From Cohaesibacter gelatinilyticus (GTDB lineage Bacteria; Pseudomonadota; Alphaproteobacteria; Rhizobiales; Cohaesibacteraceae): a stretch of 64,000 nt of DNA. Under the pieces are notes generated by a model that worked only from the letters and a program-made list of their open reading frames with translations, ran no database searches and was not told where the DNA came from. Below, one piece after another: positions 1 through 64,000 of this stretch (its first letter is position 1; the number at the start of each line of letters is the position of its first letter). The stretch is taken from assembly GCF_900215605.1 (NCBI RefSeq), contig NZ_OBEL01000001.1:248001-312000 (forward strand). The letters are read 5' to 3'. The position numbers were made by a program, and so were the translations under genes.

Positions 1-833
1 CCTACCGACGTTGGGAGAAAATGCCATTTGCCATCGAACAGATGTTTGGTTCGGTGCCTCTTTGTCTGGCGCAGAGCGAAGATGACAAAGAACGCTATCA
101 GGCTCTTGGTGTGCAACATGTTGAAGTAACAGGGAATTTGAAATTTGATGCACCTCCGCCTTCGGCCGATATCCAGGAATTGGAAAAGTTGCATCAGTCG
201 ATCGGCGATCGTCCAGTTTGGATAGCAGCCAGTACTCATCCGGGAGAAGAAAAGCTTTTTGCGCAAGCCCATAAGCGTATGGCGATGCGCATTCCTGGAC
301 TGCTGACTATTCTTGTTCCACGTCATCCAGACCGGGGTGAAGAGTTGGCGGGCCAGATTCGCGAAATTGTACCAAGAACCGTTCTGCGCACCGGTGAAGA
401 ACCGCTACAGGATAGTAGCGAGATCTATATTTGCGATACTCTTGGTGAATTGGGTCTATTCTATCGTTTGTCTCGCATTGCTTTTGTTGGCGGATCTCTC
501 ATCAACCACGGTGGGCAAAATCCCATCGAACCTGCTCGGTTGGGATGCGCAATTCTTCACGGTCCCAATATCCAGAATTTCAAGGATATCTATCAGGCTC
601 TGGACACCAGTGGTGGTGGAGAGACCATTTCTTCCGAGCGAGATCTGATCAATACACTGTCCCGCCTGTTCTCAGCTCCATCAGAAGTTCATCGACGCTC
701 CGAGTTGGCAAAACAAGCCCTGCGACCATTTTCTGGTGCTTTGGATAGCACCATGATGGCATTGACGCCTTTCCTGAATCCCCTCAAGATCAACGCCGAG
801 TTGAACAAGGCATCGGGGATGATGCAGCGATGA
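1..833 (+). CDS. waaA: 3-deoxy-D-manno-octulosonic acid (Kdo) transferase, C-terminal part (5' end outside window)
   Basis: This enzyme transfers Kdo from CMP-Kdo to lipid IVA at the inner membrane, building the inner core of lipopolysaccharide. The open frame runs off the left edge of the window: codons before the first ATG (position 21) read YRRWEK and continue the family sequence, so the real start lies upstream. About 276 residues are present of a usual ~430. The GT-B nucleotide-sugar site is visible as GGSLINHGGQNPIEPA near positions 488-535, the hallmark of WaaA. The stop overlaps the start of lpxK by four bases (ATGA), so the two are translationally coupled, which matches the usual waaA-lpxK order in alphaproteobacteria. 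Confidence 0.95.
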   Translation, partial: YRRWEKMPFAIEQMFGSVPLCLAQSEDDKERYQALGVQHVEVTGNLKFDAPPPSADIQELEKLHQSIGDRPVWIAASTHPGEEKLFAQAHKRMAMRIPGLLTILVPRHPDRGEELAGQIREIVPRTVLRTGEEPLQDSSEIYICDTLGELGLFYRLSRIAFVGGSLINHGGQNPIEPARLGCAILHGPNIQNFKDIYQALDTSGGGETISSERDLINTLSRLFSAPSEVHRRSELAKQALRPFSGALDSTMMALTPFLNPLKINAELNKASGMMQR

Positions 834-1837
834 GAGCACCCAAATTCTGGAAGACCAGAGGCTTGAAAGCATTGTTGCTTTATCCGGTGAGTCTCATCTA
901 TGCGCGCTTTGCTCTCTCGCGCTTTAACCGCAACGCTCGTTACAAGGCACGTTTACCGGTATTATGTATCGGTAATCTGGTGGCTGGTGGTGCTGGCAAG
1001 ACCCCAACCGCTCTGGCAATAGGCAAAGCCGCAGTCAAGCTGGGTTTGAAACCCATTTTTTTGACCAGGGGTTATCGAGGGAAACTTACAGGCCCGGTGA
1101 TGGTGGACCTGGAAAAGCATTCCATTGCAGATGTCGGAGATGAAGCTTTGTTGCTGGCGCAGGCAGCTCCAACCATCGTTAGTGTTGATCGAGTGGCAGG
1201 TGCGAAATTGGCTGAAAGCCTTCAGAGCCATATCCTGATCATGGATGACGGTTTTCAAAACCCTTATCTCTATAAAGATTTTAACCTTGTGGCGATTGAT
1301 GCCCAACAGGCGATTGGCAATGGCTTTGTCATGCCTGCTGGTCCATTGCGCGCGCCACTGCTACCACAGGTCCGTCGGGCAGATCAGTTTCTGGTGATTG
1401 GAGAGGGCAATAGTGCTCCCAAATTACGCCAGATGGCAGCGCGCCTGGGTAAGGCCTCAAGCCATGCCTATTTCTCGGCAGAGCCGACCAGTTTGCTGGA
1501 AGGGACCCGCGTTCTGGCATTGTGTGGAATCGGTAGACCGGAGAAATTCTATCAAACAGTGAACTCGCTCGGGCTCGAGATTGTGGACAAATATGAGGTG
1601 GCTGATCACTATGCCTACACCAATGCAGATGCATTGCAGGTGTTGCACAAGGCCAAGGACCAGAATTTGGTGGTTGTAACCACTGCCAAGGATCATGTGC
1701 GTCTGAAAAGCATGTCAGGGGCAGGCGAAGATCTGGCGAGGGCCGCGAAGGTGATCGAGATTTCGATGGCCTTTGATGATCGGGCATTCCCGCGTCTGGT
1801 TCTGGAGCAAACCCAGCGTAAATTCAGCCGCCGCTAA
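830..1837 (+). CDS. lpxK: Tetraacyldisaccharide 4'-kinase
   Basis: LpxK phosphorylates the 4' position of the lipid A disaccharide precursor, at the cytoplasmic face of the inner membrane, to give lipid IVA, the acceptor for WaaA. The 335-residue product has the family length. After an N-terminal hydrophobic stretch (about residues 12-28) comes the P-loop GNLVAGGAGKTPT (about 47-59), then the family motif DDGFQNP near residue 140. The ATG overlaps the waaA stop codon as ATGA, which fixes the start and indicates one operon. No terminator was seen directly downstream. Confidence 0.96.
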   Translation: MRAPKFWKTRGLKALLLYPVSLIYARFALSRFNRNARYKARLPVLCIGNLVAGGAGKTPTALAIGKAAVKLGLKPIFLTRGYRGKLTGPVMVDLEKHSIADVGDEALLLAQAAPTIVSVDRVAGAKLAESLQSHILIMDDGFQNPYLYKDFNLVAIDAQQAIGNGFVMPAGPLRAPLLPQVRRADQFLVIGEGNSAPKLRQMAARLGKASSHAYFSAEPTSLLEGTRVLALCGIGRPEKFYQTVNSLGLEIVDKYEVADHYAYTNADALQVLHKAKDQNLVVVTTAKDHVRLKSMSGAGEDLARAAKVIEISMAFDDRAFPRLVLEQTQRKFSRR

Positions 1838-1875
1838 GAAATAGCGACTGATTTTCTTGTCTTTGAAGGAAAGGA

Positions 1876-2088
1876 TCAGGGCTTTTCCGCTTGCACATAT
1901 GCTTGATAGGAAGCTGTTGCATCGGCATACGCTTCTTGACGATCAACACTCCAATATTTCAGATCTTCCAAGGCAATAGAGCGTCCGGTGATAGCGCATG
2001 TTACAAAGGAACCGCTTTGAACGACTTGATAATCGCCATCCAGATAGCGCAATTTGGCTTCTTTACCTGCATTGGAAAAATTGATCAT
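1876..2088 (-). CDS. DUF2093 family protein
   Basis: Small protein of 70 residues of unknown function, conserved in Hyphomicrobiales and usually found beside lpxK. The core REAKLRYLDGD-like stretch (here KEAKLRYLDGDYQVV) and the later YWSVDRQEAYADA are typical of the family. The frame is open for 48 further codons upstream, but that extension is encoded partly by a degenerate copy of a dispersed repeat (about 2108-2165) and has no family similarity, so the ATG at 2086-2088 is preferred. It faces lpxK tail to tail. Confidence 0.85.
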   Translation of the reverse strand: MINFSNAGKEAKLRYLDGDYQVVQSGSFVTCAITGRSIALEDLKYWSVDRQEAYADATASYQAYVQAEKP

Positions 2089-2107
2089 GGATTGATCCGT
2101 CTTGATT

Positions 2108-2165
2108 AGAGCGTATCCCCGAAAAGTTGAAGCATTTTTCAGACAGGAACTCGTTTCAGAATAAA
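2108..2165. repeat. Partial copy of a dispersed ~102-bp element
   Basis: The start of this stretch matches the first half of two fuller copies at 25957-26058 and 29476-29577 (shared core CCCGAAAAGTTGAAGCA, then AGGAACTCG against AAGAACTCG). Similarity fades after about 2165. It sits directly upstream of the DUF2093 gene, as the 29 kb copy does for the Nudix gene. Confidence 0.7.
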
Positions 2166-2264
2166 CACGTTGAGTGTCTTGCAAACTTTGTAGCTTGTCG
2201 TCGGAGCGAAATCCACCCCGGTTTTGAAGCATTCACTATCTTGCCGTCATATCCTTGCTCGGAT

Positions 2265-3752
2265 TTACATATTGCTTTTGCCTGATGAGAATGGAGACAA
2301 TGCGGGGCGCGAAAGTGGTGGTGTATCGTCCTTATCTATATCTTCCGGTTTATGCGCTTTGCGGATGACATAGAGACAAGTCAGAACGGCGGCGAGACCA
2401 AAGACAACAGCGCCAATTGCTTGCCCGGCCAAAGCACCTTTTGCGCCATAGAGGGACGCGCCAAGCATAACGGGAGGGATGGTTCCAAGAGTTGCCTTGC
2501 CCCAGTTGAAGGCCGTGGAATAGGTCGGATAGCCCAGATTGTTGAAAGCGGCATTGGATACAAACAAAAAGCCCATGAAGATACCGCTGGCCGCAATCCA
2601 GCTACAGAAGAAAGCTACAAATTCAGCTGTTTCACCTGTCGCACTGAACATGAGCAATATCCAGTCCTGTGCCAGGAACAAGATCAACCAGACCAGGATG
2701 GAATAGGCCAGAATGAACTTCACACTTTCCGTTAGGGTCTGGCGCACCCGATGGGTCAGACCAGCCCCCAGATTTTGTCCGAAGATCGGACCAACAGATC
2801 CTGAAATGGCGAAGAGAGCGGTATAAGAAAGCGGGATGATCCTTCCTACGATTGCCCAGCCGGCAACGGCATCATCACCAAAGGGAGCAACGGCGGCGGT
2901 GACATAAGCGTTGCCCACTGGTGTTGCAACATTGGTCAGCACAGCTGGAATGGCGATAACAAAAAGTGCTTTCCAATCTTCCCAGATAGATGCAAGCGTT
3001 GTCTTGCCCAGAAGATTATGGATTTTGATCACGCTATAAAGGCCGACAAGGATCATGACAACACGTGCCAGAACCGAAGCGATGGCTGCACCTGTAACGC
3101 CAAGATCAAAACCAAAGATGAAAATCGGGTCGAGAATGGCTGATGCAAGGCCACCTGAGAGGGTCACATACATCGAGCGTTTAGCGTCACCTGAGGCACG
3201 CAGAAGCCCCCCCAGCATCATGGCAATACCAAGAAGCGGCAGAGATGGTACGACAATTTGCAAAAAGCCAACGGCGACTTCCAGGGTCTCACCGCGTGCG
3301 CCGATATAGTAGAGCAATGTCTCAATCAGTGGGAAGACAAGCATGACAATCAGCACCATGCTCAGTATGACCGCTGCAATGGCGGAACTGGCCCGTCGTT
3401 TGGCAAGATCCCTGTCTCCTGCGCCCAAGGCTCGTGCTACCACGGCAGAACCGGCAATCATCAATCCTACGCTTGCCGAGGTATTGAAGAACATGATCGT
3501 CGAAGCATAGCCAATGGCAGCAGCCAGCTCTGTCTGACCCAAAAGCGAGATGTAAAACAGGTTGGCAAAGTCAACGGCAAAGACGGCAAGCAAACCAACA
3601 GATCCAGCAGCGGTCATATTGACGACATGCTTCAGGATTGATCCCTCGACAAACTTGGCTTTACGGCTTCCAGATGGCTTTGCGGACATGCTGTTGTTTG
3701 ACTTTTTTTCTTCTGGATGATCCATCAGGTTCACTTTTGTTTGTCGGGGCAT
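2265..3752 (-). CDS. MATE family multidrug/Na+ antiporter
   Basis: Inner-membrane exporter of the MATE (NorM-like) family that exchanges Na+ or H+ for cationic drugs or metabolites. The 495-residue product has a hydrophilic N-terminus (about 35 residues) followed by about twelve hydrophobic segments in two related halves; the first half starts near ILKHVVNMTAAGSVGLLAVF and contains the MATE-like loop GLMIAGSAVVARALGAGD. It ends in a charged tail. The N-terminal 20 or so residues are low in similarity, so a later ATG (for example MDHPEE or MSAKPS) is possible. It is divergent from the small secreted gene at 3927. The substrate cannot be told. Confidence 0.88.
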   Translation of the reverse strand: MPRQTKVNLMDHPEEKKSNNSMSAKPSGSRKAKFVEGSILKHVVNMTAAGSVGLLAVFAVDFANLFYISLLGQTELAAAIGYASTIMFFNTSASVGLMIAGSAVVARALGAGDRDLAKRRASSAIAAVILSMVLIVMLVFPLIETLLYYIGARGETLEVAVGFLQIVVPSLPLLGIAMMLGGLLRASGDAKRSMYVTLSGGLASAILDPIFIFGFDLGVTGAAIASVLARVVMILVGLYSVIKIHNLLGKTTLASIWEDWKALFVIAIPAVLTNVATPVGNAYVTAAVAPFGDDAVAGWAIVGRIIPLSYTALFAISGSVGPIFGQNLGAGLTHRVRQTLTESVKFILAYSILVWLILFLAQDWILLMFSATGETAEFVAFFCSWIAASGIFMGFLFVSNAAFNNLGYPTYSTAFNWGKATLGTIPPVMLGASLYGAKGALAGQAIGAVVFGLAAVLTCLYVIRKAHKPEDIDKDDTPPLSRPALSPFSSGKSNM

Positions 3753-3926
3753 GGTGCAGGAAGAGGGAATTTCTCATTCGCAAACATAAGGTCTGTTGGT
3801 TTTATTTACCAGCCGTATGATCGAGTTTTCATGCTGTCCTTCGGAGATAGGGCGCTTGAGAGATTGGTGAATTTATGGTGAGATATACGCATTTTTACGA
3901 TGAAATGAATATTGGGAGTTTTAAAG

Positions 3927-4268
3927 ATGAAAAGAACGATTTGTGCCAGTCTCCTTTGTCTTGCCTTTGCCTTTCCTGCCTCTGCTGGAACTCTGAGTGG
4001 TGAGGAAATCAAAAAGGAAATGGTTGGGAAGAAGATGAAATGGAAAAAAGGCAAATTTTCCGGAACCATTCATATGAAGACTGGTGGCAAAGTGACCGTC
4101 ACGATTGATCAGGGAAAGCTCAAAAAGGACAACGGTAAATGGTGGATCAAAAGCAATACCTTGTGCTCTCAATATTCCAAGGTCCGCAAGGGAAAACCTA
4201 AATGTTACTCCTACAAAACGTCAGGTGCAGGATACAAAGACAATGAAGGCGGAATTATCTTTCGCTGA
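3927..4268 (+). CDS. Small secreted lysine-rich protein (DUF995-like?)
   Basis: A 113-residue protein with a clear signal peptide: MKRT, a hydrophobic core, and cleavage after PASA. The mature part is very basic and contains two cysteines near the C-terminus (TLCSQYSKVRKGKPKCYSY), probably a disulfide. The spacing of a K/G-rich half, a WW-like motif (NGKWWIKSNTLCSQY) and the CY motif recalls the rhizobial DUF995 family of periplasmic proteins, but I am not certain. The ATG at 3927 is chosen because GGGAG sits eight bases upstream and the signal peptide begins there. A strong terminator follows. Confidence 0.7.
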   Translation: MKRTICASLLCLAFAFPASAGTLSGEEIKKEMVGKKMKWKKGKFSGTIHMKTGGKVTVTIDQGKLKKDNGKWWIKSNTLCSQYSKVRKGKPKCYSYKTSGAGYKDNEGGIIFR

Positions 4269-4300
4269 TTCTGTTGCATGATTTATAAGCGACAATAAGT

Positions 4301-4329
4301 AAAAAAGAGGCTCATTTGAGCCTCTTTTG
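4301..4329. terminator. Bidirectional rho-independent terminator
   Basis: Stem AAAAGAGGCTCA / TGAGCCTCTTTT (4305-4328) with a three-base loop, flanked by A-rich sequence on the left and T-rich on the right. It can end both the secreted-protein gene (plus) and the DEAD-box gene (minus). Confidence 0.9.
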
Positions 4330-4351
4330 GTATCTGTGGCTGCGTTCACGG

Positions 4352-6196
4352 TCAGCCGTTGTCTTTGCCACCCTTGCCACGATGAGGCTTCTTGCCGCCT
4401 TTGGGGCCATCCTTACGATAGCCATCCTTGCGGAAGCCGCCTTTGCGGTCGCCATCGCGACGATCACCATCTTTCCTGAAACCGCCTTTGCGATCACCAC
4501 GTGGACCGCCACGGCCACCAGGCTTACCACCGCGTGGGCCGCCACGACCCTCAGCACGACCACCACCGCCGCCGCGCGGACCGGAAACTTCCTTCGGACG
4601 CTCGGCCAATTTGACGATACGAAGGCTTTTTTCCCCTGTACCTTCAGTCTCGGTTACGTCCTGGAAGTTGCCAGCAACATCGCCCGAAAGCTCGAATACG
4701 GTCTCGCTATCGAGAATACGGATGAAACCAACTTTGCGTTTGGTGAAGCCACCGATCCGGCAGATCATGGGCAGCAGCCAACGCGGCTCCGCATTATGTT
4801 TGCGACCAGCATTCAGACGGAACCAGACGCCATCGTCGAAATCAGAACGCTCGCGTCCCGGCTTCTTGTCGTCAAAGCTGCCGCCGGTATCCAGAATTTC
4901 TTCAGGTGCTGGACGCATTGATTGCTGGCTGGCAATGAAGGCGGCGGCAATTTGCTCAGGACCGTAAAGCGCCAGAAGACTTTCTGCTGCTTGCAATGCG
5001 TCGCCGGTTGGAGTGACCTGCAAATGCTCATTGGCGAAAATGCGCTCCTGGTCCTTGGCTTGAATGTCACCTGTGCTAGGAACGGATCCCCAATTGACGC
5101 GTAGTTTGGCAAATTTCAGCAGCCGATTGACAACATGGCGTTTGTTCGTTGGTGCAATCAACACACAGGTGCCCTTGCGTCCTGCGCGGCCGGTCCGACC
5201 CGAGCGGTGCAACAAGGTGTCACTGTTGGTAGGAAGATCGGCGTGGATAACCAAATCCAGATTTGGCAGATCAATACCGCGTGCGGCCACATCGGTTGCC
5301 ACACAGACACGGGCTCGGCCATCGCGCATCGCTTGCAATGCTTGCGAGCGTTCTGCCTGACTCAGTTCACCCGATAGAGACACCACACCAAAGCCACGGT
5401 TGGACAGGCGAGACGTCAGATGGCGCACCATTTCGCGAGTGGAGCAAAATACCATCGTGCTTTGCGCTTCATAATAACGCAAAACATTGATGACTGCCTT
5501 TTCCTTGTCGCGGGAATTGACCAGATGGGCGTGATATTCAATATCGCTATGCTGCTCGCGTTCTTCTGCTGTGCTGATGCGAAGGGCATCGCGCTGATAG
5601 GTCTTGGCGAGGAAGGCAATCTGTTTCGGTACCGTTGCAGAGAACAAAAGTGTTTGACGCTCATCCGGTGCAGCGCCGAGGATGAATTCCAGATCTTCAC
5701 GGAAGCCTAGATCCAGCATCTCATCGGCTTCGTCGAGCACAGCGGCGCGCAACCAGGTCATGTCGAGCGAACCACGCTCAATATGGTCGCGAAGGCGGCC
5801 CGGTGTGCCGACGACGATATGAGCGCCGGCTGACAGGTCGCGGCGTTCACGACGCATGTCCATACCGCCAACACAGCTGGCAATATGCGCACCACAATCG
5901 GCATAGAGCCAAGTCAGTTCTGCTTTAACCTGCAGGGCAAGTTCGCGGGTTGGAGCAATAACCAGCGCCAGAGGTTCAGCAGCTTTGGAGAGCCGACCAC
6001 CGTCAGCCAGAAGGCCATTGGCCATGGCCAGACCGAAGGCAACAGTTTTACCTGATCCAGTCTGGGCGGATACCAGCAAATCGCGTTGTCCTGCGTCAGC
6101 ATCCAGAATTGCGGTCTGGACTGGTGTCAGGCTTTCATAGCCACGATTGCTAAGGGCAGCAGCCAAGGATGGATGCACGGCATTATGCAAGGTCAT
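4352..6196 (-). CDS. DEAD-box ATP-dependent RNA helicase with RGG-rich tail
   Basis: Unwinds structured RNA using ATP, in ribosome assembly or RNA turnover. The 614-residue protein carries the full motif set: Q motif (SLTPVQTAI), motif I AQTGSGKT (44-51), Ia PTRELA, motif II DEAD within VLDEADEMLDLGF, motif III SAT, and motif VI HRSGRTGRAGRKG. A DbpA-type RNA-binding domain follows (around WLLPMICRIGGFTKRKVG), then a roughly 80-residue tail of G, R, K and D repeats (about 530-614). The tail is built of repeated RKDGDRRDGDRKGGF-like units, which is why several long antisense frames are open here. It resembles CsdA/DbpA-type helicases of rhizobia; which one it is cannot be settled by eye. Confidence 0.94.
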   Translation of the reverse strand: MTLHNAVHPSLAAALSNRGYESLTPVQTAILDADAGQRDLLVSAQTGSGKTVAFGLAMANGLLADGGRLSKAAEPLALVIAPTRELALQVKAELTWLYADCGAHIASCVGGMDMRRERRDLSAGAHIVVGTPGRLRDHIERGSLDMTWLRAAVLDEADEMLDLGFREDLEFILGAAPDERQTLLFSATVPKQIAFLAKTYQRDALRISTAEEREQHSDIEYHAHLVNSRDKEKAVINVLRYYEAQSTMVFCSTREMVRHLTSRLSNRGFGVVSLSGELSQAERSQALQAMRDGRARVCVATDVAARGIDLPNLDLVIHADLPTNSDTLLHRSGRTGRAGRKGTCVLIAPTNKRHVVNRLLKFAKLRVNWGSVPSTGDIQAKDQERIFANEHLQVTPTGDALQAAESLLALYGPEQIAAAFIASQQSMRPAPEEILDTGGSFDDKKPGRERSDFDDGVWFRLNAGRKHNAEPRWLLPMICRIGGFTKRKVGFIRILDSETVFELSGDVAGNFQDVTETEGTGEKSLRIVKLAERPKEVSGPRGGGGGRAEGRGGPRGGKPGGRGGPRGDRKGGFRKDGDRRDGDRKGGFRKDGYRKDGPKGGKKPHRGKGGKDNG

Positions 6197-6636
6197 TAAG
6201 ACATCTTTCGGGATTGTATACCAAGAAAACTGAGATCCTGGTTTTAGGTCACATGGTCCCGTATCCAGATGCTCCCCCTGCCAGCGAGAAGTCGAGCCGC
6301 TACATTTGCAGGGCTAAAACTCGCATTCAAATCAGCATCATCTTCACGGGTTAGGCCGGTCTTGTAGAGGAGAGCTGATCAAAGGTCAAATCTCTGGTGA
6401 AAAATAACCACCAAATCCCGATTTTGTGCAGCATTTATTTGATCTGATCGGCTTGATGCCTTCTGAACGGGAAGTGTAAGGGACGCTACGTATATTCATA
6501 AAGCTTTAACTATCGAACCAGATCGCGTAGCGATGAAGCCCGAACTGGCATGCCATTTGGATGATTACAGCCAAAGAACGGTCAACGGGCGTTTCATCCC
6601 GTTTTGGAACAATTTGTCCATTGTTAGGAAGAGCAA
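6197..6636. other. Intergenic region without a gene
   Basis: The region separates the divergent helicase and C39-like genes and should hold both promoters. I saw no coding signal. A small hairpin AACGGG / CCCGTT with an eight-base loop lies at 6584-6603, about 35 bases before the plus-strand gene, in its presumed leader. Its role is unknown. Confidence 0.5.
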
Positions 6637-8877
6637 ATGGCAGTCAATACTGATCTTGTCCTTGAAATCTCGTCAACACAGCGTCAATTGAAAGACCAGG
6701 TGGAATATCACTGGCTGGTTGGCTGTACACCCACCGCTGTGACCATGGTGTTGGGATATTGGGATCGTCACGGTTATGACAATCTGATCGAGGGGGATTC
6801 AACTACCTATTCCGAGGATGTCAAAAAGGTAATGTCCTCTGACGAGCATTATCGGGATTATGCAAATCCGAATGATGGTTCCTCTTCGTCCGTCTTGCCG
6901 GATGCCAGCGAGCGCGGAGAAGGTCACGAGAATAATTCGGTCGCAGATTTCCTTTATACCTCGCGCAGTGAATTGGGCCTGAAATTTGGCTGGTCCCTTT
7001 ATGGGACGGAAGGCTTGGGCGTACATGGTTGGGCTACCCACCGCGGCTATGATGATTTCGTCACCAAACTGAAACACTGGGGTGGTTTTAATTTCAAAAC
7101 CATTTCTGATGAGATTGATGCAGGACGCCCGGTTATTCTGTCGGTTGACAGTAATGCCGATGGTCGCAATGACCACAATGTGGTGGTGTTTGGCTATGAC
7201 AGCGCGACCAACAAACTTTTGATCCACGATGGTTGGGAGCGTACCGACGAACCCCGCTGGATAGATTTCACCTATGCGAAAAAAGGTCAGCCATTTGGTA
7301 TCGTATCAGCCACCATCATTCATCCGGGCGATGAAGCTGGTGCTGATGGTGAAGTTGATTTCCTGCATCTGGTCAATGATCACTATTCCTCTGCAGCGAC
7401 CCATCGAGGCGGTTTGTCAGAAAATGGAACATTTGAGTCCAAACTACTGCATTCCAACTCGGGATTGTCCAATTCCAGGACAGTTGGCCTTGCCAGCGCC
7501 GATGGCCATATTTTTTATCATCTCTATGATGATGGCTCGGGATCTGCCTCTCTTTATCGTGCGGTTGCGTATGGCGATGGTACCTTCAAATGGTTCCGTC
7601 TCAGCTCCAATTCCGGGCTTGGTGATCAGACCATTGATTTTGCCACCGCTGATGGCCGCGTCTTCTATCAGCTCTATGATGATGGTTCAGGCACTGCGGC
7701 AATTTATAAATCCACCCGCAAGGAAGATGGTACATTCACGACCGAATTGTTGAATGTAAACTCAGGATTAAGCCGCAATACCATTGCATTGGCAACAGCT
7801 GACGGTGAGACTTTCTATCAATTGCTGAATGATGGCGTCGGCACAGCAGCGCTCTATAAAGGCACATTGAATGCCGATGGCTCCTTCTCCATGACCTTGG
7901 TGAGCAATGACAGTGGTGTGAGCCGCAGCACCCTCGGGACAGTCGCCTGGCAGACCGAGGAAGTGGACGGATTGGCGGAAGGGGAAGTCGCTGATATTGT
8001 TGGAGAAGTCCAATATCTCGGCGGTGTTGGAGACAAGGACACCTTTGTCATCAAAGGGAAATCCACGGACTATAACTGGTCACTGTCGGATGATGGCGAA
8101 GGGATCATGGTCTGGAACGAGGATGGATTTGACATTCTCTATGATTTTGAGACGATCCGTTTCTCCGATAAAATTATTGATCTGACGGCTGACAAAGTTG
8201 GCCAGATCATCGTCAAGGATGAAGTTGGCACAGAACAATATCTCAATGGCAGTGCTGGCTCCGATATCTTCGTGATCAATGGGAAGTCAACGGACTACAA
8301 CTGGGCGCCAAGCGATGATGGTCAGGGCATCATGGTCTGGAACAAGAATGGTTTCGATATCCTGTATGATTTCGAGAGCATTCAGTTCACCGACACCAGC
8401 ATCGATCTGACCGGCGATAAAGTTGGGCAATTGATTGCGGCAAATCAAAAAGGTGTTGAGGAATATATCTCCGGCACCAAAGGGACTGACACCTTTGTCA
8501 TCGATGCATTCTCGACCGAGTTCAACTGGACCCGTGCCAATGATGGGGAGGGAGTTTTGGTCTGGAATGATGATGGGTTTGATATCTTGTGGGACTTTGA
8601 AACTTTGCGGTTCAAGGATCGTGATATTGATCTGACCGCAGATAAGCTTGGGCAGATTGTTGCCAAGGATATCAAGGGCGAAGAGCAATATCTGAGTGGA
8701 ACAGAAGGCACAGATACCTTTGTTATCGATGGCAATTCAGATGACTATCAGATCGCAAAAGCGGATGACGGCGTCGGTGTTATTGTCTGGAATGATCAGG
8801 GTTTTGATATGCTTTGGGATTTCGAGGAAATCCAGTTCAACGATCAGCTCCTGACCATTCAGGATGAGCTGGCCTGA
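6637..8877 (+). CDS. Large secreted repeat protein: C39-like peptidase domain, propeller-like repeats, RTX-like C-terminal repeats
   Basis: A 746-residue protein in three parts. Residues 1-235 look like a C39-like (peptidase_C39_2) cysteine peptidase: Cys30 in VGCTPTAVTMVLGYWD, His180 in NDHNVVVFGYD and Asp198 in LLIHDGW would form the catalytic triad. Residues about 270-435 hold three to four units of ~50 residues with the pattern NSGLS..TI.LATADG..FY.LYDDGSGTAALYK, suggesting a beta-propeller. Residues about 450-740 hold four 75-residue repeats, each with DTFVI..STDYNW...DDGEGIMVWN..GFDILYDFE.I.F.D, reminiscent of segments in RTX/hemolysin-type calcium-binding proteins. There is no N-terminal signal peptide, so type I secretion through a C-terminal signal is inferred. 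No transporter genes lie nearby. The substrate is unknown. Confidence 0.85.
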   Translation: MAVNTDLVLEISSTQRQLKDQVEYHWLVGCTPTAVTMVLGYWDRHGYDNLIEGDSTTYSEDVKKVMSSDEHYRDYANPNDGSSSSVLPDASERGEGHENNSVADFLYTSRSELGLKFGWSLYGTEGLGVHGWATHRGYDDFVTKLKHWGGFNFKTISDEIDAGRPVILSVDSNADGRNDHNVVVFGYDSATNKLLIHDGWERTDEPRWIDFTYAKKGQPFGIVSATIIHPGDEAGADGEVDFLHLVNDHYSSAATHRGGLSENGTFESKLLHSNSGLSNSRTVGLASADGHIFYHLYDDGSGSASLYRAVAYGDGTFKWFRLSSNSGLGDQTIDFATADGRVFYQLYDDGSGTAAIYKSTRKEDGTFTTELLNVNSGLSRNTIALATADGETFYQLLNDGVGTAALYKGTLNADGSFSMTLVSNDSGVSRSTLGTVAWQTEEVDGLAEGEVADIVGEVQYLGGVGDKDTFVIKGKSTDYNWSLSDDGEGIMVWNEDGFDILYDFETIRFSDKIIDLTADKVGQIIVKDEVGTEQYLNGSAGSDIFVINGKSTDYNWAPSDDGQGIMVWNKNGFDILYDFESIQFTDTSIDLTGDKVGQLIAANQKGVEEYISGTKGTDTFVIDAFSTEFNWTRANDGEGVLVWNDDGFDILWDFETLRFKDRDIDLTADKLGQIVAKDIKGEEQYLSGTEGTDTFVIDGNSDDYQIAKADDGVGVIVWNDQGFDMLWDFEEIQFNDQLLTIQDELA

Positions 8878-8908
8878 ACAAGTATCGTGCTTCATTGATG
8901 TGAGAATG

Positions 8909-8938
8909 ATAACCCGCTTTCATGGGGGGTTATTTTTT
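8909..8938 (+). terminator. Rho-independent terminator of the C39-like gene
   Basis: Stem ATAACCC / GGGTTAT (8909-8915 / 8927-8933) followed by a run of T. Confidence 0.85.
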
Positions 8939-9041
8939 GGGACAAATGGTCTGATAACATCTTTGTGAGTAGGGCTGTCTTTGAAGTCTACTGTAAAACT
9001 AAAGAACGATCATTTCAGTTTTGCCGAAAAGAGCCCGACCA

Positions 9042-9719
9042 ATGACCGAAGCAGTACCCCAGTCAGCATCCAATAACCTGACTCTCGATATTATTTCCGA
9101 TATTGCCTGTCCTTGGTGTGCGATTGGCTATTATCGACTCAAGGCGGCTCTTGATAAAATGGGACTGGAAGCAGAGATTGTATGGCATCCCTATGAAATC
9201 AATCCGCATCTGGATGCCAAAGGCACCAATCTGATGGATAACATCATCTATAAATATGGCATGACACCAGATCAGGTGCGTGAGATGCGCACCAAATTGA
9301 CCGGTCTGGGTGCTGAAGTAGGATTTAGCTTCAACTATACAGATGATATGCAGGTCCAGAATTCCCTGCGTGCTCACCAGTTGGTGCATTGGGCCAAACA
9401 GTTTGGTTCTTATAAAAGCCATGCCGTCAAGCTTGCCCTGTTGGAAGCGTTCTTTACTCATCGCAAAAACATCGCTGATATTGAGATACTTGCAGCCTTG
9501 GCAACGGAGCAAGGGCTGGATGGTCAGGCAGCATCTGAAATGCTCAAGCAGGATGCTTTATTGGCAGAAGTGCAAGCCGCCGCTAGTGGTTGGAAACAAC
9601 AAGGAATCTCTGGCGTGCCCTCCATTGTTGCCAATCGCAAGTTTCTTACGACCGGTGCGCAGCCGGTTGATGGGTATGTTCAATGGCTGAAGGCAGTAAA
9701 AGCCCAGTCACCGGTATAA
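9042..9719 (+). CDS. DsbA-family oxidoreductase, FrnE-like
   Basis: Cytoplasmic thioredoxin-fold protein of the DsbA/FrnE (2-hydroxychromene-2-carboxylate isomerase-like) family, 225 residues. After the first strand (LTLDIISDIACPWCAIGYYRL) comes the CPWC active site at about residue 24, then the helical insertion, then the cis-Pro loop GISGVPSIVANRKF near residue 195 and a C-terminal GAQPVDGY. No signal peptide, so disulfide or glutathione chemistry in the cytoplasm is expected. The frame begins at a TTG (9021), but the ATG at 9042 follows AAAAGAG at suitable distance and fits the family. FrnE homologues aid oxidative stress tolerance; the physiological substrate here is unknown. Confidence 0.88.
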   Translation: MTEAVPQSASNNLTLDIISDIACPWCAIGYYRLKAALDKMGLEAEIVWHPYEINPHLDAKGTNLMDNIIYKYGMTPDQVREMRTKLTGLGAEVGFSFNYTDDMQVQNSLRAHQLVHWAKQFGSYKSHAVKLALLEAFFTHRKNIADIEILAALATEQGLDGQAASEMLKQDALLAEVQAAASGWKQQGISGVPSIVANRKFLTTGAQPVDGYVQWLKAVKAQSPV

Positions 9720-9830
9720 ATTATCAATGTCATGTTGAGAATGACTTACTGACCATCATCTTTATGCTCCGTTGGAGATGCCTTACATAAGGATCAACGC
9801 AAATGTTGATCCAAATCCCAAGGTGTTTTC

Positions 9831-10628
9831 ATGCTTGATACAAAAATACCCGCGCTCTTCGTTCCTCATGGGGCACCAGATCTTGCTCTACAAGATAATG
9901 AAGCAGCTAGTTTCCTGAAAAATTTAGGAACACATATTTCTCGTAAACCCAAAGCAATCATCATGGTCTCGGCCCATTGGGAGACAAGGGGATTGCAGGT
10001 AACAGCTGCCCGGGAATTGGAAACCATCTATGATTTTCGCGGCTTTGCCAAAGAGCTTTATGAGCTGAAATATCCTGCCCAAAGCTCTTCCAGCTTGATA
10101 GAAAATCTTCTGGGCTTGCTGGCATCCAATGGCCATCCATTACGTCTTCACGCCAGCCGTGGTCTCGATCATGGGGCTTGGGTGCCTTTGATGTTGGCAT
10201 TTCCAGAGGCAGATATCCCTTTGGTACAGTTGTCCCTGGACAAGAGCATGAACCCGGAAGACTTGTTCAATCTTGGTAAAGTGCTTGCAAGCTTGTCGGA
10301 GCAGGACATCCTTGTCATGTCGTCTGGAGGGTTGGTGCATAATCTCTTCGAGCTGGATTTTGCAAACCCGAACGAACCAAATGAAGCAACCGAGCCTTGG
10401 GCGAGAGAGTTTGAGAACTGGCTGGACAAGCATATTGAAGCAAAAGACTGGCAAAGTCTCTTCAATTATCGAAGCTTGGCCCCAAATGCGGAACGTGCTC
10501 ATCCCACTGATGAGCATCTTCGTCCGCTTTTTATCACGCTTGGTGTCAATGAAGCGTTGGATCTATCACCAAAGAAGCTCCATAGCTCCTTCACTTATGG
10601 TAATATCTCAATGGCCGCATGGGGGTAA
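9831..10628 (+). CDS. DODA-type (LigB family) extradiol aromatic ring-opening dioxygenase
   Basis: A 265-residue class III extradiol dioxygenase-like enzyme, related to YgiD/4,5-DOPA dioxygenase, which opens catechol-type rings using a metal centre. The expected metal ligands are visible: His13 in VPHGAP, His49 in MVSAHWE, and later histidines in GLDHGAWVP and SSGGLVHNL. The ring end AYG..SMAAWG is also typical. It stands alone between the FrnE-like gene and tldD, so the genome context gives no substrate. A string of hairpins follows (10678-10847). Confidence 0.9.
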   Translation: MLDTKIPALFVPHGAPDLALQDNEAASFLKNLGTHISRKPKAIIMVSAHWETRGLQVTAARELETIYDFRGFAKELYELKYPAQSSSSLIENLLGLLASNGHPLRLHASRGLDHGAWVPLMLAFPEADIPLVQLSLDKSMNPEDLFNLGKVLASLSEQDILVMSSGGLVHNLFELDFANPNEPNEATEPWAREFENWLDKHIEAKDWQSLFNYRSLAPNAERAHPTDEHLRPLFITLGVNEALDLSPKKLHSSFTYGNISMAAWG

Positions 10629-10677
10629 GGGTTCTCTGTTTCACACGCTGCGTGAATATGTTTTCTGAGGTCTCCAA

Positions 10678-10847
10678 GGATTAGTTAGGGCTAATCCGTG
10701 ACGGACGATAATCAAGCGCAAAGCGCGCTCTCGCAGTTATCGTGGAAAAAGAAATCGAGCATGAAATCCTTCATGCTCGGGAGCCGATAGGCGACCGGGC
10801 TGTATAGCCCGGGCCTTCGCAGCGCCGCAGCTTTGCTGCGAATAGCG
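10678..10847. repeat. Cassette of consecutive hairpins, relative of the 105-bp array unit
   Basis: Between the dioxygenase and tldD lie, in order: GGATTAG/CTAATCC (10678-10698), an outer CGATAA/TTATCG (about 10707-10743), GAGCATGA/TCATGCTC (10757-10778), CCGGGCT/AGCCCGG (10795-10812) and CGCAGC/GCTGCG (10826-10840). The linker GGAGCCGATAGGCGACCGG (10780-10798) almost equals the linker of the array at 21848-22292, and the order of stems is the same, though the stem sequences differ. Confidence 0.75.
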
Positions 10848-10858
10848 CGTCAGAAATA

Positions 10859-12331
10859 TCAAGTCGCCGTGCCGCCAACAGTAATGCCATCAATGCGCAA
10901 AGTTGGTTGCCCAACGCCTACTGGAACGCCTTGGCCTTGCTTGCCACAGGTACCAATGCCGGTATCCAATTGCATGTCGTTGCCGATCATGGAAATGCGC
11001 TTCATGGCTTCCGGGCCATTGCCGATGAGGGTGGCACCTTTCACCGGAGCGGTGACCTTGCCATCTTCAATCAAATAGGCTTCGGTGCAGGAAAAGACGA
11101 ATTTGCCTGAGGTGATATCCACCTGACCACCGCCGAAATTCACCGCATAAAGCCCATTTCTGACGGATTTCAGGATCTCTGCCGGATCATGATCACCGCT
11201 TTCCATGATGGTGTTGGTCATGCGTGGCATTGGAATATGGGCATAGGACTGGCGACGACCATTACCTGTGCTGTTCACACCCATCAATCGCGCATTCTGG
11301 CGGTCCTGCATATAGCCGACGAGAACACCATCTTCGATCAGTGGCGTGCGTTGGGTCGGCGTGCCTTCATCATCGAAGGAAAGCGATCCACGACGACCAT
11401 CAATGGTACCATCATCCACCACTGTGACGCCCTTGGCAGCCACTTGCTGGCCCATGAGTTCGGCAAAGGCTGAGCTTTTCTTGCGATTGAAATCACCTTC
11501 CAGACCATGACCGACGGCTTCGTGAAGCAGAACGCCAGGCCAGCCCGGCCCAAGCACGACATCCAATTCACCCGCAGGCGCGTCAATAGCTTCCAGATTG
11601 ACCAGAGCCTGACGCAGAGCTTCGTCGGTGGCACCCTGCCAGCCACCATCAATTCCACCGTTCAGATAATAGCTATAACCATGCCGACCACCAAAGCCGT
11701 GACTTCCCGCTTCCTGACGGTCTCCTTCACCGACCACGACACTGACATTGACGCGCACCAGAGGGCGGACATCATGGAATATCTGCCCATCGGCGCGAAG
11801 GATAGCAATCTTGCGCCAGCTACCTGCCAATGAGGCTGAAACCTGCCGAACGCGGTTATCCTTATCGCGAGCATATTGGTTGATTTCTTCCAGCAGAGAA
11901 ATCTTCTCTGCAAGGCTCATGTCATCGACAGGATTGAGGTCGCCATAGAGCCGGCGATTGGTTTGTTGTGGTGCTTCTGCAGTAACACCACTATAACCTT
12001 CTCCAACGGAAGAAACGGCATCACTGGCACGCTTCAGCGCTTCAATGGAAAGCTCCCCGGAATGGGCATAGCCAGCGGCCTCACCAGCGACAGAGCGCAT
12101 GCCAAAGCCCTGACTGCTGTCAAAACTGGAGCTTTTCAATCGGCCATTGTCGAAAACCAGACCTTCAGATTGGGATTGCTCAAAGAACAGCTCACCATCA
12201 TCGGCATTGCTGAGCGTATCGGCCAGAAGCTTGCACACACTCTCCCGATCCAGTCCATGGGCCTCGAGCAAGTCACCGCTGTCAGTTGAATTGAGAGCTG
12301 CATCAAGAGGCTGATTATCTGTGTTGGTCAT
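10859..12331 (-). CDS. tldD: Metalloprotease TldD
   Basis: TldD and its partner TldE/PmbA form a zinc protease that degrades unfolded peptides and matures modified peptides such as microcin B17; it is cytoplasmic. The metal-binding HEAVGHGLEGD motif is present after VVLGPGWPGVLL, followed by the conserved DDEGTPTQRTPLIEDGVLVGYM and the C-terminal GNGPEAMKRISMIGNDMQLDTG with GTCGKQGQGVPVGVGQPTLRI. Using the ATG at 12329-12331 the product is 490 residues, near the family length; an open extension to 12418 would add 29 dissimilar residues and has no good ribosome binding site. It is divergent from mutY. No pmbA is in the window. Confidence 0.95.
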   Translation of the reverse strand: MTNTDNQPLDAALNSTDSGDLLEAHGLDRESVCKLLADTLSNADDGELFFEQSQSEGLVFDNGRLKSSSFDSSQGFGMRSVAGEAAGYAHSGELSIEALKRASDAVSSVGEGYSGVTAEAPQQTNRRLYGDLNPVDDMSLAEKISLLEEINQYARDKDNRVRQVSASLAGSWRKIAILRADGQIFHDVRPLVRVNVSVVVGEGDRQEAGSHGFGGRHGYSYYLNGGIDGGWQGATDEALRQALVNLEAIDAPAGELDVVLGPGWPGVLLHEAVGHGLEGDFNRKKSSAFAELMGQQVAAKGVTVVDDGTIDGRRGSLSFDDEGTPTQRTPLIEDGVLVGYMQDRQNARLMGVNSTGNGRRQSYAHIPMPRMTNTIMESGDHDPAEILKSVRNGLYAVNFGGGQVDITSGKFVFSCTEAYLIEDGKVTAPVKGATLIGNGPEAMKRISMIGNDMQLDTGIGTCGKQGQGVPVGVGQPTLRIDGITVGGTAT

Positions 12332-12508
12332 GGTCTGGTCCAGTGAGTTTGTGTTCTGATCCCTAGAAATAGGGGTGTTGGAGGGTGATATCCAGCCCAA
12401 TGACGCACCCATCCCCATAACTATCAGTAATTTTGTCCATTGTGGGTGCTACGGGGCAATACGTAAAGGCCCTTGATTTCATCAACAAAGACTTTGAGAC
12501 TGCGCCCC

Positions 12509-13630
12509 ATGGACCAAAAGCAGGAATCAGGCGTGACCAATAAGACCAACCAACAACTGAACAAACCAAATGCCGAGGCATTGCTCGCTTGGTACGATCG
12601 TCACCATCGAACCTTGCCTTGGCGCGTCATTCCAAAGGATCGGTCGGTGGGCGTGGTCAATGACCCCTATCATGTGTGGATGTCCGAGATCATGCTGCAG
12701 CAAACCACTGTCGGCGCGGTGAAAAGCTATTTTGAGAAATTCCTCACCATGTGGCCGACATTGTCTGACCTGGCTGCCGCAAGTGAGGAAGATGTACTGA
12801 AAGCCTGGGCAGGCCTTGGTTATTATTCTCGCGCCCGAAACCTGAAAAAATGCGCCGATCATGTGCAATTGCATCATAATGGCCGCTTTCCAGACAATGC
12901 CAAAGCATTGAAAGAACTGCCCGGCATTGGTGACTACACTTCGGCAGCGATTGCGTCCATTGCTTTTGATGAAGAGGTGCCGGTGGTCGACGGAAACATC
13001 GAGCGCATAGTCTCGCGCCTTTATCACATTGAGGAAGCCCTTCCAAAAGCCAAGAAACCGATCAAGGAAAAGGTTGCTGAACTGACACCATCAGAGCGTC
13101 CCGGCGACTTTGCCCAAGGTATGATGGATTTGGGGGCAAGCCTTTGTAGCCCCAAAAAACCAGCTTGTTCGCTCTGCCCGTTTTCCGGCACATGCGAGGC
13201 AGAAGGAATTGGTGATCAGGAGCGCTTCCCGATCAAGGCACCGAAGAAGCAGAAGCCAACCCGATATGGGGCTGCTTTTCTGATCAAGCGACAAGAAGAC
13301 GGCGCCATCTGGTTGCGACAACGCCCCGATAAAGGCTTGCTCGCTTCCATGAGTGAAGTGCCGAGCAGTGATTGGTTCGGAAAATCTGCAGAGAAATTTG
13401 AACTGGCCAGCGCCCTTGATCATGCCCCCGAAGGTCTGGAATTCCGTAAACTGGTTGGTCAGGTCATCCATACCTTTACGCATTTTCATTTGGTGCTGGA
13501 TGTTTATGAAACGACCAGTACTGATAGTGAGCCTATGAACAAGGGATGGTGGTCAGAACCGCAATCTCTAAAAGATGAGGCTTTGCCGACGGTGTTTCGC
13601 AAGGTCGTGGAGATGGGCCTTGAGCGCTGA
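12509..13630 (+). CDS. mutY: A/G-specific adenine DNA glycosylase
   Basis: MutY removes adenine mispaired with 8-oxoguanine. The product has 373 residues. Visible parts: catalytic Glu in MSEIMLQQTTV, helix-hairpin-helix LPGIGDYTSAAI, catalytic Asp in VVDGNIERIVSR, the [4Fe-4S] ligands with spacing C-X6-C-X2-C-X5-C (CSPKKPACSLCPFSGTC), and a C-terminal Nudix-like domain that reads 8-oxoG (FTHFHLVLDVY). The frame is open from a TTG at 12473; the ATG at 12509 is preferred. The downstream GNAT gene overlaps its end. Confidence 0.96.
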   Translation: MDQKQESGVTNKTNQQLNKPNAEALLAWYDRHHRTLPWRVIPKDRSVGVVNDPYHVWMSEIMLQQTTVGAVKSYFEKFLTMWPTLSDLAAASEEDVLKAWAGLGYYSRARNLKKCADHVQLHHNGRFPDNAKALKELPGIGDYTSAAIASIAFDEEVPVVDGNIERIVSRLYHIEEALPKAKKPIKEKVAELTPSERPGDFAQGMMDLGASLCSPKKPACSLCPFSGTCEAEGIGDQERFPIKAPKKQKPTRYGAAFLIKRQEDGAIWLRQRPDKGLLASMSEVPSSDWFGKSAEKFELASALDHAPEGLEFRKLVGQVIHTFTHFHLVLDVYETTSTDSEPMNKGWWSEPQSLKDEALPTVFRKVVEMGLER

Positions 13631-14105
13631 TAGACCCAGAAGATGTGAACCGAACGATCCGGTCCTGGGCGAAGTTCTGAAGCTAATTCAGGCCAGCTTT
13701 GCCTATATGGAAAGTCGGATTGATCCTCCCAGCTCAATGTATAAGCTCACGCTCGCCAATATCTCCGAGCAATGCGAAACAGGAGAGGTTTGGACGATTG
13801 GAGAGCCAGTACAAGCCTGCATATTTTTGACTTACCAGAAAAACTCCCTGTATCTTGGAAAAATGGCCGTCGCATCTGAGGCGAGAGGCAAGGGATATGG
13901 ATGGGATCTGATCGCATTGGCGGAGAGTCGCGCTAAAGCGCTTGGTTTTGAGGCTTTGGAGCTGAATACCCGCATAGAATTGCTCGAAAATCATCGAATC
14001 TTTGAGGCTTTTGGTTTTGTGAAATGCGCGGAAAGTGCTCACGCCGGATATGACCGCCCCACTTACATCACCATGCGCAAAGACCTGAGCCTAAGTGACG
14101 AGTGA
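13620..14105 (+). CDS. GNAT family N-acetyltransferase
   Basis: Probable acetyltransferase of the GNAT superfamily, about 161 residues. The acetyl-CoA loop is seen as VASEARGKGYGWDLIALAE, after KNSLYLGKMAV, and the C-terminal FGFVKCAES..GY is typical. The frame is open from an ATG at 13575 inside mutY, but family members start close to RPRRCEPNDPVLGEVL, so a TTG at 13620 preceded by GGAGATGGG is chosen; this overlaps mutY by 11 bases and suggests translational coupling. Substrate unknown. Confidence 0.75.
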   Translation: MSADRPRRCEPNDPVLGEVLKLIQASFAYMESRIDPPSSMYKLTLANISEQCETGEVWTIGEPVQACIFLTYQKNSLYLGKMAVASEARGKGYGWDLIALAESRAKALGFEALELNTRIELLENHRIFEAFGFVKCAESAHAGYDRPTYITMRKDLSLSDE

Positions 14106-14312
14106 GTCCTGAGAGAGAACAAGACTTTGATTTGAAGTTCTACGGATGACTTTTGAGGAGCTCGGAGTATGGCCATATTCCAAGCTAGCTACGACTTGCA
14201 ATTCCTCATCTGTCAGCTCTGATATCGATCAATTCGAAGAGATGAAAGAATTTTACGTGTTATGAAAGTCGGATACACTCAGGTATTTTTTGAGCGTAGT
14301 TGGGAGATTGTA

Positions 14313-15296
14313 ATGAATAGAGAAGTGGTTTTGACCGCACTGGCCTTGCTTTTCAGTATTTGTGTTACACAGGGGATGGCAGGAAGTCGAACTTCCTTAC
14401 CCAAAGATGTTGCAAGCGGTTGGGGTAATGTTTGGCTCAAAAGCATGGAAAATGGCTATAAACCTTATGGATTTAAGATAGTCGACAGTCAGACCGCACC
14501 CGGGCCGAGATTTGGTAAAAAGTTCATCAAATTTGAAGTCAGGCCTGGTGATTGTGGCAATAATGGTGGTTGGGATGATTGTGCGAATGACAGAGAGCGT
14601 CACGAGCTTTCTCAGAACAAAGCACTTCAGAAGCATGGCGATGAATATTGGTATTCGTGGTCGATTTTCGTGCCAACTGATACCCCTAGCATTTCACCGA
14701 CAAAGGTTCATCTTGGGCAGTTCCAACAGAAAAATAACAATGTTCTTTTGCTGATGTCATGGTCATTAGCTGGCTACTATATTGACAATCAGGTTCCTGG
14801 TAACGGCTACACTCGTGAAACTCGAAACATCATCCCGCAGCGTAACTATCAAGGAAAATGGCAGGACATACTCATCCATACCCGTTGGTCTCACAGCAGT
14901 GATGGTTTTTTCAAGATTTACCACAACCATAAGCTAAAATACGAGTATGCAGGTCAAACTATAGCCAAGGGTGACAGAAGCTTTTTCAAATTTGGGATCT
15001 ATCGGAGCTTTATCAGTCGCTACAAGAATAGGAACGAAGTATCAGAAGCTCCCAAGCAGATTGTCTATTATGACGAGGTTCACCGTAATCGATCACTTTC
15101 CAAAGTTGACTATGTCGGTATTGCAAAGTGGCAGGAAAAATTGGCTGAGACAGGTCACTATACCGGAAAAATTGACGGATTATGGGGAGGTGGAAGCCTG
15201 AAAGCCACTAATGCTTGGCTAACTGAGCAAGGTTACCCGAATGTAAGAGAGTACAGTCCAGATCTTTGGCGACATATGATCGAGGCCGAACAATAA
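14313..15296 (+). CDS. Secreted polysaccharide lyase with C-terminal peptidoglycan-binding-like domain
   Basis: A 327-residue exported protein. The ATG at 14313 follows GGGAG and starts a signal peptide (MNREVV, hydrophobic core, cleavage near QGMAG). The body has the jelly-roll features of the heparin-lyase-I/glucuronan-lyase-like family (Polysacc_lyase): FIKFEVRPGDCG, DEYWYSWSIFVP, HLGQFQQKNNN, WQDILIHTRWS, FKIYHNHKLKYEY, KFGIYRS and QIVYYDEVH. The last ~55 residues (WQEKLAETGHYTGKIDGLWGGGSLKATNAWLTEQGY) look like a PG_binding_1 repeat, which could anchor the enzyme to the wall or an exopolysaccharide. It may cut acidic glycans, possibly the cell's own. It sits alone. Confidence 0.8.
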   Translation: MNREVVLTALALLFSICVTQGMAGSRTSLPKDVASGWGNVWLKSMENGYKPYGFKIVDSQTAPGPRFGKKFIKFEVRPGDCGNNGGWDDCANDRERHELSQNKALQKHGDEYWYSWSIFVPTDTPSISPTKVHLGQFQQKNNNVLLLMSWSLAGYYIDNQVPGNGYTRETRNIIPQRNYQGKWQDILIHTRWSHSSDGFFKIYHNHKLKYEYAGQTIAKGDRSFFKFGIYRSFISRYKNRNEVSEAPKQIVYYDEVHRNRSLSKVDYVGIAKWQEKLAETGHYTGKIDGLWGGGSLKATNAWLTEQGYPNVREYSPDLWRHMIEAEQ

Positions 15297-15308
15297 ATTA
15301 TGCTTCCC

Positions 15309-15337
15309 AAAAAAATAAAAGGCGGCACAAGGCCGCC
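15309..15337 (-). terminator. Rho-independent terminator, minus strand
   Basis: Stem GGCGGC / GCCGCC (15321-15326 / 15332-15337). On the minus strand it is followed by TTTTATTTTTTT, so it most likely ends the ccrM transcript about 190 bases past its stop. Confidence 0.8.
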
Positions 15338-15528
15338 TCAAGTGGGTGATGGTCATGTTGTCGCCATTTGTTTTCTGTCTGGCCGATGGGTACGCAAAAC
15401 CTTATCCGCATCGTTTTGCCAGACGGAAAACAGACCCTCACCGGGGTAATCAGGAACTCAGAACTCTTCCTCGTTTAAACTTTTCATTGAGATGGGTTGG
15501 CAATGATCTGCCTATTGACCATCTGGCC

Positions 15529-17160
<1,632 letters not shown>

Positions 17161-17745
17161 ATGATTAAGAGTGTTGATAAATCCAATGCCTCTCCCAAAA
17201 CTTCAGGGAAGAAGGCGAAAAAGGCTGCCAGTTCCACATCTGAAAGTCAGGCGGCCGCGCGCAAACAGCGTAAAGGCTCTCGACGTCTTGGGGAATTGAT
17301 TGGTCAGTCTTTGACACCACTTTGTCGCAAACAGGGTTTTGCATCTGCCGATATCGTACAGTTCTGGGCCGAGATTGTCGGACCACAATTTGCCCATTGC
17401 ACAGAACCAGACAAAATCCGTTGGCCACGCCGTGGAGAGGGGGATGGATTTCATCCTGGTACCTTGGTGGTTCATTGCGAAGGGGCGCAATCGGTGTTCT
17501 TTCAGCATGAGCGTGAAAGCGTCATCCAACGGGTCAATGCTTATTTCGGATATCCGGCGATTGACAAGATCCAGATCTTGCAGCGGCCGGTTCGACCACG
17601 CCGCACTGTACAGCCACCACCTTTGCGGGCCATGACGCAAGCAGAAGAAGCAAACCTTGATAACCAACTACAGGGCATGGAAAATGATCGTATGGCTGCA
17701 GCACTGAAACGACTTGGCCATGCAATTGCTGTCAAAAACAAATAA
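17161..17745 (+). CDS. DUF721 (DciA-like) protein
   Basis: DUF721 proteins of the DciA type load the replicative helicase in bacteria lacking DnaC. The protein has a basic, disordered N-terminus rich in K, S and A, then the DUF721 core LGELIGQSLTPLCRKQGFASADIVQFWAEIVGPQFAHCTEPDKIRWP, then LVVHCEGAQSVFFQHERESVIQRVNAYFGY, a KH-like fold. The C-terminal QGMENDRMAAALKRLGHAI is family-typical. The start is unclear: the frame opens at a GTG at 17074 and another GTG lies at about 17134; the ATG at 17161 has no strong ribosome binding site. In Hyphomicrobiales this gene commonly stands near mutY, dsbA and smc, as here. Confidence 0.85.
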   Translation: MIKSVDKSNASPKTSGKKAKKAASSTSESQAAARKQRKGSRRLGELIGQSLTPLCRKQGFASADIVQFWAEIVGPQFAHCTEPDKIRWPRRGEGDGFHPGTLVVHCEGAQSVFFQHERESVIQRVNAYFGYPAIDKIQILQRPVRPRRTVQPPPLRAMTQAEEANLDNQLQGMENDRMAAALKRLGHAIAVKNK

Positions 17746-17762
17746 TGTGTTGCAGACATAAT

Positions 17763-17797
17763 AAAAGCCCCGGCAACAGATCGCTGTCGGAGCTTTT
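17763..17797. terminator. Bidirectional terminator
   Basis: Arms AAAAGCCCCGG.. / ..CGGAGCTTTT (17763-17797) form a long stem with one G-T pair and an inner ACAG/CTGT pairing. It lies between the converging dciA-like gene and the histone-like gene. Confidence 0.8.
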
Positions 17798-17823
17798 GAA
17801 ATGTCTTCAGACGTTCGCAAGAC

Positions 17824-18090
17824 TTAGTCGAGCTTGTCGAGTGCCTTCTTGGCTTTCTTGACCTTGCCTTCCAGCTTCTTGATCTCTTTTTCAAGAGACT
17901 TGATCTCAGCCTTCAGTACTTTCTTCTTGGCTTTGACGGCCGCTTTTTTCGAGGCTTTCTTGGCGTCAGTTTTGGAGGGCTTCTTTGCAGCCTTCGCAGG
18001 CTTTTTCACGGCCTTCTTTTCTGACTTTGCAGGAGCTGCTTTTTTAGCGCCTGCCTTGGTGTCTTTTTTGACGTTTTCGCTTTTGGCCAT
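17824..18090 (-). CDS. Histone H1-like lysine/alanine-rich protein with coiled coil
   Basis: An 88-residue, very basic protein. The first ~55 residues are a K/A-rich disordered tail with repeated AKKPS, KKAAVK and KKPAK motifs like histone H1 tails and bacterial H1-like DNA-binding proteins. The last ~33 residues (LKAEIKSLEKEIKKLEGKV) have heptad spacing of a short coiled coil, so it may dimerise. AGGTAG lies eight bases before the ATG. Binding of DNA or RNA is inferred only from composition. Confidence 0.75.
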   Translation of the reverse strand: MAKSENVKKDTKAGAKKAAPAKSEKKAVKKPAKAAKKPSKTDAKKASKKAAVKAKKKVLKAEIKSLEKEIKKLEGKVKKAKKALDKLD

Positions 18091-18269
18091 AATCTACCTA
18101 CTTTTCTGTCCTGTCGCACTGATACTAATTCAAGACTTTTGAATATTGAGGGCAACTTAGACTGATCAAATAAGAGAGGCAAGAAAAAGGCGCACTTATT
18201 GCTCTTTATCGTAAATCCCCCCAAAGCATATGAGTATGTGAAACCGAACTCGGATGACGACCAGCAGGA

Positions 18270-18482
18270 TCACACAAGTTTTAGGAATTGAGTTTTCAAA
18301 ACAATTGTATTTTTACCAATGCGGCATTCGACTTCTTCGCTCTTGCCAGTGAGACGAATGGACTTGATTGCCGTGCCACGCTTCAGGGTTTTGGACATAC
18401 CCTTGATCTTCAAATCCTTGATCACTTGAACGCTGTCACCATCCACCAGTTCAGCGCCATTACTATCTTTGGTTGTCATCAT
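18270..18482 (-). CDS. Short PhnA/YjdM-type protein
   Basis: A 70-residue protein matching the C-terminal domain of PhnA (YjdM): GAELVDGDSVQVIKDLKIKG, KRGTAIKSIRLT, EVECRIGKNTIVLKTQFLKLV. The N-terminal zinc ribbon of the longer PhnA proteins is missing; the short form is common in alphaproteobacteria. Despite the family name, a role in phosphonate use is not established. AGGA sits five bases before the first of two successive ATG codons. Confidence 0.88.
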   Translation of the reverse strand: MMTTKDSNGAELVDGDSVQVIKDLKIKGMSKTLKRGTAIKSIRLTGKSEEVECRIGKNTIVLKTQFLKLV

Positions 18483-18560
18483 CTTTTTCCTGTTAGAGAG
18501 AGCACAACCATAATGGGCTATCGATGGAAGTCGAGAGCTTTCTAATCGAAATCGAATACA

Positions 18561-19577
18561 TCACGCATTTCGGACTTTGTTGATCCAGTCACTTGGGTTT
18601 GATCCCATAACCCGCAAGAACTCACGATTGAAATTGGACTTGGTGTTGAAACCCGAGTTCAGCATGGCTTGGGTGATGTTCGAGCCTTCTGATAATTCCT
18701 TGCAAGCATGGCGAATACGGTAGGCATTTATATAGCGCGAAACATTCTCTCCGCTCACTTTGTTGACTGCCGTTGAAAGTGTCTTTGCCGGGACATGAAG
18801 TTTTCTCGCAAGCGTCGCCAATGTTAGAGATGGATCGAGAAAGAGCTCCTGCTTAAGCAAAAGGCTCTCAAGCCGATTGACCAATGCTTGCTCGGCAGCG
18901 GCGCTCTGCTCTTCAAGTTCCGGAGCTGGACCTGGATCGGTTTCGATCACCTCGTTGCCTACGTCTTGCAACAAAGGGGAGAGACTAAGCAGACCCATGG
19001 TGAGCAAAATGAGCGATGAGAAGCCACCAATGATCATCAAACTCCAGCGACCATCGTTATAAATATAGTCAAGGGAGATAACGCCTTCGCTCAGAGCTGA
19101 GAAAACAAGGGCTGCCCCGATGATACGCCACAGCAGAACGGGAACATCTCCACCGTCCAGTCGGGATTTGACCAGGCTATCCTGTCCTTTTGAAACCGCC
19201 AGCCACAAGGTCAGGCCATAAACTGCAAAGAGGGCAGGGAGGACAAAGTCCAAACTTCTGGGGGCTGCGAACAAAGCAAAGATCGTCAAGCCCGGCCCCA
19301 CCAGATGCCAGGCATCCTTGGCCCAGGAGAGGGAGCGTAAGGAAGAGCTGACAAAGGCCATATAGGCCAGGGCAGGAATGAAGCTTGCACTGACTGGCTG
19401 AACCCAACGTAGTGCGGTCACACCATAATATAGATTTAGAGAGATAATGAGATTCTGAACTGCCATCGCCAGGATCAATAGAATGAAAAGTGGAGAGCTG
19501 CTTTTGCTCACATGCGCTTTGATTGCAAAGAAGAACAGCAAAAGGGCCACAATGGCCGGAATGGGTAAGACAGGCAT
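18561..19577 (-). CDS. Membrane-bound AraC family transcriptional regulator (seven predicted helices)
   Basis: A 338-residue regulator. The N-terminal ~200 residues show seven hydrophobic segments (about 3-20, 30-51, 66-80, 87-105, 111-129, 147-167 and 178-199). An acidic linker follows (DPGPAPELEEQ), and the last ~95 residues are an AraC helix-turn-helix domain: LTLATLARKLHVPAKTLSTAVNKVSGENVSRYINAYRI then ITQAMLNSGFNTKSNFNREFLRVMGSNPSDW. The membrane part probably senses a signal and presents the DNA-binding domain on the cytoplasmic side. It is divergent from the secreted hydrolase at 19733 and is its likely regulator. Confidence 0.9.
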   Translation of the reverse strand: MPVLPIPAIVALLLFFFAIKAHVSKSSSPLFILLILAMAVQNLIISLNLYYGVTALRWVQPVSASFIPALAYMAFVSSSLRSLSWAKDAWHLVGPGLTIFALFAAPRSLDFVLPALFAVYGLTLWLAVSKGQDSLVKSRLDGGDVPVLLWRIIGAALVFSALSEGVISLDYIYNDGRWSLMIIGGFSSLILLTMGLLSLSPLLQDVGNEVIETDPGPAPELEEQSAAAEQALVNRLESLLLKQELFLDPSLTLATLARKLHVPAKTLSTAVNKVSGENVSRYINAYRIRHACKELSEGSNITQAMLNSGFNTKSNFNREFLRVMGSNPSDWINKVRNA

Positions 19578-19732
19578 TCAGAAACTCTCGGTTATCTCAA
19601 AATCAGACAATCGCGAATACACACTCTGTGACATTATCCGGTTTTGCTCGACCTAAATCCGGTTTCAGGACGCAAAGCCTGACTTTTTCCACCAGCTTGA
19701 ACACATCACTTATCATGCCAATGGAAAAGACA

Positions 19733-20836
19733 ATGCTGAAACATCCCAAACTCTCACATATCTGTAACGATACCAGGAAATCCATTCTGGCGGTCGCACT
19801 CGCAACAACGCTTTGTACCTTGCAGATGGTCATGCCAAGCAAAGCAAACTCAAAAATTGAATATGCAGGTTATGACCAGGTTGAACTGAAGGTGCCACAC
19901 TATACCGATCCGCTGAATGCGGATATCTGGTATCCGGTTGCAACCAAAACCTACAAAGGTCTGGTTGCGGACAATGCAATTTTTCAGGGTGTGAAGGCTT
20001 TTGTCGGCGCAGCAATGGAGAAGAAAAAGCACCCTCTTGTTGTGATCTCTCATGGTTCAGGTGGTGCCAAACAAAGTATGGCCTGGCTTGCCTCAAGTCT
20101 TGCAACAAGAGGCGCTCTGGTTTTGGTCTTCAATCACCCGGGAAGTACATCGGGGGATAGTTCTCCACGTCGCTCTATCAAACATTGGACCCGTCCAAAA
20201 GATGTCTCTGCCATCCTGGATGCTGCAATGGCAGATAAATTCCTGAGCCAATTTATCAATGAAGAAGATATCTCTGCGGCGGGTTTCTCGCTTGGTGGTG
20301 CCACGGTCCTGTCCTTGGCTGGTGCTCGGGCGGATCTGAGACGCTATCAGAATTATTGCGAGAAATTCGAAAAGGTAGCCGAAGATTGCATTTTCTTCGC
20401 AAAAGGCGGCGTGGATTATAGCCTGGTTGATTCCAAAAAATTTTCTCAAGATCTGTCTGATCCTCGTATCAAGCGTATCATCGCGCTAGATCCGGGCATG
20501 ACCTATGGAATGACGAAAGAGAGTATCAAAGCCATTAAACAACCCATATTGGTTGTCTCATTGGGGGATGACAAAACCCAGTTGGTTGCTGCGGATGTCT
20601 CTTCAACAGGCAGTGCTTTGGTCTCCAATCTTTCCAATGTTCGGCATGTGAAACTGGCGCCGGCAAGTCACTTTACTGCCTTGCCGGTTTGCAAGCCGAA
20701 TGGAGCCAAAATTTTGCAAGAAGAAGAGGATGATCCGATCTGTACCGATCCCGCTGGGACGGATCGAGCCGATATTCATCGCCAGATTGTAGATGCAATC
20801 GCAGATTTTCTTGAACTCCCAGACAGCGGGAGATGA
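19733..20836 (+). CDS. Exported alpha/beta hydrolase (dienelactone hydrolase / PAF-acetylhydrolase-like)
   Basis: A 367-residue alpha/beta hydrolase with a signal peptide (SILAVALATTLCTLQMVMPSKA). The oxyanion motif VVISHGSGG and the nucleophile elbow GFSLGGAT (Ser at about residue 186) are present, with a late Asp (LGDDKT) and His (ASHFTAL) completing a triad. The opening YDQVELKVPHYTDPLNADIWYPV is typical of the dienelactone-hydrolase-like/PAF-acetylhydrolase group. Starts are ambiguous: the frame opens inside the divergent regulator region at 19523; the ATG at 19733 has GGA seven bases upstream, and ATGs at 19715 and 19721 are alternatives. An ester or lactone substrate is likely, but which one is unknown. 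Confidence 0.82.
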   Translation: MLKHPKLSHICNDTRKSILAVALATTLCTLQMVMPSKANSKIEYAGYDQVELKVPHYTDPLNADIWYPVATKTYKGLVADNAIFQGVKAFVGAAMEKKKHPLVVISHGSGGAKQSMAWLASSLATRGALVLVFNHPGSTSGDSSPRRSIKHWTRPKDVSAILDAAMADKFLSQFINEEDISAAGFSLGGATVLSLAGARADLRRYQNYCEKFEKVAEDCIFFAKGGVDYSLVDSKKFSQDLSDPRIKRIIALDPGMTYGMTKESIKAIKQPILVVSLGDDKTQLVAADVSSTGSALVSNLSNVRHVKLAPASHFTALPVCKPNGAKILQEEEDDPICTDPAGTDRADIHRQIVDAIADFLELPDSGR

Positions 20837-21109
20837 GCAAATTGAGCTATTGGCATGTAACAGGTCCCCCTGAATGTGTGGTTTCAGGAGGTCTAACTTG
20901 TTCATTTTTGAAAATTACAAATCAGTAATGATTGATTTTTGCAAAGGAACTTGCCCCAGCATCGCCAAAATGTGATTGGATAAAAGTTATGAGACAAGAT
21001 CTGAGCTTGCTGCAAGGTTATGGCCGACTACAATGTCAGCAAATTCAGGATCTGGGGTAAGACCAAACACATGCCTGCGCGAAGAGAACAGGCCAAGAAG
21101 GGATGAACC

Positions 21110-21757
21110 ATGGCAATTTCACGTAGAGAGTTTCTGGCCTCCGCATCAGCTTTAGCTGCAGGGTTTGCTGCCGTCACTGCCTTGCCGGTATCAGCATTTG
21201 CTGCTGATAAAGTCGATATGGATGAAGTGCTCAAGGAAGGCGCTTTGCCAGACAAGATTCAGGGTGCAGCCGATGCTCCTGTGACCATGGTTGAATATTC
21301 TTCCCTGACTTGCCCGCATTGCGCAGCCTTTCACAACTCCACCTACGCAGAGGTGAAGAAGAAATATATCGATACCGGCAAGATCCGCTATATCACCCGT
21401 GAGTTCCCACTGGATCCATTGGCAGCCGGTGGTGCGATGCTAGCGCGTTGCGCGCCGAACGATAATTTCCATGCAATGAATGATTTGTTGTTCGAAACCC
21501 AGCGTACTTGGGCTGCCAGCCCGAATCCGGTCGATGCTCTCCTAAAGCTTGCCAAGCAGGTTGGTTTTACACAGGACGGCTTTACCAAATGCCTGCAGGA
21601 TCAAAAGTTGCTGGATAATATCCGTGCGGTCAGCCAACGTGGTAGTGAGAAATTCGGTATTGATTCAACGCCATCTTTCATTATCAATGGCGAACTGCAT
21701 CGCGGGGCACTTTCTATTGAGGACATCGACAAAATCGTTGCTCCCCTTATCAAATAA
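21110..21757 (+). CDS. Tat-exported DsbA-family thiol:disulfide oxidoreductase
   Basis: A 215-residue periplasmic oxidoreductase. The N-terminus has a twin-arginine signal (SRREFLA, then an alanine-rich segment to SAFAADK). The thioredoxin fold contains the active site CPHC within VEYSSLTCPHCAAFH, and the cis-Pro loop GIDSTPSFIINGE. The family (DsbA/27 kDa outer-membrane-protein-like, thioredoxin_4) acts in disulfide formation or isomerisation. AGAAGGGA lies shortly before the ATG. A good terminator follows at 21790, so it is not simply co-transcribed with smc. Confidence 0.92.
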   Translation: MAISRREFLASASALAAGFAAVTALPVSAFAADKVDMDEVLKEGALPDKIQGAADAPVTMVEYSSLTCPHCAAFHNSTYAEVKKKYIDTGKIRYITREFPLDPLAAGGAMLARCAPNDNFHAMNDLLFETQRTWAASPNPVDALLKLAKQVGFTQDGFTKCLQDQKLLDNIRAVSQRGSEKFGIDSTPSFIINGELHRGALSIEDIDKIVAPLIK

Positions 21758-21789
21758 AATTTGGTTGCGGCCCGTGACCGGACATGAAC

Positions 21790-21822
21790 AAGCGCGCTCC
21801 CTCATGGGAGGGCGCTTTTCTT
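21790..21822 (+). terminator. Rho-independent terminator of the dsbA-like gene
   Basis: Arms AAGCGCGCTCCC / GGGAGGGCGCTT (21790-21801 / 21806-21817, one mismatch) with a TCAT loop, followed by TTCTTAT. Confidence 0.85.
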
Positions 21823-21847
21823 ATATTCGCTCTCAACCCATCGTTTC

Positions 21848-22292
21848 ACAGCGACAACTGACTGTGAGCGATAACAATCGGGCACAGATATCCTGTGCCC
21901 GGGAACCGATAGGTGACCGGCGTTTTTACGCCGCGCCCGCGCAGGCTGTCGCACAGCGGCAAATAGCCGTGAGCGATAGCAATCGGGTACAGATATCCTG
22001 TGCCCGGGAACCGATAGGTGACCGGCGTTTTTACGCCGCGCCCGCGCAGGCTGTCGCACAGCGACAAATAGCCGTGAGCGATAGCAATCGGGTACAGATA
22101 TCCTGTGCCCGGGAACCGATAGGTGACCGGCGTTTTTACGCCGCGCCCGCGCAGGCTGTCGCACAGCGGCAAATAGCCGTGAGCGATAGCAATCGGGTAC
22201 AGATATCCTGTGCCCGGGAACCGATAGGTGACCGGCGTTTTTACGCCGCGCCCGCGCAGGCTGTCGCACAGCGACAAATAGCCGTGAGCGAT
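21848..22292. repeat. Tandem array of 105-bp hairpin units (about 4.2 copies)
   Basis: The word GGGAACCGATAGGTGACCGG recurs at 21901, 22006, 22111 and 22216, an exact 105-base period. Copies are nearly identical; differences such as GGGCACAG/GGGTACAG and CAGCGGC/CAGCGAC alternate. Each unit contains a stem GGG(C/T)ACAG / CTGTGCCC, a stem CGGCGT / ACGCCG with a TTTT loop, GCTGT/ACAGC, and CGGC/GCCG. Because 105 is a multiple of three, long frames stay open on both strands, but they are repeats and not genes. There are no spacers, so it is not CRISPR. It fills the space between the dsbA-like terminator and smc. Confidence 0.95.
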
Positions 22293-22298
22293 AAAAAT

Positions 22299-22314
22299 GG
22301 CAGGAGTACCTGCC
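22299..22314 (+). promoter_or_regulatory. Hairpin enclosing the smc ribosome binding site
   Basis: GGCAGG / CCTGCC with an AGTA loop lies one base before the smc ATG. The Shine-Dalgarno AGGAG (22302-22306) is inside the stem and loop, so folding would hide it. Confidence 0.7.
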
Positions 22315-22315
22315 A

Positions 22316-25300
22316 ATGAAGTTCGTCAAATTGCGCCTTTTGGGGTTCAAGAGCTTTGTTGAACCCATGGATTTCCTGATTGAACCGGGTCTTACTGGTG
22401 TGGTCGGACCCAATGGCTGCGGCAAATCCAATCTGGTGGAAGCTCTTCGCTGGGTGATGGGGGAAAACAGTTACAAGAATATGCGTGCGTCCGGTATGGA
22501 TGATGTGATCTTTGCTGGCTCTACCCATCGACCCGCGCGCAATACCGCGGAAGTGACCGTTTATCTGGACAATGCTGATCGCACGGCACCCGCTGGTTTC
22601 AATGACACGGACGATCTGGAAGTCTCGCGCCGTATTGAGCGTGAAAGCGGCTCCAATTACAAGATCAATGGCAAGGATGTACGAGCAAGAGACGTACAAT
22701 TGCTCTTTGCCGATGCTTCGACCGGCGCCCGTTCTCCTTCTCTGGTTGGTCAGGGCCGAATCGGTGAAATCATCAGTCAGAAGCCAACGCAACGTCGTGG
22801 ACTATTGGAAGAAGCTGCCGGTATTTCCGGTTTGCATTCGCGTCGTCATGAAGCTGAACTGCGTCTGAGAGCAACCGAGACCAATCTCGAGCGCCTAGAA
22901 GATGTCATGGCACAGATTGCCAGTCAGCTCGATGGTTTGAAACGTCAGGCCCGGCAAGCTAGCCGTTATCGTAATCTGTCCTCGGAAATCAGAAAGCTGG
23001 AAGCCACCCTCTATCACTTGCGTTGGCAAGAGACCAAGGACAAGGAAGAAGAGGCAAGAGGAGAGCTGCGCAAGGCTGATCTTGCAGTAGCCGAGGCGAC
23101 GTCCATCCAGGCTCAAACAGCAAAAGATGAGGCATTGGCCGCGCATGTCTTACCTGAGTTGCGAGACGAACAAGCTGCAAAAGCAGCCAGTATGCAGCGG
23201 TTGACGCTGGCAAAGAATGAGCTGGACCAATCAGAACAACGCGTCCGTGAAAAGCTTGCTGATCTGGACAGACGAATTGAACAAATCAAAGCCGATACTG
23301 CTCGTGAGCAGAAATTGATTGATGAAAATACCACCATCCTCAAAACTCTGAATGATGAAGAAGCTGCTTTGAAAACCGAAGAAGCTGCGTCCGAAGAAAC
23401 AGCGCAAAAGGCAGCAAGTGATCTCTCAGATCTTGAGAAGTTGCTCAGCAAGGCTGAGAGCGAAGCCTCTGGCCTCGTTGCGAAATTGGCGGAAGCACAG
23501 GGCACCGAACGCCAGCTTCAGCAAGCAGTACAATCAGCTCAAAGCCGCAAGGACAAGTTGAATCAGCAAATGCAATCTTGCGAACGGGATTTGGCTCAAG
23601 TAATTGAAAAGCTGGAACGTGACGCTGGACTGAATGAGAAACGCGCAGCAATCGAACTGGCCAAGACAAACTTGGAGCAAGCCGAACAGATAGCCGAGCA
23701 GGCAACTGCAAAGGTGGGGGCGGGACGCGACGCCGAGACGAAAGCTCGCCGTGCCCGCGCTGAAGCCGAAAGCATTTTCAATCGGCTGGATACCGAAGCC
23801 AAAACTCTGTCCAAAGTCGTCAATGCAGGTCGAGATGCTCGCTTTCCACCAATCCTTGATAGTTTGAAAGTCGATGCTGGCTTCGAGACAGCCCTCGGCG
23901 TTGCTTTAGGTGATGATCTTGATGCGCCCTTGAGCTCAGAAGCTGGTATCCACTGGGCAGACATGATCATACCTGAGAGTGATCAGGGGTTGCCTCATGA
24001 TCTACCAAGTCTCGCAGATCATGTCACAGGCCCGAACCGACTGACGCGACGTTTGAAACAGATTGGTTTGGTAAGCGAAGGCCATGGCGCAGGGCTGCAA
24101 AAGCAGTTGGCGCAGGGGCAAAGACTGGTAAGCCGTAAAGGTGATCTCTGGCGCTGGGACGGTCTCGTCATTCAAGCGGGAGCTCCAACTGCGGCAGCTC
24201 AACGATTGGAACAGCGTAATCGTTTGGAAGAGCTGGAAGCCAAGGTTGATGCGGCACGTGATGATCTCAACCACGCTCGCGCTGTCTTTAATGAAAAGCG
24301 CGAAGAGGTGGGCCATCTTGCCACGACAGAGCAGCGCGCCCGTGGTCAATGGCGAGATAGTCAGAAAAAGCTGTCGCAATTGCGGGATGAACTGGCAAGA
24401 GCCGAGCAGGCAGCCAATCAGTTGCTGGCTCGAAAAGCGTCTTTGGAGGAAACGGGCAAACGTTTGAAGGAAGATGGTCAGGAAGCCGATGAAGCTCTGA
24501 TCGAAGCACAAAAACAATTGACTGACTTGCCCGATCTATCCGAGCTTCAGATCGAACGTGATGAAGCGCGACTGTCACAAAGCGCAAAACGGGCAGAGGT
24601 GGCAGAAGCCCGTGCCTATGTGCAGGGTCTGACACGTGAAGGCGAGCTGCGTCAGCGTCGTTTGGCTGCAATTGAGCGGGAGCGCGAGAGTTGGGTAACC
24701 CGTGCCTCCAACGCTGATGATCAGATTTCTATTCTTCAAGGTCGACTGACACAGAATGAGGAAGAGCGCCGTTCCCTGCAGGAAGCGCCTGATGAAATTG
24801 AACAGCAGCGCCGCAGCCTGCTGAGCGAAATCGGCAAAGCTGAAGAAGCACAGAAGCAGGCCAGCGATAAGTTGGTGGAGGCAGAGCGAGCCGCTATGGA
24901 AGCAGACCACGCAGCCAAGAAGGCCCTGGAAGCTTTGGCTCAAGCGCGTGAAATCAAAGGTCGGACAGAAGAACGCTTGAACGGCATGATCAATCGCCGT
25001 TTGGATGTCGAGCGACTTATTGTTGAAACATTGGAATGCTCGCCTGCGGCAACTTTCGAACTTGCTCAGCTTAAACCTGGAGCACCGCTGCCAGCCATGC
25101 CAAGCGTGGAAGGGAAGCTGGACCGTCTGAAGAATGAGCGAGAGCGTTTGGGTGGTGTGAACCTGCGTGCAGATGAAGAAGCGACTGAGATTTCAGATCG
25201 ATTGACCGAAATGGAAACCGAGCGCGACGATCTTCTGGAAGCCGTCAAGAAATTGCGCACTGGCATTTTCAATATCAATAAGGAAGCGCGCGCACGCTTG

Positions 25301-25819
25301 TTGGCATCCTTTGATATTGTCAATGAACATTTCAAATCGCTCTTTTCCAAGCTCTTTGGTGGCGGTCAAGCGGAGCTTCAATTGACCGAAGCCGAAGATC
25401 CATTGCAAGCAGGTCTTGATATCATTGCCCGCCCTCCTGGTAAAAAACCGCAGACAATGACACTGCTTTCAGGTGGCGAGCAAGCTCTGACCGCAATGGC
25501 TCTGATCTTTGCTGTCTTCCTGACCAACCCGGCACCAATCTGTGTATTGGATGAGGTCGATGCGCCATTGGATGATGCCAATGTGGAGCGCTTCACACAT
25601 TTGCTGGAAGAAATGCGCAAATTGACGGACACCCGTTTTGTGACCATCACCCACAATCCGATCACCATGGCGCGTATGGATCGCCTGTTTGGTGTGACAA
25701 TGGCAGAACGCGGTATCTCACAGCTTGTATCGGTCAATCTTGAAATCGCAGAAGAGATGATACAGGAAGATGATGCCAAGGCCGTTTCATCCATTCCCCC
25801 CGGGCATCCCCATGTCTGA
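22316..25819 (+). CDS. smc: Chromosome segregation protein SMC
   Basis: SMC is the ATPase of the condensin complex with ScpA and ScpB; it organises and separates chromosomes. The 1167-residue protein has the full architecture: Walker A GPNGCGKSN (31-39), Q-loop region, a long coiled coil, a hinge at about 500-650 (LPHDLPSLADHV, GLVIQAGAP), a second coiled coil, the ABC signature LLSGGEQALTAMAL, and Walker B CVLDEVDAPLDD (Asp1079-Glu1080). The hinge is shorter than in Bacillus, as usual in alphaproteobacteria. The start follows a hairpin that contains the AGGAG, and a 105-bp repeat array precedes it. scpA and scpB are not in the window. Confidence 0.97.
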   Translation: MKFVKLRLLGFKSFVEPMDFLIEPGLTGVVGPNGCGKSNLVEALRWVMGENSYKNMRASGMDDVIFAGSTHRPARNTAEVTVYLDNADRTAPAGFNDTDDLEVSRRIERESGSNYKINGKDVRARDVQLLFADASTGARSPSLVGQGRIGEIISQKPTQRRGLLEEAAGISGLHSRRHEAELRLRATETNLERLEDVMAQIASQLDGLKRQARQASRYRNLSSEIRKLEATLYHLRWQETKDKEEEARGELRKADLAVAEATSIQAQTAKDEALAAHVLPELRDEQAAKAASMQRLTLAKNELDQSEQRVREKLADLDRRIEQIKADTAREQKLIDENTTILKTLNDEEAALKTEEAASEETAQKAASDLSDLEKLLSKAESEASGLVAKLAEAQGTERQLQQAVQSAQSRKDKLNQQMQSCERDLAQVIEKLERDAGLNEKRAAIELAKTNLEQAEQIAEQATAKVGAGRDAETKARRARAEAESIFNRLDTEAKTLSKVVNAGRDARFPPILDSLKVDAGFETALGVALGDDLDAPLSSEAGIHWADMIIPESDQGLPHDLPSLADHVTGPNRLTRRLKQIGLVSEGHGAGLQKQLAQGQRLVSRKGDLWRWDGLVIQAGAPTAAAQRLEQRNRLEELEAKVDAARDDLNHARAVFNEKREEVGHLATTEQRARGQWRDSQKKLSQLRDELARAEQAANQLLARKASLEETGKRLKEDGQEADEALIEAQKQLTDLPDLSELQIERDEARLSQSAKRAEVAEARAYVQGLTREGELRQRRLAAIERERESWVTRASNADDQISILQGRLTQNEEERRSLQEAPDEIEQQRRSLLSEIGKAEEAQKQASDKLVEAERAAMEADHAAKKALEALAQAREIKGRTEERLNGMINRRLDVERLIVETLECSPAATFELAQLKPGAPLPAMPSVEGKLDRLKNERERLGGVNLRADEEATEISDRLTEMETERDDLLEAVKKLRTGIFNINKEARARLLASFDIVNEHFKSLFSKLFGGGQAELQLTEAEDPLQAGLDIIARPPGKKPQTMTLLSGGEQALTAMALIFAVFLTNPAPICVLDEVDAPLDDANVERFTHLLEEMRKLTDTRFVTITHNPITMARMDRLFGVTMAERGISQLVSVNLEIAEEMIQEDDAKAVSSIPPGHPHV

Positions 25820-26432
25820 TTGAGCTGAAGCGTTCCAATTTGACGACTTTTCCAGACCAGATAGAGTTTCAATAGCCATAAAAGGCGAAGAATTTCCAAC
25901 TTTGTACACTACCAAAGGCTTGGATTTTGGCGAAAGCTTGGAATTTGAACGGCTATAGCGTGTTCCCGAAAAGTTGGAGCACTGTTTGGATAAGAACTCT
26001 TTTTATATCAAAGAGTTAAAATACTGCTCGCGATTCAACAATTATGAGAAATGCTTTAAGAGGTCTCAATGACCATCAGTGTCTCCAGTAAAATCCTTGC
26101 AGCTTTACTGTTCACAGCATAGGCCGTTGCTCTTCCATATATGCTCACCGGTCCTGGCTGTTCGCCATATCGATTTAGAGAACGATGGTATCAGATATGA
26201 GCGGATCGGAATGCGGCTTAGAACCATTCACTTTGACTGCAAAACCGGGTTCTGATCGGTAGTTACAAAATGCCGGCTTTGCAAATATGAGAGGCAGTAT
26301 CATGAAATTTTTGTTGTCATGATGAAGCTGATCCCGTGAAAAATGAAATAATTTTGAACCATTTTGCCTCCCATCGCATCTCATAAATATGAGCATTGAA
26401 AATTATATGCCAGGTATCAGGAGTTCAAAATA
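25820..26432. other. Intergenic region, holds a dispersed repeat copy
   Basis: The region after smc contains a 102-bp dispersed element (25957-26058) and, just ahead of the SH3 gene, the small palindrome CTCATA-AA-TATGAG (26380-26393), which could be an operator. A 73-codon minus-strand frame at 26175-26396 has no recognisable features. I saw no further gene. Confidence 0.5.
25957..26058. repeat. Dispersed ~102-bp element, copy 2 (degenerate)
   Basis: Begins AGCGTGTTCCCGAAAAGTTGG and aligns end to end with the copy at 29476-29577, same length, with several changes that weaken both hairpins. Confidence 0.85.
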
Positions 26433-26810
26433 GTGCGAAATCTACCAATGACAATGCTGTGTTTGCTGATCAGTATTTTGGGGAGATCCGCGCATGCAAG
26501 TCCGGAATATGGGGAACCATCGGTGCGTGGGAGTTTGCGTTATGCACCACCGGGTACGCAGCAACGCTATTATCGTTGGGGCGATAAATTGGGTAATCGA
26601 CGTCATTGTGTGTCTGTTCCTGAATGGGATCATCTCAATGTAAGGTCCGGACCTTCTCATAAATATTCTATCACCTATCGGCTGGCCTCCAATTATTGCG
26701 GAGTGTTCGGAAAAGGAAGGTGCAGAAAGAACTGGTGTAAGATTACCACTAGCCATTGGTCAAATAAATCAATTGGTTGGGTCAATATACGTTATCTGCG
26801 GCGCTATTGA
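26433..26810 (+). CDS. Small secreted SH3-domain protein
   Basis: A 125-residue protein with a signal peptide (hydrophobic stretch LPMTMLCLLISILG, cleavage near AHA) and a bacterial SH3 domain (HLNVRSGPSHKYSITYRL..., ending WVNIRYLRRY). Three to four cysteines suggest a disulfide (YCGVFGKGRCRKNWC). Bacterial SH3 domains usually bind cell-wall peptides. The start is a GTG at 26433 with AGGAG at 26419-26423. A long nested hairpin follows. Confidence 0.78.
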   Translation: MRNLPMTMLCLLISILGRSAHASPEYGEPSVRGSLRYAPPGTQQRYYRWGDKLGNRRHCVSVPEWDHLNVRSGPSHKYSITYRLASNYCGVFGKGRCRKNWCKITTSHWSNKSIGWVNIRYLRRY

Positions 26811-27180
26811 GGAATGATTTGGAATTGCCCTTGGCTTATCAGCTGGAAGGGCAGGAGGAAGGAAGAAAAGCCAACAGGAAGAGGCCTATCCACCGACGCG
26901 CACCCATCGGATAGGGCTCTTGGGGTCGGGTATTCTTCCTTCCTCACCTCTTTATATGTATTTCCAGTGTGGTCTGAGGAATTGCAACAGGCAAACGCAC
27001 TTGCAGATCACTGATACTTTTCAATTATACGTTCTGGATAACACACAAAGGGGCCGTAATCTCGAACGGTTAAAGCAATAGCTTTTGGCCCTTCGCTTTT
27101 TTGTCTATTGGTTCTGCGCAAAATCTCTGCGAGATTACATGTTCCCTACCTGACATGCGCTCGCATGCATAATTTCCAAA
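26811..27180. other. Intergenic region with strong hairpins
   Basis: No gene seen. A nested 91-base hairpin lies at 26855-26945, and a terminator-like structure with AAGGGGCC / GGCCCTT arms and a following CGCTTTTTT lies at about 27048-27102, upstream of the GST gene. A short untranslated RNA ending at the latter is possible. Confidence 0.5.
26855..26945. repeat. Nested 91-base inverted repeat
   Basis: Perfect 13-base outer arms GAGGAAGGAAGAA / TTCTTCCTTCCTC (26855-26867 / 26933-26945) enclose inner arms AGAGGCCTATCC / GGATAGGGCTCT (26880-26891 / 26909-26920, one mismatch). Confidence 0.85.
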
Positions 27181-27858
27181 ATGACTGAGAAAATGATGAC
27201 GGACCTCACCCTCTATATTGGCAACAAGAATTATTCCTCATGGTCCTTGCGACCGTGGCTGGCTCTAAAGGTGGCGGGCATTTCGTTTGCAGAACGATTG
27301 TCCCGATTTGATGAAAGCACTGGGCATGCACATTTCATCGAGTTCTCTCCAACCAAGAAAGTCCCAACTCTCGTTATCAAACAAGATGGCAAGGAGCCGG
27401 TGACCATTCCCGAAAGCCTGGCAATTCTGGAAACCGCTGCAGATCTATATCCCGAGAAAAATCTATGGCCAAAGGATCAGCTTCTTCGGGCCCAAGCCCG
27501 CGCGCTAGCGTCTGAGATGCATGCAGGTTTCATGGGGATCCGCTCGGAATGTCCAATGAATATTCGTCGGGAAGTCAAGGCAATTGAAGTCTCAGATGCA
27601 GTGCGCAAGGATGTGAAGCGTATTGAGCAGATCTGGTCAACATGCCTGGAGCAGTCAGGTGGCCCATTCCTGTTTGGGCATTTCACCATTGCCGATGCGA
27701 TGTTTGCGCCTGTTGTCAATCGTCTGGAAATCTATGAACTCAGCAATCACCCCGCCATATCGGCCTATAGCAAAGCCATGAAAGGCTTGCCCGCTTGGCA
27801 GGAATGGGTGACTGAGGCGTTAAAAGAGCCTTGGATAGTCGAAGAAGATGAAGCATAG
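27181..27858 (+). CDS. Glutathione S-transferase family protein
   Basis: A 225-residue GST-like enzyme, acting in detoxification or glutathione-linked reactions in the cytoplasm. The N-terminal thioredoxin-like domain is seen as LTLYIGNKNYSSWSLRPWLAL, with the cis-Pro VPTLVI and the glutathione contact PESLAILETAADLYP. The all-alpha domain has PFLFGHFTIADAMFAPVVNRL. Family members usually begin just before LTLYIGN, so ATGs at 27193 or 27196 are good alternatives to the ATG at 27181, which has no clear ribosome binding site. Confidence 0.88.
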   Translation: MTEKMMTDLTLYIGNKNYSSWSLRPWLALKVAGISFAERLSRFDESTGHAHFIEFSPTKKVPTLVIKQDGKEPVTIPESLAILETAADLYPEKNLWPKDQLLRAQARALASEMHAGFMGIRSECPMNIRREVKAIEVSDAVRKDVKRIEQIWSTCLEQSGGPFLFGHFTIADAMFAPVVNRLEIYELSNHPAISAYSKAMKGLPAWQEWVTEALKEPWIVEEDEA

Positions 27859-27866
27859 AGCCTTGT

Positions 27867-27888
27867 TGAGGGCGGCGATACGCCCTCA
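27867..27888. terminator. Hairpin between converging genes, likely bidirectional terminator
   Basis: Stem TGAGGGCG / CGCCCTCA (27867-27874 / 27881-27888) with a six-base loop between the GST and DUF3179 stops. The following T tract is weak. Confidence 0.55.
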
Positions 27889-27894
27889 TAATCT

Positions 27895-28884
27895 CTATTG
27901 CAGAAGCTGTCCGTCTGGGTGGAAAGCATAGAAAACAAAGGCAAAGGTGACATCATGGACAAGATCTTCAGCTTTGCCGCCTTTCTCACGAGTTACTCGA
28001 ACACCACCAATATCGCGAGAGTTGGAGATATCAGCACTATCCAGAGCTGAGGCCACACCTTTTTCCCAATTCAGGGAAATATCTCCGATTTTCAGGCTTC
28101 CTGTTTGGCGAATTTTGGCCAACATGACGGCTTGGCGCTTGCCCCCACTTGCAAATACAACCACCCGTGCCATGGGATTGATATTTTCTGGCAAGTCTCC
28201 GGTAAACAGGGGATATGGGGTGTTACGACTATCGTATTTGACGTATGGATTTCTACCATAGGGTCGAGCTGATGGTTGATTAGGAACCAGAACTTTGCCG
28301 TTTGGTAGCTCCGTCTTGAAATCGGAGAAGCTGGTGACACGAACCGGTATCATGGTCAATTCTGTGCCTTGCAAGCTCCCAACGATTGCTTCTCCCGTGA
28401 ATTGCTGCCACCAGCTCTCTGTCTGGCGGTCATACATAACGAGATCTGAGTTGCGTAACTTGCCTGTGGTGCCAAATTCCAGAATTTGGTCGTCAATTTT
28501 GCGTTCAAAGGCGATGGAAGCGTTGCAAAGCGGGCAGTAGGTCACGGCAACAGGAACGCCACCCACCACATCATTGACGATCTCATGCCATGTTAGCACC
28601 TGCAACGGATAGGCTCGGATATCACCCTTGATGTCCAGTCTGATCACAGGGTCGCGATCGCCAAGTGTCTTGATGGATGAAGCGGGCTGGAATTTCGGGG
28701 AGTCGATGGATGGGATGCCGTCTTTTGGAGGACCGCCAGAAAGGATTTCTGAAAAGGAGATGCTGCTTTTTTCAAAGTCGGTTTTCCAGCCTTCAAGTGT
28801 CCAGCGAGCTGGATTGGCTGTGACCACTGAAATGCTGACAAGGGAAAACAGGAGAGCAAAGAGTGTTGAGGATAGCACTTTCAT
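27895..28884 (-). CDS. Exported DUF3179 protein
   Basis: A 329-residue protein of unknown function with a signal peptide (MKVLSSTLFALLFSLVSISVVTA). DUF3179 features: GDIRAYPLQVLTWHEIVND, VAVTYCPLCNASIAFER, FGTTGKLRNSDLVMYDRQTESWWQQFTGEA, and the two cysteines in YCPLC. The pattern suggests a periplasmic metal- or haem-related function, but none is proven. The ATG at 28882-28884 is chosen because the signal peptide starts there and AAGGG precedes it. Confidence 0.88.
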   Translation of the reverse strand: MKVLSSTLFALLFSLVSISVVTANPARWTLEGWKTDFEKSSISFSEILSGGPPKDGIPSIDSPKFQPASSIKTLGDRDPVIRLDIKGDIRAYPLQVLTWHEIVNDVVGGVPVAVTYCPLCNASIAFERKIDDQILEFGTTGKLRNSDLVMYDRQTESWWQQFTGEAIVGSLQGTELTMIPVRVTSFSDFKTELPNGKVLVPNQPSARPYGRNPYVKYDSRNTPYPLFTGDLPENINPMARVVVFASGGKRQAVMLAKIRQTGSLKIGDISLNWEKGVASALDSADISNSRDIGGVRVTREKGGKAEDLVHDVTFAFVFYAFHPDGQLLQ

Positions 28885-29005
28885 AATCCGGCCCTTCATC
28901 GATGATATGTGTGAGCCAGCATGACAAAAGAGCAGAAAATAGCAAATCACACCTGCTCAAAGCAGCGTGAGGTATGGATTACAAGGAAGGATGATCGGCA
29001 GAAAT

Positions 29006-29452
29006 TCAGGGAAAAGATCGTTCAACTGTGTTCAATATCTTCTTGACCACATCCAACGTGCCTTCGGTCAGCGGATAATCTGCAAGATTTTCGATGGGCA
29101 CCCATTCAGCTGTCGAAGCATCATCACCAGCAATCAGATCTACCACATCGCTGGTTCCATAAAAGACAGCAATGACATAGTGACGTTCGGTTTTGCCATC
29201 TTTATCAGTACGAATAATTTCGACGAGATCGGCTATGTGATGCGGAGTGAATTGTATCCCGGTTTCTTCCCGCATTTCGCGTATGATCGCTTGTTCCAGT
29301 TGTTCACCGGTTTCTACCAAACCGCCCGGAAGACTCCAACTTCCCATCAAAGGTGGTTTGCCCCGTTCAATCAACAGGATACCTGCATCGGATTGAACAA
29401 CAGCGCTTACCCCTAAAAATGGGCGAGTGGGATAATCTCGGGATCTGGGCAT
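29006..29452 (-). CDS. Nudix hydrolase
   Basis: A 148-residue Nudix enzyme that hydrolyses a nucleoside diphosphate linked to another moiety; the closest group is ADP-ribose pyrophosphatase-like. The Nudix box is complete: [24 protein letters not shown]. The frame stays open upstream into a dispersed repeat, which adds an artificial leader ([13 protein letters not shown]); the ATG at 29450-29452 is the likely start. It is preceded by that repeat at 29476-29577. Confidence 0.9.
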
Positions 29453-29475
29453 AGTCACGGTTTGGGATTGCTTAG

Positions 29476-29577
29476 AGCGTGTTCCCGAAAAGTTGAAGCA
29501 CTTTTCGGATAAGAACTCGCTTTGGATCAAAGGGTTAAAGCACTACTCACGATTCAACGATTGTGAGAAGTGCATTA
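29476..29577. repeat. Dispersed ~102-bp element, copy 3 (best preserved)
   Basis: It folds into two hairpins: CCGAAAAG / CTTTTCGG in the first third, and GCACTACTCAC / GTGAGAAGTGC in the last third with one mismatch. Copies 1 and 2 are weaker relatives. Confidence 0.9.
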
Positions 29578-29597
29578 AATGGAAGCTGAGAGTAATT

Positions 29598-30158
29598 CTA
29601 ATCGAACAGACGGTCAATTTCATCCTGCGCTGTTGGATGATCGACAGCTAGCATCCAGTCGGTCTCGCTATGGCTTCCATTGATCAAGGCGCTTGCCTGA
29701 TCGATCAATGGTCGAATTTCTGTTGTTGCCATGAAGGCAATAGGCTCGAAATTGCTTTGGCTCATATCACCATTCAAGGCGGCAATGGCTTCAATAAGAC
29801 CAAAAACCTTTTCATTGATCTTGCCTATGAGAAGTTCAAACTGGCTTTTCAGGTCAGTATCAACATGCTCATAGATCGAGATGGCGAGATCCTTACCCTT
29901 GAATGTTGATTGCAGAAAATAATCGCAATAGCTCATCTGTTGCCAGGAAAAAACATCCTCAGCGCAGTCCGGCATGCTGGGCAGCATTTCGATCAGCATC
30001 AATACCTCATTGAAATGGTTGAGGTAATCCGTCGCCAACAAAGTGGCGGAATTGATATTTGATGCCTCTAGAACAGCATCCTCTGGAACCGAGTGTGCCT
30101 TTTGCATAAGCCTGCCTACCGCTGAAACTATCCCATCCACTCGATTCAAGCAGAACAT
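29598..30158 (-). CDS. Protein of unknown function with FliM/CheZ-like C-terminal tail
   Basis: A 186-residue soluble, mainly helical and acidic protein that I do not recognise. Its last residues TAQDEIDRLFD resemble the CheY-binding peptides of FliM (SQ.EIDALL) and the tail of the CheZ-like protein in this window (DQSEIDNLFA). This suggests binding to a CheY-type receiver, in motility or a related phosphorelay. It has no neighbours of the chemotaxis group; it lies between a Nudix gene and a SRAP gene. The frame is open from a TTG at 30167, but the ATG at 30158 fits better. Confidence 0.65.
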   Translation of the reverse strand: MFCLNRVDGIVSAVGRLMQKAHSVPEDAVLEASNINSATLLATDYLNHFNEVLMLIEMLPSMPDCAEDVFSWQQMSYCDYFLQSTFKGKDLAISIYEHVDTDLKSQFELLIGKINEKVFGLIEAIAALNGDMSQSNFEPIAFMATTEIRPLIDQASALINGSHSETDWMLAVDHPTAQDEIDRLFD

Positions 30159-30242
30159 GGTTTCCAAATGTTTGACAAGAAGTGCGCCAAATGAAAAAAA
30201 CAGCCATTGTTATTAATCGAAGTTGCAAAAATAGGAGGCAGC

Positions 30243-30986
30243 ATGTGTGGTCGTTTTGTCGTGGCACTTGATCGGGAAGATCTGCTCGCCTTTTTCGGTG
30301 TGAATGGAGAGCTTCCTGGCCTGCATGATATGCCCCCTCGGTATAATATTGCCCCCACTCAACCGATTCTGACAATTCTGGGAAACGATACACGGCGACA
30401 GGCTGCTCTGATGCGTTGGTCTTTCATGCCCGATTGGGTAAAAGATCCATCCAGTTTTTCTCTGATTAATAATGCCAGAGCGGAAACCGCTGCCACGAAA
30501 CCCTCCTTCCGGAATGCTTTGCGTTACCGCCGCTGTCTTATACCGGCCAGTGGTTTCTATGAGTGGAATAGAAAGGCAGAGGCCAAGCAGCCTTATTATA
30601 TGACCACCACCACTGGTGAACCCATAGCAATAGCAGGAATCTGGGAAACCTGGATGGGACCAAATGGGGAGGAGCAAGACGGTGTTGCTGTTCTCACGAT
30701 CGCTTCCAATCAAACAATGAGCCAGGTGCATCATCGGATGCCAGTCATGCTCGAGCAGGTTGATTTTTCTCGTTGGTTGGACACGAGTTCTGGCCGAGCC
30801 GATGAGATCACGCCTTTGCTAAAAGCACAAAGGGAAGATTATCTCTCGATCACTCCAGTTGCCAAGGATGTGAACAAAGTGACCAATGACCATTCAAAGT
30901 TGCTTGATAGAGCGGAGATTGACAAGGATGCCAGTACCAATGATTGCCAGCAAGAAACAGCATCAAAGCAATTGAAGCTGTTTTGA
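30243..30986 (+). CDS. SRAP domain protein (abasic-site processing, YedK-like)
   Basis: SRAP proteins crosslink covalently to abasic sites in single-stranded DNA through Cys2. The start is fixed by this residue: MCGRFVV at 30243, with AGGAGG just upstream. Other conserved residues are visible: Asn in INNARAET, Glu in ASGFYEWNRK, and His in HHRMPVMLE. Length is 247 residues, normal for the family. The frame opens 12 codons earlier, but such an extension would bury the catalytic cysteine. Confidence 0.93.
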   Translation: MCGRFVVALDREDLLAFFGVNGELPGLHDMPPRYNIAPTQPILTILGNDTRRQAALMRWSFMPDWVKDPSSFSLINNARAETAATKPSFRNALRYRRCLIPASGFYEWNRKAEAKQPYYMTTTTGEPIAIAGIWETWMGPNGEEQDGVAVLTIASNQTMSQVHHRMPVMLEQVDFSRWLDTSSGRADEITPLLKAQREDYLSITPVAKDVNKVTNDHSKLLDRAEIDKDASTNDCQQETASKQLKLF

Positions 30987-31162
30987 AACAAGGCTTGCAT
31001 ATGATGCTTTGGAAAAAAGTGCATATGGGATGACAGGGAAGTCGTTCAGCATGTTTCGCGAAGTCTGTCAGCTACTCACACCATCCATGATAAAAGAAGG
31101 GCAGGCTAGATCAGAGCGGATAGCTTCGCTTTAATATTATATTTGAATAAGTTTCGTTCAGG

Positions 31163-31197
31163 CAAAAAAAACCCCGGAAGATTGCTCCTCCGGGGTT
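31163..31197 (-). terminator. Rho-independent terminator of the porin gene
   Basis: Stem AACCCCGGA / TCCGGGGTT (31170-31178 / 31189-31197), followed on the minus strand by a run of T (31163-31169). Confidence 0.93.
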
Positions 31198-31222
31198 CCT
31201 GACAATCTAAGATGAACTCAGA

Positions 31223-32404
31223 TTAGAAGTTACGCTGCAGACGCAGTTTGCCTTCCCAAGTGCCAACGTCTTGACGACCAGCAGCATTTGCTGCGGAAGA
31301 CCAGTTGGTTTTGCTGTATTTAACACCAGCACGAACGATCAGGTTGTTCACTGGCAGATATTCAGCCATGAAACCAGCATCCCAAGACTTGTAGTCAGCG
31401 GTGCTAGCATTGTCATTGTAGCTGAGGTAAGAACCGGTCAGAACGGTGTTGAAGTTAGATGCCCAAGCATATTTCAGAGCAACGCCAAGCTTGTAAGCAG
31501 AGTTCAGCTTGAAGTCAGTACCGTTCCAGGTAGCGTCATTGGTGCCACCAACGAAGCCCATTGCGCCTTTGCCGTAACCAGCGGAGAAGCCGATGGAAGA
31601 ACCAGCAGACAGCATATCCAGGTTGAAGCTAACGCCAGCGCCTACATAGTAGCCGATGTCATTGTCCTGAGAGACAGCTACGCCGTCATAATTGATGGTG
31701 TGGATGGCACCACCAATTTTAGCAGAACCCCAACCCTGAGCAACAGACAGAGCAGCTACTACATCAGGAAGAGTTTGACCTGCATATGTTGCACCAGCAA
31801 GACCAGCAATAGCAGCACGCTGGCTGTTTTCCAGAGCAAGGGTAGCAGTTACGCCATTGCCAAGATCCATGTTGTAGCCGATAGCGCCGGTGTCATGGTC
31901 ACCAATGGTGGAACCATACATGCCAACGTCGGTTGAAGTGATGTTAGCAGCAGAATCGGTCAGACCAGCATACAGACCGCCGATAGACAGATAGTATTTG
32001 TTGAAACCGTCATTTGCAGTCAGGTTGCTTCCAGAAGTACCGGTGTCGGTAGCACCTTCAAGACGCATGTAAGCAACCAAAGTGCCCAACTCTGTCTCTT
32101 CTTTAGCAGTGAATTCCAAAGAAGCTTTTGCATAGATGTTGGTTTTGTTGTCAGCACGGTCATTGTTATCTGGAAGATTGTTGGTATGACCACCTTTACG
32201 CTCGTTGAAGCGGAATTCAGCACGTACGTAACCGGAAACTTTCAGGCAGGTATCGGTACCTGGGATGAAGTGATAACCAGCGCCATAAGCGTTACATACT
32301 TTAACGTAATCTACTGGCTCAGCTACTGGCAGATCAGCTGCCTGAGCAGCACCACCGGCAACCAGAGCAGCTGCGGAACCAAGGATAAGGCTCTTGATGT
32401 TCAT
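31223..32404 (-). CDS. Outer-membrane porin, Omp2/Porin_2 family
   Basis: Major-porin-like beta-barrel of the Hyphomicrobiales Omp2 type, 393 residues. A signal peptide MNIKSLILGSAAALVAGGAAQA is followed by the typical DLPVAEPVDYVKVCNAYGAGYHFIPGTDTC with two cysteines and VSGYVRAEFRF, and the chain ends in LRLQRNF with the C-terminal aromatic needed by the BAM machinery. The ATG at 32402-32404 has AGAAGG upstream; an open extension to 32518 is not similar. It likely forms a general diffusion pore, with a strong terminator and a long leader as for an abundant protein. Confidence 0.93.
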   Translation of the reverse strand: MNIKSLILGSAAALVAGGAAQAADLPVAEPVDYVKVCNAYGAGYHFIPGTDTCLKVSGYVRAEFRFNERKGGHTNNLPDNNDRADNKTNIYAKASLEFTAKEETELGTLVAYMRLEGATDTGTSGSNLTANDGFNKYYLSIGGLYAGLTDSAANITSTDVGMYGSTIGDHDTGAIGYNMDLGNGVTATLALENSQRAAIAGLAGATYAGQTLPDVVAALSVAQGWGSAKIGGAIHTINYDGVAVSQDNDIGYYVGAGVSFNLDMLSAGSSIGFSAGYGKGAMGFVGGTNDATWNGTDFKLNSAYKLGVALKYAWASNFNTVLTGSYLSYNDNASTADYKSWDAGFMAEYLPVNNLIVRAGVKYSKTNWSSAANAAGRQDVGTWEGKLRLQRNF

Positions 32405-32886
32405 TGTTTCTGACCTTCTTGTCATAAAGAACTTTTTCGCAGAGACCGTTCCAGTCAGTCCGATGGGGTCATCTGCTTGCGACAAGGGTGACAATACTCC
32501 TTTTTGGAGCGGGATCAATTGCTAGCTGGTTTCCCCCAGATCCATTTGACCTAACTGTTGCACAAAAAACACAAAAACAGCAAAGAACCCCGGAAATCTG
32601 CCACTTTGTTACTGATTGGTTAACGGAGAAAGGGGAGGGAAACACCTGAAATGATTGATCTGTCATCGTGGATTCCCGTAGTCCTCTGTGAGCTGGACAA
32701 TTATTGCGCCAACAAATCGAGTCGGATCAGGGCGGACAATGTTGGTTTATTCACCAAGGGAAAGAAACACTTTGACATGATTCCCTCTGGCAAGAAGAAG
32801 CACGGTTGAATAAGTCTGGTATGATTTGAAAAAAAGCTCGCCAGAGGACGAGCTTTAAACGGTTCGATAAAGTGACGTGCTGACAA
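32405..32886. other. Intergenic region upstream of the porin gene
   Basis: It should contain the porin promoter and leader. The far end carries the terminator of the lipoprotein gene. I saw no coding signal and could not assign promoter boxes with confidence. Confidence 0.45.
32829..32856 (-). terminator. Rho-independent terminator of the ileS-lspA-lipoprotein operon
   Basis: Stem AAAGCTCG / CGAGCTTT (32833-32840 / 32849-32856), followed on the minus strand by eight T. Confidence 0.88.
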
Positions 32887-33603
32887 TCAGAATGGCCACA
32901 ATTTGGAAAATAGTCCTTTGGACTCTTTCTCTTCAGGTCCTTCGACAGCTACCTTGTCGAGTTCTCTTTGCACCTCAGGAGAATGTTGACGATACTTTTC
33001 AGGAGGTTGAGTCAGATATTTGCGTTTATATTTGCCACCTGACTTGCCATTGGCTGCATTAATTGCTGCCAACCTCTCACGAACTTTTTGATTATATTCT
33101 TTCAGTTTGCCAGGTTCTCTATAGTCTGGCTCCTCAATCTGGGTGAAGGAAGTCACGCGCGGATCATTCTTGATGATGTAAGCACGTTGTTCGGGAGGCA
33201 TACGACGGATTGCCTCAAGCAGAGCCTTCCGCTCCTGATCATTCATCGTTTCCAACCGCTGATGATAAGCCTTGCGAAGCAAGTCGGGGTCTTTTGGCCA
33301 GTCTGCCGCATTAACCAAGCGACCGGTGTTCGATGCGTTCAGAGGATTGGGAAGTTGGGAACTTTGCGGTGGCACAACCAGACCCGGGCGCGATGAATAG
33401 TCAATTTGCGCCTGATTTTTGTCTCCAGACGAAACAGCCGCAATGCCTTGAATGTCATTAAGCAGTGCTTCTTCCTGAGAAACCCCGGTGCCATAGGTCG
33501 TGCCGCCAATACCATTTGCACAAGCTGACAGACCAAAAGCCAATCCAACACCAAGACCAAACCGAGATGCGGTTTTATAATCAATTCGGACAGAAGATTT
33601 CAT
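32887..33603 (-). CDS. Putative lipoprotein downstream of lspA (DUF3035/BamF-like?)
   Basis: A 238-residue lipoprotein candidate: a short hydrophobic segment ends in the lipobox LSAC (about residues 25-28). The segment SSRPGLVVPPQSSQLPNP and its position after lspA recall DUF3035, whose members include the alphaproteobacterial BamF-like proteins of the outer-membrane assembly complex, but the rest (charged EAIRRMPPEQRAYI, K/R-rich C-terminus) is not diagnostic. Lipid modification and processing by LspA, its neighbour, would be fitting. It ends the operon, with a terminator. Confidence 0.72.
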   Translation of the reverse strand: MKSSVRIDYKTASRFGLGVGLAFGLSACANGIGGTTYGTGVSQEEALLNDIQGIAAVSSGDKNQAQIDYSSRPGLVVPPQSSQLPNPLNASNTGRLVNAADWPKDPDLLRKAYHQRLETMNDQERKALLEAIRRMPPEQRAYIIKNDPRVTSFTQIEEPDYREPGKLKEYNQKVRERLAAINAANGKSGGKYKRKYLTQPPEKYRQHSPEVQRELDKVAVEGPEEKESKGLFSKLWPF

Positions 33604-33689
33604 GACATGTTGCCTTACTTTGAATGGTGATTGGCAGTATCACCGGATACGCAAATACAAACTATGGTCGAAGCCTTTGCGGTGACAGA

Positions 33690-34190
33690 TCACAGCTTTG
33701 CGGCACCATTGCGACCAGATCCCAAAAAAGAGTCATATATCAGTATGGCCGCCCCTGCAACGATCCATACATCTGCAAGATTGAACACATACCAGGAAAA
33801 TTCTCCCCAGTAGAAGTGAAACAGATCCACTACGGCTCCGTAGTAAAGACGGTCAAGACCGTTTGCGAGGGCGCCACCGAGAATCAATCCCAATCCGATT
33901 GAAATCAGACGGTCATGATTGCGCCAGATCCAAACACTGATGAAAAGTGAGGCAAGGATGGCGATGGCGACAAGAATATAACGGCCCAAATCACTGTTTT
34001 GCTGAAAAAGTCCATAGGAAATGCCGCGATTCCAAACCAGAACAAGATCGAAAAAAGGAGCGATACGCACTGGGCCGAATGTCTGCATATGCGATTGAAT
34101 GTCAAAGCCGAAAAGCATCCAGAATTTAAAGGCTTGATCACTGACAAAGGCAACCATTGCAATGATAAAGCCGGTCAATCGCACAGACAC
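33690..34190 (-). CDS. lspA: Prolipoprotein signal peptidase
   Basis: LspA removes signal peptides from lipid-modified prolipoproteins in the inner membrane. The 166-residue protein has four hydrophobic segments and the two catalytic aspartates: Asp122 in GAVVDLFHF and Asp140 in FNLADVWIV, together with the conserved WNRGISYGLF and LGGALANGLDRL. It follows ileS at about 100 bases and precedes the putative lipoprotein. A 28-base perfect palindrome lies between ileS and lspA. Confidence 0.95.
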   Translation of the reverse strand: MSVRLTGFIIAMVAFVSDQAFKFWMLFGFDIQSHMQTFGPVRIAPFFDLVLVWNRGISYGLFQQNSDLGRYILVAIAILASLFISVWIWRNHDRLISIGLGLILGGALANGLDRLYYGAVVDLFHFYWGEFSWYVFNLADVWIVAGAAILIYDSFLGSGRNGAAKL

Positions 34191-34245
34191 ATCAAACTCC
34201 AGATATGATAAAGAGCCTCAAGGATCGGAAGGCTGACAAATGAAC

Positions 34246-34273
34246 AAGGTCAGGATTATATAATCCTGACCTT
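34246..34273. promoter_or_regulatory. 28-base perfect palindrome between ileS and lspA
   Basis: AAGGTCAGGATTA / TAATCCTGACCTT (34246-34258 / 34261-34273) with only two central bases. There is no T run after it on either strand, so it is an unusual terminator, processing site or operator. Confidence 0.6.
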
Positions 34274-34287
34274 GAATTGCGGCATTA

Positions 34288-37206
34288 TTATTGTGTGTCC
34301 AGCTCACGCATGGCGGCAGCATCGCGCAAGGAAAGATCAGGATAATCGCTATCCTGTCCGACCTCTGGCAAAATTTTCCAGGAACGTTGGCATTTCTGGC
34401 CTTCTGCAAGAGCAGGAATCACACCGACCCCGTCAACATCATCCAGGGTGAATGCTCCTTCCGGAGCAGGGGCATTGATCAACTCCGCCTGTGATGTGAT
34501 GGATAGATCAGCAAGATCAATCCCGTCCATGGCACCCAGCAATTCATCATTGGTGACATAAACCTTCGGCGCGGCCTCAAGAGAGGAACCAATACGTTTC
34601 TCGCGACGTTCGATTTCCAGAGCTCCGGTTACGACCCGACGAAGTTCACGTACCTTGGCCCACTTGTCAGCCAGTTCCTGATCTTTCCAGTCAGATGAAA
34701 CTTGAGGGAATTGCCGGAAATGGACCGAATCTCCGTCAGACGGGAAGCGGGACAACCATGTCTCTTCCATAGTGAACGGCATGACAGGAGCAAGCCAGGC
34801 AGTGAGGTGCATGAATAATTCATGGATGACATAAAGCGCTGCTTTACGACGTGCGGAGCTTGGACCATCGCAATAAAGAGCATCCTTACGAATATCGAAA
34901 TAGAAGGCCGATAGCTCAATGCCCATGAAATAGTTCAGCTCAGACGTGATTTTCTTGAAATCAAAGGTGTCATAAGCGGAGCGAACCATCGCATCCAGCT
35001 CATAAAGACGGTGCAGCATCAAGCGTTCCAGCTCCGGCATTTCAGAGACAGCTACTTCTGTTCCATCATAATGAGCCAAAGAGCCCAACATCCAACGGAT
35101 GGTGTTGCGAAGCTTGCGATAGGCATCAGCATTGGTTTTCAAAATTTCCGGCCCAATGCGCTGGTCGTCGCTATAATCGGAAGAGGCCACCCACAGACGT
35201 AAGATATCCGCACCATATTGCTTGATCACATCTTGCGGTGCGATCGTGTTGCCAAGAGACTTGGACATCTTGCGGCCATCTTCAGCCATGGTGAAACCAT
35301 GGGTCAAGACGGCATCATATGGTGCACGGCCACGAGTGCCGCAGCTCTCGAGCAAAGAGGAATGGAACCAGCCGCGATGCTGGTCAGAACCTTCCAGATA
35401 AAGATCGGCTGGCCATTTCAGGTCATCGCGTTGTTCCAGACAAAAAGCATGGGTGGATCCGGAATCAAACCAGACATCAAGAATATCGTCGATTTTTTCC
35501 CATTCAGACGGATCATAATCAGGTGAGAGGAAGCGCTCTTTCGCACCGTCTGCAAACCAAGCATCAGCGCCTTCAGCACGGAAAGCGTCAAAAATACGGT
35601 CATTGACCGAGCTATCCTGAAGAACAACCGCCGGATCATCTTTCTTGATGAAAATGGTGATAGGCACACCCCAGGCGCGTTGACGAGAAATCACCCAGTC
35701 CGGGCGGGTTTCGATCATGGAGCGCAGGCGGGTTTGGCCGCTGTCAGGAACAAAACGGGTCTCGTCAATTGCTTTTAGGGCGCGACAACGCAAGGTATCA
35801 CCCTGGCCATCTATATCGCGATCCATGGCGATGAACCATTGTGGCGTATTACGGAAGATCAGTGGTGCCTTGGAACGCCAGCTATGGGGATAGCTGTGTT
35901 TGATCTTGCCTCGTGCAAGCAGGGCACCAACTTCGACCAGCTTATCGATAACAGCAGGATTGGTGGTGCCTTCGCCGCCTTTGCGATTGAGAATATATTG
36001 CCCCTGAAACAAAGGCACATGCGGATAATAGGAGCCATCCTCCGCCACAGTATGAGGAACTTCCGGCGTGCCACAGTCTGCAAATCGCTCGCGATTGGCA
36101 ACGAAAACTTCATAGTCATCGGCACCATGGCCCGGAGCGGTATGAACGAAACCGGTACCGGCATCATCGGTCACATGGTCGCCATCAATCAATGGCACGT
36201 CAAAGTCGAAGTAACCATCGGTGCCGTCGATACCGCGGAACGGGTGTTCGCATTCCGAGATGACTGACGGATCAACATCGAACTTGCGCTCATAACCCTC
36301 TACGCGGGCCGCAGCAAAGACGCTTTCAGCCAAGGCGTCAGCCAGCACCAGCTTGTCACCAACTTTGCCCCAATTGTCATCAGCAGCGGCCGTGATCTCA
36401 TACAGGCCATAAGAGATGGCATTGGAGAAACAAACTGCACGGTTGCCGGGAATGGTCCAAGGGGTGGTGGTCCAGATCACAACATCTGCATCAAGCAACA
36501 TATCTGTCTGATCTTCAGCAACAGTGCCATGAAGGGCAGAGATGGGAAACTTCACCCAGATGGTGTGAGAGGTATGATCCTGATATTCCACTTCGGCTTC
36601 AGCCAGAGCGGTTTTTTCGACAATTGACCACATGACCGGCTTGGAGCCCTGGAAGAGTTGGCCGGACATGGCAAATTTCATCAACTCGCCAGCAATGCGT
36701 GCTTCTGCATCAAAGGTCATGGTCTTATAGGGATTGACGAAATCGCCAACCACACCAAGACGCTTGAACTCACCGGCTTGAATGCCGATCCATTCGGATG
36801 CAAAGTCACGACATTCCTGACGAAATTCATTGACTGGAACGGTATCCTTATTCTTGCCCTTCTTACGGTACTTTTCTTCGATTTTCCATTCGATTGGCAA
36901 GCCATGACAGTCCCAGCCAGGGACATAGTTGGAATCGTAGCCCCGCATCTGAAAAGAGCGGGTAATGATGTCTTTCAGAACCTTGTTGAGAGCATGACCG
37001 ATATGCAGATGGCCATTGGCGTAGGGAGGGCCATCATGCAGCACATACTTTTCGCGACCCTTGGAGCGTTCACGCAAGGATTGATAAAGATTCTGCTCTT
37101 CCCAACGAGCCAGAATTTTGGGCTCATTCTTTGGCAGTCCTGCACGCATGGGGAAATCGGTTTTTGGCAAAAACAGCGTTTGGGAATAATCGCGGCTTTC
37201 CGTCAT
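34288..37206 (-). CDS. ileS: Isoleucyl-tRNA synthetase
   Basis: Charges tRNA-Ile with isoleucine. The 972-residue class I synthetase shows HIGH (68-71, in [10 protein letters not shown]), the family signatures [13 protein letters not shown] and [11 protein letters not shown] near residue 630 (KMSKS), the CP1 editing domain ([34 protein letters not shown]), and the anticodon-binding C-terminus. The usual zinc-finger cysteines at the very end are not seen. It is part of a minus-strand run ribF - membrane protein - ileS - lspA. The start [10 protein letters not shown] is well supported. Confidence 0.97.
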
Positions 37207-37876
37207 GGATATATCTTTCGTTCAGTTTTGCGCCTTGACTGTCTCAATCCCGTTCAAGTGTCATCGGGAGAAACATTGGTGGCACCTATAAGACTTGATC
37301 ACTTCTAGCGCGATCTATTGGAATTAGGAAAAGAAAGATCTGAAGACACCAGATCAAATTCCTTATATCCCGGTCCCTCGCGGGCGTCCGTTAAAGACGC
37401 CGATCACGCGAAGGCCGGGCCAGTAATTCGACCTATCAACCCGCCGGGACGTAAAATTTGTGAACCGGGAAGGGGCGCAAGAAGATAGATGCCCGTCATT
37501 TGCCTATAAGCCTTGGTGTGCATGTTTGCAGTCATCCTCTTCGGATGGCCTTGCCATATCTGCGCGGACATTAATTCAACAAAAACCCAAGGGCAACCCC
37601 AGTATCAAGGATAATGGGCGGGCAAAAGCTGGAGAAAGGGAAATAGATAAAAATTACCTGCTATCAGTTGAGTGAAGAGACAGGTGATGTCCCAAAAGCT
37701 GTCTGCAAGGCACCATTAGGTGTTGGCAATAGTAGGGATGAAGGTGGGAACTGCTGTTGAAGGTGGTTATATTGCTCATCAGGGCGAGGTCAGAGCGCCC
37801 GATCTTGAAATAATGCCTGATTGATGAACAAGGAGAGGGGGAGAGAGAAATTACCCTCTCTTATAATATATTGCGT
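37207..37876. other. Intergenic region upstream of ileS with a long hairpin
   Basis: No gene is evident; the 71-codon plus frame near 37460-37675 has no features. A 51-base hairpin lies at 37369-37419, roughly 160 bases before the ileS start on the minus strand, and could be in the ileS leader. The left end of the next gene carries a 16-bp tandem duplication at 37861-37892. Confidence 0.5.
37369..37419. repeat. Long imperfect hairpin, possible relative of the array family
   Basis: Arms pair as CCCGG / CCGGG, then CGCG / CGCG, then GGCGTC (37383-37388) / GACGCC (37396-37401), with an internal loop. On the minus strand nearby text GTTGATAGGTCG recalls the array linker CCGATAGGTGACC, a weak match. 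Confidence 0.45.
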
Positions 37877-38512
37877 TTATAATATATTGCGTTCTTTTCG
37901 TTGCTTGGTCAGCTCATCCAGCAACAGAGAGAAGCTATCAAGTGGCCAGGTGATAACTCTACGACCACTTGCTTCGGGTAAATCCAGCTCCAATGCATCG
38001 CCTTCACGCCAATCGGCTAGAATGATTTCGGCAGCTTGTCCTTTGATCTTGCAGCTGTTGCCGCTGCAATCCCCCAAAGACATGATCTTCGCTTCACCAT
38101 TCTTACCGCGAATGGTTGCTTTGACGTCGGAAAAATCCAGGTCTGCTTCAAGATTGAACAGCAATTGCGGAATTCTTGATCCCGTGCTTTCTTTTTCATA
38201 GGTCAGATGCAAGATGGCAGCACGAAAATTCGGGTCTGGGCTGTAAACATCGACCAACTGGCCATAACAACGCGCTTGCGCCTCGCCTGAAGCTTTGTCA
38301 CAGGTCAGATCCCAGGCACCATCATAGCTTTTGTAAAATTCGGTATTTCGGCTTTCCAGTTTTTGTCCGAAGAGTGAGAAACCGCCAGCAGCGAAGAAAC
38401 CACCGCCCGCCACAAAAAGGCCAGCCAATGCCAAAAGCCAGCTTTTCCGCAAGCGATAAGGCACAGAACGAGAGGGAGGGCCGGAGGGTTTTGGCGAATT
38501 GGCGATAGTCAT
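37877..38512 (-). CDS. Membrane-anchored periplasmic protein, IalB-like?
   Basis: A 211-residue protein with one membrane segment (about residues 25-45: SWLLALAGLFVAGGGFFAAGGF) and a periplasmic domain. Paired cysteines (WDLTCDKASGEAQARCYGQLV and GDCSGNSCKIKG) recall the invasion-associated locus B (IalB) family, but I cannot be sure. It lies between ribF and ileS on the same strand. The ATG at 38512 has AAGGA seven bases upstream. Its last codons and stop are repeated in the 16-bp tandem duplication. Confidence 0.68.
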   Translation of the reverse strand: MTIANSPKPSGPPSRSVPYRLRKSWLLALAGLFVAGGGFFAAGGFSLFGQKLESRNTEFYKSYDGAWDLTCDKASGEAQARCYGQLVDVYSPDPNFRAAILHLTYEKESTGSRIPQLLFNLEADLDFSDVKATIRGKNGEAKIMSLGDCSGNSCKIKGQAAEIILADWREGDALELDLPEASGRRVITWPLDSFSLLLDELTKQRKERNIL

Positions 38513-38649
38513 GGGTTTAGTCCTTGAAAGCAACAGCAATGGTTGCTCTACGGATAGTCAAACCGTGACAAAAAAGGAAATCACCTTCGAAAACAAAAAT
38601 GTGAGCAGATGAGAGAAAACGCCATTGAACAATTTGGCTTGATGGATTT

Positions 38650-39654
38650 TCAATCGTTTGAGATCCCACCCCATAAGGTTGTTTCCAAAGGACTAAGAGC
38701 TGCCGCATCAGACAGAATGGCTCTAGCTTGCGCACTATCTTCATCCATCTGCAGGATCAGCGTATCCAGACTGTCGAATTTTTCTTCCCCACGCAGATAG
38801 TGATACAGTGCAACACGAACGCTTTCATCATAAAGATCATCTTCAAAATCAAAGACATGAACTTCGAAGATTGGAGCGCCATTGTCAAAGGTCGGACGTC
38901 GACCATAACTGGCAACTCCGTCGTGAACTTGGCCATTGGATCGCATCAAACGTACCGCATAGACACCTTCTTTAAGACGACTATTGTCCGCCAGTTTCAG
39001 ATTGGCAGTCGGATACCCCAGTTTGCGGCCATTCTTTTCTCCATGAACAACGGTGGAGGTAAAGAAATAGCGATAACCCAACAATCGGTTGGCCGGATGG
39101 GTTGCTCCATCTTCCAGGGCTTGACGAATGCGTGTGGAGGAAACAGCATCGCCGGTGCGGTCAGCCTTCATATCAACGATCTTGACGCCAAAGCCGTGCT
39201 TATGTCCCTGCTCACGCAGAAAATCCGGGCTTCCTTTACGATCTTTGCCAAAGTGAAAGTCGTAACCGGAAATGACTTCACGGGCGTCTAGCGCCTTGAT
39301 CAACATATCTTCAATAAAAGACTCTGCTGATTGGCTGGCAAACTCTTTGGTAAAATGAAGCGAAATCATGCCGTCGAAACCCAAAGCTTCGGCCAGCAAA
39401 GCTTTCTCATCATGAGGTGTCAGTCGAAAAACCGGATTGTCGGGGCGAAAAACACTGCGTGGATGGGGTTCAAATGTCAGCATGATTGCCTTGACGCCCA
39501 ACTTGCGCGCTTCTACCAGGGCATCTTCCAGAACCGCCTGATGCCCTTTATGCATGCCATCAAAATTGCCGATAGCCACCACGCCACCACGGACCGAGTC
39601 AGGTAAGGGGAAAACAGGCTGTTTCAAATCGACAAACGTGTGGGCAGACGCCAT
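38650..39654 (-). CDS. ribF: Bifunctional riboflavin kinase / FAD synthetase
   Basis: Makes FMN and FAD from riboflavin. The 334-residue protein has the nucleotidyltransferase N-terminal domain (IGNFDGMHKGH at 28-38, FEPHPRSVF, GYDFHFGKDRKG, SSTRIRQAL) and the flavokinase C-terminal domain (GEKNGRKLGYPTANL, GVASYGRRPTF, FDFEDDLYDESVRV). It heads the minus-strand run that continues to ileS and lspA, a common alphaproteobacterial order. Confidence 0.96.
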   Translation of the reverse strand: MASAHTFVDLKQPVFPLPDSVRGGVVAIGNFDGMHKGHQAVLEDALVEARKLGVKAIMLTFEPHPRSVFRPDNPVFRLTPHDEKALLAEALGFDGMISLHFTKEFASQSAESFIEDMLIKALDAREVISGYDFHFGKDRKGSPDFLREQGHKHGFGVKIVDMKADRTGDAVSSTRIRQALEDGATHPANRLLGYRYFFTSTVVHGEKNGRKLGYPTANLKLADNSRLKEGVYAVRLMRSNGQVHDGVASYGRRPTFDNGAPIFEVHVFDFEDDLYDESVRVALYHYLRGEEKFDSLDTLILQMDEDSAQARAILSDAAALSPLETTLWGGISND

Positions 39655-39996
39655 TGGCCGGAGCTCCCAGGCAAAGACATAAGGGGTTGGAAATATGTGG
39701 CGCGACGTTGCCCAAAAGCAACGATAAGGTCAAGATATTTTCTGATACAGAACAACTATCCCCCGCCAATCTGGCATTTGCTGCCTTTATCTCATGATTC
39801 AACCTCAAACGGATCAACGATACAGCTAAATAGCGAGCGTCTTTTCACTATACAATTTGGTGAAGACAGGATAGGGTCGCCTTATCAAATAATCTGACAC
39901 ATCTATGCGATTATGGCGTCTGCTTCTTCCAGGATTATTCCTGAGCATTCCCCCAGATCAAAAAGTTGCGTCGGATCTCCATGACTTGGTGAGACT
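39655..39996. other. Divergent promoter region between ribF and the second MATE gene
   Basis: No gene. A small palindrome CAGGA-TTAT-TCCTG lies at 39932-39945, about 50 bases before the MATE start. I cannot assign promoter boxes. Confidence 0.45.
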
Positions 39997-41442
39997 ATGC
40001 ATAAGAGTGAAAACCAGAGGCCTGATGGCGTCGATGGTGGTACGGATATTGCCAATGGTGATGCTGCGATTGGAAGGTCGCAAGACACCCTGAGCTGGGG
40101 ACAGGAATTCAAGGCAACCTTCATGCTTGCCTTGCCTTTGGTGCTGACCCAGTTAGCCCAAATGGCCTATTTTACGACTGATGTGATCATGATGGGATGG
40201 CTCGGAAAAGATGCTCTGGCTGCCGGATCACTTGCGACGGCCCTGCTTCATCCAATCCAGCTTTTCGGGATTGGCGCGCTAACAGCTGTCGCGCCCATGG
40301 CGGCGCAGGCCATAGGTGCCAAGGACTATACCTCGGTGCGCAGAACAGCCCGTCAAGGGCTGTGGCTCACCATCATTCTCGGCGCTTTACTCATTTTCTT
40401 GCTGTTTCAAAGTGAATGGATTTTTGCTCAAGTGGGGCAGGAAAAAGAGATCTATCTCCAATCCTCGTCCTATCTTTATTATGCGTCCTGGAGCCTGTTT
40501 CCCGCTCTGGGAATTGTAGCTTTGCGTGGTATGGTCAACGCCCATAGCGAAGCAGCCATCATTCTCTGGATCACTATCACCGGCATATTCATAAATGCTT
40601 TGGGCAATTATGCGCTGATGTTCGGCAATTTTGGTTTCCCCAAGCTGGAGTTGGTCGGAGCCGGGATATCTACCTCCTTCGTAAATCTTGTGGGTTTCAC
40701 GCTGTTGATCAGCTATGTCGCTGTCAGCAAGACCTATAGTTCTTATAATCTCTTCACGAATTTTTGGCGTCCCGATTGGCCACGCTTCATGGAGCTGTTG
40801 AGGGTTGGTGTGCCGATTGGTTTGATGATTACCACCGAAGTAGGCATGTTCTCTGCTGCGACCGCATTGATGGGGTGGTTGGGGCAGGACGCTCTTGCGG
40901 CTCACGCGGTGGCCCTGCAATGTGCAGCGATTGCCTTCATGGTGCCTTTGGGACTTTCACAAGCCACAACCATTCGTGTAGGTCTTGCTCAAGGAAGTCA
41001 TAATCCTTTGGGCGTGAAGAGAGCTGGGTGGATTTCCATCGTTGCTGGAACTGGCTTCATGCTCTTCACCGGTGCACTCTTCATTGTCATGCCGGAAACC
41101 TTGATTGGCTTCTATATTGATAAGAGCAATCCTGCCAACACCATTCCTTTTGCTCTGGCTGTCAGCTATCTAGCTGTTGCAGCTCTATTTCAATTGGTGG
41201 ATGGGGCGCAGGCCATGTCGGCAGCTGCACTGCGTGGTCTTGGTGACACCAAGGTACCCATGATCGTCGGGATCATCGGTTATTGGGGATGTGGCATGGC
41301 CACCAGCTATTATCTTGGCTTTGTATTGGATTGGCAGGGCGTTGGGATCTGGGTTGGCTTGGCGGTCGGGCTGGCCTTTGTCGCTGTGGTGCTTACCTCT
41401 CGCTTCGCCTTGCGAGAGCGCTATGGTCTTCTGCGATATTGA
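39997..41442 (+). CDS. MATE family efflux transporter
   Basis: A second MATE exporter, 481 residues, with about twelve membrane segments and the family signatures QLAQMAYFTTDVIMMGWLGKDALAA in the first half and AATALMGWLGQDALAAHAV in the second; GALTAVAPMAAQAIGAKD and LSQATTIRVGLAQGS are the matching loops. It is closer to NorM than the 2265-3752 protein is. The first ~35 residues are hydrophilic. Start ATG at 39997. Na+- or H+-coupled export of cationic compounds is expected. Confidence 0.92.
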   Translation: MHKSENQRPDGVDGGTDIANGDAAIGRSQDTLSWGQEFKATFMLALPLVLTQLAQMAYFTTDVIMMGWLGKDALAAGSLATALLHPIQLFGIGALTAVAPMAAQAIGAKDYTSVRRTARQGLWLTIILGALLIFLLFQSEWIFAQVGQEKEIYLQSSSYLYYASWSLFPALGIVALRGMVNAHSEAAIILWITITGIFINALGNYALMFGNFGFPKLELVGAGISTSFVNLVGFTLLISYVAVSKTYSSYNLFTNFWRPDWPRFMELLRVGVPIGLMITTEVGMFSAATALMGWLGQDALAAHAVALQCAAIAFMVPLGLSQATTIRVGLAQGSHNPLGVKRAGWISIVAGTGFMLFTGALFIVMPETLIGFYIDKSNPANTIPFALAVSYLAVAALFQLVDGAQAMSAAALRGLGDTKVPMIVGIIGYWGCGMATSYYLGFVLDWQGVGIWVGLAVGLAFVAVVLTSRFALRERYGLLRY

Positions 41443-41463
41443 TCTTTAAGGGGCATGTTTCAA

Positions 41464-41506
41464 AAAATCCCGCCTTGCTGATCTAAAAGTAAGGCGGGAT
41501 TTTTTT
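41464..41506. terminator. Bidirectional rho-independent terminator
   Basis: Perfect 12-base arms AAATCCCGCCTT / AAGGCGGGATTT (41465-41476 / 41491-41502) with A and T runs on both sides, between the converging MATE and MaoC genes. Confidence 0.95.
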
Positions 41507-41524
41507 AAACCTTGCGGAGGTCGA

Positions 41525-41977
41525 TCACTCAGCAGGTTTTTTGACTGCCTTCACCTGAGCTTCACCCTCTAATACAACGGTTTCGCCTACACGAGCCACA
41601 CATGCCAAACGTACCCGGCGGCCCCGATCTATCTTCTCTTCCACTTTGACTTCGATTGTCAGCTCATCGTTTGGTTTGACCGGCGCCTTGAAATTCAGTG
41701 TCTGGCCAATATAGATGGCACCGGGTCCCGGTAAGCGCATTCCCAATATGGCAGAAAACAGGCTGGCGGTATAAAGGCCATGGGCAATACAAGAGCCAAA
41801 TTGGCTGTTTGCGCCATACTCCTTATCTATGTGAATGGGGTTATAGTCTCCGGAAACTGCAGCGAAAGCTGCGATGTCAGCATCTGTTACGCAATGAGTA
41901 AATCTCTCGGTTTGGCCGACGCTCATATCCTCATAATAGACGGTGCGGGCTTCTACGCCGCTCAAAGGAGCTGTCAT
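41525..41977 (-). CDS. MaoC-like (R)-specific enoyl-CoA hydratase
   Basis: A 150-residue hot-dog-fold hydratase of the PhaJ/MaoC type, which hydrates trans-2-enoyl-CoA to (R)-3-hydroxyacyl-CoA and can feed polyhydroxyalkanoate or fatty-acid metabolism. The hydratase 2 motif is present: DADIAAFAAVSGDYNPIHID (catalytic Asp and His), then SCIAHGLYTASLFSAIL. The tail FKAPVKPNDELTIEV is typical. It is the sole gene of its kind here. Confidence 0.92.
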   Translation of the reverse strand: MTAPLSGVEARTVYYEDMSVGQTERFTHCVTDADIAAFAAVSGDYNPIHIDKEYGANSQFGSCIAHGLYTASLFSAILGMRLPGPGAIYIGQTLNFKAPVKPNDELTIEVKVEEKIDRGRRVRLACVARVGETVVLEGEAQVKAVKKPAE

Positions 41978-42542
41978 ATTTTTCTCTTCCCTGTTGAACT
42001 CTCTATTCTGGCGTCACTGGCCAGAACTGAATATGTTGCGTTGCAGCATGGTCAGATTAGGCCGCAGTTCCAAACGCCACAAGTCTTGAGTTGATTAAAT
42101 GAGGCATTCTTTCGAATAAGAAAGAGCGTCAATATGAAGGAATTTGACTGGATTGGTGATTGGTTACTCTCATGGTTTTTTAGACAATCATTTTTATAGA
42201 GCCGCAGCAGATAAGGGTAGAGCAACTCTGCAAGAGGAAATCTTTGTTTCGATCACACTTGTTTTTGGTTAATGAATGTCAAGGTTATCAAAGACTGAAA
42301 AAATCCCTACAAAGCTCTTAAATTTCCCGAAATTTCAGGCTATTTAGCCCAAAAACGAGACATTTTTACATAAAGGCCAGTTTTCTTGATTGTGGCAATT
42401 AACCGCTTTTTTAACTCCTTAGGCTAGATTGAGGCTTGGGTGACAGGAGGCCGAAAGAGCTGACAACCCAGTAAGATCTATGACAATAAATAGGTGAAAA
42501 CCCGTAATTAAGCGGGACACAGTGTGAGTTTGGAGTGAACTT
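41978..42542. promoter_or_regulatory. Intergenic region before cheY with a CtrA-like site
   Basis: No gene. TTAA (42399-42402) and TTAA (42411-42414) are separated by eight bases; the CtrA consensus has seven, so it is an imperfect match. The lower part contains CAGGAGG and an AT-rich leader. Confidence 0.4.
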
Positions 42543-42926
42543 ATGGCCCTCGATCTTTCTATGCCGGTACTGGTAGTGGATGACTACAAAACCATGATCC
42601 GGATTATCAAGAACCTGCTCAAGCAGTTGGGTTTTGAAGATGTTGATGATGCTGCAGATGGCACCGAAGCCTTGGCCAAGATGCAGGATCGTCGCTACGG
42701 TTTGGTTATTTCCGATTGGAATATGGAACCAATGACTGGTTATGAACTGCTCAAGCAGGTTCGTTCAAGTGAAAGTCTGTCCAAGACACCATTCATTATG
42801 GTGACCGCAGAATCCAAAACCGAGAACGTGATTGCAGCGAAAAAGGCTGGTGTGAACAATTACATCGTGAAGCCGTTCAACGCAGCAACCCTGAAAACCA
42901 AGATTGATGCCGTCTTTGACAGCTAG
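42543..42926 (+). CDS. CheY-like response regulator
   Basis: A single-domain receiver of 127 residues with the CheY residues: Asp13-Asp14, phospho-acceptor Asp58 in ISDWNMEP, Thr88 in MVTAES, and Lys110 in YIVKPF. The pattern is very close to the CheY of flagellar switching in alphaproteobacteria. It precedes the CheZ-like gene, its likely phosphatase. Confidence 0.93.
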   Translation: MALDLSMPVLVVDDYKTMIRIIKNLLKQLGFEDVDDAADGTEALAKMQDRRYGLVISDWNMEPMTGYELLKQVRSSESLSKTPFIMVTAESKTENVIAAKKAGVNNYIVKPFNAATLKTKIDAVFDS

Positions 42927-42970
42927 GTCTTGAGGGTCATATTGCCAGACAATATGAACGGGCCACAGCT

Positions 42971-42990
42971 CCGGGCATGAAAATGCCCGG
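42971..42990 (+). terminator. GAAA-tetraloop hairpin after cheY
   Basis: CCGGGCAT-GAAA-ATGCCCGG. There is no T run, so it may be a processing or stability element of the cheY transcript. Confidence 0.4.
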
Positions 42991-43268
42991 TTGGCTGGCT
43001 GATATTCGGTATGGGTAAATGCCGATGATCACTTGCAGGATGAGGCGACCCATGCGCCTTTCTCGCATGATTGGCCCCACTATTTGGTCAGGCCGTCTGT
43101 CATGTCCAAGACATGCAGGAAGCCATTGGCATTGATGAGCACTTGATGAATATCGAATCGCAAGGCTGTACGCCTTGAGATGTGGATCACGCATATCTGC
43201 ATAAAGAATGATAAAGACCGCTATAAGTGGCGATAAATCAGCTAACTGGAAGAACTGGGGTAGACAAC
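42991..43268. other. Intergenic stretch between cheY and the cheZ-like gene
   Basis: Together with the hairpin before it, about 340 bases without a gene. I see no clear promoter; GGGG lies shortly before the cheZ-like ATG. Confidence 0.4.
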
Positions 43269-43991
43269 ATGGCACAGAGCGAAAATTTGGCTGCAAAGAC
43301 AAATATTGAGCAGATCGTCAAATATCTTGAGCAGAACAAGACGGATGATGTCTCGCTAACCGACATCATGTCCTTGGCTGAAGTGATGGCGAAGAGTCTG
43401 GATGCCCATGTTGAGGCAATTGATCAACACGCCTATTCTGAGTTTTCTGCAATAGCTGCAGAAATCACCAGCATGAAACAGGAAATTGCTGCCCTTTGTC
43501 CAACAGACATGCGCAACAACTCCATTCCTGATGCCGGGCGTGAGCTTGATGCAGTGGTGGATGCTACTGAAAATGCGACCAATACAATCATGGGCGCTGC
43601 AGAAGAGATCATGTGTGCCGATCCTTCCGATGCGGATGCCTATTCTACACTGGTGAACGACAAGATTATCGAGATTTTTGAAGCCTGTTCTTTCCAGGAC
43701 ATCACTGGACAGCGTATTTCCAAGGTTGTGCGCACGCTCAATCTGATTGATGAGCGGGTATCAGGCTTCATTGAGCGCCTTAAGGTACAAGACCTTGATG
43801 CCCCGCAGATGGAAGAAACCGAAGAAGAGCGCCGCCGTCGCGAATTAATTCTGCATGGCCCCCAACACAGCGGGGAAGGTGTCGATCAGAACGATGTTGA
43901 TCAGATGCTCAATGACATGGATTTTGACTCAATTGATGCTGAAGAAGAAAAAAAATCAGATCAGTCAGAAATTGATAATCTATTTGCGTAA
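43269..43991 (+). CDS. cheZ: CheZ-like protein phosphatase of CheY-P
   Basis: A 240-residue acidic, helical protein. The phosphatase signature is seen as EACSFQDITGQRISKVV (140-154), the counterpart of the CheZ DFQDLTGQ helix. The C-terminal 35 residues contain two FliM/CheZ-like CheY-binding peptides, DQNDVDQMLND (206-216) and DQSEIDNLFA (231-240). It dephosphorylates CheY-P to reset the flagellar motor. The ATG at 43269 is chosen because similarity starts there; the frame is open from 43227. cheY lies upstream and a PAS-like gene downstream. Confidence 0.9.
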   Translation: MAQSENLAAKTNIEQIVKYLEQNKTDDVSLTDIMSLAEVMAKSLDAHVEAIDQHAYSEFSAIAAEITSMKQEIAALCPTDMRNNSIPDAGRELDAVVDATENATNTIMGAAEEIMCADPSDADAYSTLVNDKIIEIFEACSFQDITGQRISKVVRTLNLIDERVSGFIERLKVQDLDAPQMEETEEERRRRELILHGPQHSGEGVDQNDVDQMLNDMDFDSIDAEEEKKSDQSEIDNLFA

Positions 43992-44075
43992 AGGTGAACG
44001 AAATCAACCTGTCGGTGGCAGATATATTTATTTGCAACTTATCTGAACTGATCCACGCAGGCGGGCAATCTCGTT

Positions 44076-44948
44076 TTGAGGGCGGCCAAGGATTTGGTTG
44101 CCAAGTGGGGTGAGGACAGTATTGTGGGTTTCGGATTCTCCATTACCGAAGATCTCAAAAAGCATATGTCGGATGAGAAATTTCTTGTCGCATATGATGC
44201 CTGGATGTCATGGAAAAGGGAGCAAGGCAAGCTCCCTGAAATCGGCGGCATGGAATTGGCCGAAATCCAGCTTACACGCAATCAGCAAGCACGTTTTTCC
44301 ATAGATGAGCGCGGAGAATGGTTCTGTACGGACTTTGCTCCTGGGATGGTAGATTTTACGGGCTTTTCTCTAGCTGGCCAGACATTGAAAAGTGGTGGTG
44401 AGGCATTTGCCAAAGTTCACATAGACAATTGTGAATTGGCAATGAGCAAACAACTGCCGGTCTATACAACATTCAAAGCTATCAAGGCCGTGCATGTAGC
44501 TCTTTGGGAAGTGCTTTACCTGCCGGTTCGCTCGACCGACATCAATGAAGACGAAGTGATTGCCATCCTTCAACCTGTTGTCTATCGGCAGAATTATCTC
44601 GAAGAACTCCTAAATGCTCTGCCTCACGGACTGATGACTGTGGTGAGGCACCCGGTTGATGGACAAAGAGAACAACAATTCCAGGTTATTGAATGCAATC
44701 GTCCCATGTCCAATATGATGCGTAAACGCATGCGTGACATCGTGGGGATCGATTTGCCAACGCTTTGGCCAGAGGCTGATCAAGAGGCGTTGGAACAAGT
44801 TATGGTCTCTGTTCTGGATGATGGAATCGCCCGCAATTTCAACGCGTACTACACCTTGGATAGTGAAGTCAGAAACTGTGAAAGCCGTATTACTCAATCT
44901 CCATGGGGATTGACCGTCTATACTTGGGATACGGGACCGCAGGACTAA
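44076..44948 (+). CDS. PAS-domain-like protein downstream of cheZ
   Basis: A protein of about 290 residues that I do not fully recognise. The C-terminal half (EELLNALPHGLMTVVRHPV..., RMRDIVGIDLPTLWPEAD, ESRITQSPWGLTVYTWDT) resembles a PAS sensory domain; the N-terminal half (KHMSDEKFLVAYDAWMSWKREQGKLPEI) is helical. The frame has no ATG at its beginning and starts at a TTG at 44076; ATG codons are found only from about residue 31. It follows cheY and cheZ and may share their operon, so a role in the chemotaxis or motility pathway is inferred. Confidence 0.65.
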   Translation: MRAAKDLVAKWGEDSIVGFGFSITEDLKKHMSDEKFLVAYDAWMSWKREQGKLPEIGGMELAEIQLTRNQQARFSIDERGEWFCTDFAPGMVDFTGFSLAGQTLKSGGEAFAKVHIDNCELAMSKQLPVYTTFKAIKAVHVALWEVLYLPVRSTDINEDEVIAILQPVVYRQNYLEELLNALPHGLMTVVRHPVDGQREQQFQVIECNRPMSNMMRKRMRDIVGIDLPTLWPEADQEALEQVMVSVLDDGIARNFNAYYTLDSEVRNCESRITQSPWGLTVYTWDTGPQD

Positions 44949-45016
44949 TGGTTCAAGGTTATACAATAGCTATGTCGAATTGCTGCTCAAGGTATCAAAG
45001 CCAGAGATTGATAATG

Positions 45017-45049
45017 AAAAACCCGGTACTTTTGAGAGACCGGGTTTCA
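45017..45049. terminator. Bidirectional terminator
   Basis: Stem AAACCCGGT / ACCGGGTTT (45019-45027 / 45039-45047) between the PAS-like and ETF-QO genes. Confidence 0.8.
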
Positions 45050-45090
45050 TTGTGGTGAGCAATCAATCAAACAGGTGCCGTTTTCACCCA

Positions 45091-45169
45091 TACGTCCAGA
45101 TAATCTGGCCCAGTCATGCCTTCCGGCGTGTCCAAGTGATGTCGCCGTTTGGATCCTCGATGTCATAAG
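45091..45169 (-). pseudogene. Remnant copy of the ETF-QO gene end
   Basis: Matches the gene end at 45278-45357 along about 79 bases. On the minus strand it encodes DIEDPNGDITWT, against DIKDPNGNITWT in the intact gene, and then shifts frame to GMTGPDYLDVW, against GMGGPNYPNM. Confidence 0.75.
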
Positions 45170-45256
45170 ATACGCCATGATGCCGTGGCACCATGGCCAG
45201 CGTATCGACGAGAAAGATACGCCATGATGCCGTGGCATCATGACTAGCGTATCGAC
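45170..45256. repeat. Two tandem ~40-base palindromes
   Basis: Both copies start GATACGCCATGATGCCGTGG and end GCGTATCGAC. The second reads almost perfectly as its own reverse complement: GATACGC...CATGATGCC / GGCATCATG...GCGTATC. They lie exactly between the remnant and the intact ETF-QO end. Confidence 0.85.
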
Positions 45257-45274
45257 AGGCAAACAGTGACATCC

Positions 45275-46960
45275 TTACATGTTCGGATAGTTTGGTCCGC
45301 CCATGCCTTCCGGCGTGGTCCATGTGATATTGCCGTTTGGATCCTTGATGTCACAAGTCTTGCAGTGGACACAGTTCTGAGCGTTGATCACATATTTGAC
45401 CTCGCCTGGATTGGCATCATCTTCCATCCATTCATAAACCCCCGCCGGGCAGAAGCGGTTGGAAAGGCCAGCATAAACATCATGTTCAGATGATTTCTGC
45501 AGTACTTCGTCACCCAGCTTGAGGTGGATCGGCTGATCTTCCTCATGGTTGGTGGAAGACAGGAAGACAGAAGACAGGCGATCAAACGAGACTTCTCCAT
45601 CTGGTTTTGGATAGTCGATCATCTTGCACTTTGCCGCAGGCAAGGTGCTTTCAGCGTCAGTCTTGCCATGTTTCATGGTGCCAAATGGTGACCAATTGAA
45701 CAGCGTGTTGCACCACATGTCCAACCCGCCAAGAGAGATGCCAAGTACGGTACCCAGCTTCGACCACAGTGGTTTGACATTGCGAACCTTATACAGATCT
45801 TTGCCAATTGGACCATCACGCCATGCCTCTTCATAGGCGATAAGATCATCGTTGGAGCGACCTTCACCAAGAGCATCAACCAGCTTTTCAGCCGCCAACA
45901 TACCGGAATTCATGGCATTGTGGGTGCCCTTGATACGAGGCACATTGACAAGACCAGCGGAACAGCCAATCAAGGCACCACCGGGGAAAGAGACTTTCGG
46001 AACGGACTGATAGCCACCTTCTGTAATGGCACGAGCACCGTAGGAGATACGTTTGCCGCCGACAAAGGTGTCCCGTACAGATGGATGTTGCTTGAAGCGC
46101 TGGAATTCTTCGAACGGAGATAGATATGGATTCTTGTAGTTCAAATGCAGAACAAAACCGACGACAACCTGATTATTCTCCAGATGATACAAGAAGGAAC
46201 CACCACCTGTTTTCATATCCAATGGCCAACCGAAGGAATGAGTGACAAGACCTTGATCATGTTTCTCGGGATCAATCTCCCAAAGCTCTTTGATGCCGAT
46301 ACCAAATTTGGCTAGATCACAGTTTTTGTCCAGCTCGTAATTGGCAATGATTTCTTTGGCGAGTGACCCGCGTACACCCTCGGAGATCAGGGTATATTTG
46401 CCGCGCAGTTCCATGCCGCGCATGAAAGTATCTTTGGGTTGACCATCGCGTCCCACACCCATGTCACCGGTGGCTACACCGCGCACAGCACCATTGTCGT
46501 CATATAATACTTCTGCAGCGGCAAAGCCGGGATAAATCTCAACGCCCAGTGCTTCGGCTTTTTCTGCCAGCCAACGACAAACATTGCCGAGTGAGACGAT
46601 GTAATTCCCATGATTGTTCATCAATGGTGGCATGGTGAAGTTGGGCAACGTAAGGCTACCAGCAGGACCAAGCACCCGGAATACATCCTTCTTGACCTCG
46701 GTCTGGAAGGGATGGGAGCTATCTTCGCGCCAATCAGGCAGCAATTTGTCGAGGCCAACCGGATCGACTACCGCACCAGAGAGAATATGGGCACCAACCT
46801 CGGAGCCTTTTTCCAGTACAACGACGGAAATCTCGGTGCCTTTTTCCTGAGCCAGCTGCATGATGCGGATCGCTGCTGACAAACCTGCTGGCCCGGCACC
46901 GACGATGACAACGTCAAATTCCATATATTCCCGTTCGGGAAGGGCTGTATCGGCAGTCAT
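45275..46960 (-). CDS. Electron-transfer flavoprotein:ubiquinone oxidoreductase
   Basis: Moves electrons from reduced ETF (fatty-acid and amino-acid oxidation) to ubiquinone at the inner membrane. The 561-residue protein has FAD-binding GAGPAGLSAA (21 onward), the conserved LPDWREDSSHPFQTEVKKD, the membrane-associated FPGGALIGCSAGLVNVPRIKGTHNAM, and a [4Fe-4S] domain with CPAGVYEW and INAQNCVHCKTCDIKDP. The ATG at 46958-46960 follows AAGGA; the open extension to 47011 is dissimilar. The gene end has a decayed duplicate downstream. Confidence 0.97.
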   Translation of the reverse strand: MTADTALPEREYMEFDVVIVGAGPAGLSAAIRIMQLAQEKGTEISVVVLEKGSEVGAHILSGAVVDPVGLDKLLPDWREDSSHPFQTEVKKDVFRVLGPAGSLTLPNFTMPPLMNNHGNYIVSLGNVCRWLAEKAEALGVEIYPGFAAAEVLYDDNGAVRGVATGDMGVGRDGQPKDTFMRGMELRGKYTLISEGVRGSLAKEIIANYELDKNCDLAKFGIGIKELWEIDPEKHDQGLVTHSFGWPLDMKTGGGSFLYHLENNQVVVGFVLHLNYKNPYLSPFEEFQRFKQHPSVRDTFVGGKRISYGARAITEGGYQSVPKVSFPGGALIGCSAGLVNVPRIKGTHNAMNSGMLAAEKLVDALGEGRSNDDLIAYEEAWRDGPIGKDLYKVRNVKPLWSKLGTVLGISLGGLDMWCNTLFNWSPFGTMKHGKTDAESTLPAAKCKMIDYPKPDGEVSFDRLSSVFLSSTNHEEDQPIHLKLGDEVLQKSSEHDVYAGLSNRFCPAGVYEWMEDDANPGEVKYVINAQNCVHCKTCDIKDPNGNITWTTPEGMGGPNYPNM

Positions 46961-47116
46961 CAAAAAGGTCCTTTCATTAGAGGTCGGATGGTCCGAAGTC
47001 TTTTCAACCACATAATGAGGCGTACAACAAGTCTATTTGATCATTGTTCATCGCCTGCTATAAAGAATGCTTTAGCGCAAAGAGATATCGGAATCCACGT
47101 GCCAAATTCTCCCAAT

Positions 47117-48133
47117 ATGGTGACATCTGCTCATGATCTGGCTGAACTCATACGATGGTATGATGCTCTTGGCGCAGATTGTCCCTTGGACGAAGATCCC
47201 CAGAACCGTTTTAAGGAGACGGAACGTCAGATTGCCGCTCGTCAGCAGGCCAAGGCGCATATTCAGGCCTCTCCCAATGCTGCGCCCAATATTGGGTGCG
47301 GAAATTCCGCTCATTCTCCTCACAATTTTTCTGCAGGTGCATCACTGGCACCTCATCCATCTCAGACGGATCCACAAGGCGTCAATGCAACCACTTCGAC
47401 GTTTACGTCAAAGTCAATGAATAATCAATTCCCCAATTCGGATAGGTCTGCAGAGGCACGTGCGCCAAATGGATCTGGGGACACTCATCTCGGTGCACCA
47501 GCTCTGGCTGGCATGGGACGACAGGTTGAAGAAGCCAAAGGCCGGGCGCAGCAGGCACAGAACCTGGATCAATTGCGCCAGGCATTGAGCGAGTTTGAAG
47601 GTTGCAGCCTGAAGTTTTCAGCCAAGTCTCTTGTCTTTGGTGATGGTAATCCAAATGCCAGCCTGATGTGCATTGGTGAAGCGCCGGGCCGGGAAGAGGA
47701 TATTCAAGGACTTCCCTTTGTTGGGAGGGCAGGGCAATTGTTGGACAAGATGTTGGCGGCCATTGGGCGAGACCGCTCCAGTTGCTACATCACCAATATC
47801 CTGCCATGGCGTCCACCAGGCAATCGGAAACCAAGCCTGAATGAAAGCGAGATGATGCGTCCTTTCATTCATCGCCATATTGAGTTGGTAAATCCCGATA
47901 TTCTGATTTTTCTGGGAGGCACAGCTGCTCAGCAATTGCTGGTAAGCAAGGACGGTATCATGCGCCTGCGCGGGCGCTGGAAAAGCTATACCATCGCAGA
48001 TCCATCCGGCCAGAACCGACAAATCCCGGCAATGGCGACCCTGCATCCTGCTTTTCTGCTAAGAACACCAGCGCAAAAGCGGGCTGCCTGGCATGATCTT
48101 CTGGAAGTTTCCAGCAAACTTCGTAATTCATGA
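47117..48133 (+). CDS. Uracil-DNA glycosylase, family 4/5-like
   Basis: Removes uracil from DNA. The C-terminal ~200 residues show the type-4-like motifs: IGEAPGREEDIQGLPFVGRAGQLLDKML (water-activating and uracil-stacking loop), YITNILPWRPPGNRKP, ILIFLGGTAAQQLL and the minor-groove loop LHPAFLLR. The N-terminus before it is a helix (HDLAELIRWYDALGADCPLDED) and a ~100-residue linker rich in N, S, A and P, probably disordered. A conserved EGCSLK cysteine is present, but the full iron-sulfur set is not obvious. The ATG at 47117 is preferred over the upstream frame start at 46988, which is inside the ETF-QO leader. Confidence 0.88.
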   Translation: MVTSAHDLAELIRWYDALGADCPLDEDPQNRFKETERQIAARQQAKAHIQASPNAAPNIGCGNSAHSPHNFSAGASLAPHPSQTDPQGVNATTSTFTSKSMNNQFPNSDRSAEARAPNGSGDTHLGAPALAGMGRQVEEAKGRAQQAQNLDQLRQALSEFEGCSLKFSAKSLVFGDGNPNASLMCIGEAPGREEDIQGLPFVGRAGQLLDKMLAAIGRDRSSCYITNILPWRPPGNRKPSLNESEMMRPFIHRHIELVNPDILIFLGGTAAQQLLVSKDGIMRLRGRWKSYTIADPSGQNRQIPAMATLHPAFLLRTPAQKRAAWHDLLEVSSKLRNS

Positions 48134-48258
48134 TAGCTGAACGCCTGTGCTTTCATGGTAGAATAGGTGTCGGAGAGCTTTCCGCCAGATTGTCAGGCTG
48201 AATTGACTGCTCCTGGAAGTCCATGCAGGGCAGCATATTTCATTTATGAGTGATTGAA

Positions 48259-48298
48259 GAAAAAAGGCGATGCACTGCACCGCCTTGTGTTTGTTTTG
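48259..48298. terminator. Bidirectional terminator
   Basis: AAGGCG / CGCCTT (48264-48269 / 48281-48286) flanked by AAAAAA and a T-rich tail, between the UDG gene and the wall hydrolase gene. Confidence 0.75.
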
Positions 48299-48312
48299 TT
48301 GCGGGTAGGGGC

Positions 48313-49947
48313 CTAACTCCAGCCGCCACCATATGTTTTATAGAAGATATGAAGGCCGATCTTACCGCGACGTTTCATGGTACGAGCCCATTTGGGGCGC
48401 ACATAGGTGGCGTGATAATGGGTGGACGAGCCAACATTCTTCAGCCAGACCTCTTCATTGATCACCTGATCGGATAACTTCCAGGCTGTATCCCAAGCCT
48501 TCTTGGACAGGATCCGGTCCCGAATGCCATCACAGGCAAATGAGAATTGGCAAGCGTTCCGCTTATGCTTGTTTTGATAGACCACACCGCAGATGGTGTT
48601 TGGATAGGTCGGATTCTTCACCCGGTTCATTACAACCTGTGCGACGGCAATCTGGCCTTTGATCGGCTCAGATCGGCTTTCGAAATAAATGGCATTTGCC
48701 AAACAGGTCTTTTGTTGCTTGGTATAGCTGGATTTCGGCAGCTTGTTGGTCACCCAGGCATGTTCACCTCTGGCTGGAATCTTGACCTTCTTTTTCTTGG
48801 AAGAGCCAAAATTGAACCAGCTTGCCCAACGCGACTTTTTCTTCGGTTTTTCTGCCTTCACTTTGACGGGCGCCAAGGATGCGACCTGAATACGCGGTTC
48901 CTGTTTTCTAACTGGTACCTTCTTGCTGTTTTTAGCTTTTGCCAGAACAGCGCTGGTGTCCATCGGCTTGGAAGAAGACTTGGAAGCGATGGTGGATTTG
49001 ATTGCTTTTTTGCCTATTGCAGGCTTGGTACGTGGCAAGGCGGCAATCAAGTTCAGCGGTCCCTTGCGTTCAGTTGCAGTTTTGCCAGGGTTGCGATCTG
49101 TGTTGGAGATAGCCTTGCCAACAGCCTCGGCACTACCGGTCGGTTCAGGGTTAAGGTAAGGATTATCCTCGATGACCTGTCCGGTTTTCTGCTCTGTCAG
49201 GATGGCACGAAATGGCTCTTCAAGCGCTTGCAAGGAATTCGGGGCATAGGCTAGCGATGTAGATCCTGTTGCGAGACCATCTGCAGGACGAGTTGTGACA
49301 GTTTTGCCAGACGGCTGGGTATTTGCCTGTGCCAACGCTATCGGCGATCGTTTTATCTTGGGAGGCCGTGGTAATACAAAGGCTTTGGCATCCGCCATCA
49401 TGATACGGCGATCTTTGGCCCGGTGAAAGGCCTGTCTTGGCAGGGCTTCGCGTTTCGGATCTTGGAACAGGCTTGCCATGTTCCAAAGGGAACCGGACCA
49501 GTTCAAGCCAATAGCTTTTCGACCGCTGGCGACTTCATACGGCTCCCATCCCCAAGCCTTGCGCTTATCTCCCTTGGCGGCACGGTTCACAACCAGATCT
49601 TGCTTCTTGTCGATAAAGAGGATCGGAAGATTTGCGTCTGGATCATAGCGTCCAGCTTGCGGGTCATCCTTGATAATTTCAGCAATCTTGATAAGTGCTC
49701 GATGTGATCCGGAATTCCCAGCGATGGCGTCTGTCATGGCAAAGTCAAGCTGCGTCCCGCGTATTCCCAGTTGATCGCCGGAAAACAGGCTGTGTGTCCA
49801 TGCTTGCTGGCGAACCTGGGCCAGTGACAGACCGGCACGGCTTTCTTCCGGGATAGGCTGGGTGAAAGACAGGATAAGGCCTGTGCTTACGAGCAAGCCC
49901 GATACAAAGCGAGAGCTCACACGGCCCAAAGCAGTTTTTGACATCAC
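48313..49947 (-). CDS. Cell wall hydrolase, SleB-type (Hydrolase_2)
   Basis: A 544-residue exported protein. It has an N-terminal signal/anchor segment (SGLLVSTGLILSFTQ), a long low-complexity middle rich in K, P, A and S, and a C-terminal SleB-like hydrolase domain (about 425-540): CLANAIYFESRSEPIKGQIAVAQVVMNRVKNPTYPNTICGVVYQ, with the catalytic Glu in YFESR, then CQFSFACDG and HYHATYVRPKWA. Such enzymes cleave peptidoglycan during growth or division. The K/P-rich middle (KKKSRWASWFNFGSSKKKKVK) may bind wall polymers. Confidence 0.92.
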   Translation of the reverse strand: MMSKTALGRVSSRFVSGLLVSTGLILSFTQPIPEESRAGLSLAQVRQQAWTHSLFSGDQLGIRGTQLDFAMTDAIAGNSGSHRALIKIAEIIKDDPQAGRYDPDANLPILFIDKKQDLVVNRAAKGDKRKAWGWEPYEVASGRKAIGLNWSGSLWNMASLFQDPKREALPRQAFHRAKDRRIMMADAKAFVLPRPPKIKRSPIALAQANTQPSGKTVTTRPADGLATGSTSLAYAPNSLQALEEPFRAILTEQKTGQVIEDNPYLNPEPTGSAEAVGKAISNTDRNPGKTATERKGPLNLIAALPRTKPAIGKKAIKSTIASKSSSKPMDTSAVLAKAKNSKKVPVRKQEPRIQVASLAPVKVKAEKPKKKSRWASWFNFGSSKKKKVKIPARGEHAWVTNKLPKSSYTKQQKTCLANAIYFESRSEPIKGQIAVAQVVMNRVKNPTYPNTICGVVYQNKHKRNACQFSFACDGIRDRILSKKAWDTAWKLSDQVINEEVWLKNVGSSTHYHATYVRPKWARTMKRRGKIGLHIFYKTYGGGWS

Positions 49948-50472
49948 GTCACCACTTACACATACGCAACTAATTTACACAATCACGACTCTAGAAAACG
50001 CAGATGCCGCGAACGCAAATGTCAGAAATGAGATACAGATCACTCCTGATCGCGTATGATAATGGGCTATTAACCTTGAAAGACAGTTAACAGCCGGATC
50101 AAAAATTTAGCCAACGAAAAACCCGCTTTCTATGGGTACTGCCGACCATGGCATGTCAAGAAAATCCAGTCTGTGAGCACTGTTCTGGTGGTTAAGGACT
50201 GGAATGTGCAGGCTCTCTCTCATGGCAATGGGGCATGGATAAGGCAGGCAAAGATATGGCTAATAGTCAGTGCTTCACTTCAATTATGAAGGCATCATGA
50301 AGAATAGGGTGATGTTGAATGGCAAATTGCATTGGCAGCAATGATGGGATGTTAATTCGGTTTAACCATGATCAAGGCAGCAAGGGCTCTCGCAGATAGG
50401 CATTGTGAACGACTGCTTGGTTGTATGAGCCACGCAGTTAGACAAAAGAGGCGAAAAGGAAAGTTGGAAATG

Positions 50473-50499
50473 AAAAATGCCCGGACCGAGGTCCGGGCA
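50473..50499 (-). terminator. Orphan rho-independent terminator
   Basis: TGCCCGGAC / GTCCGGGCA (50478-50486 / 50491-50499) followed on the minus strand by TTTTT. No coding gene precedes it. Confidence 0.75.
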
Positions 50500-50920
50500 A
50501 GTTGTCGGTACTAAGCAAATAAGGGCTAACCTACTCACGTTCAAACCAGCAAAGAACGTCTTCAGTCGGACACGAAAATCGGAACAGTCCCCGCAGAATG
50601 TTCGCGTTTCGCACCTAGAGCCAAGAAAGGTGGAGCGTCCAGCCTTACAAGCCAAGCAAAACCAGACTAACGCTTTTCAAAACCTAAATCATCCCCCAAA
50701 ATTCAATGAATAGTAGGATTTTCCCCCAAAAATTGGGGGGTGTTTTGGCTGATTTGCAACACTTATGCATCTTAAGTGTATAATTCTGTATCCAATTCAG
50801 TATTTTTGTGTACGCCTGATTAATTGGTTGTACGTGAAAGCGATTCGTATTTATAAGTGTGTTTCCCTGTGGATGTATTGTAAATATCTGTTTGGGAGCC
50901 AAGCGTTTTATTGGTACGGA

Positions 50921-50941
50921 TATAATGTGACCTTTCGGTCA
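50921..50941 (+). promoter_or_regulatory. Possible promoter -10 box with adjacent palindrome
   Basis: TATAAT (50921-50926) and TGACC-TTTC-GGTCA (50928-50941) lie about 100 bases ahead of the small membrane gene. No good -35 box was found. Confidence 0.4.
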
Positions 50942-51040
50942 AAAACGAGGCTGTTAAACTATACCCCTCCGGGATCGCAACTCGTATTTTGAAGTCGTCT
51001 CTGTTATGGCTATGAAACTGTCGGATTGGGAGACAACCAA

Positions 51041-51280
51041 ATGGATCGCAAAAATCAGCCTCTTTGGCTGCGTCTGCTCAATGCTGTCAGCGTTCTGGCG
51101 ATTTTAGTCTTTGTATTCATATATCAAGCCAGGCTGTCTGATTGGCCTGCCTACCTATTGGTTCTGGTGACAATAGGTGGGGCAATAGTGAATTTTGTCC
51201 TCCATCTGAAAGATGCAATGAACAACCGTGTGACGGATCGAAACGGTGCAGGTTCATCAAGTGAGGGCAGTAAGAAATAG
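51041..51280 (+). CDS. Small membrane protein of unknown function
   Basis: A 79-residue protein with two hydrophobic segments (LWLRLLNAVSVLAILVFVF and PAYLLVLVTIGGAIVNFVL) and a polar tail. The ATG at 51041 has GGGAG about 13 bases upstream, a rather long spacing; the frame opens at a TTG at 51026. No family recognised. It faces meaB across about 180 bases with no gene. Confidence 0.68.
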   Translation: MDRKNQPLWLRLLNAVSVLAILVFVFIYQARLSDWPAYLLVLVTIGGAIVNFVLHLKDAMNNRVTDRNGAGSSSEGSKK

Positions 51281-51458
51281 TGTTTGCAAACAAATAGCCT
51301 GTGACAATGGTTGGGTTCCGGGAAATCCGAAGGGCGAGATACTTTTGCCCATTGGCGGAATTGTAAGATCTTGAAGATACGCCACATTGTTGCGGTTTGT
51401 CGCCACGTCACCGGGCAAAATTATCCTCGCAGAATTCACTCAACGAATAGGGGCTGAG

Positions 51459-52418
51459 CTAGGGCGTTAGACGGTGCGTCAATTCCTCTGTAATTTTGAA
51501 CTCAGCCTCAAAAGGCCCCCCAGCCTCATCCAGATGATCATCCAGTTGGGCATGTAGAAGGCCGATTTGTCCAAATTTCATGCCAATTCGGTCACGCAGC
51601 CATAGTCGCATCTGTTCGCGGCGGTGAGCTGAAAACTTTCCACTCTCCAATAGACAGTTTCTATGCAGATCGACCTGCTCAATCAGCAAGTCCAGTCCCT
51701 GTCCGGTAGGGGAGGATGTCATCAGGACGGGAGTTGACCAATCTTCCTTTTTCTTTAGAGCAAGTGAAAGCGCTCCTTGAACATCTGCTTTGGCGCGCCG
51801 GGCAGGGGCACCCATATCAGCCTTGGTTACAGTGACGATGTCTGGCAGTTCCATGATACCGGCTTTCATGAATTGCAAGCTGTCGCCAGAGCCAGGCTGA
51901 ATACAGAGCACGATGGTGTCGGCTGCGAAGGCAATGTCGGCTTCTGATTGTCCGATTCCCACGCTCTCGACCAGAACCCGATCGAATACGGCTCGCATGA
52001 GAATTATAGCTGCCAAGCTTTCATGAGAAAGACCTCCAAGGCGATCTCGCGCTGCCATGGATCTCACAAAAACATTCTTGTCTGCAGGATCTGTATCGAG
52101 ACGCGTACGATCTCCCAAGAGCGCGCCAAGAGAAAAGCGAGAAGAAGGATCAACAGCCACAACACCAACGCTTTCGCCACGTCGACGCCATTCTCTGATC
52201 AGGGCATTGGTAAGGGTCGATTTGCCAACCCCGGGAGGGCCGGTAAGACCAACAACGTGAGCTTTCGCATTGCGAGCGGCTTCATCAAGCAACAGGGCGG
52301 TCTTCAGCTGACCATCTTGTGCTTCTATATTGCTAAGCGCACGGGCAAGGGCACGCTTGCCGCCATCACGTATTGCATCCAGACACCACAAATCCTGTGA
52401 CACACTCGTCTCCTGCAC
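51459..52418 (-). CDS. meaB: MeaB/ArgK family GTPase (methylmalonyl-CoA mutase chaperone)
   Basis: G3E GTPase that helps load and protect adenosylcobalamin in methylmalonyl-CoA mutase. The 319-residue protein has the P-loop GLTGPPGVGKSTLTNAL (57-72), the switch motif VDPSSRFSLGALLGDRTRL, ESVGIGQSEADIA, the NKxD-like TVTKADMGAPARRAKADV, and LMTSSPTGQGLDLL. The mutase genes are not nearby. It is followed on the same strand, upstream, by PPDK after about 100 bases. Confidence 0.95.
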   Translation of the reverse strand: MQETSVSQDLWCLDAIRDGGKRALARALSNIEAQDGQLKTALLLDEAARNAKAHVVGLTGPPGVGKSTLTNALIREWRRRGESVGVVAVDPSSRFSLGALLGDRTRLDTDPADKNVFVRSMAARDRLGGLSHESLAAIILMRAVFDRVLVESVGIGQSEADIAFAADTIVLCIQPGSGDSLQFMKAGIMELPDIVTVTKADMGAPARRAKADVQGALSLALKKKEDWSTPVLMTSSPTGQGLDLLIEQVDLHRNCLLESGKFSAHRREQMRLWLRDRIGMKFGQIGLLHAQLDDHLDEAGGPFEAEFKITEELTHRLTP

Positions 52419-52524
52419 ACCAATTCATCTTCACTCAGTGCTAACACATCTCAAGTGACAGTCTGAACCAGACAAAAGCGCATATCTGTAGAACTATTTG
52501 CGCATGCTGATTGGGGGCACAAAC

Positions 52525-55197
52525 CTAACGATGCTCGGCTGCTTTGAGATAGGCTTGCGCCGCAGCCAGGCGTGCGATCGGTACGCGGAAAGGCGAGCAG
52601 GAGACATAATCAAGCTCAATCTTCTCACAGAATTCGATCGAGGCCGGATCACCTCCATGTTCGCCACAGATCCCCATCTTGATATCGTCACGGGCAAATC
52701 GGCCGCGTTCGGCTGCTATCTCGATGAGTTCGCCAACTCCATTGGTATCCAGACTGATGAAAGGGTCGTGGTCAATTATTCCCAAGCGTTGATAGTCGGC
52801 TAGAAAACGCGATGCGTCATCACGGCTGATGCCATAGGTGGTCTGGGTCAGATCGTTGGTCCCGAACGAGAAGAACTCAGCGCTCTCAGCGATGGTGCGT
52901 GCTTGCAAACAAGCTCTTGGCAGTTCGATCATGGTGCCAACGCTGTAATCGACACTACGACCTGCTTCTGCCATCACATCGGCACCAACCGCATCGATCC
53001 GTGCCTTCACATAATCGAGTTCCTCCCGCAAGCCGACAAGTGGCACCATGATTTCCGGTTGCACCGCTCGTCCGGTTTTTACCGCTGCTGTGATTGCAGC
53101 CTCAAAGATGGCTCGGACTTGCATTTCGGCAATTTCGGGATAGGTGATGGCCAGACGGCACCCACGATGCCCCAACATCGGATTGAATTCGTGCAAGGTG
53201 GTGATACGCGCCTGCAAAGCTTCTGGTGTCAGACGCAAGGATGGTGCCACATGGGCGATATCTTCCACTTCATGTGGCACAAATTCGTGCAATGGAGGAT
53301 CCAATAGTCGAATGGTGACTGGCAGTCCCGCCATAATCTCGAAGAGTTCGGTGAAGTCTTTGCGTTGCATTGGCAACAGGGTTGCGAGAGCATCGCGACG
53401 TGCTTCAACATCTTCGGCAAAGATCATCTCGCGCATGGCCGAAATGCGATCTTCATCAAAGAACATATGCTCTGTCCGGCAAAGGCCGATACCTTCTGCA
53501 CCAAACTCGCGAGCAGACTTGGCATCTTGCGGTGTTTCTGCATTGCAACGCACACGCATGCGGCGGGCTTCATCCACCCAACCCATAAGGGTGGAAAATT
53601 CGCCCGTCAATTCCGGCTTCTGCATGGGGACATCTCCAAGCAGAATTTCACCCGAGCTACCACAAATGGTCACGACATCTCCCTTCTTAAGGGTAATATG
53701 ACCAACGGATAGAATTTCCTTGTCATAGTCAATGCGCAAAGACCCGGCGCCGGAAACACATGGTTTGCCCATACCTCTGGCAACCACTGCTGCGTGAGAC
53801 GTCATGCCGCCCCGCGCTGTCAGAATGCCTTGTGCCGCATGCATGCCATGAATATCTTCCGGGCTGGTTTCAACCCTTGCAAGGATAACCCTGCGGCCTT
53901 GCGCCGCCAGACTTTCCGCTTCATCGGCATGGAATATCAACTGACCTGAAGCTGCGCCAGGGGAGGCAGGCAAGCCTTTTGCGACCAGATTACGTTCAGC
54001 ATCTTCCGCGATTGTAGGGTGTAGCAATTGATCCAGAGAGCGAGGATCAATGCGCAAAATGGCTTCATCACGGCTGATGACGCCTTCGTTGGCCATTTCA
54101 ACGGCTATGCGCAAAGCTGCTTTGCCGGTACGTTTGCCAATGCGGGTCTGCAACATCCATAATCTACCACGCTCGATGGTGAATTCGAGATCTTGCATGT
54201 CTTTGTAGTGATGCTCAAGAGTCTGGCAAATATCGGAAAATTCCGAAAATGCTTTGGGCATCACTTCTTCCATTGAAGGAGCCTGATTATGCCCTGACAA
54301 ACGTGCCTGAAGTGTCAAATCCTGCGGCGTGCGAATGCCCGCGACGACATCTTCACCTTGGGCATTGATCAGGAACTCACCATATAATGCTTTCTCGCCA
54401 GTGGAAGGGTTGCGGGTAAAGGCAACTCCAGTGGCTGAATCCTGTCCCATATTGCCAAAAACCATAGCCTGAATATTGACGCCAGTTCCCCAATCTTCAG
54501 GGATGTCATGAAGGCGACGATAGGTGATGGCACGGGCATTCATCCAGCTGGAAAAAACTGCACCAATGGCTCCCCACAATTGTTCTTCCCCATCTTGAGG
54601 GAAAGCTTCCTCCAGTTCGTCTTCGATCAGCAACTTGTAGCGGGCAATAACATTCTTCCAGTCATCTGCACTAAGGTCAGTGTCCAGCACATAACCGCGC
54701 TCATCCTTGATCTGCTCGATGATATCTTCGAAATCATGGTGATCGACACCCATGACCACATCGCCATACATCTGAATGAAACGGCGATAGCTATCATAAG
54801 CAAAGCGTGCGTCACCGGAAGCCTGTGCAAGGGCCTCGACAGTGACATCATTCAGGCCGAGATTGAGAACAGTATCCATCATGCCCGGCATTGAAACACG
54901 GGCACCTGAGCGCACAGACAACAGCAGGGGATGCTCGGCATCGCCAAACCGCCGACCAGTTTGCTCCCCAACTTTGGCAAGAGCGTCCTTGACCTGCGCT
55001 TTCAGGTCTTCAGGATAGGAATGGCCATTGTCGTAATAGTAGCGACATAGTTCGGTGGTAAGAGTAAAACCTGGAGGTACGGGCAATCCCAAATTGCTCA
55101 TCTCCGCCAGATTGGCTCCTTTGCCGCCAAGCAGGCTGCGCATGCTTGCGTCACCTTGGGCGGATCCGTTGCCAAAACCATAGACCCACTGAGCCAT
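52525..55197 (-). CDS. ppdK: Pyruvate, phosphate dikinase
   Basis: Interconverts pyruvate, ATP and phosphate with phosphoenolpyruvate, AMP and pyrophosphate; in this group it supplies PEP for gluconeogenesis or balances the PEP-pyruvate node. The 890-residue protein has the nucleotide-binding start LLGGKGANLAEMSNLGLPVPPGFT, the histidine domain GGMTSHAAVVARGMGKPCVSGA, and the PEP/pyruvate domain with MLGHRGCRLAITYPEI, FGTNDLTQTTYG and the catalytic Cys in GICGEHGGDP. Start MAQWVYGFGNG is family-typical. Confidence 0.98.
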   Translation of the reverse strand: MAQWVYGFGNGSAQGDASMRSLLGGKGANLAEMSNLGLPVPPGFTLTTELCRYYYDNGHSYPEDLKAQVKDALAKVGEQTGRRFGDAEHPLLLSVRSGARVSMPGMMDTVLNLGLNDVTVEALAQASGDARFAYDSYRRFIQMYGDVVMGVDHHDFEDIIEQIKDERGYVLDTDLSADDWKNVIARYKLLIEDELEEAFPQDGEEQLWGAIGAVFSSWMNARAITYRRLHDIPEDWGTGVNIQAMVFGNMGQDSATGVAFTRNPSTGEKALYGEFLINAQGEDVVAGIRTPQDLTLQARLSGHNQAPSMEEVMPKAFSEFSDICQTLEHHYKDMQDLEFTIERGRLWMLQTRIGKRTGKAALRIAVEMANEGVISRDEAILRIDPRSLDQLLHPTIAEDAERNLVAKGLPASPGAASGQLIFHADEAESLAAQGRRVILARVETSPEDIHGMHAAQGILTARGGMTSHAAVVARGMGKPCVSGAGSLRIDYDKEILSVGHITLKKGDVVTICGSSGEILLGDVPMQKPELTGEFSTLMGWVDEARRMRVRCNAETPQDAKSAREFGAEGIGLCRTEHMFFDEDRISAMREMIFAEDVEARRDALATLLPMQRKDFTELFEIMAGLPVTIRLLDPPLHEFVPHEVEDIAHVAPSLRLTPEALQARITTLHEFNPMLGHRGCRLAITYPEIAEMQVRAIFEAAITAAVKTGRAVQPEIMVPLVGLREELDYVKARIDAVGADVMAEAGRSVDYSVGTMIELPRACLQARTIAESAEFFSFGTNDLTQTTYGISRDDASRFLADYQRLGIIDHDPFISLDTNGVGELIEIAAERGRFARDDIKMGICGEHGGDPASIEFCEKIELDYVSCSPFRVPIARLAAAQAYLKAAEHR

Positions 55198-55569
55198 CTT
55201 TCAGTCCTCTAACTCACACGCTAGGGCTCCACAGCAATGGGTAGGGTTGCCTTGCTGTTCGCCACCATGATGTTGCCACTCTCGATAATCTGAACCGATG
55301 CTGCAAGTTCGCAAAGTGTATCAGATGAGTCGCAAAACCATCACAGTTTAACCAGTAAAATGTTGCGATGCAACAAAAGTCAGGGTTTTTACGCCCCAGC
55401 CTGATGTCAAGGTTAAGCCAGAACTTGTCGTTTTGCAGTGTTGTGACCATTTTTGAAAAACAAGGACAGCTTCCAACAACAAGATATCAAAAGAAGATCT
55501 GTTGTCATCTCGTTGTCATGCAATCTTGGCATTCAAGTCGGCAATCATCGACGAGTGAGTGAATCTTGG
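55198..55569. other. Divergent region between ppdK and arsR
   Basis: No gene seen. It should hold the ppdK promoter and the arsR operator/promoter; no clear ArsR-box dyad could be fixed by eye. Confidence 0.45.
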
Positions 55570-55893
55570 ATGGATGAACAGATGAGACAACAGGACAATG
55601 CCGATGCTGCATTTGATGAAGATCAGGTCAAGGCACTGGCCGCGCTTGCGCAGAATACCCGACTGAGAACCTTTCGCCTGCTCAGTCAGGCTGGTGAGCA
55701 AGGGCTCGTTGCAGGGGTCATTTCCAAAGATCTTTCGGTTCCCCATAACACGCTCTCCACGCATCTTGCCATTCTGACACGTGCCGGCCTCATCCGTCAG
55801 AGCAAAGAGGGTCGCAATGTCCGTTATTTTGTTCGGCGAGACAGAGTGCAATCTTTGGTGACCTCACTGCTTCAGGATTGCCGTAAAGAGTAA
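55570..55893 (+). CDS. arsR: ArsR family transcriptional repressor
   Basis: A 107-residue winged-helix repressor. The DNA-binding part is LAALAQNTRLRTFRLLSQAGEQGLVAGVISKDLSVPHNTLSTHLAILTRAGLIRQSKEGRNVRYFV. The classic ELCVCDL metal site is absent, so the arsenite cysteines would have to lie elsewhere; only a late Cys (LLQDCRKE) is seen. The operon with an arsenate-reductase-like gene and aqpS argues for arsenic control. Start codon could also be the ATG at 55582. Confidence 0.88.
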   Translation: MDEQMRQQDNADAAFDEDQVKALAALAQNTRLRTFRLLSQAGEQGLVAGVISKDLSVPHNTLSTHLAILTRAGLIRQSKEGRNVRYFVRRDRVQSLVTSLLQDCRKE

Positions 55894-56044
55894 TGGCCAA
55901 AAACAGAAAAGAGACGGCATTTCGCGCGCTACAGAGCTTGTTCCGTCAGACGAAAACCAGAGTTGATCGCCCTTTGTTTGTCCCCAAACACCTCGCGGTC
56001 CTTCGCAAAACCTACTTCATCGCCTCATATCAGGAGCCAAAGTC

Positions 56045-56554
56045 ATGCAAAAAGTCTTGTTCCTTTGCACCGGAAATTCTGCACGGTCAATTCTGGCCGA
56101 AGCGATTCTGAACCGCGTCGGCAAGGGACGTTTCAAAGCCTTCTCTGCCGGTAGCCAGCCCAAGCACGAGCCAAACCCATATGCGCTGGAATTGCTGCGT
56201 TCACTTGGCTACGGCCTCTCTTCCTTTCGCTCCAAAAGCTGGGAAGAATTCTCGACCGATCTGGATGGCAAGAAAATGCACCATATCATCACGGTCTGTG
56301 ACAATGCAGCTGGCGAAGCTTGCCCGATCTGGCCAGGCAAACCAGCGTCCGGTCACTGGGGTATTCCCGATCCGGCAGCTGCCATTGGATCAGAGAAAGA
56401 CATCCAGCTTGCTTTCCTGACTGCATATGCTCAATTATCGGACCGCATTGGACGCTTCGTATCCATGCCGATTGAAGAAATGAAGAAAAAAGAAATCCGT
56501 GAACTGATGGAAGAGATTGGTTCATTCAGCGGAGCGACTGGGGGGATCCGTTAA
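56045..56554 (+). CDS. arsC: Arsenate reductase / low-molecular-weight phosphatase-like protein
   Basis: A 169-residue LMW-PTPase-fold protein. The phosphate/arsenate loop is FLCTGNSARS (C-X5-R, Cys8), followed by ILAEAILN, and the general acid lies in HWGIPDPA; VCDNAAGEACPIWPG holds further cysteines, as in arsenate reductases of this type. It would reduce arsenate to arsenite for export by AqpS. Its stop overlaps the aqpS start by one base (TAATG), so the two are coupled. It follows arsR after about 150 bases. Confidence 0.9.
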   Translation: MQKVLFLCTGNSARSILAEAILNRVGKGRFKAFSAGSQPKHEPNPYALELLRSLGYGLSSFRSKSWEEFSTDLDGKKMHHIITVCDNAAGEACPIWPGKPASGHWGIPDPAAAIGSEKDIQLAFLTAYAQLSDRIGRFVSMPIEEMKKKEIRELMEEIGSFSGATGGIR

Positions 56555-57222
56555 TGGCGTCCACGCATAGAGCACAAATTTTGGCAGAATTCCTTGGAAC
56601 GGGAACTTTGGTGGCAACCGTTGTCGGGTCTGGTATCATGGCCGAGAATCTGGCAGCGGGAAACACGGCTGTTGCGCTGCTTGGCAACACCATCCCGACC
56701 GGAGCCATCCTGTTTGTCCTGATCACCATGCTGGGGCCAATTTCCGGCGCGCATTTCAATCCGGTGGTTTCTCTTGCTTTTTTCCTGCGCAAAGAGTTGG
56801 CAGCATCCACGACCATACAGTTTGTTGTTGCCCAGATTATTGGCGGCATACTTGGCTGCTTGATCGCCAATTTCATGTTTGAGCTGGATGTGGTTCAGAT
56901 CTCGGAAAAAGTTCGCACCGGGCCTGCACAATGGGTTTCCGAGATCACTGCAACTGTGGGTCTTCTGCTTACCATTCTTGTGTGCCTGAAATCCAAACCA
57001 ACCGCTATTCCTGCGGCTGTGGGCTTGTATATCACAGCGGCCTATTGGTTCACTTCCTCCACCAGTTTTGCCAACCCGGCAGTTGCTATTTCGCGTATTT
57101 TCTCCAATACCTTTGCCGGCATTCGCCCGGAAGATGCTGCTTTTTTCATTGCTGCGCAGTTGCTGGGAATGGGCCTTGCGATTATCGTCTCAAAGTTTCT
57201 ATTGGAAGAGAGCGCAGACTAG
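56554..57222 (+). CDS. aqpS: Aquaglyceroporin of the arsenic operon
   Basis: A 222-residue MIP-family channel with six hydrophobic segments and the two half-helices HFNPVVSLAF and SFANPAVAISR, giving NPV and NPA motifs. In Sinorhizobium the equivalent AqpS lets arsenite made by ArsC leave the cell by diffusion, replacing ArsB. The order arsR - arsC - aqpS here supports the same role. The start is fixed by overlap with the arsC stop. Confidence 0.92.
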   Translation: MASTHRAQILAEFLGTGTLVATVVGSGIMAENLAAGNTAVALLGNTIPTGAILFVLITMLGPISGAHFNPVVSLAFFLRKELAASTTIQFVVAQIIGGILGCLIANFMFELDVVQISEKVRTGPAQWVSEITATVGLLLTILVCLKSKPTAIPAAVGLYITAAYWFTSSTSFANPAVAISRIFSNTFAGIRPEDAAFFIAAQLLGMGLAIIVSKFLLEESAD

Positions 57223-57344
57223 AACGCACGGTCCTCATGTAAGTCATCCCGACAAAGCTGATGAGAATATAGCAGAGCAGGCAATCGTCTCTTGACCTTT
57301 GCCCCTCTTCTCCTTTTATTAAAAGCCTTGGACTGAGGCTGGCA

Positions 57345-58742
57345 ATGAAGGGCAGGGCCGTGACAAACATAAGCAGCGCCAATCAGTTGACCGAAAACCC
57401 GTCACTCGATCACCATATGCGTGTGCCCATGACCGATGAGTTGCATGCGCGCCCCTTTGCCAAACTGCAAGCTCCTTGCCGGGTTGCCTTCATAGCGCTT
57501 AAACCTGATGAAGATAGCTTGCATGATCAGGCGCTGGCACATGGACAGCTTGTTGATTTTCTGGACCGCTTTGGTGCAGACCATCCTGAACGCCCCGGGG
57601 TTGTCTATCATTTTGCCACCTTGATTGATAATCCGGACCACCGGCTCACTTTGAAATGGGAAAACCATACGGAATTTGCGACCTATACTCTCTATTCTTC
57701 CAATATGGATGCAGAGCCGTTTGCGCCGGATTTGCATGACTATTTTGCTCCAGACTGGATAGCGACCTATCCAGGACGGCGTATTACCTCCGCTGTGGTG
57801 CAGGTCGAAATAGAACCGGACATCATGGCGATTGAGCACCGGGTGAATACCGATTTGCGTAGCTGGTTCATGCATGAAGGTTTTGCTGCTGGTTGGGTTT
57901 CCGATCATATGGCCGTATTGGCAGGAAACTTTCATCTTGATCAGGAAGGCCATATCCGTTTTGCTCTGCTGGGGCGAAAGGGCATTGGCCCACGCCGCCT
58001 TGGTCGTATCATCCAGCGTGTTTTGGAAATCGAAACCTATAAAAGCATTGCCATGCTGACGCTTCCAATCGCTCGTTCGATCTTTTCGGACCTGGAAGGC
58101 ATCAATCGGGAATTATCCCGTACAGTCGAGGCCATGGCCAAAGTCGACAACAATCACAAGGAAACCTTGCAGCAATTGCAAAAGCTGTCGTCACAAATCG
58201 CCTTGCTTGACACCAATTCGGCTTTTCGCTTTTCAGCCACCCGAGCCTATGAGCGATTGGTGCATGATAGAACCAATATTCTGCGTGAGGGCAGAGTGTT
58301 GGGCCGCCAGCTTTTTGTAGAATTTATGACACGTCGCTTCGATCCGGCAATGAGGACCTGTCACGCTGCCCATGAAGCTTTGCAAAATGCATCAGACAGA
58401 GCTGACAAAGCAGCTGATCTATTGAGTACACGTGTCAGTGTCACAACGGCTGAACAGAACCGTGCGCTGCTTCACAAGATGGATAGACGTGCGGAGCAAC
58501 AGGCGCGTTTGCAAGAAACGGTAGAGGGCATCTCGGTTGTTGCCATTTCCTATTATGCCGTGAGTTTGCTTACCTATCTGTTGGCTCCTCTGACCAAGGT
58601 GCTACCGATGAGCAAAACCATGCTGGCGGCCGGTCTGGTTTTGCCGGTTGCGGGTTTCGTCTGGATTTCCATGCATCGCCTCAAAGAGAAGCTGATCCGC
58701 AAAGGAACTGATATCTCTCGTGATGGTCAAAAGGATCATTGA
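57345..58742 (+). CDS. DUF3422 family membrane protein
   Basis: A 465-residue DUF3422 protein of unknown function, common in alphaproteobacteria. The N-terminal half (NELHARPF-like TDELHARPFAKLQAPCRVAFIAL) is soluble; a coiled-coil stretch (AKVDNNHKETLQQLQKLSSQIALL) and two C-terminal membrane segments (ISYYAVSLLTYLLAP and MLAAGLVLPVAGFVWISMHRL) follow. The layout resembles a membrane-anchored regulator or cation-related protein. GAGG lies six bases before the ATG. The stop is next to the FolC-like gene. Confidence 0.9.
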   Translation: MKGRAVTNISSANQLTENPSLDHHMRVPMTDELHARPFAKLQAPCRVAFIALKPDEDSLHDQALAHGQLVDFLDRFGADHPERPGVVYHFATLIDNPDHRLTLKWENHTEFATYTLYSSNMDAEPFAPDLHDYFAPDWIATYPGRRITSAVVQVEIEPDIMAIEHRVNTDLRSWFMHEGFAAGWVSDHMAVLAGNFHLDQEGHIRFALLGRKGIGPRRLGRIIQRVLEIETYKSIAMLTLPIARSIFSDLEGINRELSRTVEAMAKVDNNHKETLQQLQKLSSQIALLDTNSAFRFSATRAYERLVHDRTNILREGRVLGRQLFVEFMTRRFDPAMRTCHAAHEALQNASDRADKAADLLSTRVSVTTAEQNRALLHKMDRRAEQQARLQETVEGISVVAISYYAVSLLTYLLAPLTKVLPMSKTMLAAGLVLPVAGFVWISMHRLKEKLIRKGTDISRDGQKDH

Positions 58743-58747
58743 CGAAT

Positions 58748-60004
58748 ATGGGCGGTTTATCGGGAAAGAAAGTGGCTTTTGATGGGGTGCTGGATGCAAT
58801 CTATGCTTCTTTCATGTCACAAAAGAACTTGGTAGCCGGAAAGCTCGATAAGGATATTCGTGACCCGAGCCTGCTTGTGGCGCTGGCGAAAAAGCTGGAC
58901 TTGATACCCCAAAAGCAACGCATCATTCGTGTGACTGGTTCCAAGGGAAAGGGAACCACCTCGCGTATGATTGCACAAATTTTGCGAAAAGAAACCGATG
59001 CCAAGGTTGGCCTTTTTGTCTCACCAGAAGAATTCGATCACAATGATCGCATGCGTATAAATGGTAAGTTTGCTTCCAAAGATGCCTTTATTGCTCATTT
59101 CCTGAAACTGCAGCCGCATTTGCAAGATCTGCAAGAAGACCTGCCAAGGGGACGCTATCTGTCGCCAATGGGGACATTTCTTCTGATTGCTCTATCCTGG
59201 TTCAAGGAACAAAAGGTCGATTATTTTGTTCTGGAGACCGGCAGGGGAGCTCGCTATGATGAGGTCGGAAATCTGCCATCCCACGTGTCTGTTCTGACGT
59301 CCATTCTGTTAGAACATCCAGGCTATCTGGGGCCAGATCTCAAAGATATCGCTGACAACAAGCTGGCCATCGGTTTGACCTCCGATCTTTTGGTGATGGA
59401 TGAAAATTGCAGGGAATGGAATGATCATCTTGGCGTGATTGCAGCCGATAAGATCCAACTGCCAGAGAGCGTTGCCAAAGACAAAGGTATGCCAGCGTGG
59501 TTTGCTCAAAATCAGGCTTTGGCAATGAGAGCTGCCGAACTCTTTCTTGAACGCAAGATCGTGCAATCTCATGACTTGCGGGCTATGTCCGCCGCATTTG
59601 GAGTTTTGCAAGGTGAGCGTGGGGAGCGGCTTTATTTTGACGCCTGTATCGCGCCCCAATCTTTGGATGTGGCATTTTTTCAGACACTGCGAACGAATGG
59701 CAAGATCATTGCCATAGCTTCTCTTCCGGATGACAAGGATGGTGACGGACTGCGTAGTTTGGTCGCGCAAGACCTTCAGTGTTCGTTTTATGAGCTGACA
59801 TTGTCTGGAACACGAGGATATTTGCACTATGAGCAAGCAAATCTGGCGGGGTATCATCTGGCCGAACTGGCATATGATGATGTCGATGCTTTACGCACAA
59901 TTCAGATGAATCTAGCGACGGAATTTCCCGATGCCAGTTTCTATTATTTAGGAACTCAAACCTTCATTCGATTGGTACGCAAAGCATTTTCAGCAGAGAG
60001 ATGA
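58748..60004 (+). CDS. FolC/Mur-ligase-like protein of unknown substrate
   Basis: A 418-residue ATP-dependent ligase-like protein. The P-loop is VTGSKGKGTTSRMIAQIL, like the GTKGKGS of FolC and the Mur ligases, followed by FVSPEEFDHNDRMRINGK and DYFVLETGRGARYDEVGN (FolC-like E-x-GxGGRxD) and LLEHPGYLGPDLKDIADNKL (H-x-x-x-LG-x-x-x-x-IA-x-x-K). So the catalytic core is FolC-like, but the C-terminal domain (ERLYFDACIAPQSL, DDKDGDGLR) diverges. It could be a ligase for folate polyglutamate or another substrate. An ATG at 58748 is chosen over a TTG at 58739 that overlaps the DUF3422 stop. It converges with ispE, with three bases between. Confidence 0.8.
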   Translation: MGGLSGKKVAFDGVLDAIYASFMSQKNLVAGKLDKDIRDPSLLVALAKKLDLIPQKQRIIRVTGSKGKGTTSRMIAQILRKETDAKVGLFVSPEEFDHNDRMRINGKFASKDAFIAHFLKLQPHLQDLQEDLPRGRYLSPMGTFLLIALSWFKEQKVDYFVLETGRGARYDEVGNLPSHVSVLTSILLEHPGYLGPDLKDIADNKLAIGLTSDLLVMDENCREWNDHLGVIAADKIQLPESVAKDKGMPAWFAQNQALAMRAAELFLERKIVQSHDLRAMSAAFGVLQGERGERLYFDACIAPQSLDVAFFQTLRTNGKIIAIASLPDDKDGDGLRSLVAQDLQCSFYELTLSGTRGYLHYEQANLAGYHLAELAYDDVDALRTIQMNLATEFPDASFYYLGTQTFIRLVRKAFSAER

Positions 60005-60007
60005 ACG

Positions 60008-60892
60008 CTATTGCACACCACCATGGCTGACCCACCAGTTGGGATGGGAAAAGGCCATGCGTCTTGCAGCATATTCGGCATGTTTCTTCGTTGCGAACAT
60101 GCCATAGCAGGTGGCACCAGAGCCGGACATTCGAGCCAAGAGGCAATCACCATCATCATTCAAGGCTTGCAAGACATTTTCGATGATTGGGGCCTGGGCA
60201 ATGGCAGCCAATTCCAGATCATTACGCTGTTCTGATAGCCATTCGGCAAGGGCCGTAGCCGATAGAAAGGCTGAGGGAATCGGTCCCATCGGTGAATTAT
60301 CTTTCGATTTCAAATTCTTGAAAATATCTGGTGTTGAAATCGGGATATGCGGGTTAATCAATACCAATCCGAGATCATTTGGCAAGCGCGGCCCGGATGT
60401 GAGTTCATCACCGATACCTTCTGCGCGAAGACAGCTACCCTCCAGACACATTGGTACATCTGCCCCGAGAGACAAGGCAATGGCACGCAGTGTCTCGTCC
60501 CTGACCGTGCGATCCCATAATTGAAACAAACCCATTATGGTTGCTGCTGCATCAGCAGATCCACCGCCAATACCAGCTGCAATAGGCAGGTTTTTCTCCA
60601 AAGTTAGATCAGCTTTGGCTTTCAAACCGAATTCTTCAGCTAATAGACGAGCAGCACGAACCATGAGGTTGTCCGGCTCGTGCCGCAAGTCTTCACTGAA
60701 CGGGCCGGTAACAGAAAGATGCAAGTGGTCGGATTGACGAAAATGAATGACATCAGATGCACCACCAAACACAACAAGGCTGTCTAGCATATGATAGCCG
60801 TCATCCCTCTGTCCCGTAATATGCAGGGCCAGATTAACCTTGGCCGGAGCCGGAATGGTCAGGACCGCTTCATCCTGCATATGGATCGTCAT
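60008..60892 (-). CDS. ispE: 4-diphosphocytidyl-2-C-methyl-D-erythritol kinase
   Basis: Third-stage kinase of the non-mevalonate isoprenoid pathway. The 294-residue GHMP kinase has PAKVNLALHITGQRDDGYHMLDSL, the ATP loop LPIAAGIGGGSADAAA, SLGADVPMCLEG, and MSGSGATCYG. The ATG at 60890-60892 is chosen; the frame stays open to 61009, which would overlap the TPR gene end. The TPR gene lies directly upstream and the two are probably one operon. Confidence 0.95.
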   Translation of the reverse strand: MTIHMQDEAVLTIPAPAKVNLALHITGQRDDGYHMLDSLVVFGGASDVIHFRQSDHLHLSVTGPFSEDLRHEPDNLMVRAARLLAEEFGLKAKADLTLEKNLPIAAGIGGGSADAAATIMGLFQLWDRTVRDETLRAIALSLGADVPMCLEGSCLRAEGIGDELTSGPRLPNDLGLVLINPHIPISTPDIFKNLKSKDNSPMGPIPSAFLSATALAEWLSEQRNDLELAAIAQAPIIENVLQALNDDGDCLLARMSGSGATCYGMFATKKHAEYAARRMAFSHPNWWVSHGGVQ

Positions 60893-60968
60893 GCTTGTTT
60901 CTTCTTTCTGACACCATCCTCTGATCAGAGCCCAAGTACTTGGCAAAGATAGTCTGAAAGAGCAGAGG

Positions 60969-63113
60969 TTAGTTGGTCTTGCTGTCGTCCTTGTCATTGC
61001 CATGACCAATCAGCTTTTCTTCCACAAAGCCTTTGGCCAGTTTCTTTTCGATCTTCTCAAGTAGATCTTTCTTGGGATTCAGGGTTTTGACCCGCTCCCA
61101 CTGAAAACGTGCTTCATTCTTACGGCCCACTTGCCAATAGGCGTCGCCCAAATGATCTGTGATCGTAGGGTCTTCCGGACGCAATTCTACTGCCCGTTCA
61201 AGGAAAATCACAGCATCCTTGAATTGCTTGAGACGATAATGTGCCCAGCCCAGGCTGTCGACGAAGAAGCCGTCATAAGGGCGTAGTGCGACAGCCTGAC
61301 GGATCATTTCCAAAGCCCGGTCCAGATTGAGGCCTCGATCAACCCAGCTATAGCCCAGATAGTTCAAAACAGTTGGCTGGTTGGGAAACAATTCCAGTGC
61401 CCGTTTCATATCTGCTTCAGTCTTTGGCCATTGCTTGATCTGATCATAAGCAGAGCCACGCAGGAAATAGAGAGACCAGTGAATGTCTCTTTCCTTGGGA
61501 ATAGTCTTCAATCCTTCGGTTAGTACGGAGATGGAATCAGTAAATCTGTCCTCTGCCTGCAAGACGCGAGCAAGAATGGAAACACATTCCAGATCACCGG
61601 GGTCATCGCTCAACAATCCTTCAAGGCGTCCAACAGCTTCCTCGCCACGCTGGAGACGGGACAGCGTCAAACCGGACTGACGCATTGCGTCGCGATAAAG
61701 CGGGCTGGTTTGTGGAACAGTGTCATAATAAGCCAGTGCACCTTCATCTTGCTCCATACGCTCATTCAGGCGGGCAAGGGCAAACATAGTTCTTGGATGT
61801 TTGGGACGCAGATAATTGGCAAACTGCAGATAAAGCGCACCACCTTCCAAAGCCTGTTCCTGAGAAAGGGCGTCGCCGAGTGTACTGAATAATTCAGCAG
61901 CCCCTTCCTGAGGTGTGCGGATGAAGCTGGGGGCTTGATCCATTCCACCGTAGGTCAGTTTTAGCCAGGTTTTCTCATCAATGCTTGCCGCACTTTTCAG
62001 GAACTCATCCAGTGTCTTTTGTGCCTGTTCCTTGCGATCAGCCTTCAGTAGGGTGCTGATCAGTGCCTGCGCGGTTGGCAAGCTGTTACGATCAGCATCG
62101 AAACTGGCCTGCAAGAACGAGATGGATTTTTTATAGTCCTTGGCATAAGCGGCAATCAGACCAGAATGCAGATTAAAGAAGAACTGATCGACTTCCGAGC
62201 GATCAATATCGGACAGAAGTTTCAGAGCTCGTGGCAGATTTTCTTTACCTTGTCCGATCAGGGACCAGGCTTGCAGAATGGTATGAGTGATCTGTGCAAA
62301 CGGACCATATTGTGCAGACGCGGACAGCAAGCGCGGACTGTTCATACCACGACGATGCCCACCCGAAAGGCTCAATAGATCAGCAGGTCGTGTGACCAGA
62401 ATATGAATGCCTTCTTCGAAGCTCTTTGTAGCACTACTATAGGCTTTCGTTTTCAGAGCCTTAACGCCCAAAGCAAGGTGAACCATAGGCTCGACTTTGC
62501 TATCGAGAATTGGCTCGGCAAGCTCTTCGTTGGCCATATCGGCCTTGCTTTCGATTTTGGAAAGCTCTTTTGACAAGGCATCTTTGCTCTTGTCAGATTT
62601 TTCATCTTTGACAACAGCTTTTGTCTTTTCCTGGCTTCTTTCTTTTTTGGCTTTTGCCTTTTCTGCGGGAGTTAGTGTCTGTTCGTCTTTTTTAACTTCG
62701 GCCTTGGTTTGCTCGTCCTTGAGTGCTTTTTCGCGCGCACGTTCCTCAGCTTGAGCCTTTGCTCTGGCCATCATTTCGGTCATGCGATCTGCCAGCTTGA
62801 AGGCTGTATCATGATCACCAACTGCGAGGGTCAGGGAGAAATTGCGTTCAAGCAGAACCGGATTGTCAGGCTCCAACTCCAGGGCTTTGGAATAGAAATG
62901 AGCAGCAAGGCCAAGATCTTCTTCCTGTTGAGCCAAGCGGGCAGACAGATAATTGGCTGTCAAATTTCCCGGTAACCCTTCAAGTTTTTCAATAATTTGT
63001 GCGTCGGTCTCTGGAGAGGTCTTATCATCTTCAGCGGCGAAGACAGAGGTAACAAGTAGCAGGGATGCAGCGCCGGAAAGAAGAAATCGACGAAAGATGT
63101 GAAGATGCACCAT
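60969..63113 (-). CDS. Exported TPR-repeat protein upstream of ispE
   Basis: A 714-residue protein with a signal peptide (RRFLLSGAASLLLVTSVFAAED). TPR-like helical repeats fill most of it (LAAHFYSKALELEPDNPVLLERNF, then from about residue 400 to the end: LNYLGYSWVDRGLNLDRALEMIRQAVALRP, SLGWAHYRLKQFKDAVIFLERAVELRPEDP, HLGDAYWQVGRKNEARFQWERVKTLNP). Between residues ~112 and ~195 is a highly charged K/E/A-rich insert, probably an extended helix or disordered linker. Such proteins often precede ispE in Hyphomicrobiales. It may act as a periplasmic scaffold. Confidence 0.88.
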   Translation of the reverse strand: MVHLHIFRRFLLSGAASLLLVTSVFAAEDDKTSPETDAQIIEKLEGLPGNLTANYLSARLAQQEEDLGLAAHFYSKALELEPDNPVLLERNFSLTLAVGDHDTAFKLADRMTEMMARAKAQAEERAREKALKDEQTKAEVKKDEQTLTPAEKAKAKKERSQEKTKAVVKDEKSDKSKDALSKELSKIESKADMANEELAEPILDSKVEPMVHLALGVKALKTKAYSSATKSFEEGIHILVTRPADLLSLSGGHRRGMNSPRLLSASAQYGPFAQITHTILQAWSLIGQGKENLPRALKLLSDIDRSEVDQFFFNLHSGLIAAYAKDYKKSISFLQASFDADRNSLPTAQALISTLLKADRKEQAQKTLDEFLKSAASIDEKTWLKLTYGGMDQAPSFIRTPQEGAAELFSTLGDALSQEQALEGGALYLQFANYLRPKHPRTMFALARLNERMEQDEGALAYYDTVPQTSPLYRDAMRQSGLTLSRLQRGEEAVGRLEGLLSDDPGDLECVSILARVLQAEDRFTDSISVLTEGLKTIPKERDIHWSLYFLRGSAYDQIKQWPKTEADMKRALELFPNQPTVLNYLGYSWVDRGLNLDRALEMIRQAVALRPYDGFFVDSLGWAHYRLKQFKDAVIFLERAVELRPEDPTITDHLGDAYWQVGRKNEARFQWERVKTLNPKKDLLEKIEKKLAKGFVEEKLIGHGNDKDDSKTN

Positions 63114-63555
63114 GGACGAAAGGACCCCAAATCTAGACTCAAACTATATGCAGGCCAACCGACCTATCGATACATGCCAGGTCAACCAAAGTTGGAAGGT
63201 ATGATGGATTACGCCAACAGCATGCAGCGAAGGTAAACGAAATGCCAAGGCCTAATAGTATTACCTGCTAAGAATCCAGCATGGCTTTTTTAGGGCAAAG
63301 GGGCAAGCGCCAACCTGCTGGACCCACAGGCAGACGGCTGTTTTTCTTCCTAAATCAGGTTCCAGTATTGCTTGGGTTGCAATAACAGGGGGATGGCAAG
63401 GACCATTGGAAAGTGGTAAAAAGGCTTCCCTCTCAACGAGGCAGTGGTTTTGAAAATCAGACCCACCCAAATTGGTGAGGTATAATTGCAGATCAGGAAT
63501 TGGCAGACACAAAATTGGAAAATTATTTGCCAGTGTAAATCATCAGGGTATTTCA
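63114..63555. other. Intergenic region before the oxygenase gene
   Basis: I saw no gene or clear structure. AGGG shortly before 63556 is the ribosome binding site of the next gene. Confidence 0.45.
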
Positions 63556-64000
63556 ATGCAGCTATCTTCCATTATCAATCTCGACAAACATCCCATTGGT
63601 GAAGCCGAATACCGTGCCAGATGCAGACAACAGATTGATGATACCGGGGTCTTGATGCTGGGTGAATTCCTTACCCCTTCGGCAATCGAAGCGGTGAGAC
63701 ATGAGGGTGTCCGAAGTGAAGATCATGCCTATTTCTGCAAACAGGAACATAATGTCTATCTTACACCGTGTGATGATTCATATCCTATGGATCATCCACG
63801 AAATCGTGAAGTTATCTCCACGAAAGGCTGTATTCCTGATGATGTGATTGATGAAAGCTCTCCTTTGCGGGAGCTATATATGTCGGATGTTTTCAAGGGT
63901 TTTCTATGTGAAATTTTTGGAGAAAATGCCCTCTATCCCTATGCCGATAATGTGTCCTCGATCAATCTTCATTACGCAAAAAAAGGACAGGAACTGGGGT
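63556..64000 (+). CDS. 2-oxoglutarate/Fe(II) oxygenase-like protein, N-terminal part (3' end outside window)
   Basis: 148 complete codons of a protein that continues past the window. It starts MQLSSIINLDKHPIGE and contains HAYFCKQEHNVYLTPCDDSYPMDHPRNR and YADNVSSINLHYAKKGQELG. This last stretch resembles the segment just before the first iron ligand in the ArpA/BesD group of 2-oxoglutarate-dependent enzymes (which reads about G..LGWHFD). The iron motif itself (HxD or HxG) would be just outside. The ATG at 63556 has AGGG seven bases upstream. No other gene follows in the window, so substrate and pathway are unknown. Confidence 0.6.
   Translation, partial: MQLSSIINLDKHPIGEAEYRARCRQQIDDTGVLMLGEFLTPSAIEAVRHEGVRSEDHAYFCKQEHNVYLTPCDDSYPMDHPRNREVISTKGCIPDDVIDESSPLRELYMSDVFKGFLCEIFGENALYPYADNVSSINLHYAKKGQELG

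Follow-up and report, generated by a model that had tools for sequence, protein, structure and literature searches.

The tandem repeats directly upstream of smc in Cohaesibacter gelatinilyticus are best explained as one unit that was multiplied in place, head to tail, and belongs to a dispersed family of multi-hairpin repeats, for which no earlier description was found. We assign a probability of about 0.6 to this reading, according to which the family is REPIN-like and non-autonomous and serves no function special to smc. The window analyzed here, to which all window coordinates refer, is a stretch of 64,000 nucleotides (contig NZ_OBEL01000001.1, positions 248,001 to 312,000, forward strand). 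Tandem Repeats Finder delimited within it an array of 447 bp (21847-22293) with a period of 105, 4.3 copies, 97% matches, and no indels, which confirmed the more than four near-identical 105-base units without spacers described in an earlier note that had been made from the sequence alone. The placement of the array between the terminator of a dsbA-like gene and smc held as well. The region contains the following features:

21110..21757, + strand: dsbA-like gene (Thioredoxin_4; Pfam)
21799..21812, + strand: terminator-like stem of the dsbA-like gene, 5' of the array
21847..22293, + strand (smc direction): tandem array, 4.3 x 105 bp (Tandem Repeats Finder, unit differences, matches to model R1 at 21877, 21982, 22087, and 22192)
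22299..22314, + strand: hairpin GGCAGG-AGTA-CCTGCC with the putative Shine-Dalgarno sequence or ribosome-binding site of smc (folds)
22316..25819, + strand: smc (open reading frame; Pfam SMC_N)

Units 2 and 4 of the array were identical, unit 3 was off at 1 of 105 sites, and unit 1 differed from the rest at 6 to 7 sites. The variable sites had been said to be few and to alternate between copies; they are indeed few, but only position 21854 alternates (A/G/A/G/A), and the remaining six are private to unit 1. The alternation at 21854 suggests that the last step in the growth of the array was the duplication of a 210-bp dimer. A single unit folded with -49.5 kcal/mol (z of -3.98 relative to shuffled sequences), and for the stretch 21847-22318 z reached -11.5.

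Each unit follows the same plan: hairpin A, the joint GGGAACCGATAGGTGACC, hairpin B, the half stem CTCGCAGGC, hairpin C, and then GAATAGCCGTGAGAG, which pairs back with the half stem. In the second unit, these parts lie as follows:

21982..22085, + strand: full unit in the register of the model, with hairpins A, D, and B, outer stem, hairpin C, and tail (R1, 93.2 bits; alignment A1 and pair counts)
21984..22006, + strand: hairpin A of the second unit, CGGGTACAG-ATATC-CTGTGCCCG (fold)
22007..22023, + strand: conserved joint or small hairpin D, RCC-GNNA-GGY flanked by GA (helix 2, 98.7% of A1 cells paired)
22024..22037, + strand: hairpin B, GGCGT-TTTT-ACGCC (helix 3, 98.5% of A1 cells paired)
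22038..22080, + strand: 3' module, i.e., outer stem, hairpin C, and conserved tail AATAGCCGTGAGCG (helices 4 and 5, 79.8% and 89.7% of cells paired)

Alignment A1 was made with MAFFT from 26 units of four genomes, that is, 26 of 29 distinct full units (two of the four units of the array at locus L108 and one window unit were omitted, and left-type as well as insert-bearing units are not part of it). It was not fitted to structure, but 32 pairs in five helices were drawn on it. In A1, 86.8% of the cells were paired, compared to 70.1% in shuffled alignments and 34 to 44% after sliding. The covariation score of 0.463 (0.177 ± 0.013 in shuffles) was reached by none of 500 shuffles, which ignore the kinship of the rows and can be exceeded by related rows without structure. 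Two-sided changes occurred in 22 of the 32 pairs versus 18.0 in shuffles, 3 of 500 of which reached 22, and the number of further pair types was not above the shuffled level (50 versus 47.6; 101 of 500 shuffles reached it). At the D joint, with its GNNA loop, 16 rows had A-U as the first pair and 8 had G-C. Judged from folds and alignments, the unit is a structured element in which pairing appears to be kept by two-sided changes, including those between the smc copies of different species; the several stems per unit that had been claimed were thus borne out.

The family extends far beyond the array. R1, a model built from A1, yielded at least 63 matches in the C. gelatinilyticus genome at an E value of ≤1 and at least 59 at ≤0.001 (150 of 888 candidates scored); of the latter, 4 represent the array and 55 lie elsewhere. 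BLAST of the same genome returned 24 matches (E ≤ 10), five of them inside the array. The exact 16-base core AACCGATAGGTGACCG occurred 14 times (4 times in the array and ten times outside), and 23 occurrences were counted when up to 2 mismatches were allowed, compared to 10 for a reversed control. The statement that the units form an array nowhere else in the window has to be amended accordingly: the family is scattered genome-wide, and a further single unit is present in the window itself.

10754..10859, + strand: dispersed single unit between LigB-like and TldD/PmbA-like genes (R1, 80.9 bits; element at the same place in genomes G009 and G005)

At many loci in the genome, two units stand head to head and form an imperfect palindrome of ∼260 bp; the units of the smc array all point in one direction. 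For 60 of the 63 matches, gene context was determined, giving 34 clusters, 31 of which had both neighbors called. Thirteen of these 31 lay between convergent genes, 14 between genes of the same direction, and 4 between divergent genes, the smc array being one of the 4 by miscalling, since a spurious 76-aa open reading frame was taken instead of dsbA. The neighbors at five loci outside the array were unrelated to each other (LigB-like, TldD-like, an AsnC-type regulator, glyoxalase-II-like, DctP, a sigma-54 activator, and parts of an oligopeptide-type transporter). Scatter beside unrelated genes, which the earlier note had named as the observation that would speak against its reading, was largely what we found, both in this genome and in relatives, whose copies also lie beside other genes. 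Known RNA families were dropped as an explanation: no covariance model of Rfam matched at gathering level in the window, none matched at E ≤ 1 in 21760-22330, and none matched at gathering level at six loci of relatives. Nor was a description of the family found in the accessible parts of the literature on palindromic repeats of Alphaproteobacteria, on Cohaesibacter repeats, and on RIME/Bru-RS (coverage was mostly without subscription journals), and the sole occurrence of one of the family's sequence strings in this literature was in a text on Epstein-Barr virus.

At the smc locus, R1 detected units in three of the 19 genomes searched, 18 from the genus and one more from the bacterial family: four in C. 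gelatinilyticus (G000), three in G005, and one in G009. No R1 unit was found before smc in the other 15 of the 18 same-genus genomes. The three carriers form a clade in the smc tree (support of 98/96), and their smc arrays comprise about 1.25, 3.25, and 4.3 units. In each of them all units have the sense orientation, and 20 nt separate the end of the last R1 match from the start codon. Each array also opens with part of a unit, a tail of the same orientation, so that direct repeats able to feed slippage or unequal exchange flank even a lone unit. The sequences support the presence of a unit before smc already in the common ancestor of the three species and a change of copy number since then. 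Between G000 and G009, the smc unit differed at 36 of 103 aligned sites and smc itself at 52 of 96 fourfold sites, which makes some constraint on the unit likely; between G005 and G009, the unit differed as much as fourfold sites did (17/103 versus 17/101). When the last unit of the window was compared to the G009 unit without a structure-fitted alignment, two-sided changes were seen in 5 of the 15 pairs of D, B, and C and one-sided changes in none.

The constant orientation and distance to the start codon would also be expected if array and ribosome-binding-site hairpin were a dedicated leader that tunes Smc synthesis, and a hairpin over the Shine-Dalgarno sequence is present in all three species (those of G005 and G009, both array carriers, are similar to that at 22299-22314 but have different loop bases). 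Nevertheless, we consider this improbable. A leader specific to smc should be restricted to smc and occur in most relatives, but the same units stand beside unrelated genes, 15 of 18 same-genus genomes lack them before smc, and their number varies from 1 to 4. Moreover, no sigma-70-like promoter was found in 21700-22400 (other promoter types were outside the search). A smc-specific regulator was dropped for these reasons, i.e., copies elsewhere and none found in most of the genus, and the smc-specific or chromosome-organizing element proposed earlier on the basis of position is left without support; the absence of a role specific to smc is what we infer. Less probable still is a coding repeat, even though one plus-strand frame stays open across the array and has one common phase relative to smc in the smc arrays of G000, G005, and G009. 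This frame had no Pfam match (one of two minus-strand frames gave two matches below the cut-offs), and the 256-aa frame overlaps dsbA. In two other arrays of the family the units are spaced by 107, 108, and 109, which fits the earlier remark that the frames stay open by accident.

Being shared between species does not set the smc locus apart, since 6 of 10 element loci of G009 coincided in position with a G000 element and the remaining 4 did not, as called against the retrieved G000 stretches only (L280, a core-pattern match with no R1 match, does not enter these numbers). At one of the shared places two G009 contigs end, and the assembly appears to have broken inside that array. A composite element at ∼75 kb on contig C2 (L282 versus L113 and L273) had the opposite orientation in G005 from that in G000 and G009, as though it had been flipped between its inverted ends.

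In 18 unit comparisons at shared loci (alignment A4), 505 of 576 pair positions were judged; the other 71 were excluded, 51 of them for lack of pairing in the first row and 20 for a gap. Of the positions judged, 350 were unchanged, 115 had changed on both sides, 18 had changed on one side, and 22 were broken. Since A4 is structure-fitted and the comparisons are not independent, these counts are biased toward pairing; even so, double changes greatly outnumber single ones. Stems with compensatory changes usually count as proof that an RNA is functional. In this family, stems at shared loci change almost only as matched pairs, so that selection and template switching, in which one arm is copied from the other in a single event, can be separated by counting intermediates. 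Template switching has been proposed for RNA genes (PMC8794818). The paired stem changes seen here appear to fit template-switch copying of the arms as well as they fit selection. The excess of double changes would be explained more simply by template switching, as stepwise selection via G-U intermediates would leave more single changes. We infer that one hairpin arm may be recopied from the other in this way.

The same observations bear on the alternative that the family is an RNA element useful to the host, whose hairpins in transcripts shield 3' ends, terminate transcription, or serve as a protein-binding site, and which forms part of the smc 5' leader. This alternative, which we regard as possible but rather unlikely, draws on the covariation with conserved joints, on the recurrence of the 3' module across the order, and on persistence at shared loci between species in which 52 of 96 fourfold sites of smc are different. 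Copies also lie close to the 3' ends of genes and are rare between divergent ones, but palindromic repeats avoid promoters anyway. The high ratio of double to one-sided changes is not what selection via G-U intermediates favors, and no match was found in 14 of the 18 same-genus genomes (stricter filters, 64 candidates scored in each). A generic role compatible with a dispersed repeat may exist all the same, with units providing an mRNA 3'-end or leader structure for whichever gene adjoins them.

Family members were patchily distributed among relatives. Among 61 genomes (C. gelatinilyticus and 60 relatives), 17 had an R1 match at E ≤ 0.01; as 64 candidates were scored for most genomes, counts are lower bounds and absences are non-exhaustive. 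Four of the 18 same-genus genomes had matches (at least 58 in G000, 25 in G009, 18 in G005, and 2 in G017), and a tree built from 597 bases of smc places these four in one group (support of 89/86). Outside the genus, matches were weaker, with best E values per genome of ∼1e-10 to 1e-3, and had in common the hairpin order and above all the 3' module, the part of the unit most widely found there. Judged by these matches, weaker relatives of the family are patchy across the order. A scan of a wider contig collection for the 3' module returned at least 103 stretches, 80 of which were scored with R1; among the 80 titles listed, most were metagenome-assembled genomes or bins of Alphaproteobacteria, and pairs 99 to 132 nt apart recurred. 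Some 3'-module hits (Pseudomonas, Gluconobacter, Novosphingobium, and others) resembled an unrelated coding segment. By eye, sphingomonad copies (L178, L224, L233, L244, and L252) had a long inverted repeat immediately 5' of the conserved 3' module. Spread by phages was dropped, as the 3'-module pattern was present on one IMG/VR contig only, and so was spread by plasmids, as a search of 72,556 plasmid records with a G005 unit of 106 bases returned 6 partial hits, none covering 80% of the unit.

Distant members displayed a marked polarity of orientation. In G052, from another family of the order, 106 R1 matches (E ≤ 0.01) were located on contigs C1 to C8 (L351 to L370). On the seven contigs with at least four matches, which are up to 1.16 Mb long, 98 of 102 matches pointed the majority way of their contig. 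The sign of the T-A skew agreed with element direction in 20 of 20 stretches chosen around matches (19 of 20 kb and one of 17 kb). GC skew was clearly negative on C1 (7/7) and C2 (2/3) and ranged from -0.05 to 0.08 elsewhere, so that the two groups of contigs cannot be told apart by GC skew alone. The polarity is not explained by gene direction either: among 47 cases, the upstream gene had the direction of the element in 32 and the downstream gene in 24 (neighbors called with a simple ORF caller; 57 of the 106 matches were in retrieved stretches and 47 of these had clean neighbors). Going by skew, we take the direction in G052 to be probably coupled to replication. In G044, direction was uniform on all seven contigs with at least two matches (24 of 27 matches); several of these matches are neighboring pairs, which leaves fewer independent cases. 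In C. gelatinilyticus itself, orientation was mixed on C2, C5, and C9, mostly in inverted pairs, and all + at five loci on C1; G030 also had mixed orientation on many contigs, mostly in inverted pairs. The polarity is thus a property of distant members sharing mainly the 3' module and the general hairpin order, and not of Cohaesibacter.

No transposase or other mover was found with the elements. Co-changing arms and a one-way orientation that tracks strand composition point to single-stranded DNA; they come from different branches of the family, and neither is proof. In our reading, the family would be mobile, and folded single-stranded DNA at the replication fork would be the state in which it spreads and is remodeled. 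For a repeat with no known transposase, the strand polarity of the distant members makes such a replication-coupled single-strand route directly testable. Tentatively, one might go further and see in the family a widespread and undescribed class of alphaproteobacterial elements that live as folded single-stranded DNA at the fork, with a conserved 3' module, stems that vary freely but are kept paired by template switching from arm to arm, one-way orientation relative to replication in some lineages, inserts at hairpin B, and arrays that come to lie in the leaders of essential genes such as smc.

We read the family as a new REPIN/RIME-like structured repeat family that has been multiplied locally. 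REP sequences are short and conserved; in contrast to REPINs, the unit of the family is ∼105 nt long and has four hairpins with variable stems. The likeness lies in inverted doublets and tandem runs in intergenic space, which the family forms at many loci. REP/REPIN sequences with RAYT transposases are intergenic, exist in many copies, include inverted doublets that form a large hairpin as well as tandem runs, and are thought to move as single-stranded DNA (PMC3116915). A RAYT-driven REP was dropped, as presence of the family does not follow Y1_Tnp (the RAYT family; E ≤ 0.001), which gave no match in 10 of the 17 genomes with R1 matches, one of the ten (G005) being only 64% complete. RIME and the A/B/C motifs of rhizobia are described as intergenic repeated mosaics or palindromes of Alphaproteobacteria (PMC2573895, PMC2873474), with a function called unknown (PMC2573895). 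Bru-RS of Brucella, from the same order, is an intergenic stem-loop repeat of 103 to 105 bp (PMC2267715). As a ∼100-bp dispersed, intergenic, palindromic repeat in Hyphomicrobiales, the family resembles RIME and Bru-RS, the latter in size, stem-loops, intergenic position, and order, by description. In sequence, RIME may differ from the family; an indirect comparison, the search of plasmid records, gave no hit covering 80% of the G005 unit. IS200/IS605-type elements have secondary structures recognized at their ends and use the lagging-strand template as target (PMC6006769). Lagging-strand targeting would give a strand polarity like that of the distant family members; differences are that no transposase was found with the family and that polarity is limited to the distant members.

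Finally, a part of the copies carried inserts at the place of hairpin B. Among 54 own-genome matches examined, 15 were long copies (≥140 bases), and in all of these the extra stretch, a hairpin module of at least two kinds, lay between the D joint and the outer stem. A ∼50-base module, GACAAGATACGCC...GCGTATCGACAGGAAT, was present in 7 of the 15 by pattern and in three more by eye, and a second kind of insert, around CCCCGAAAAGTTGCAGACTTTTCGG, was assigned to five of the 15 by eye (8 of the 15 had no pattern match and were judged by eye). The flanks of the seven pattern-matched inserts still pair as arms of hairpin B in four cases and do not in three, and the sequences support insertion into this hairpin. 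Insert-bearing loci of the genome include L113 (7076-7230), L290 (4017-4170), and L114, and the G009 counterpart of one insert-bearing copy is without the insert. At 45167-45256 of the window, a 47-bp hairpin repeat, AAGATACGCC...GCGTATCGACGAGA, is present in about two tandem copies; by eye, it resembles the 50-base hairpin B module. Overlapping tandem repeats with periods of 15, 33, and 45, which are perhaps coding, were observed at 4394-4566.
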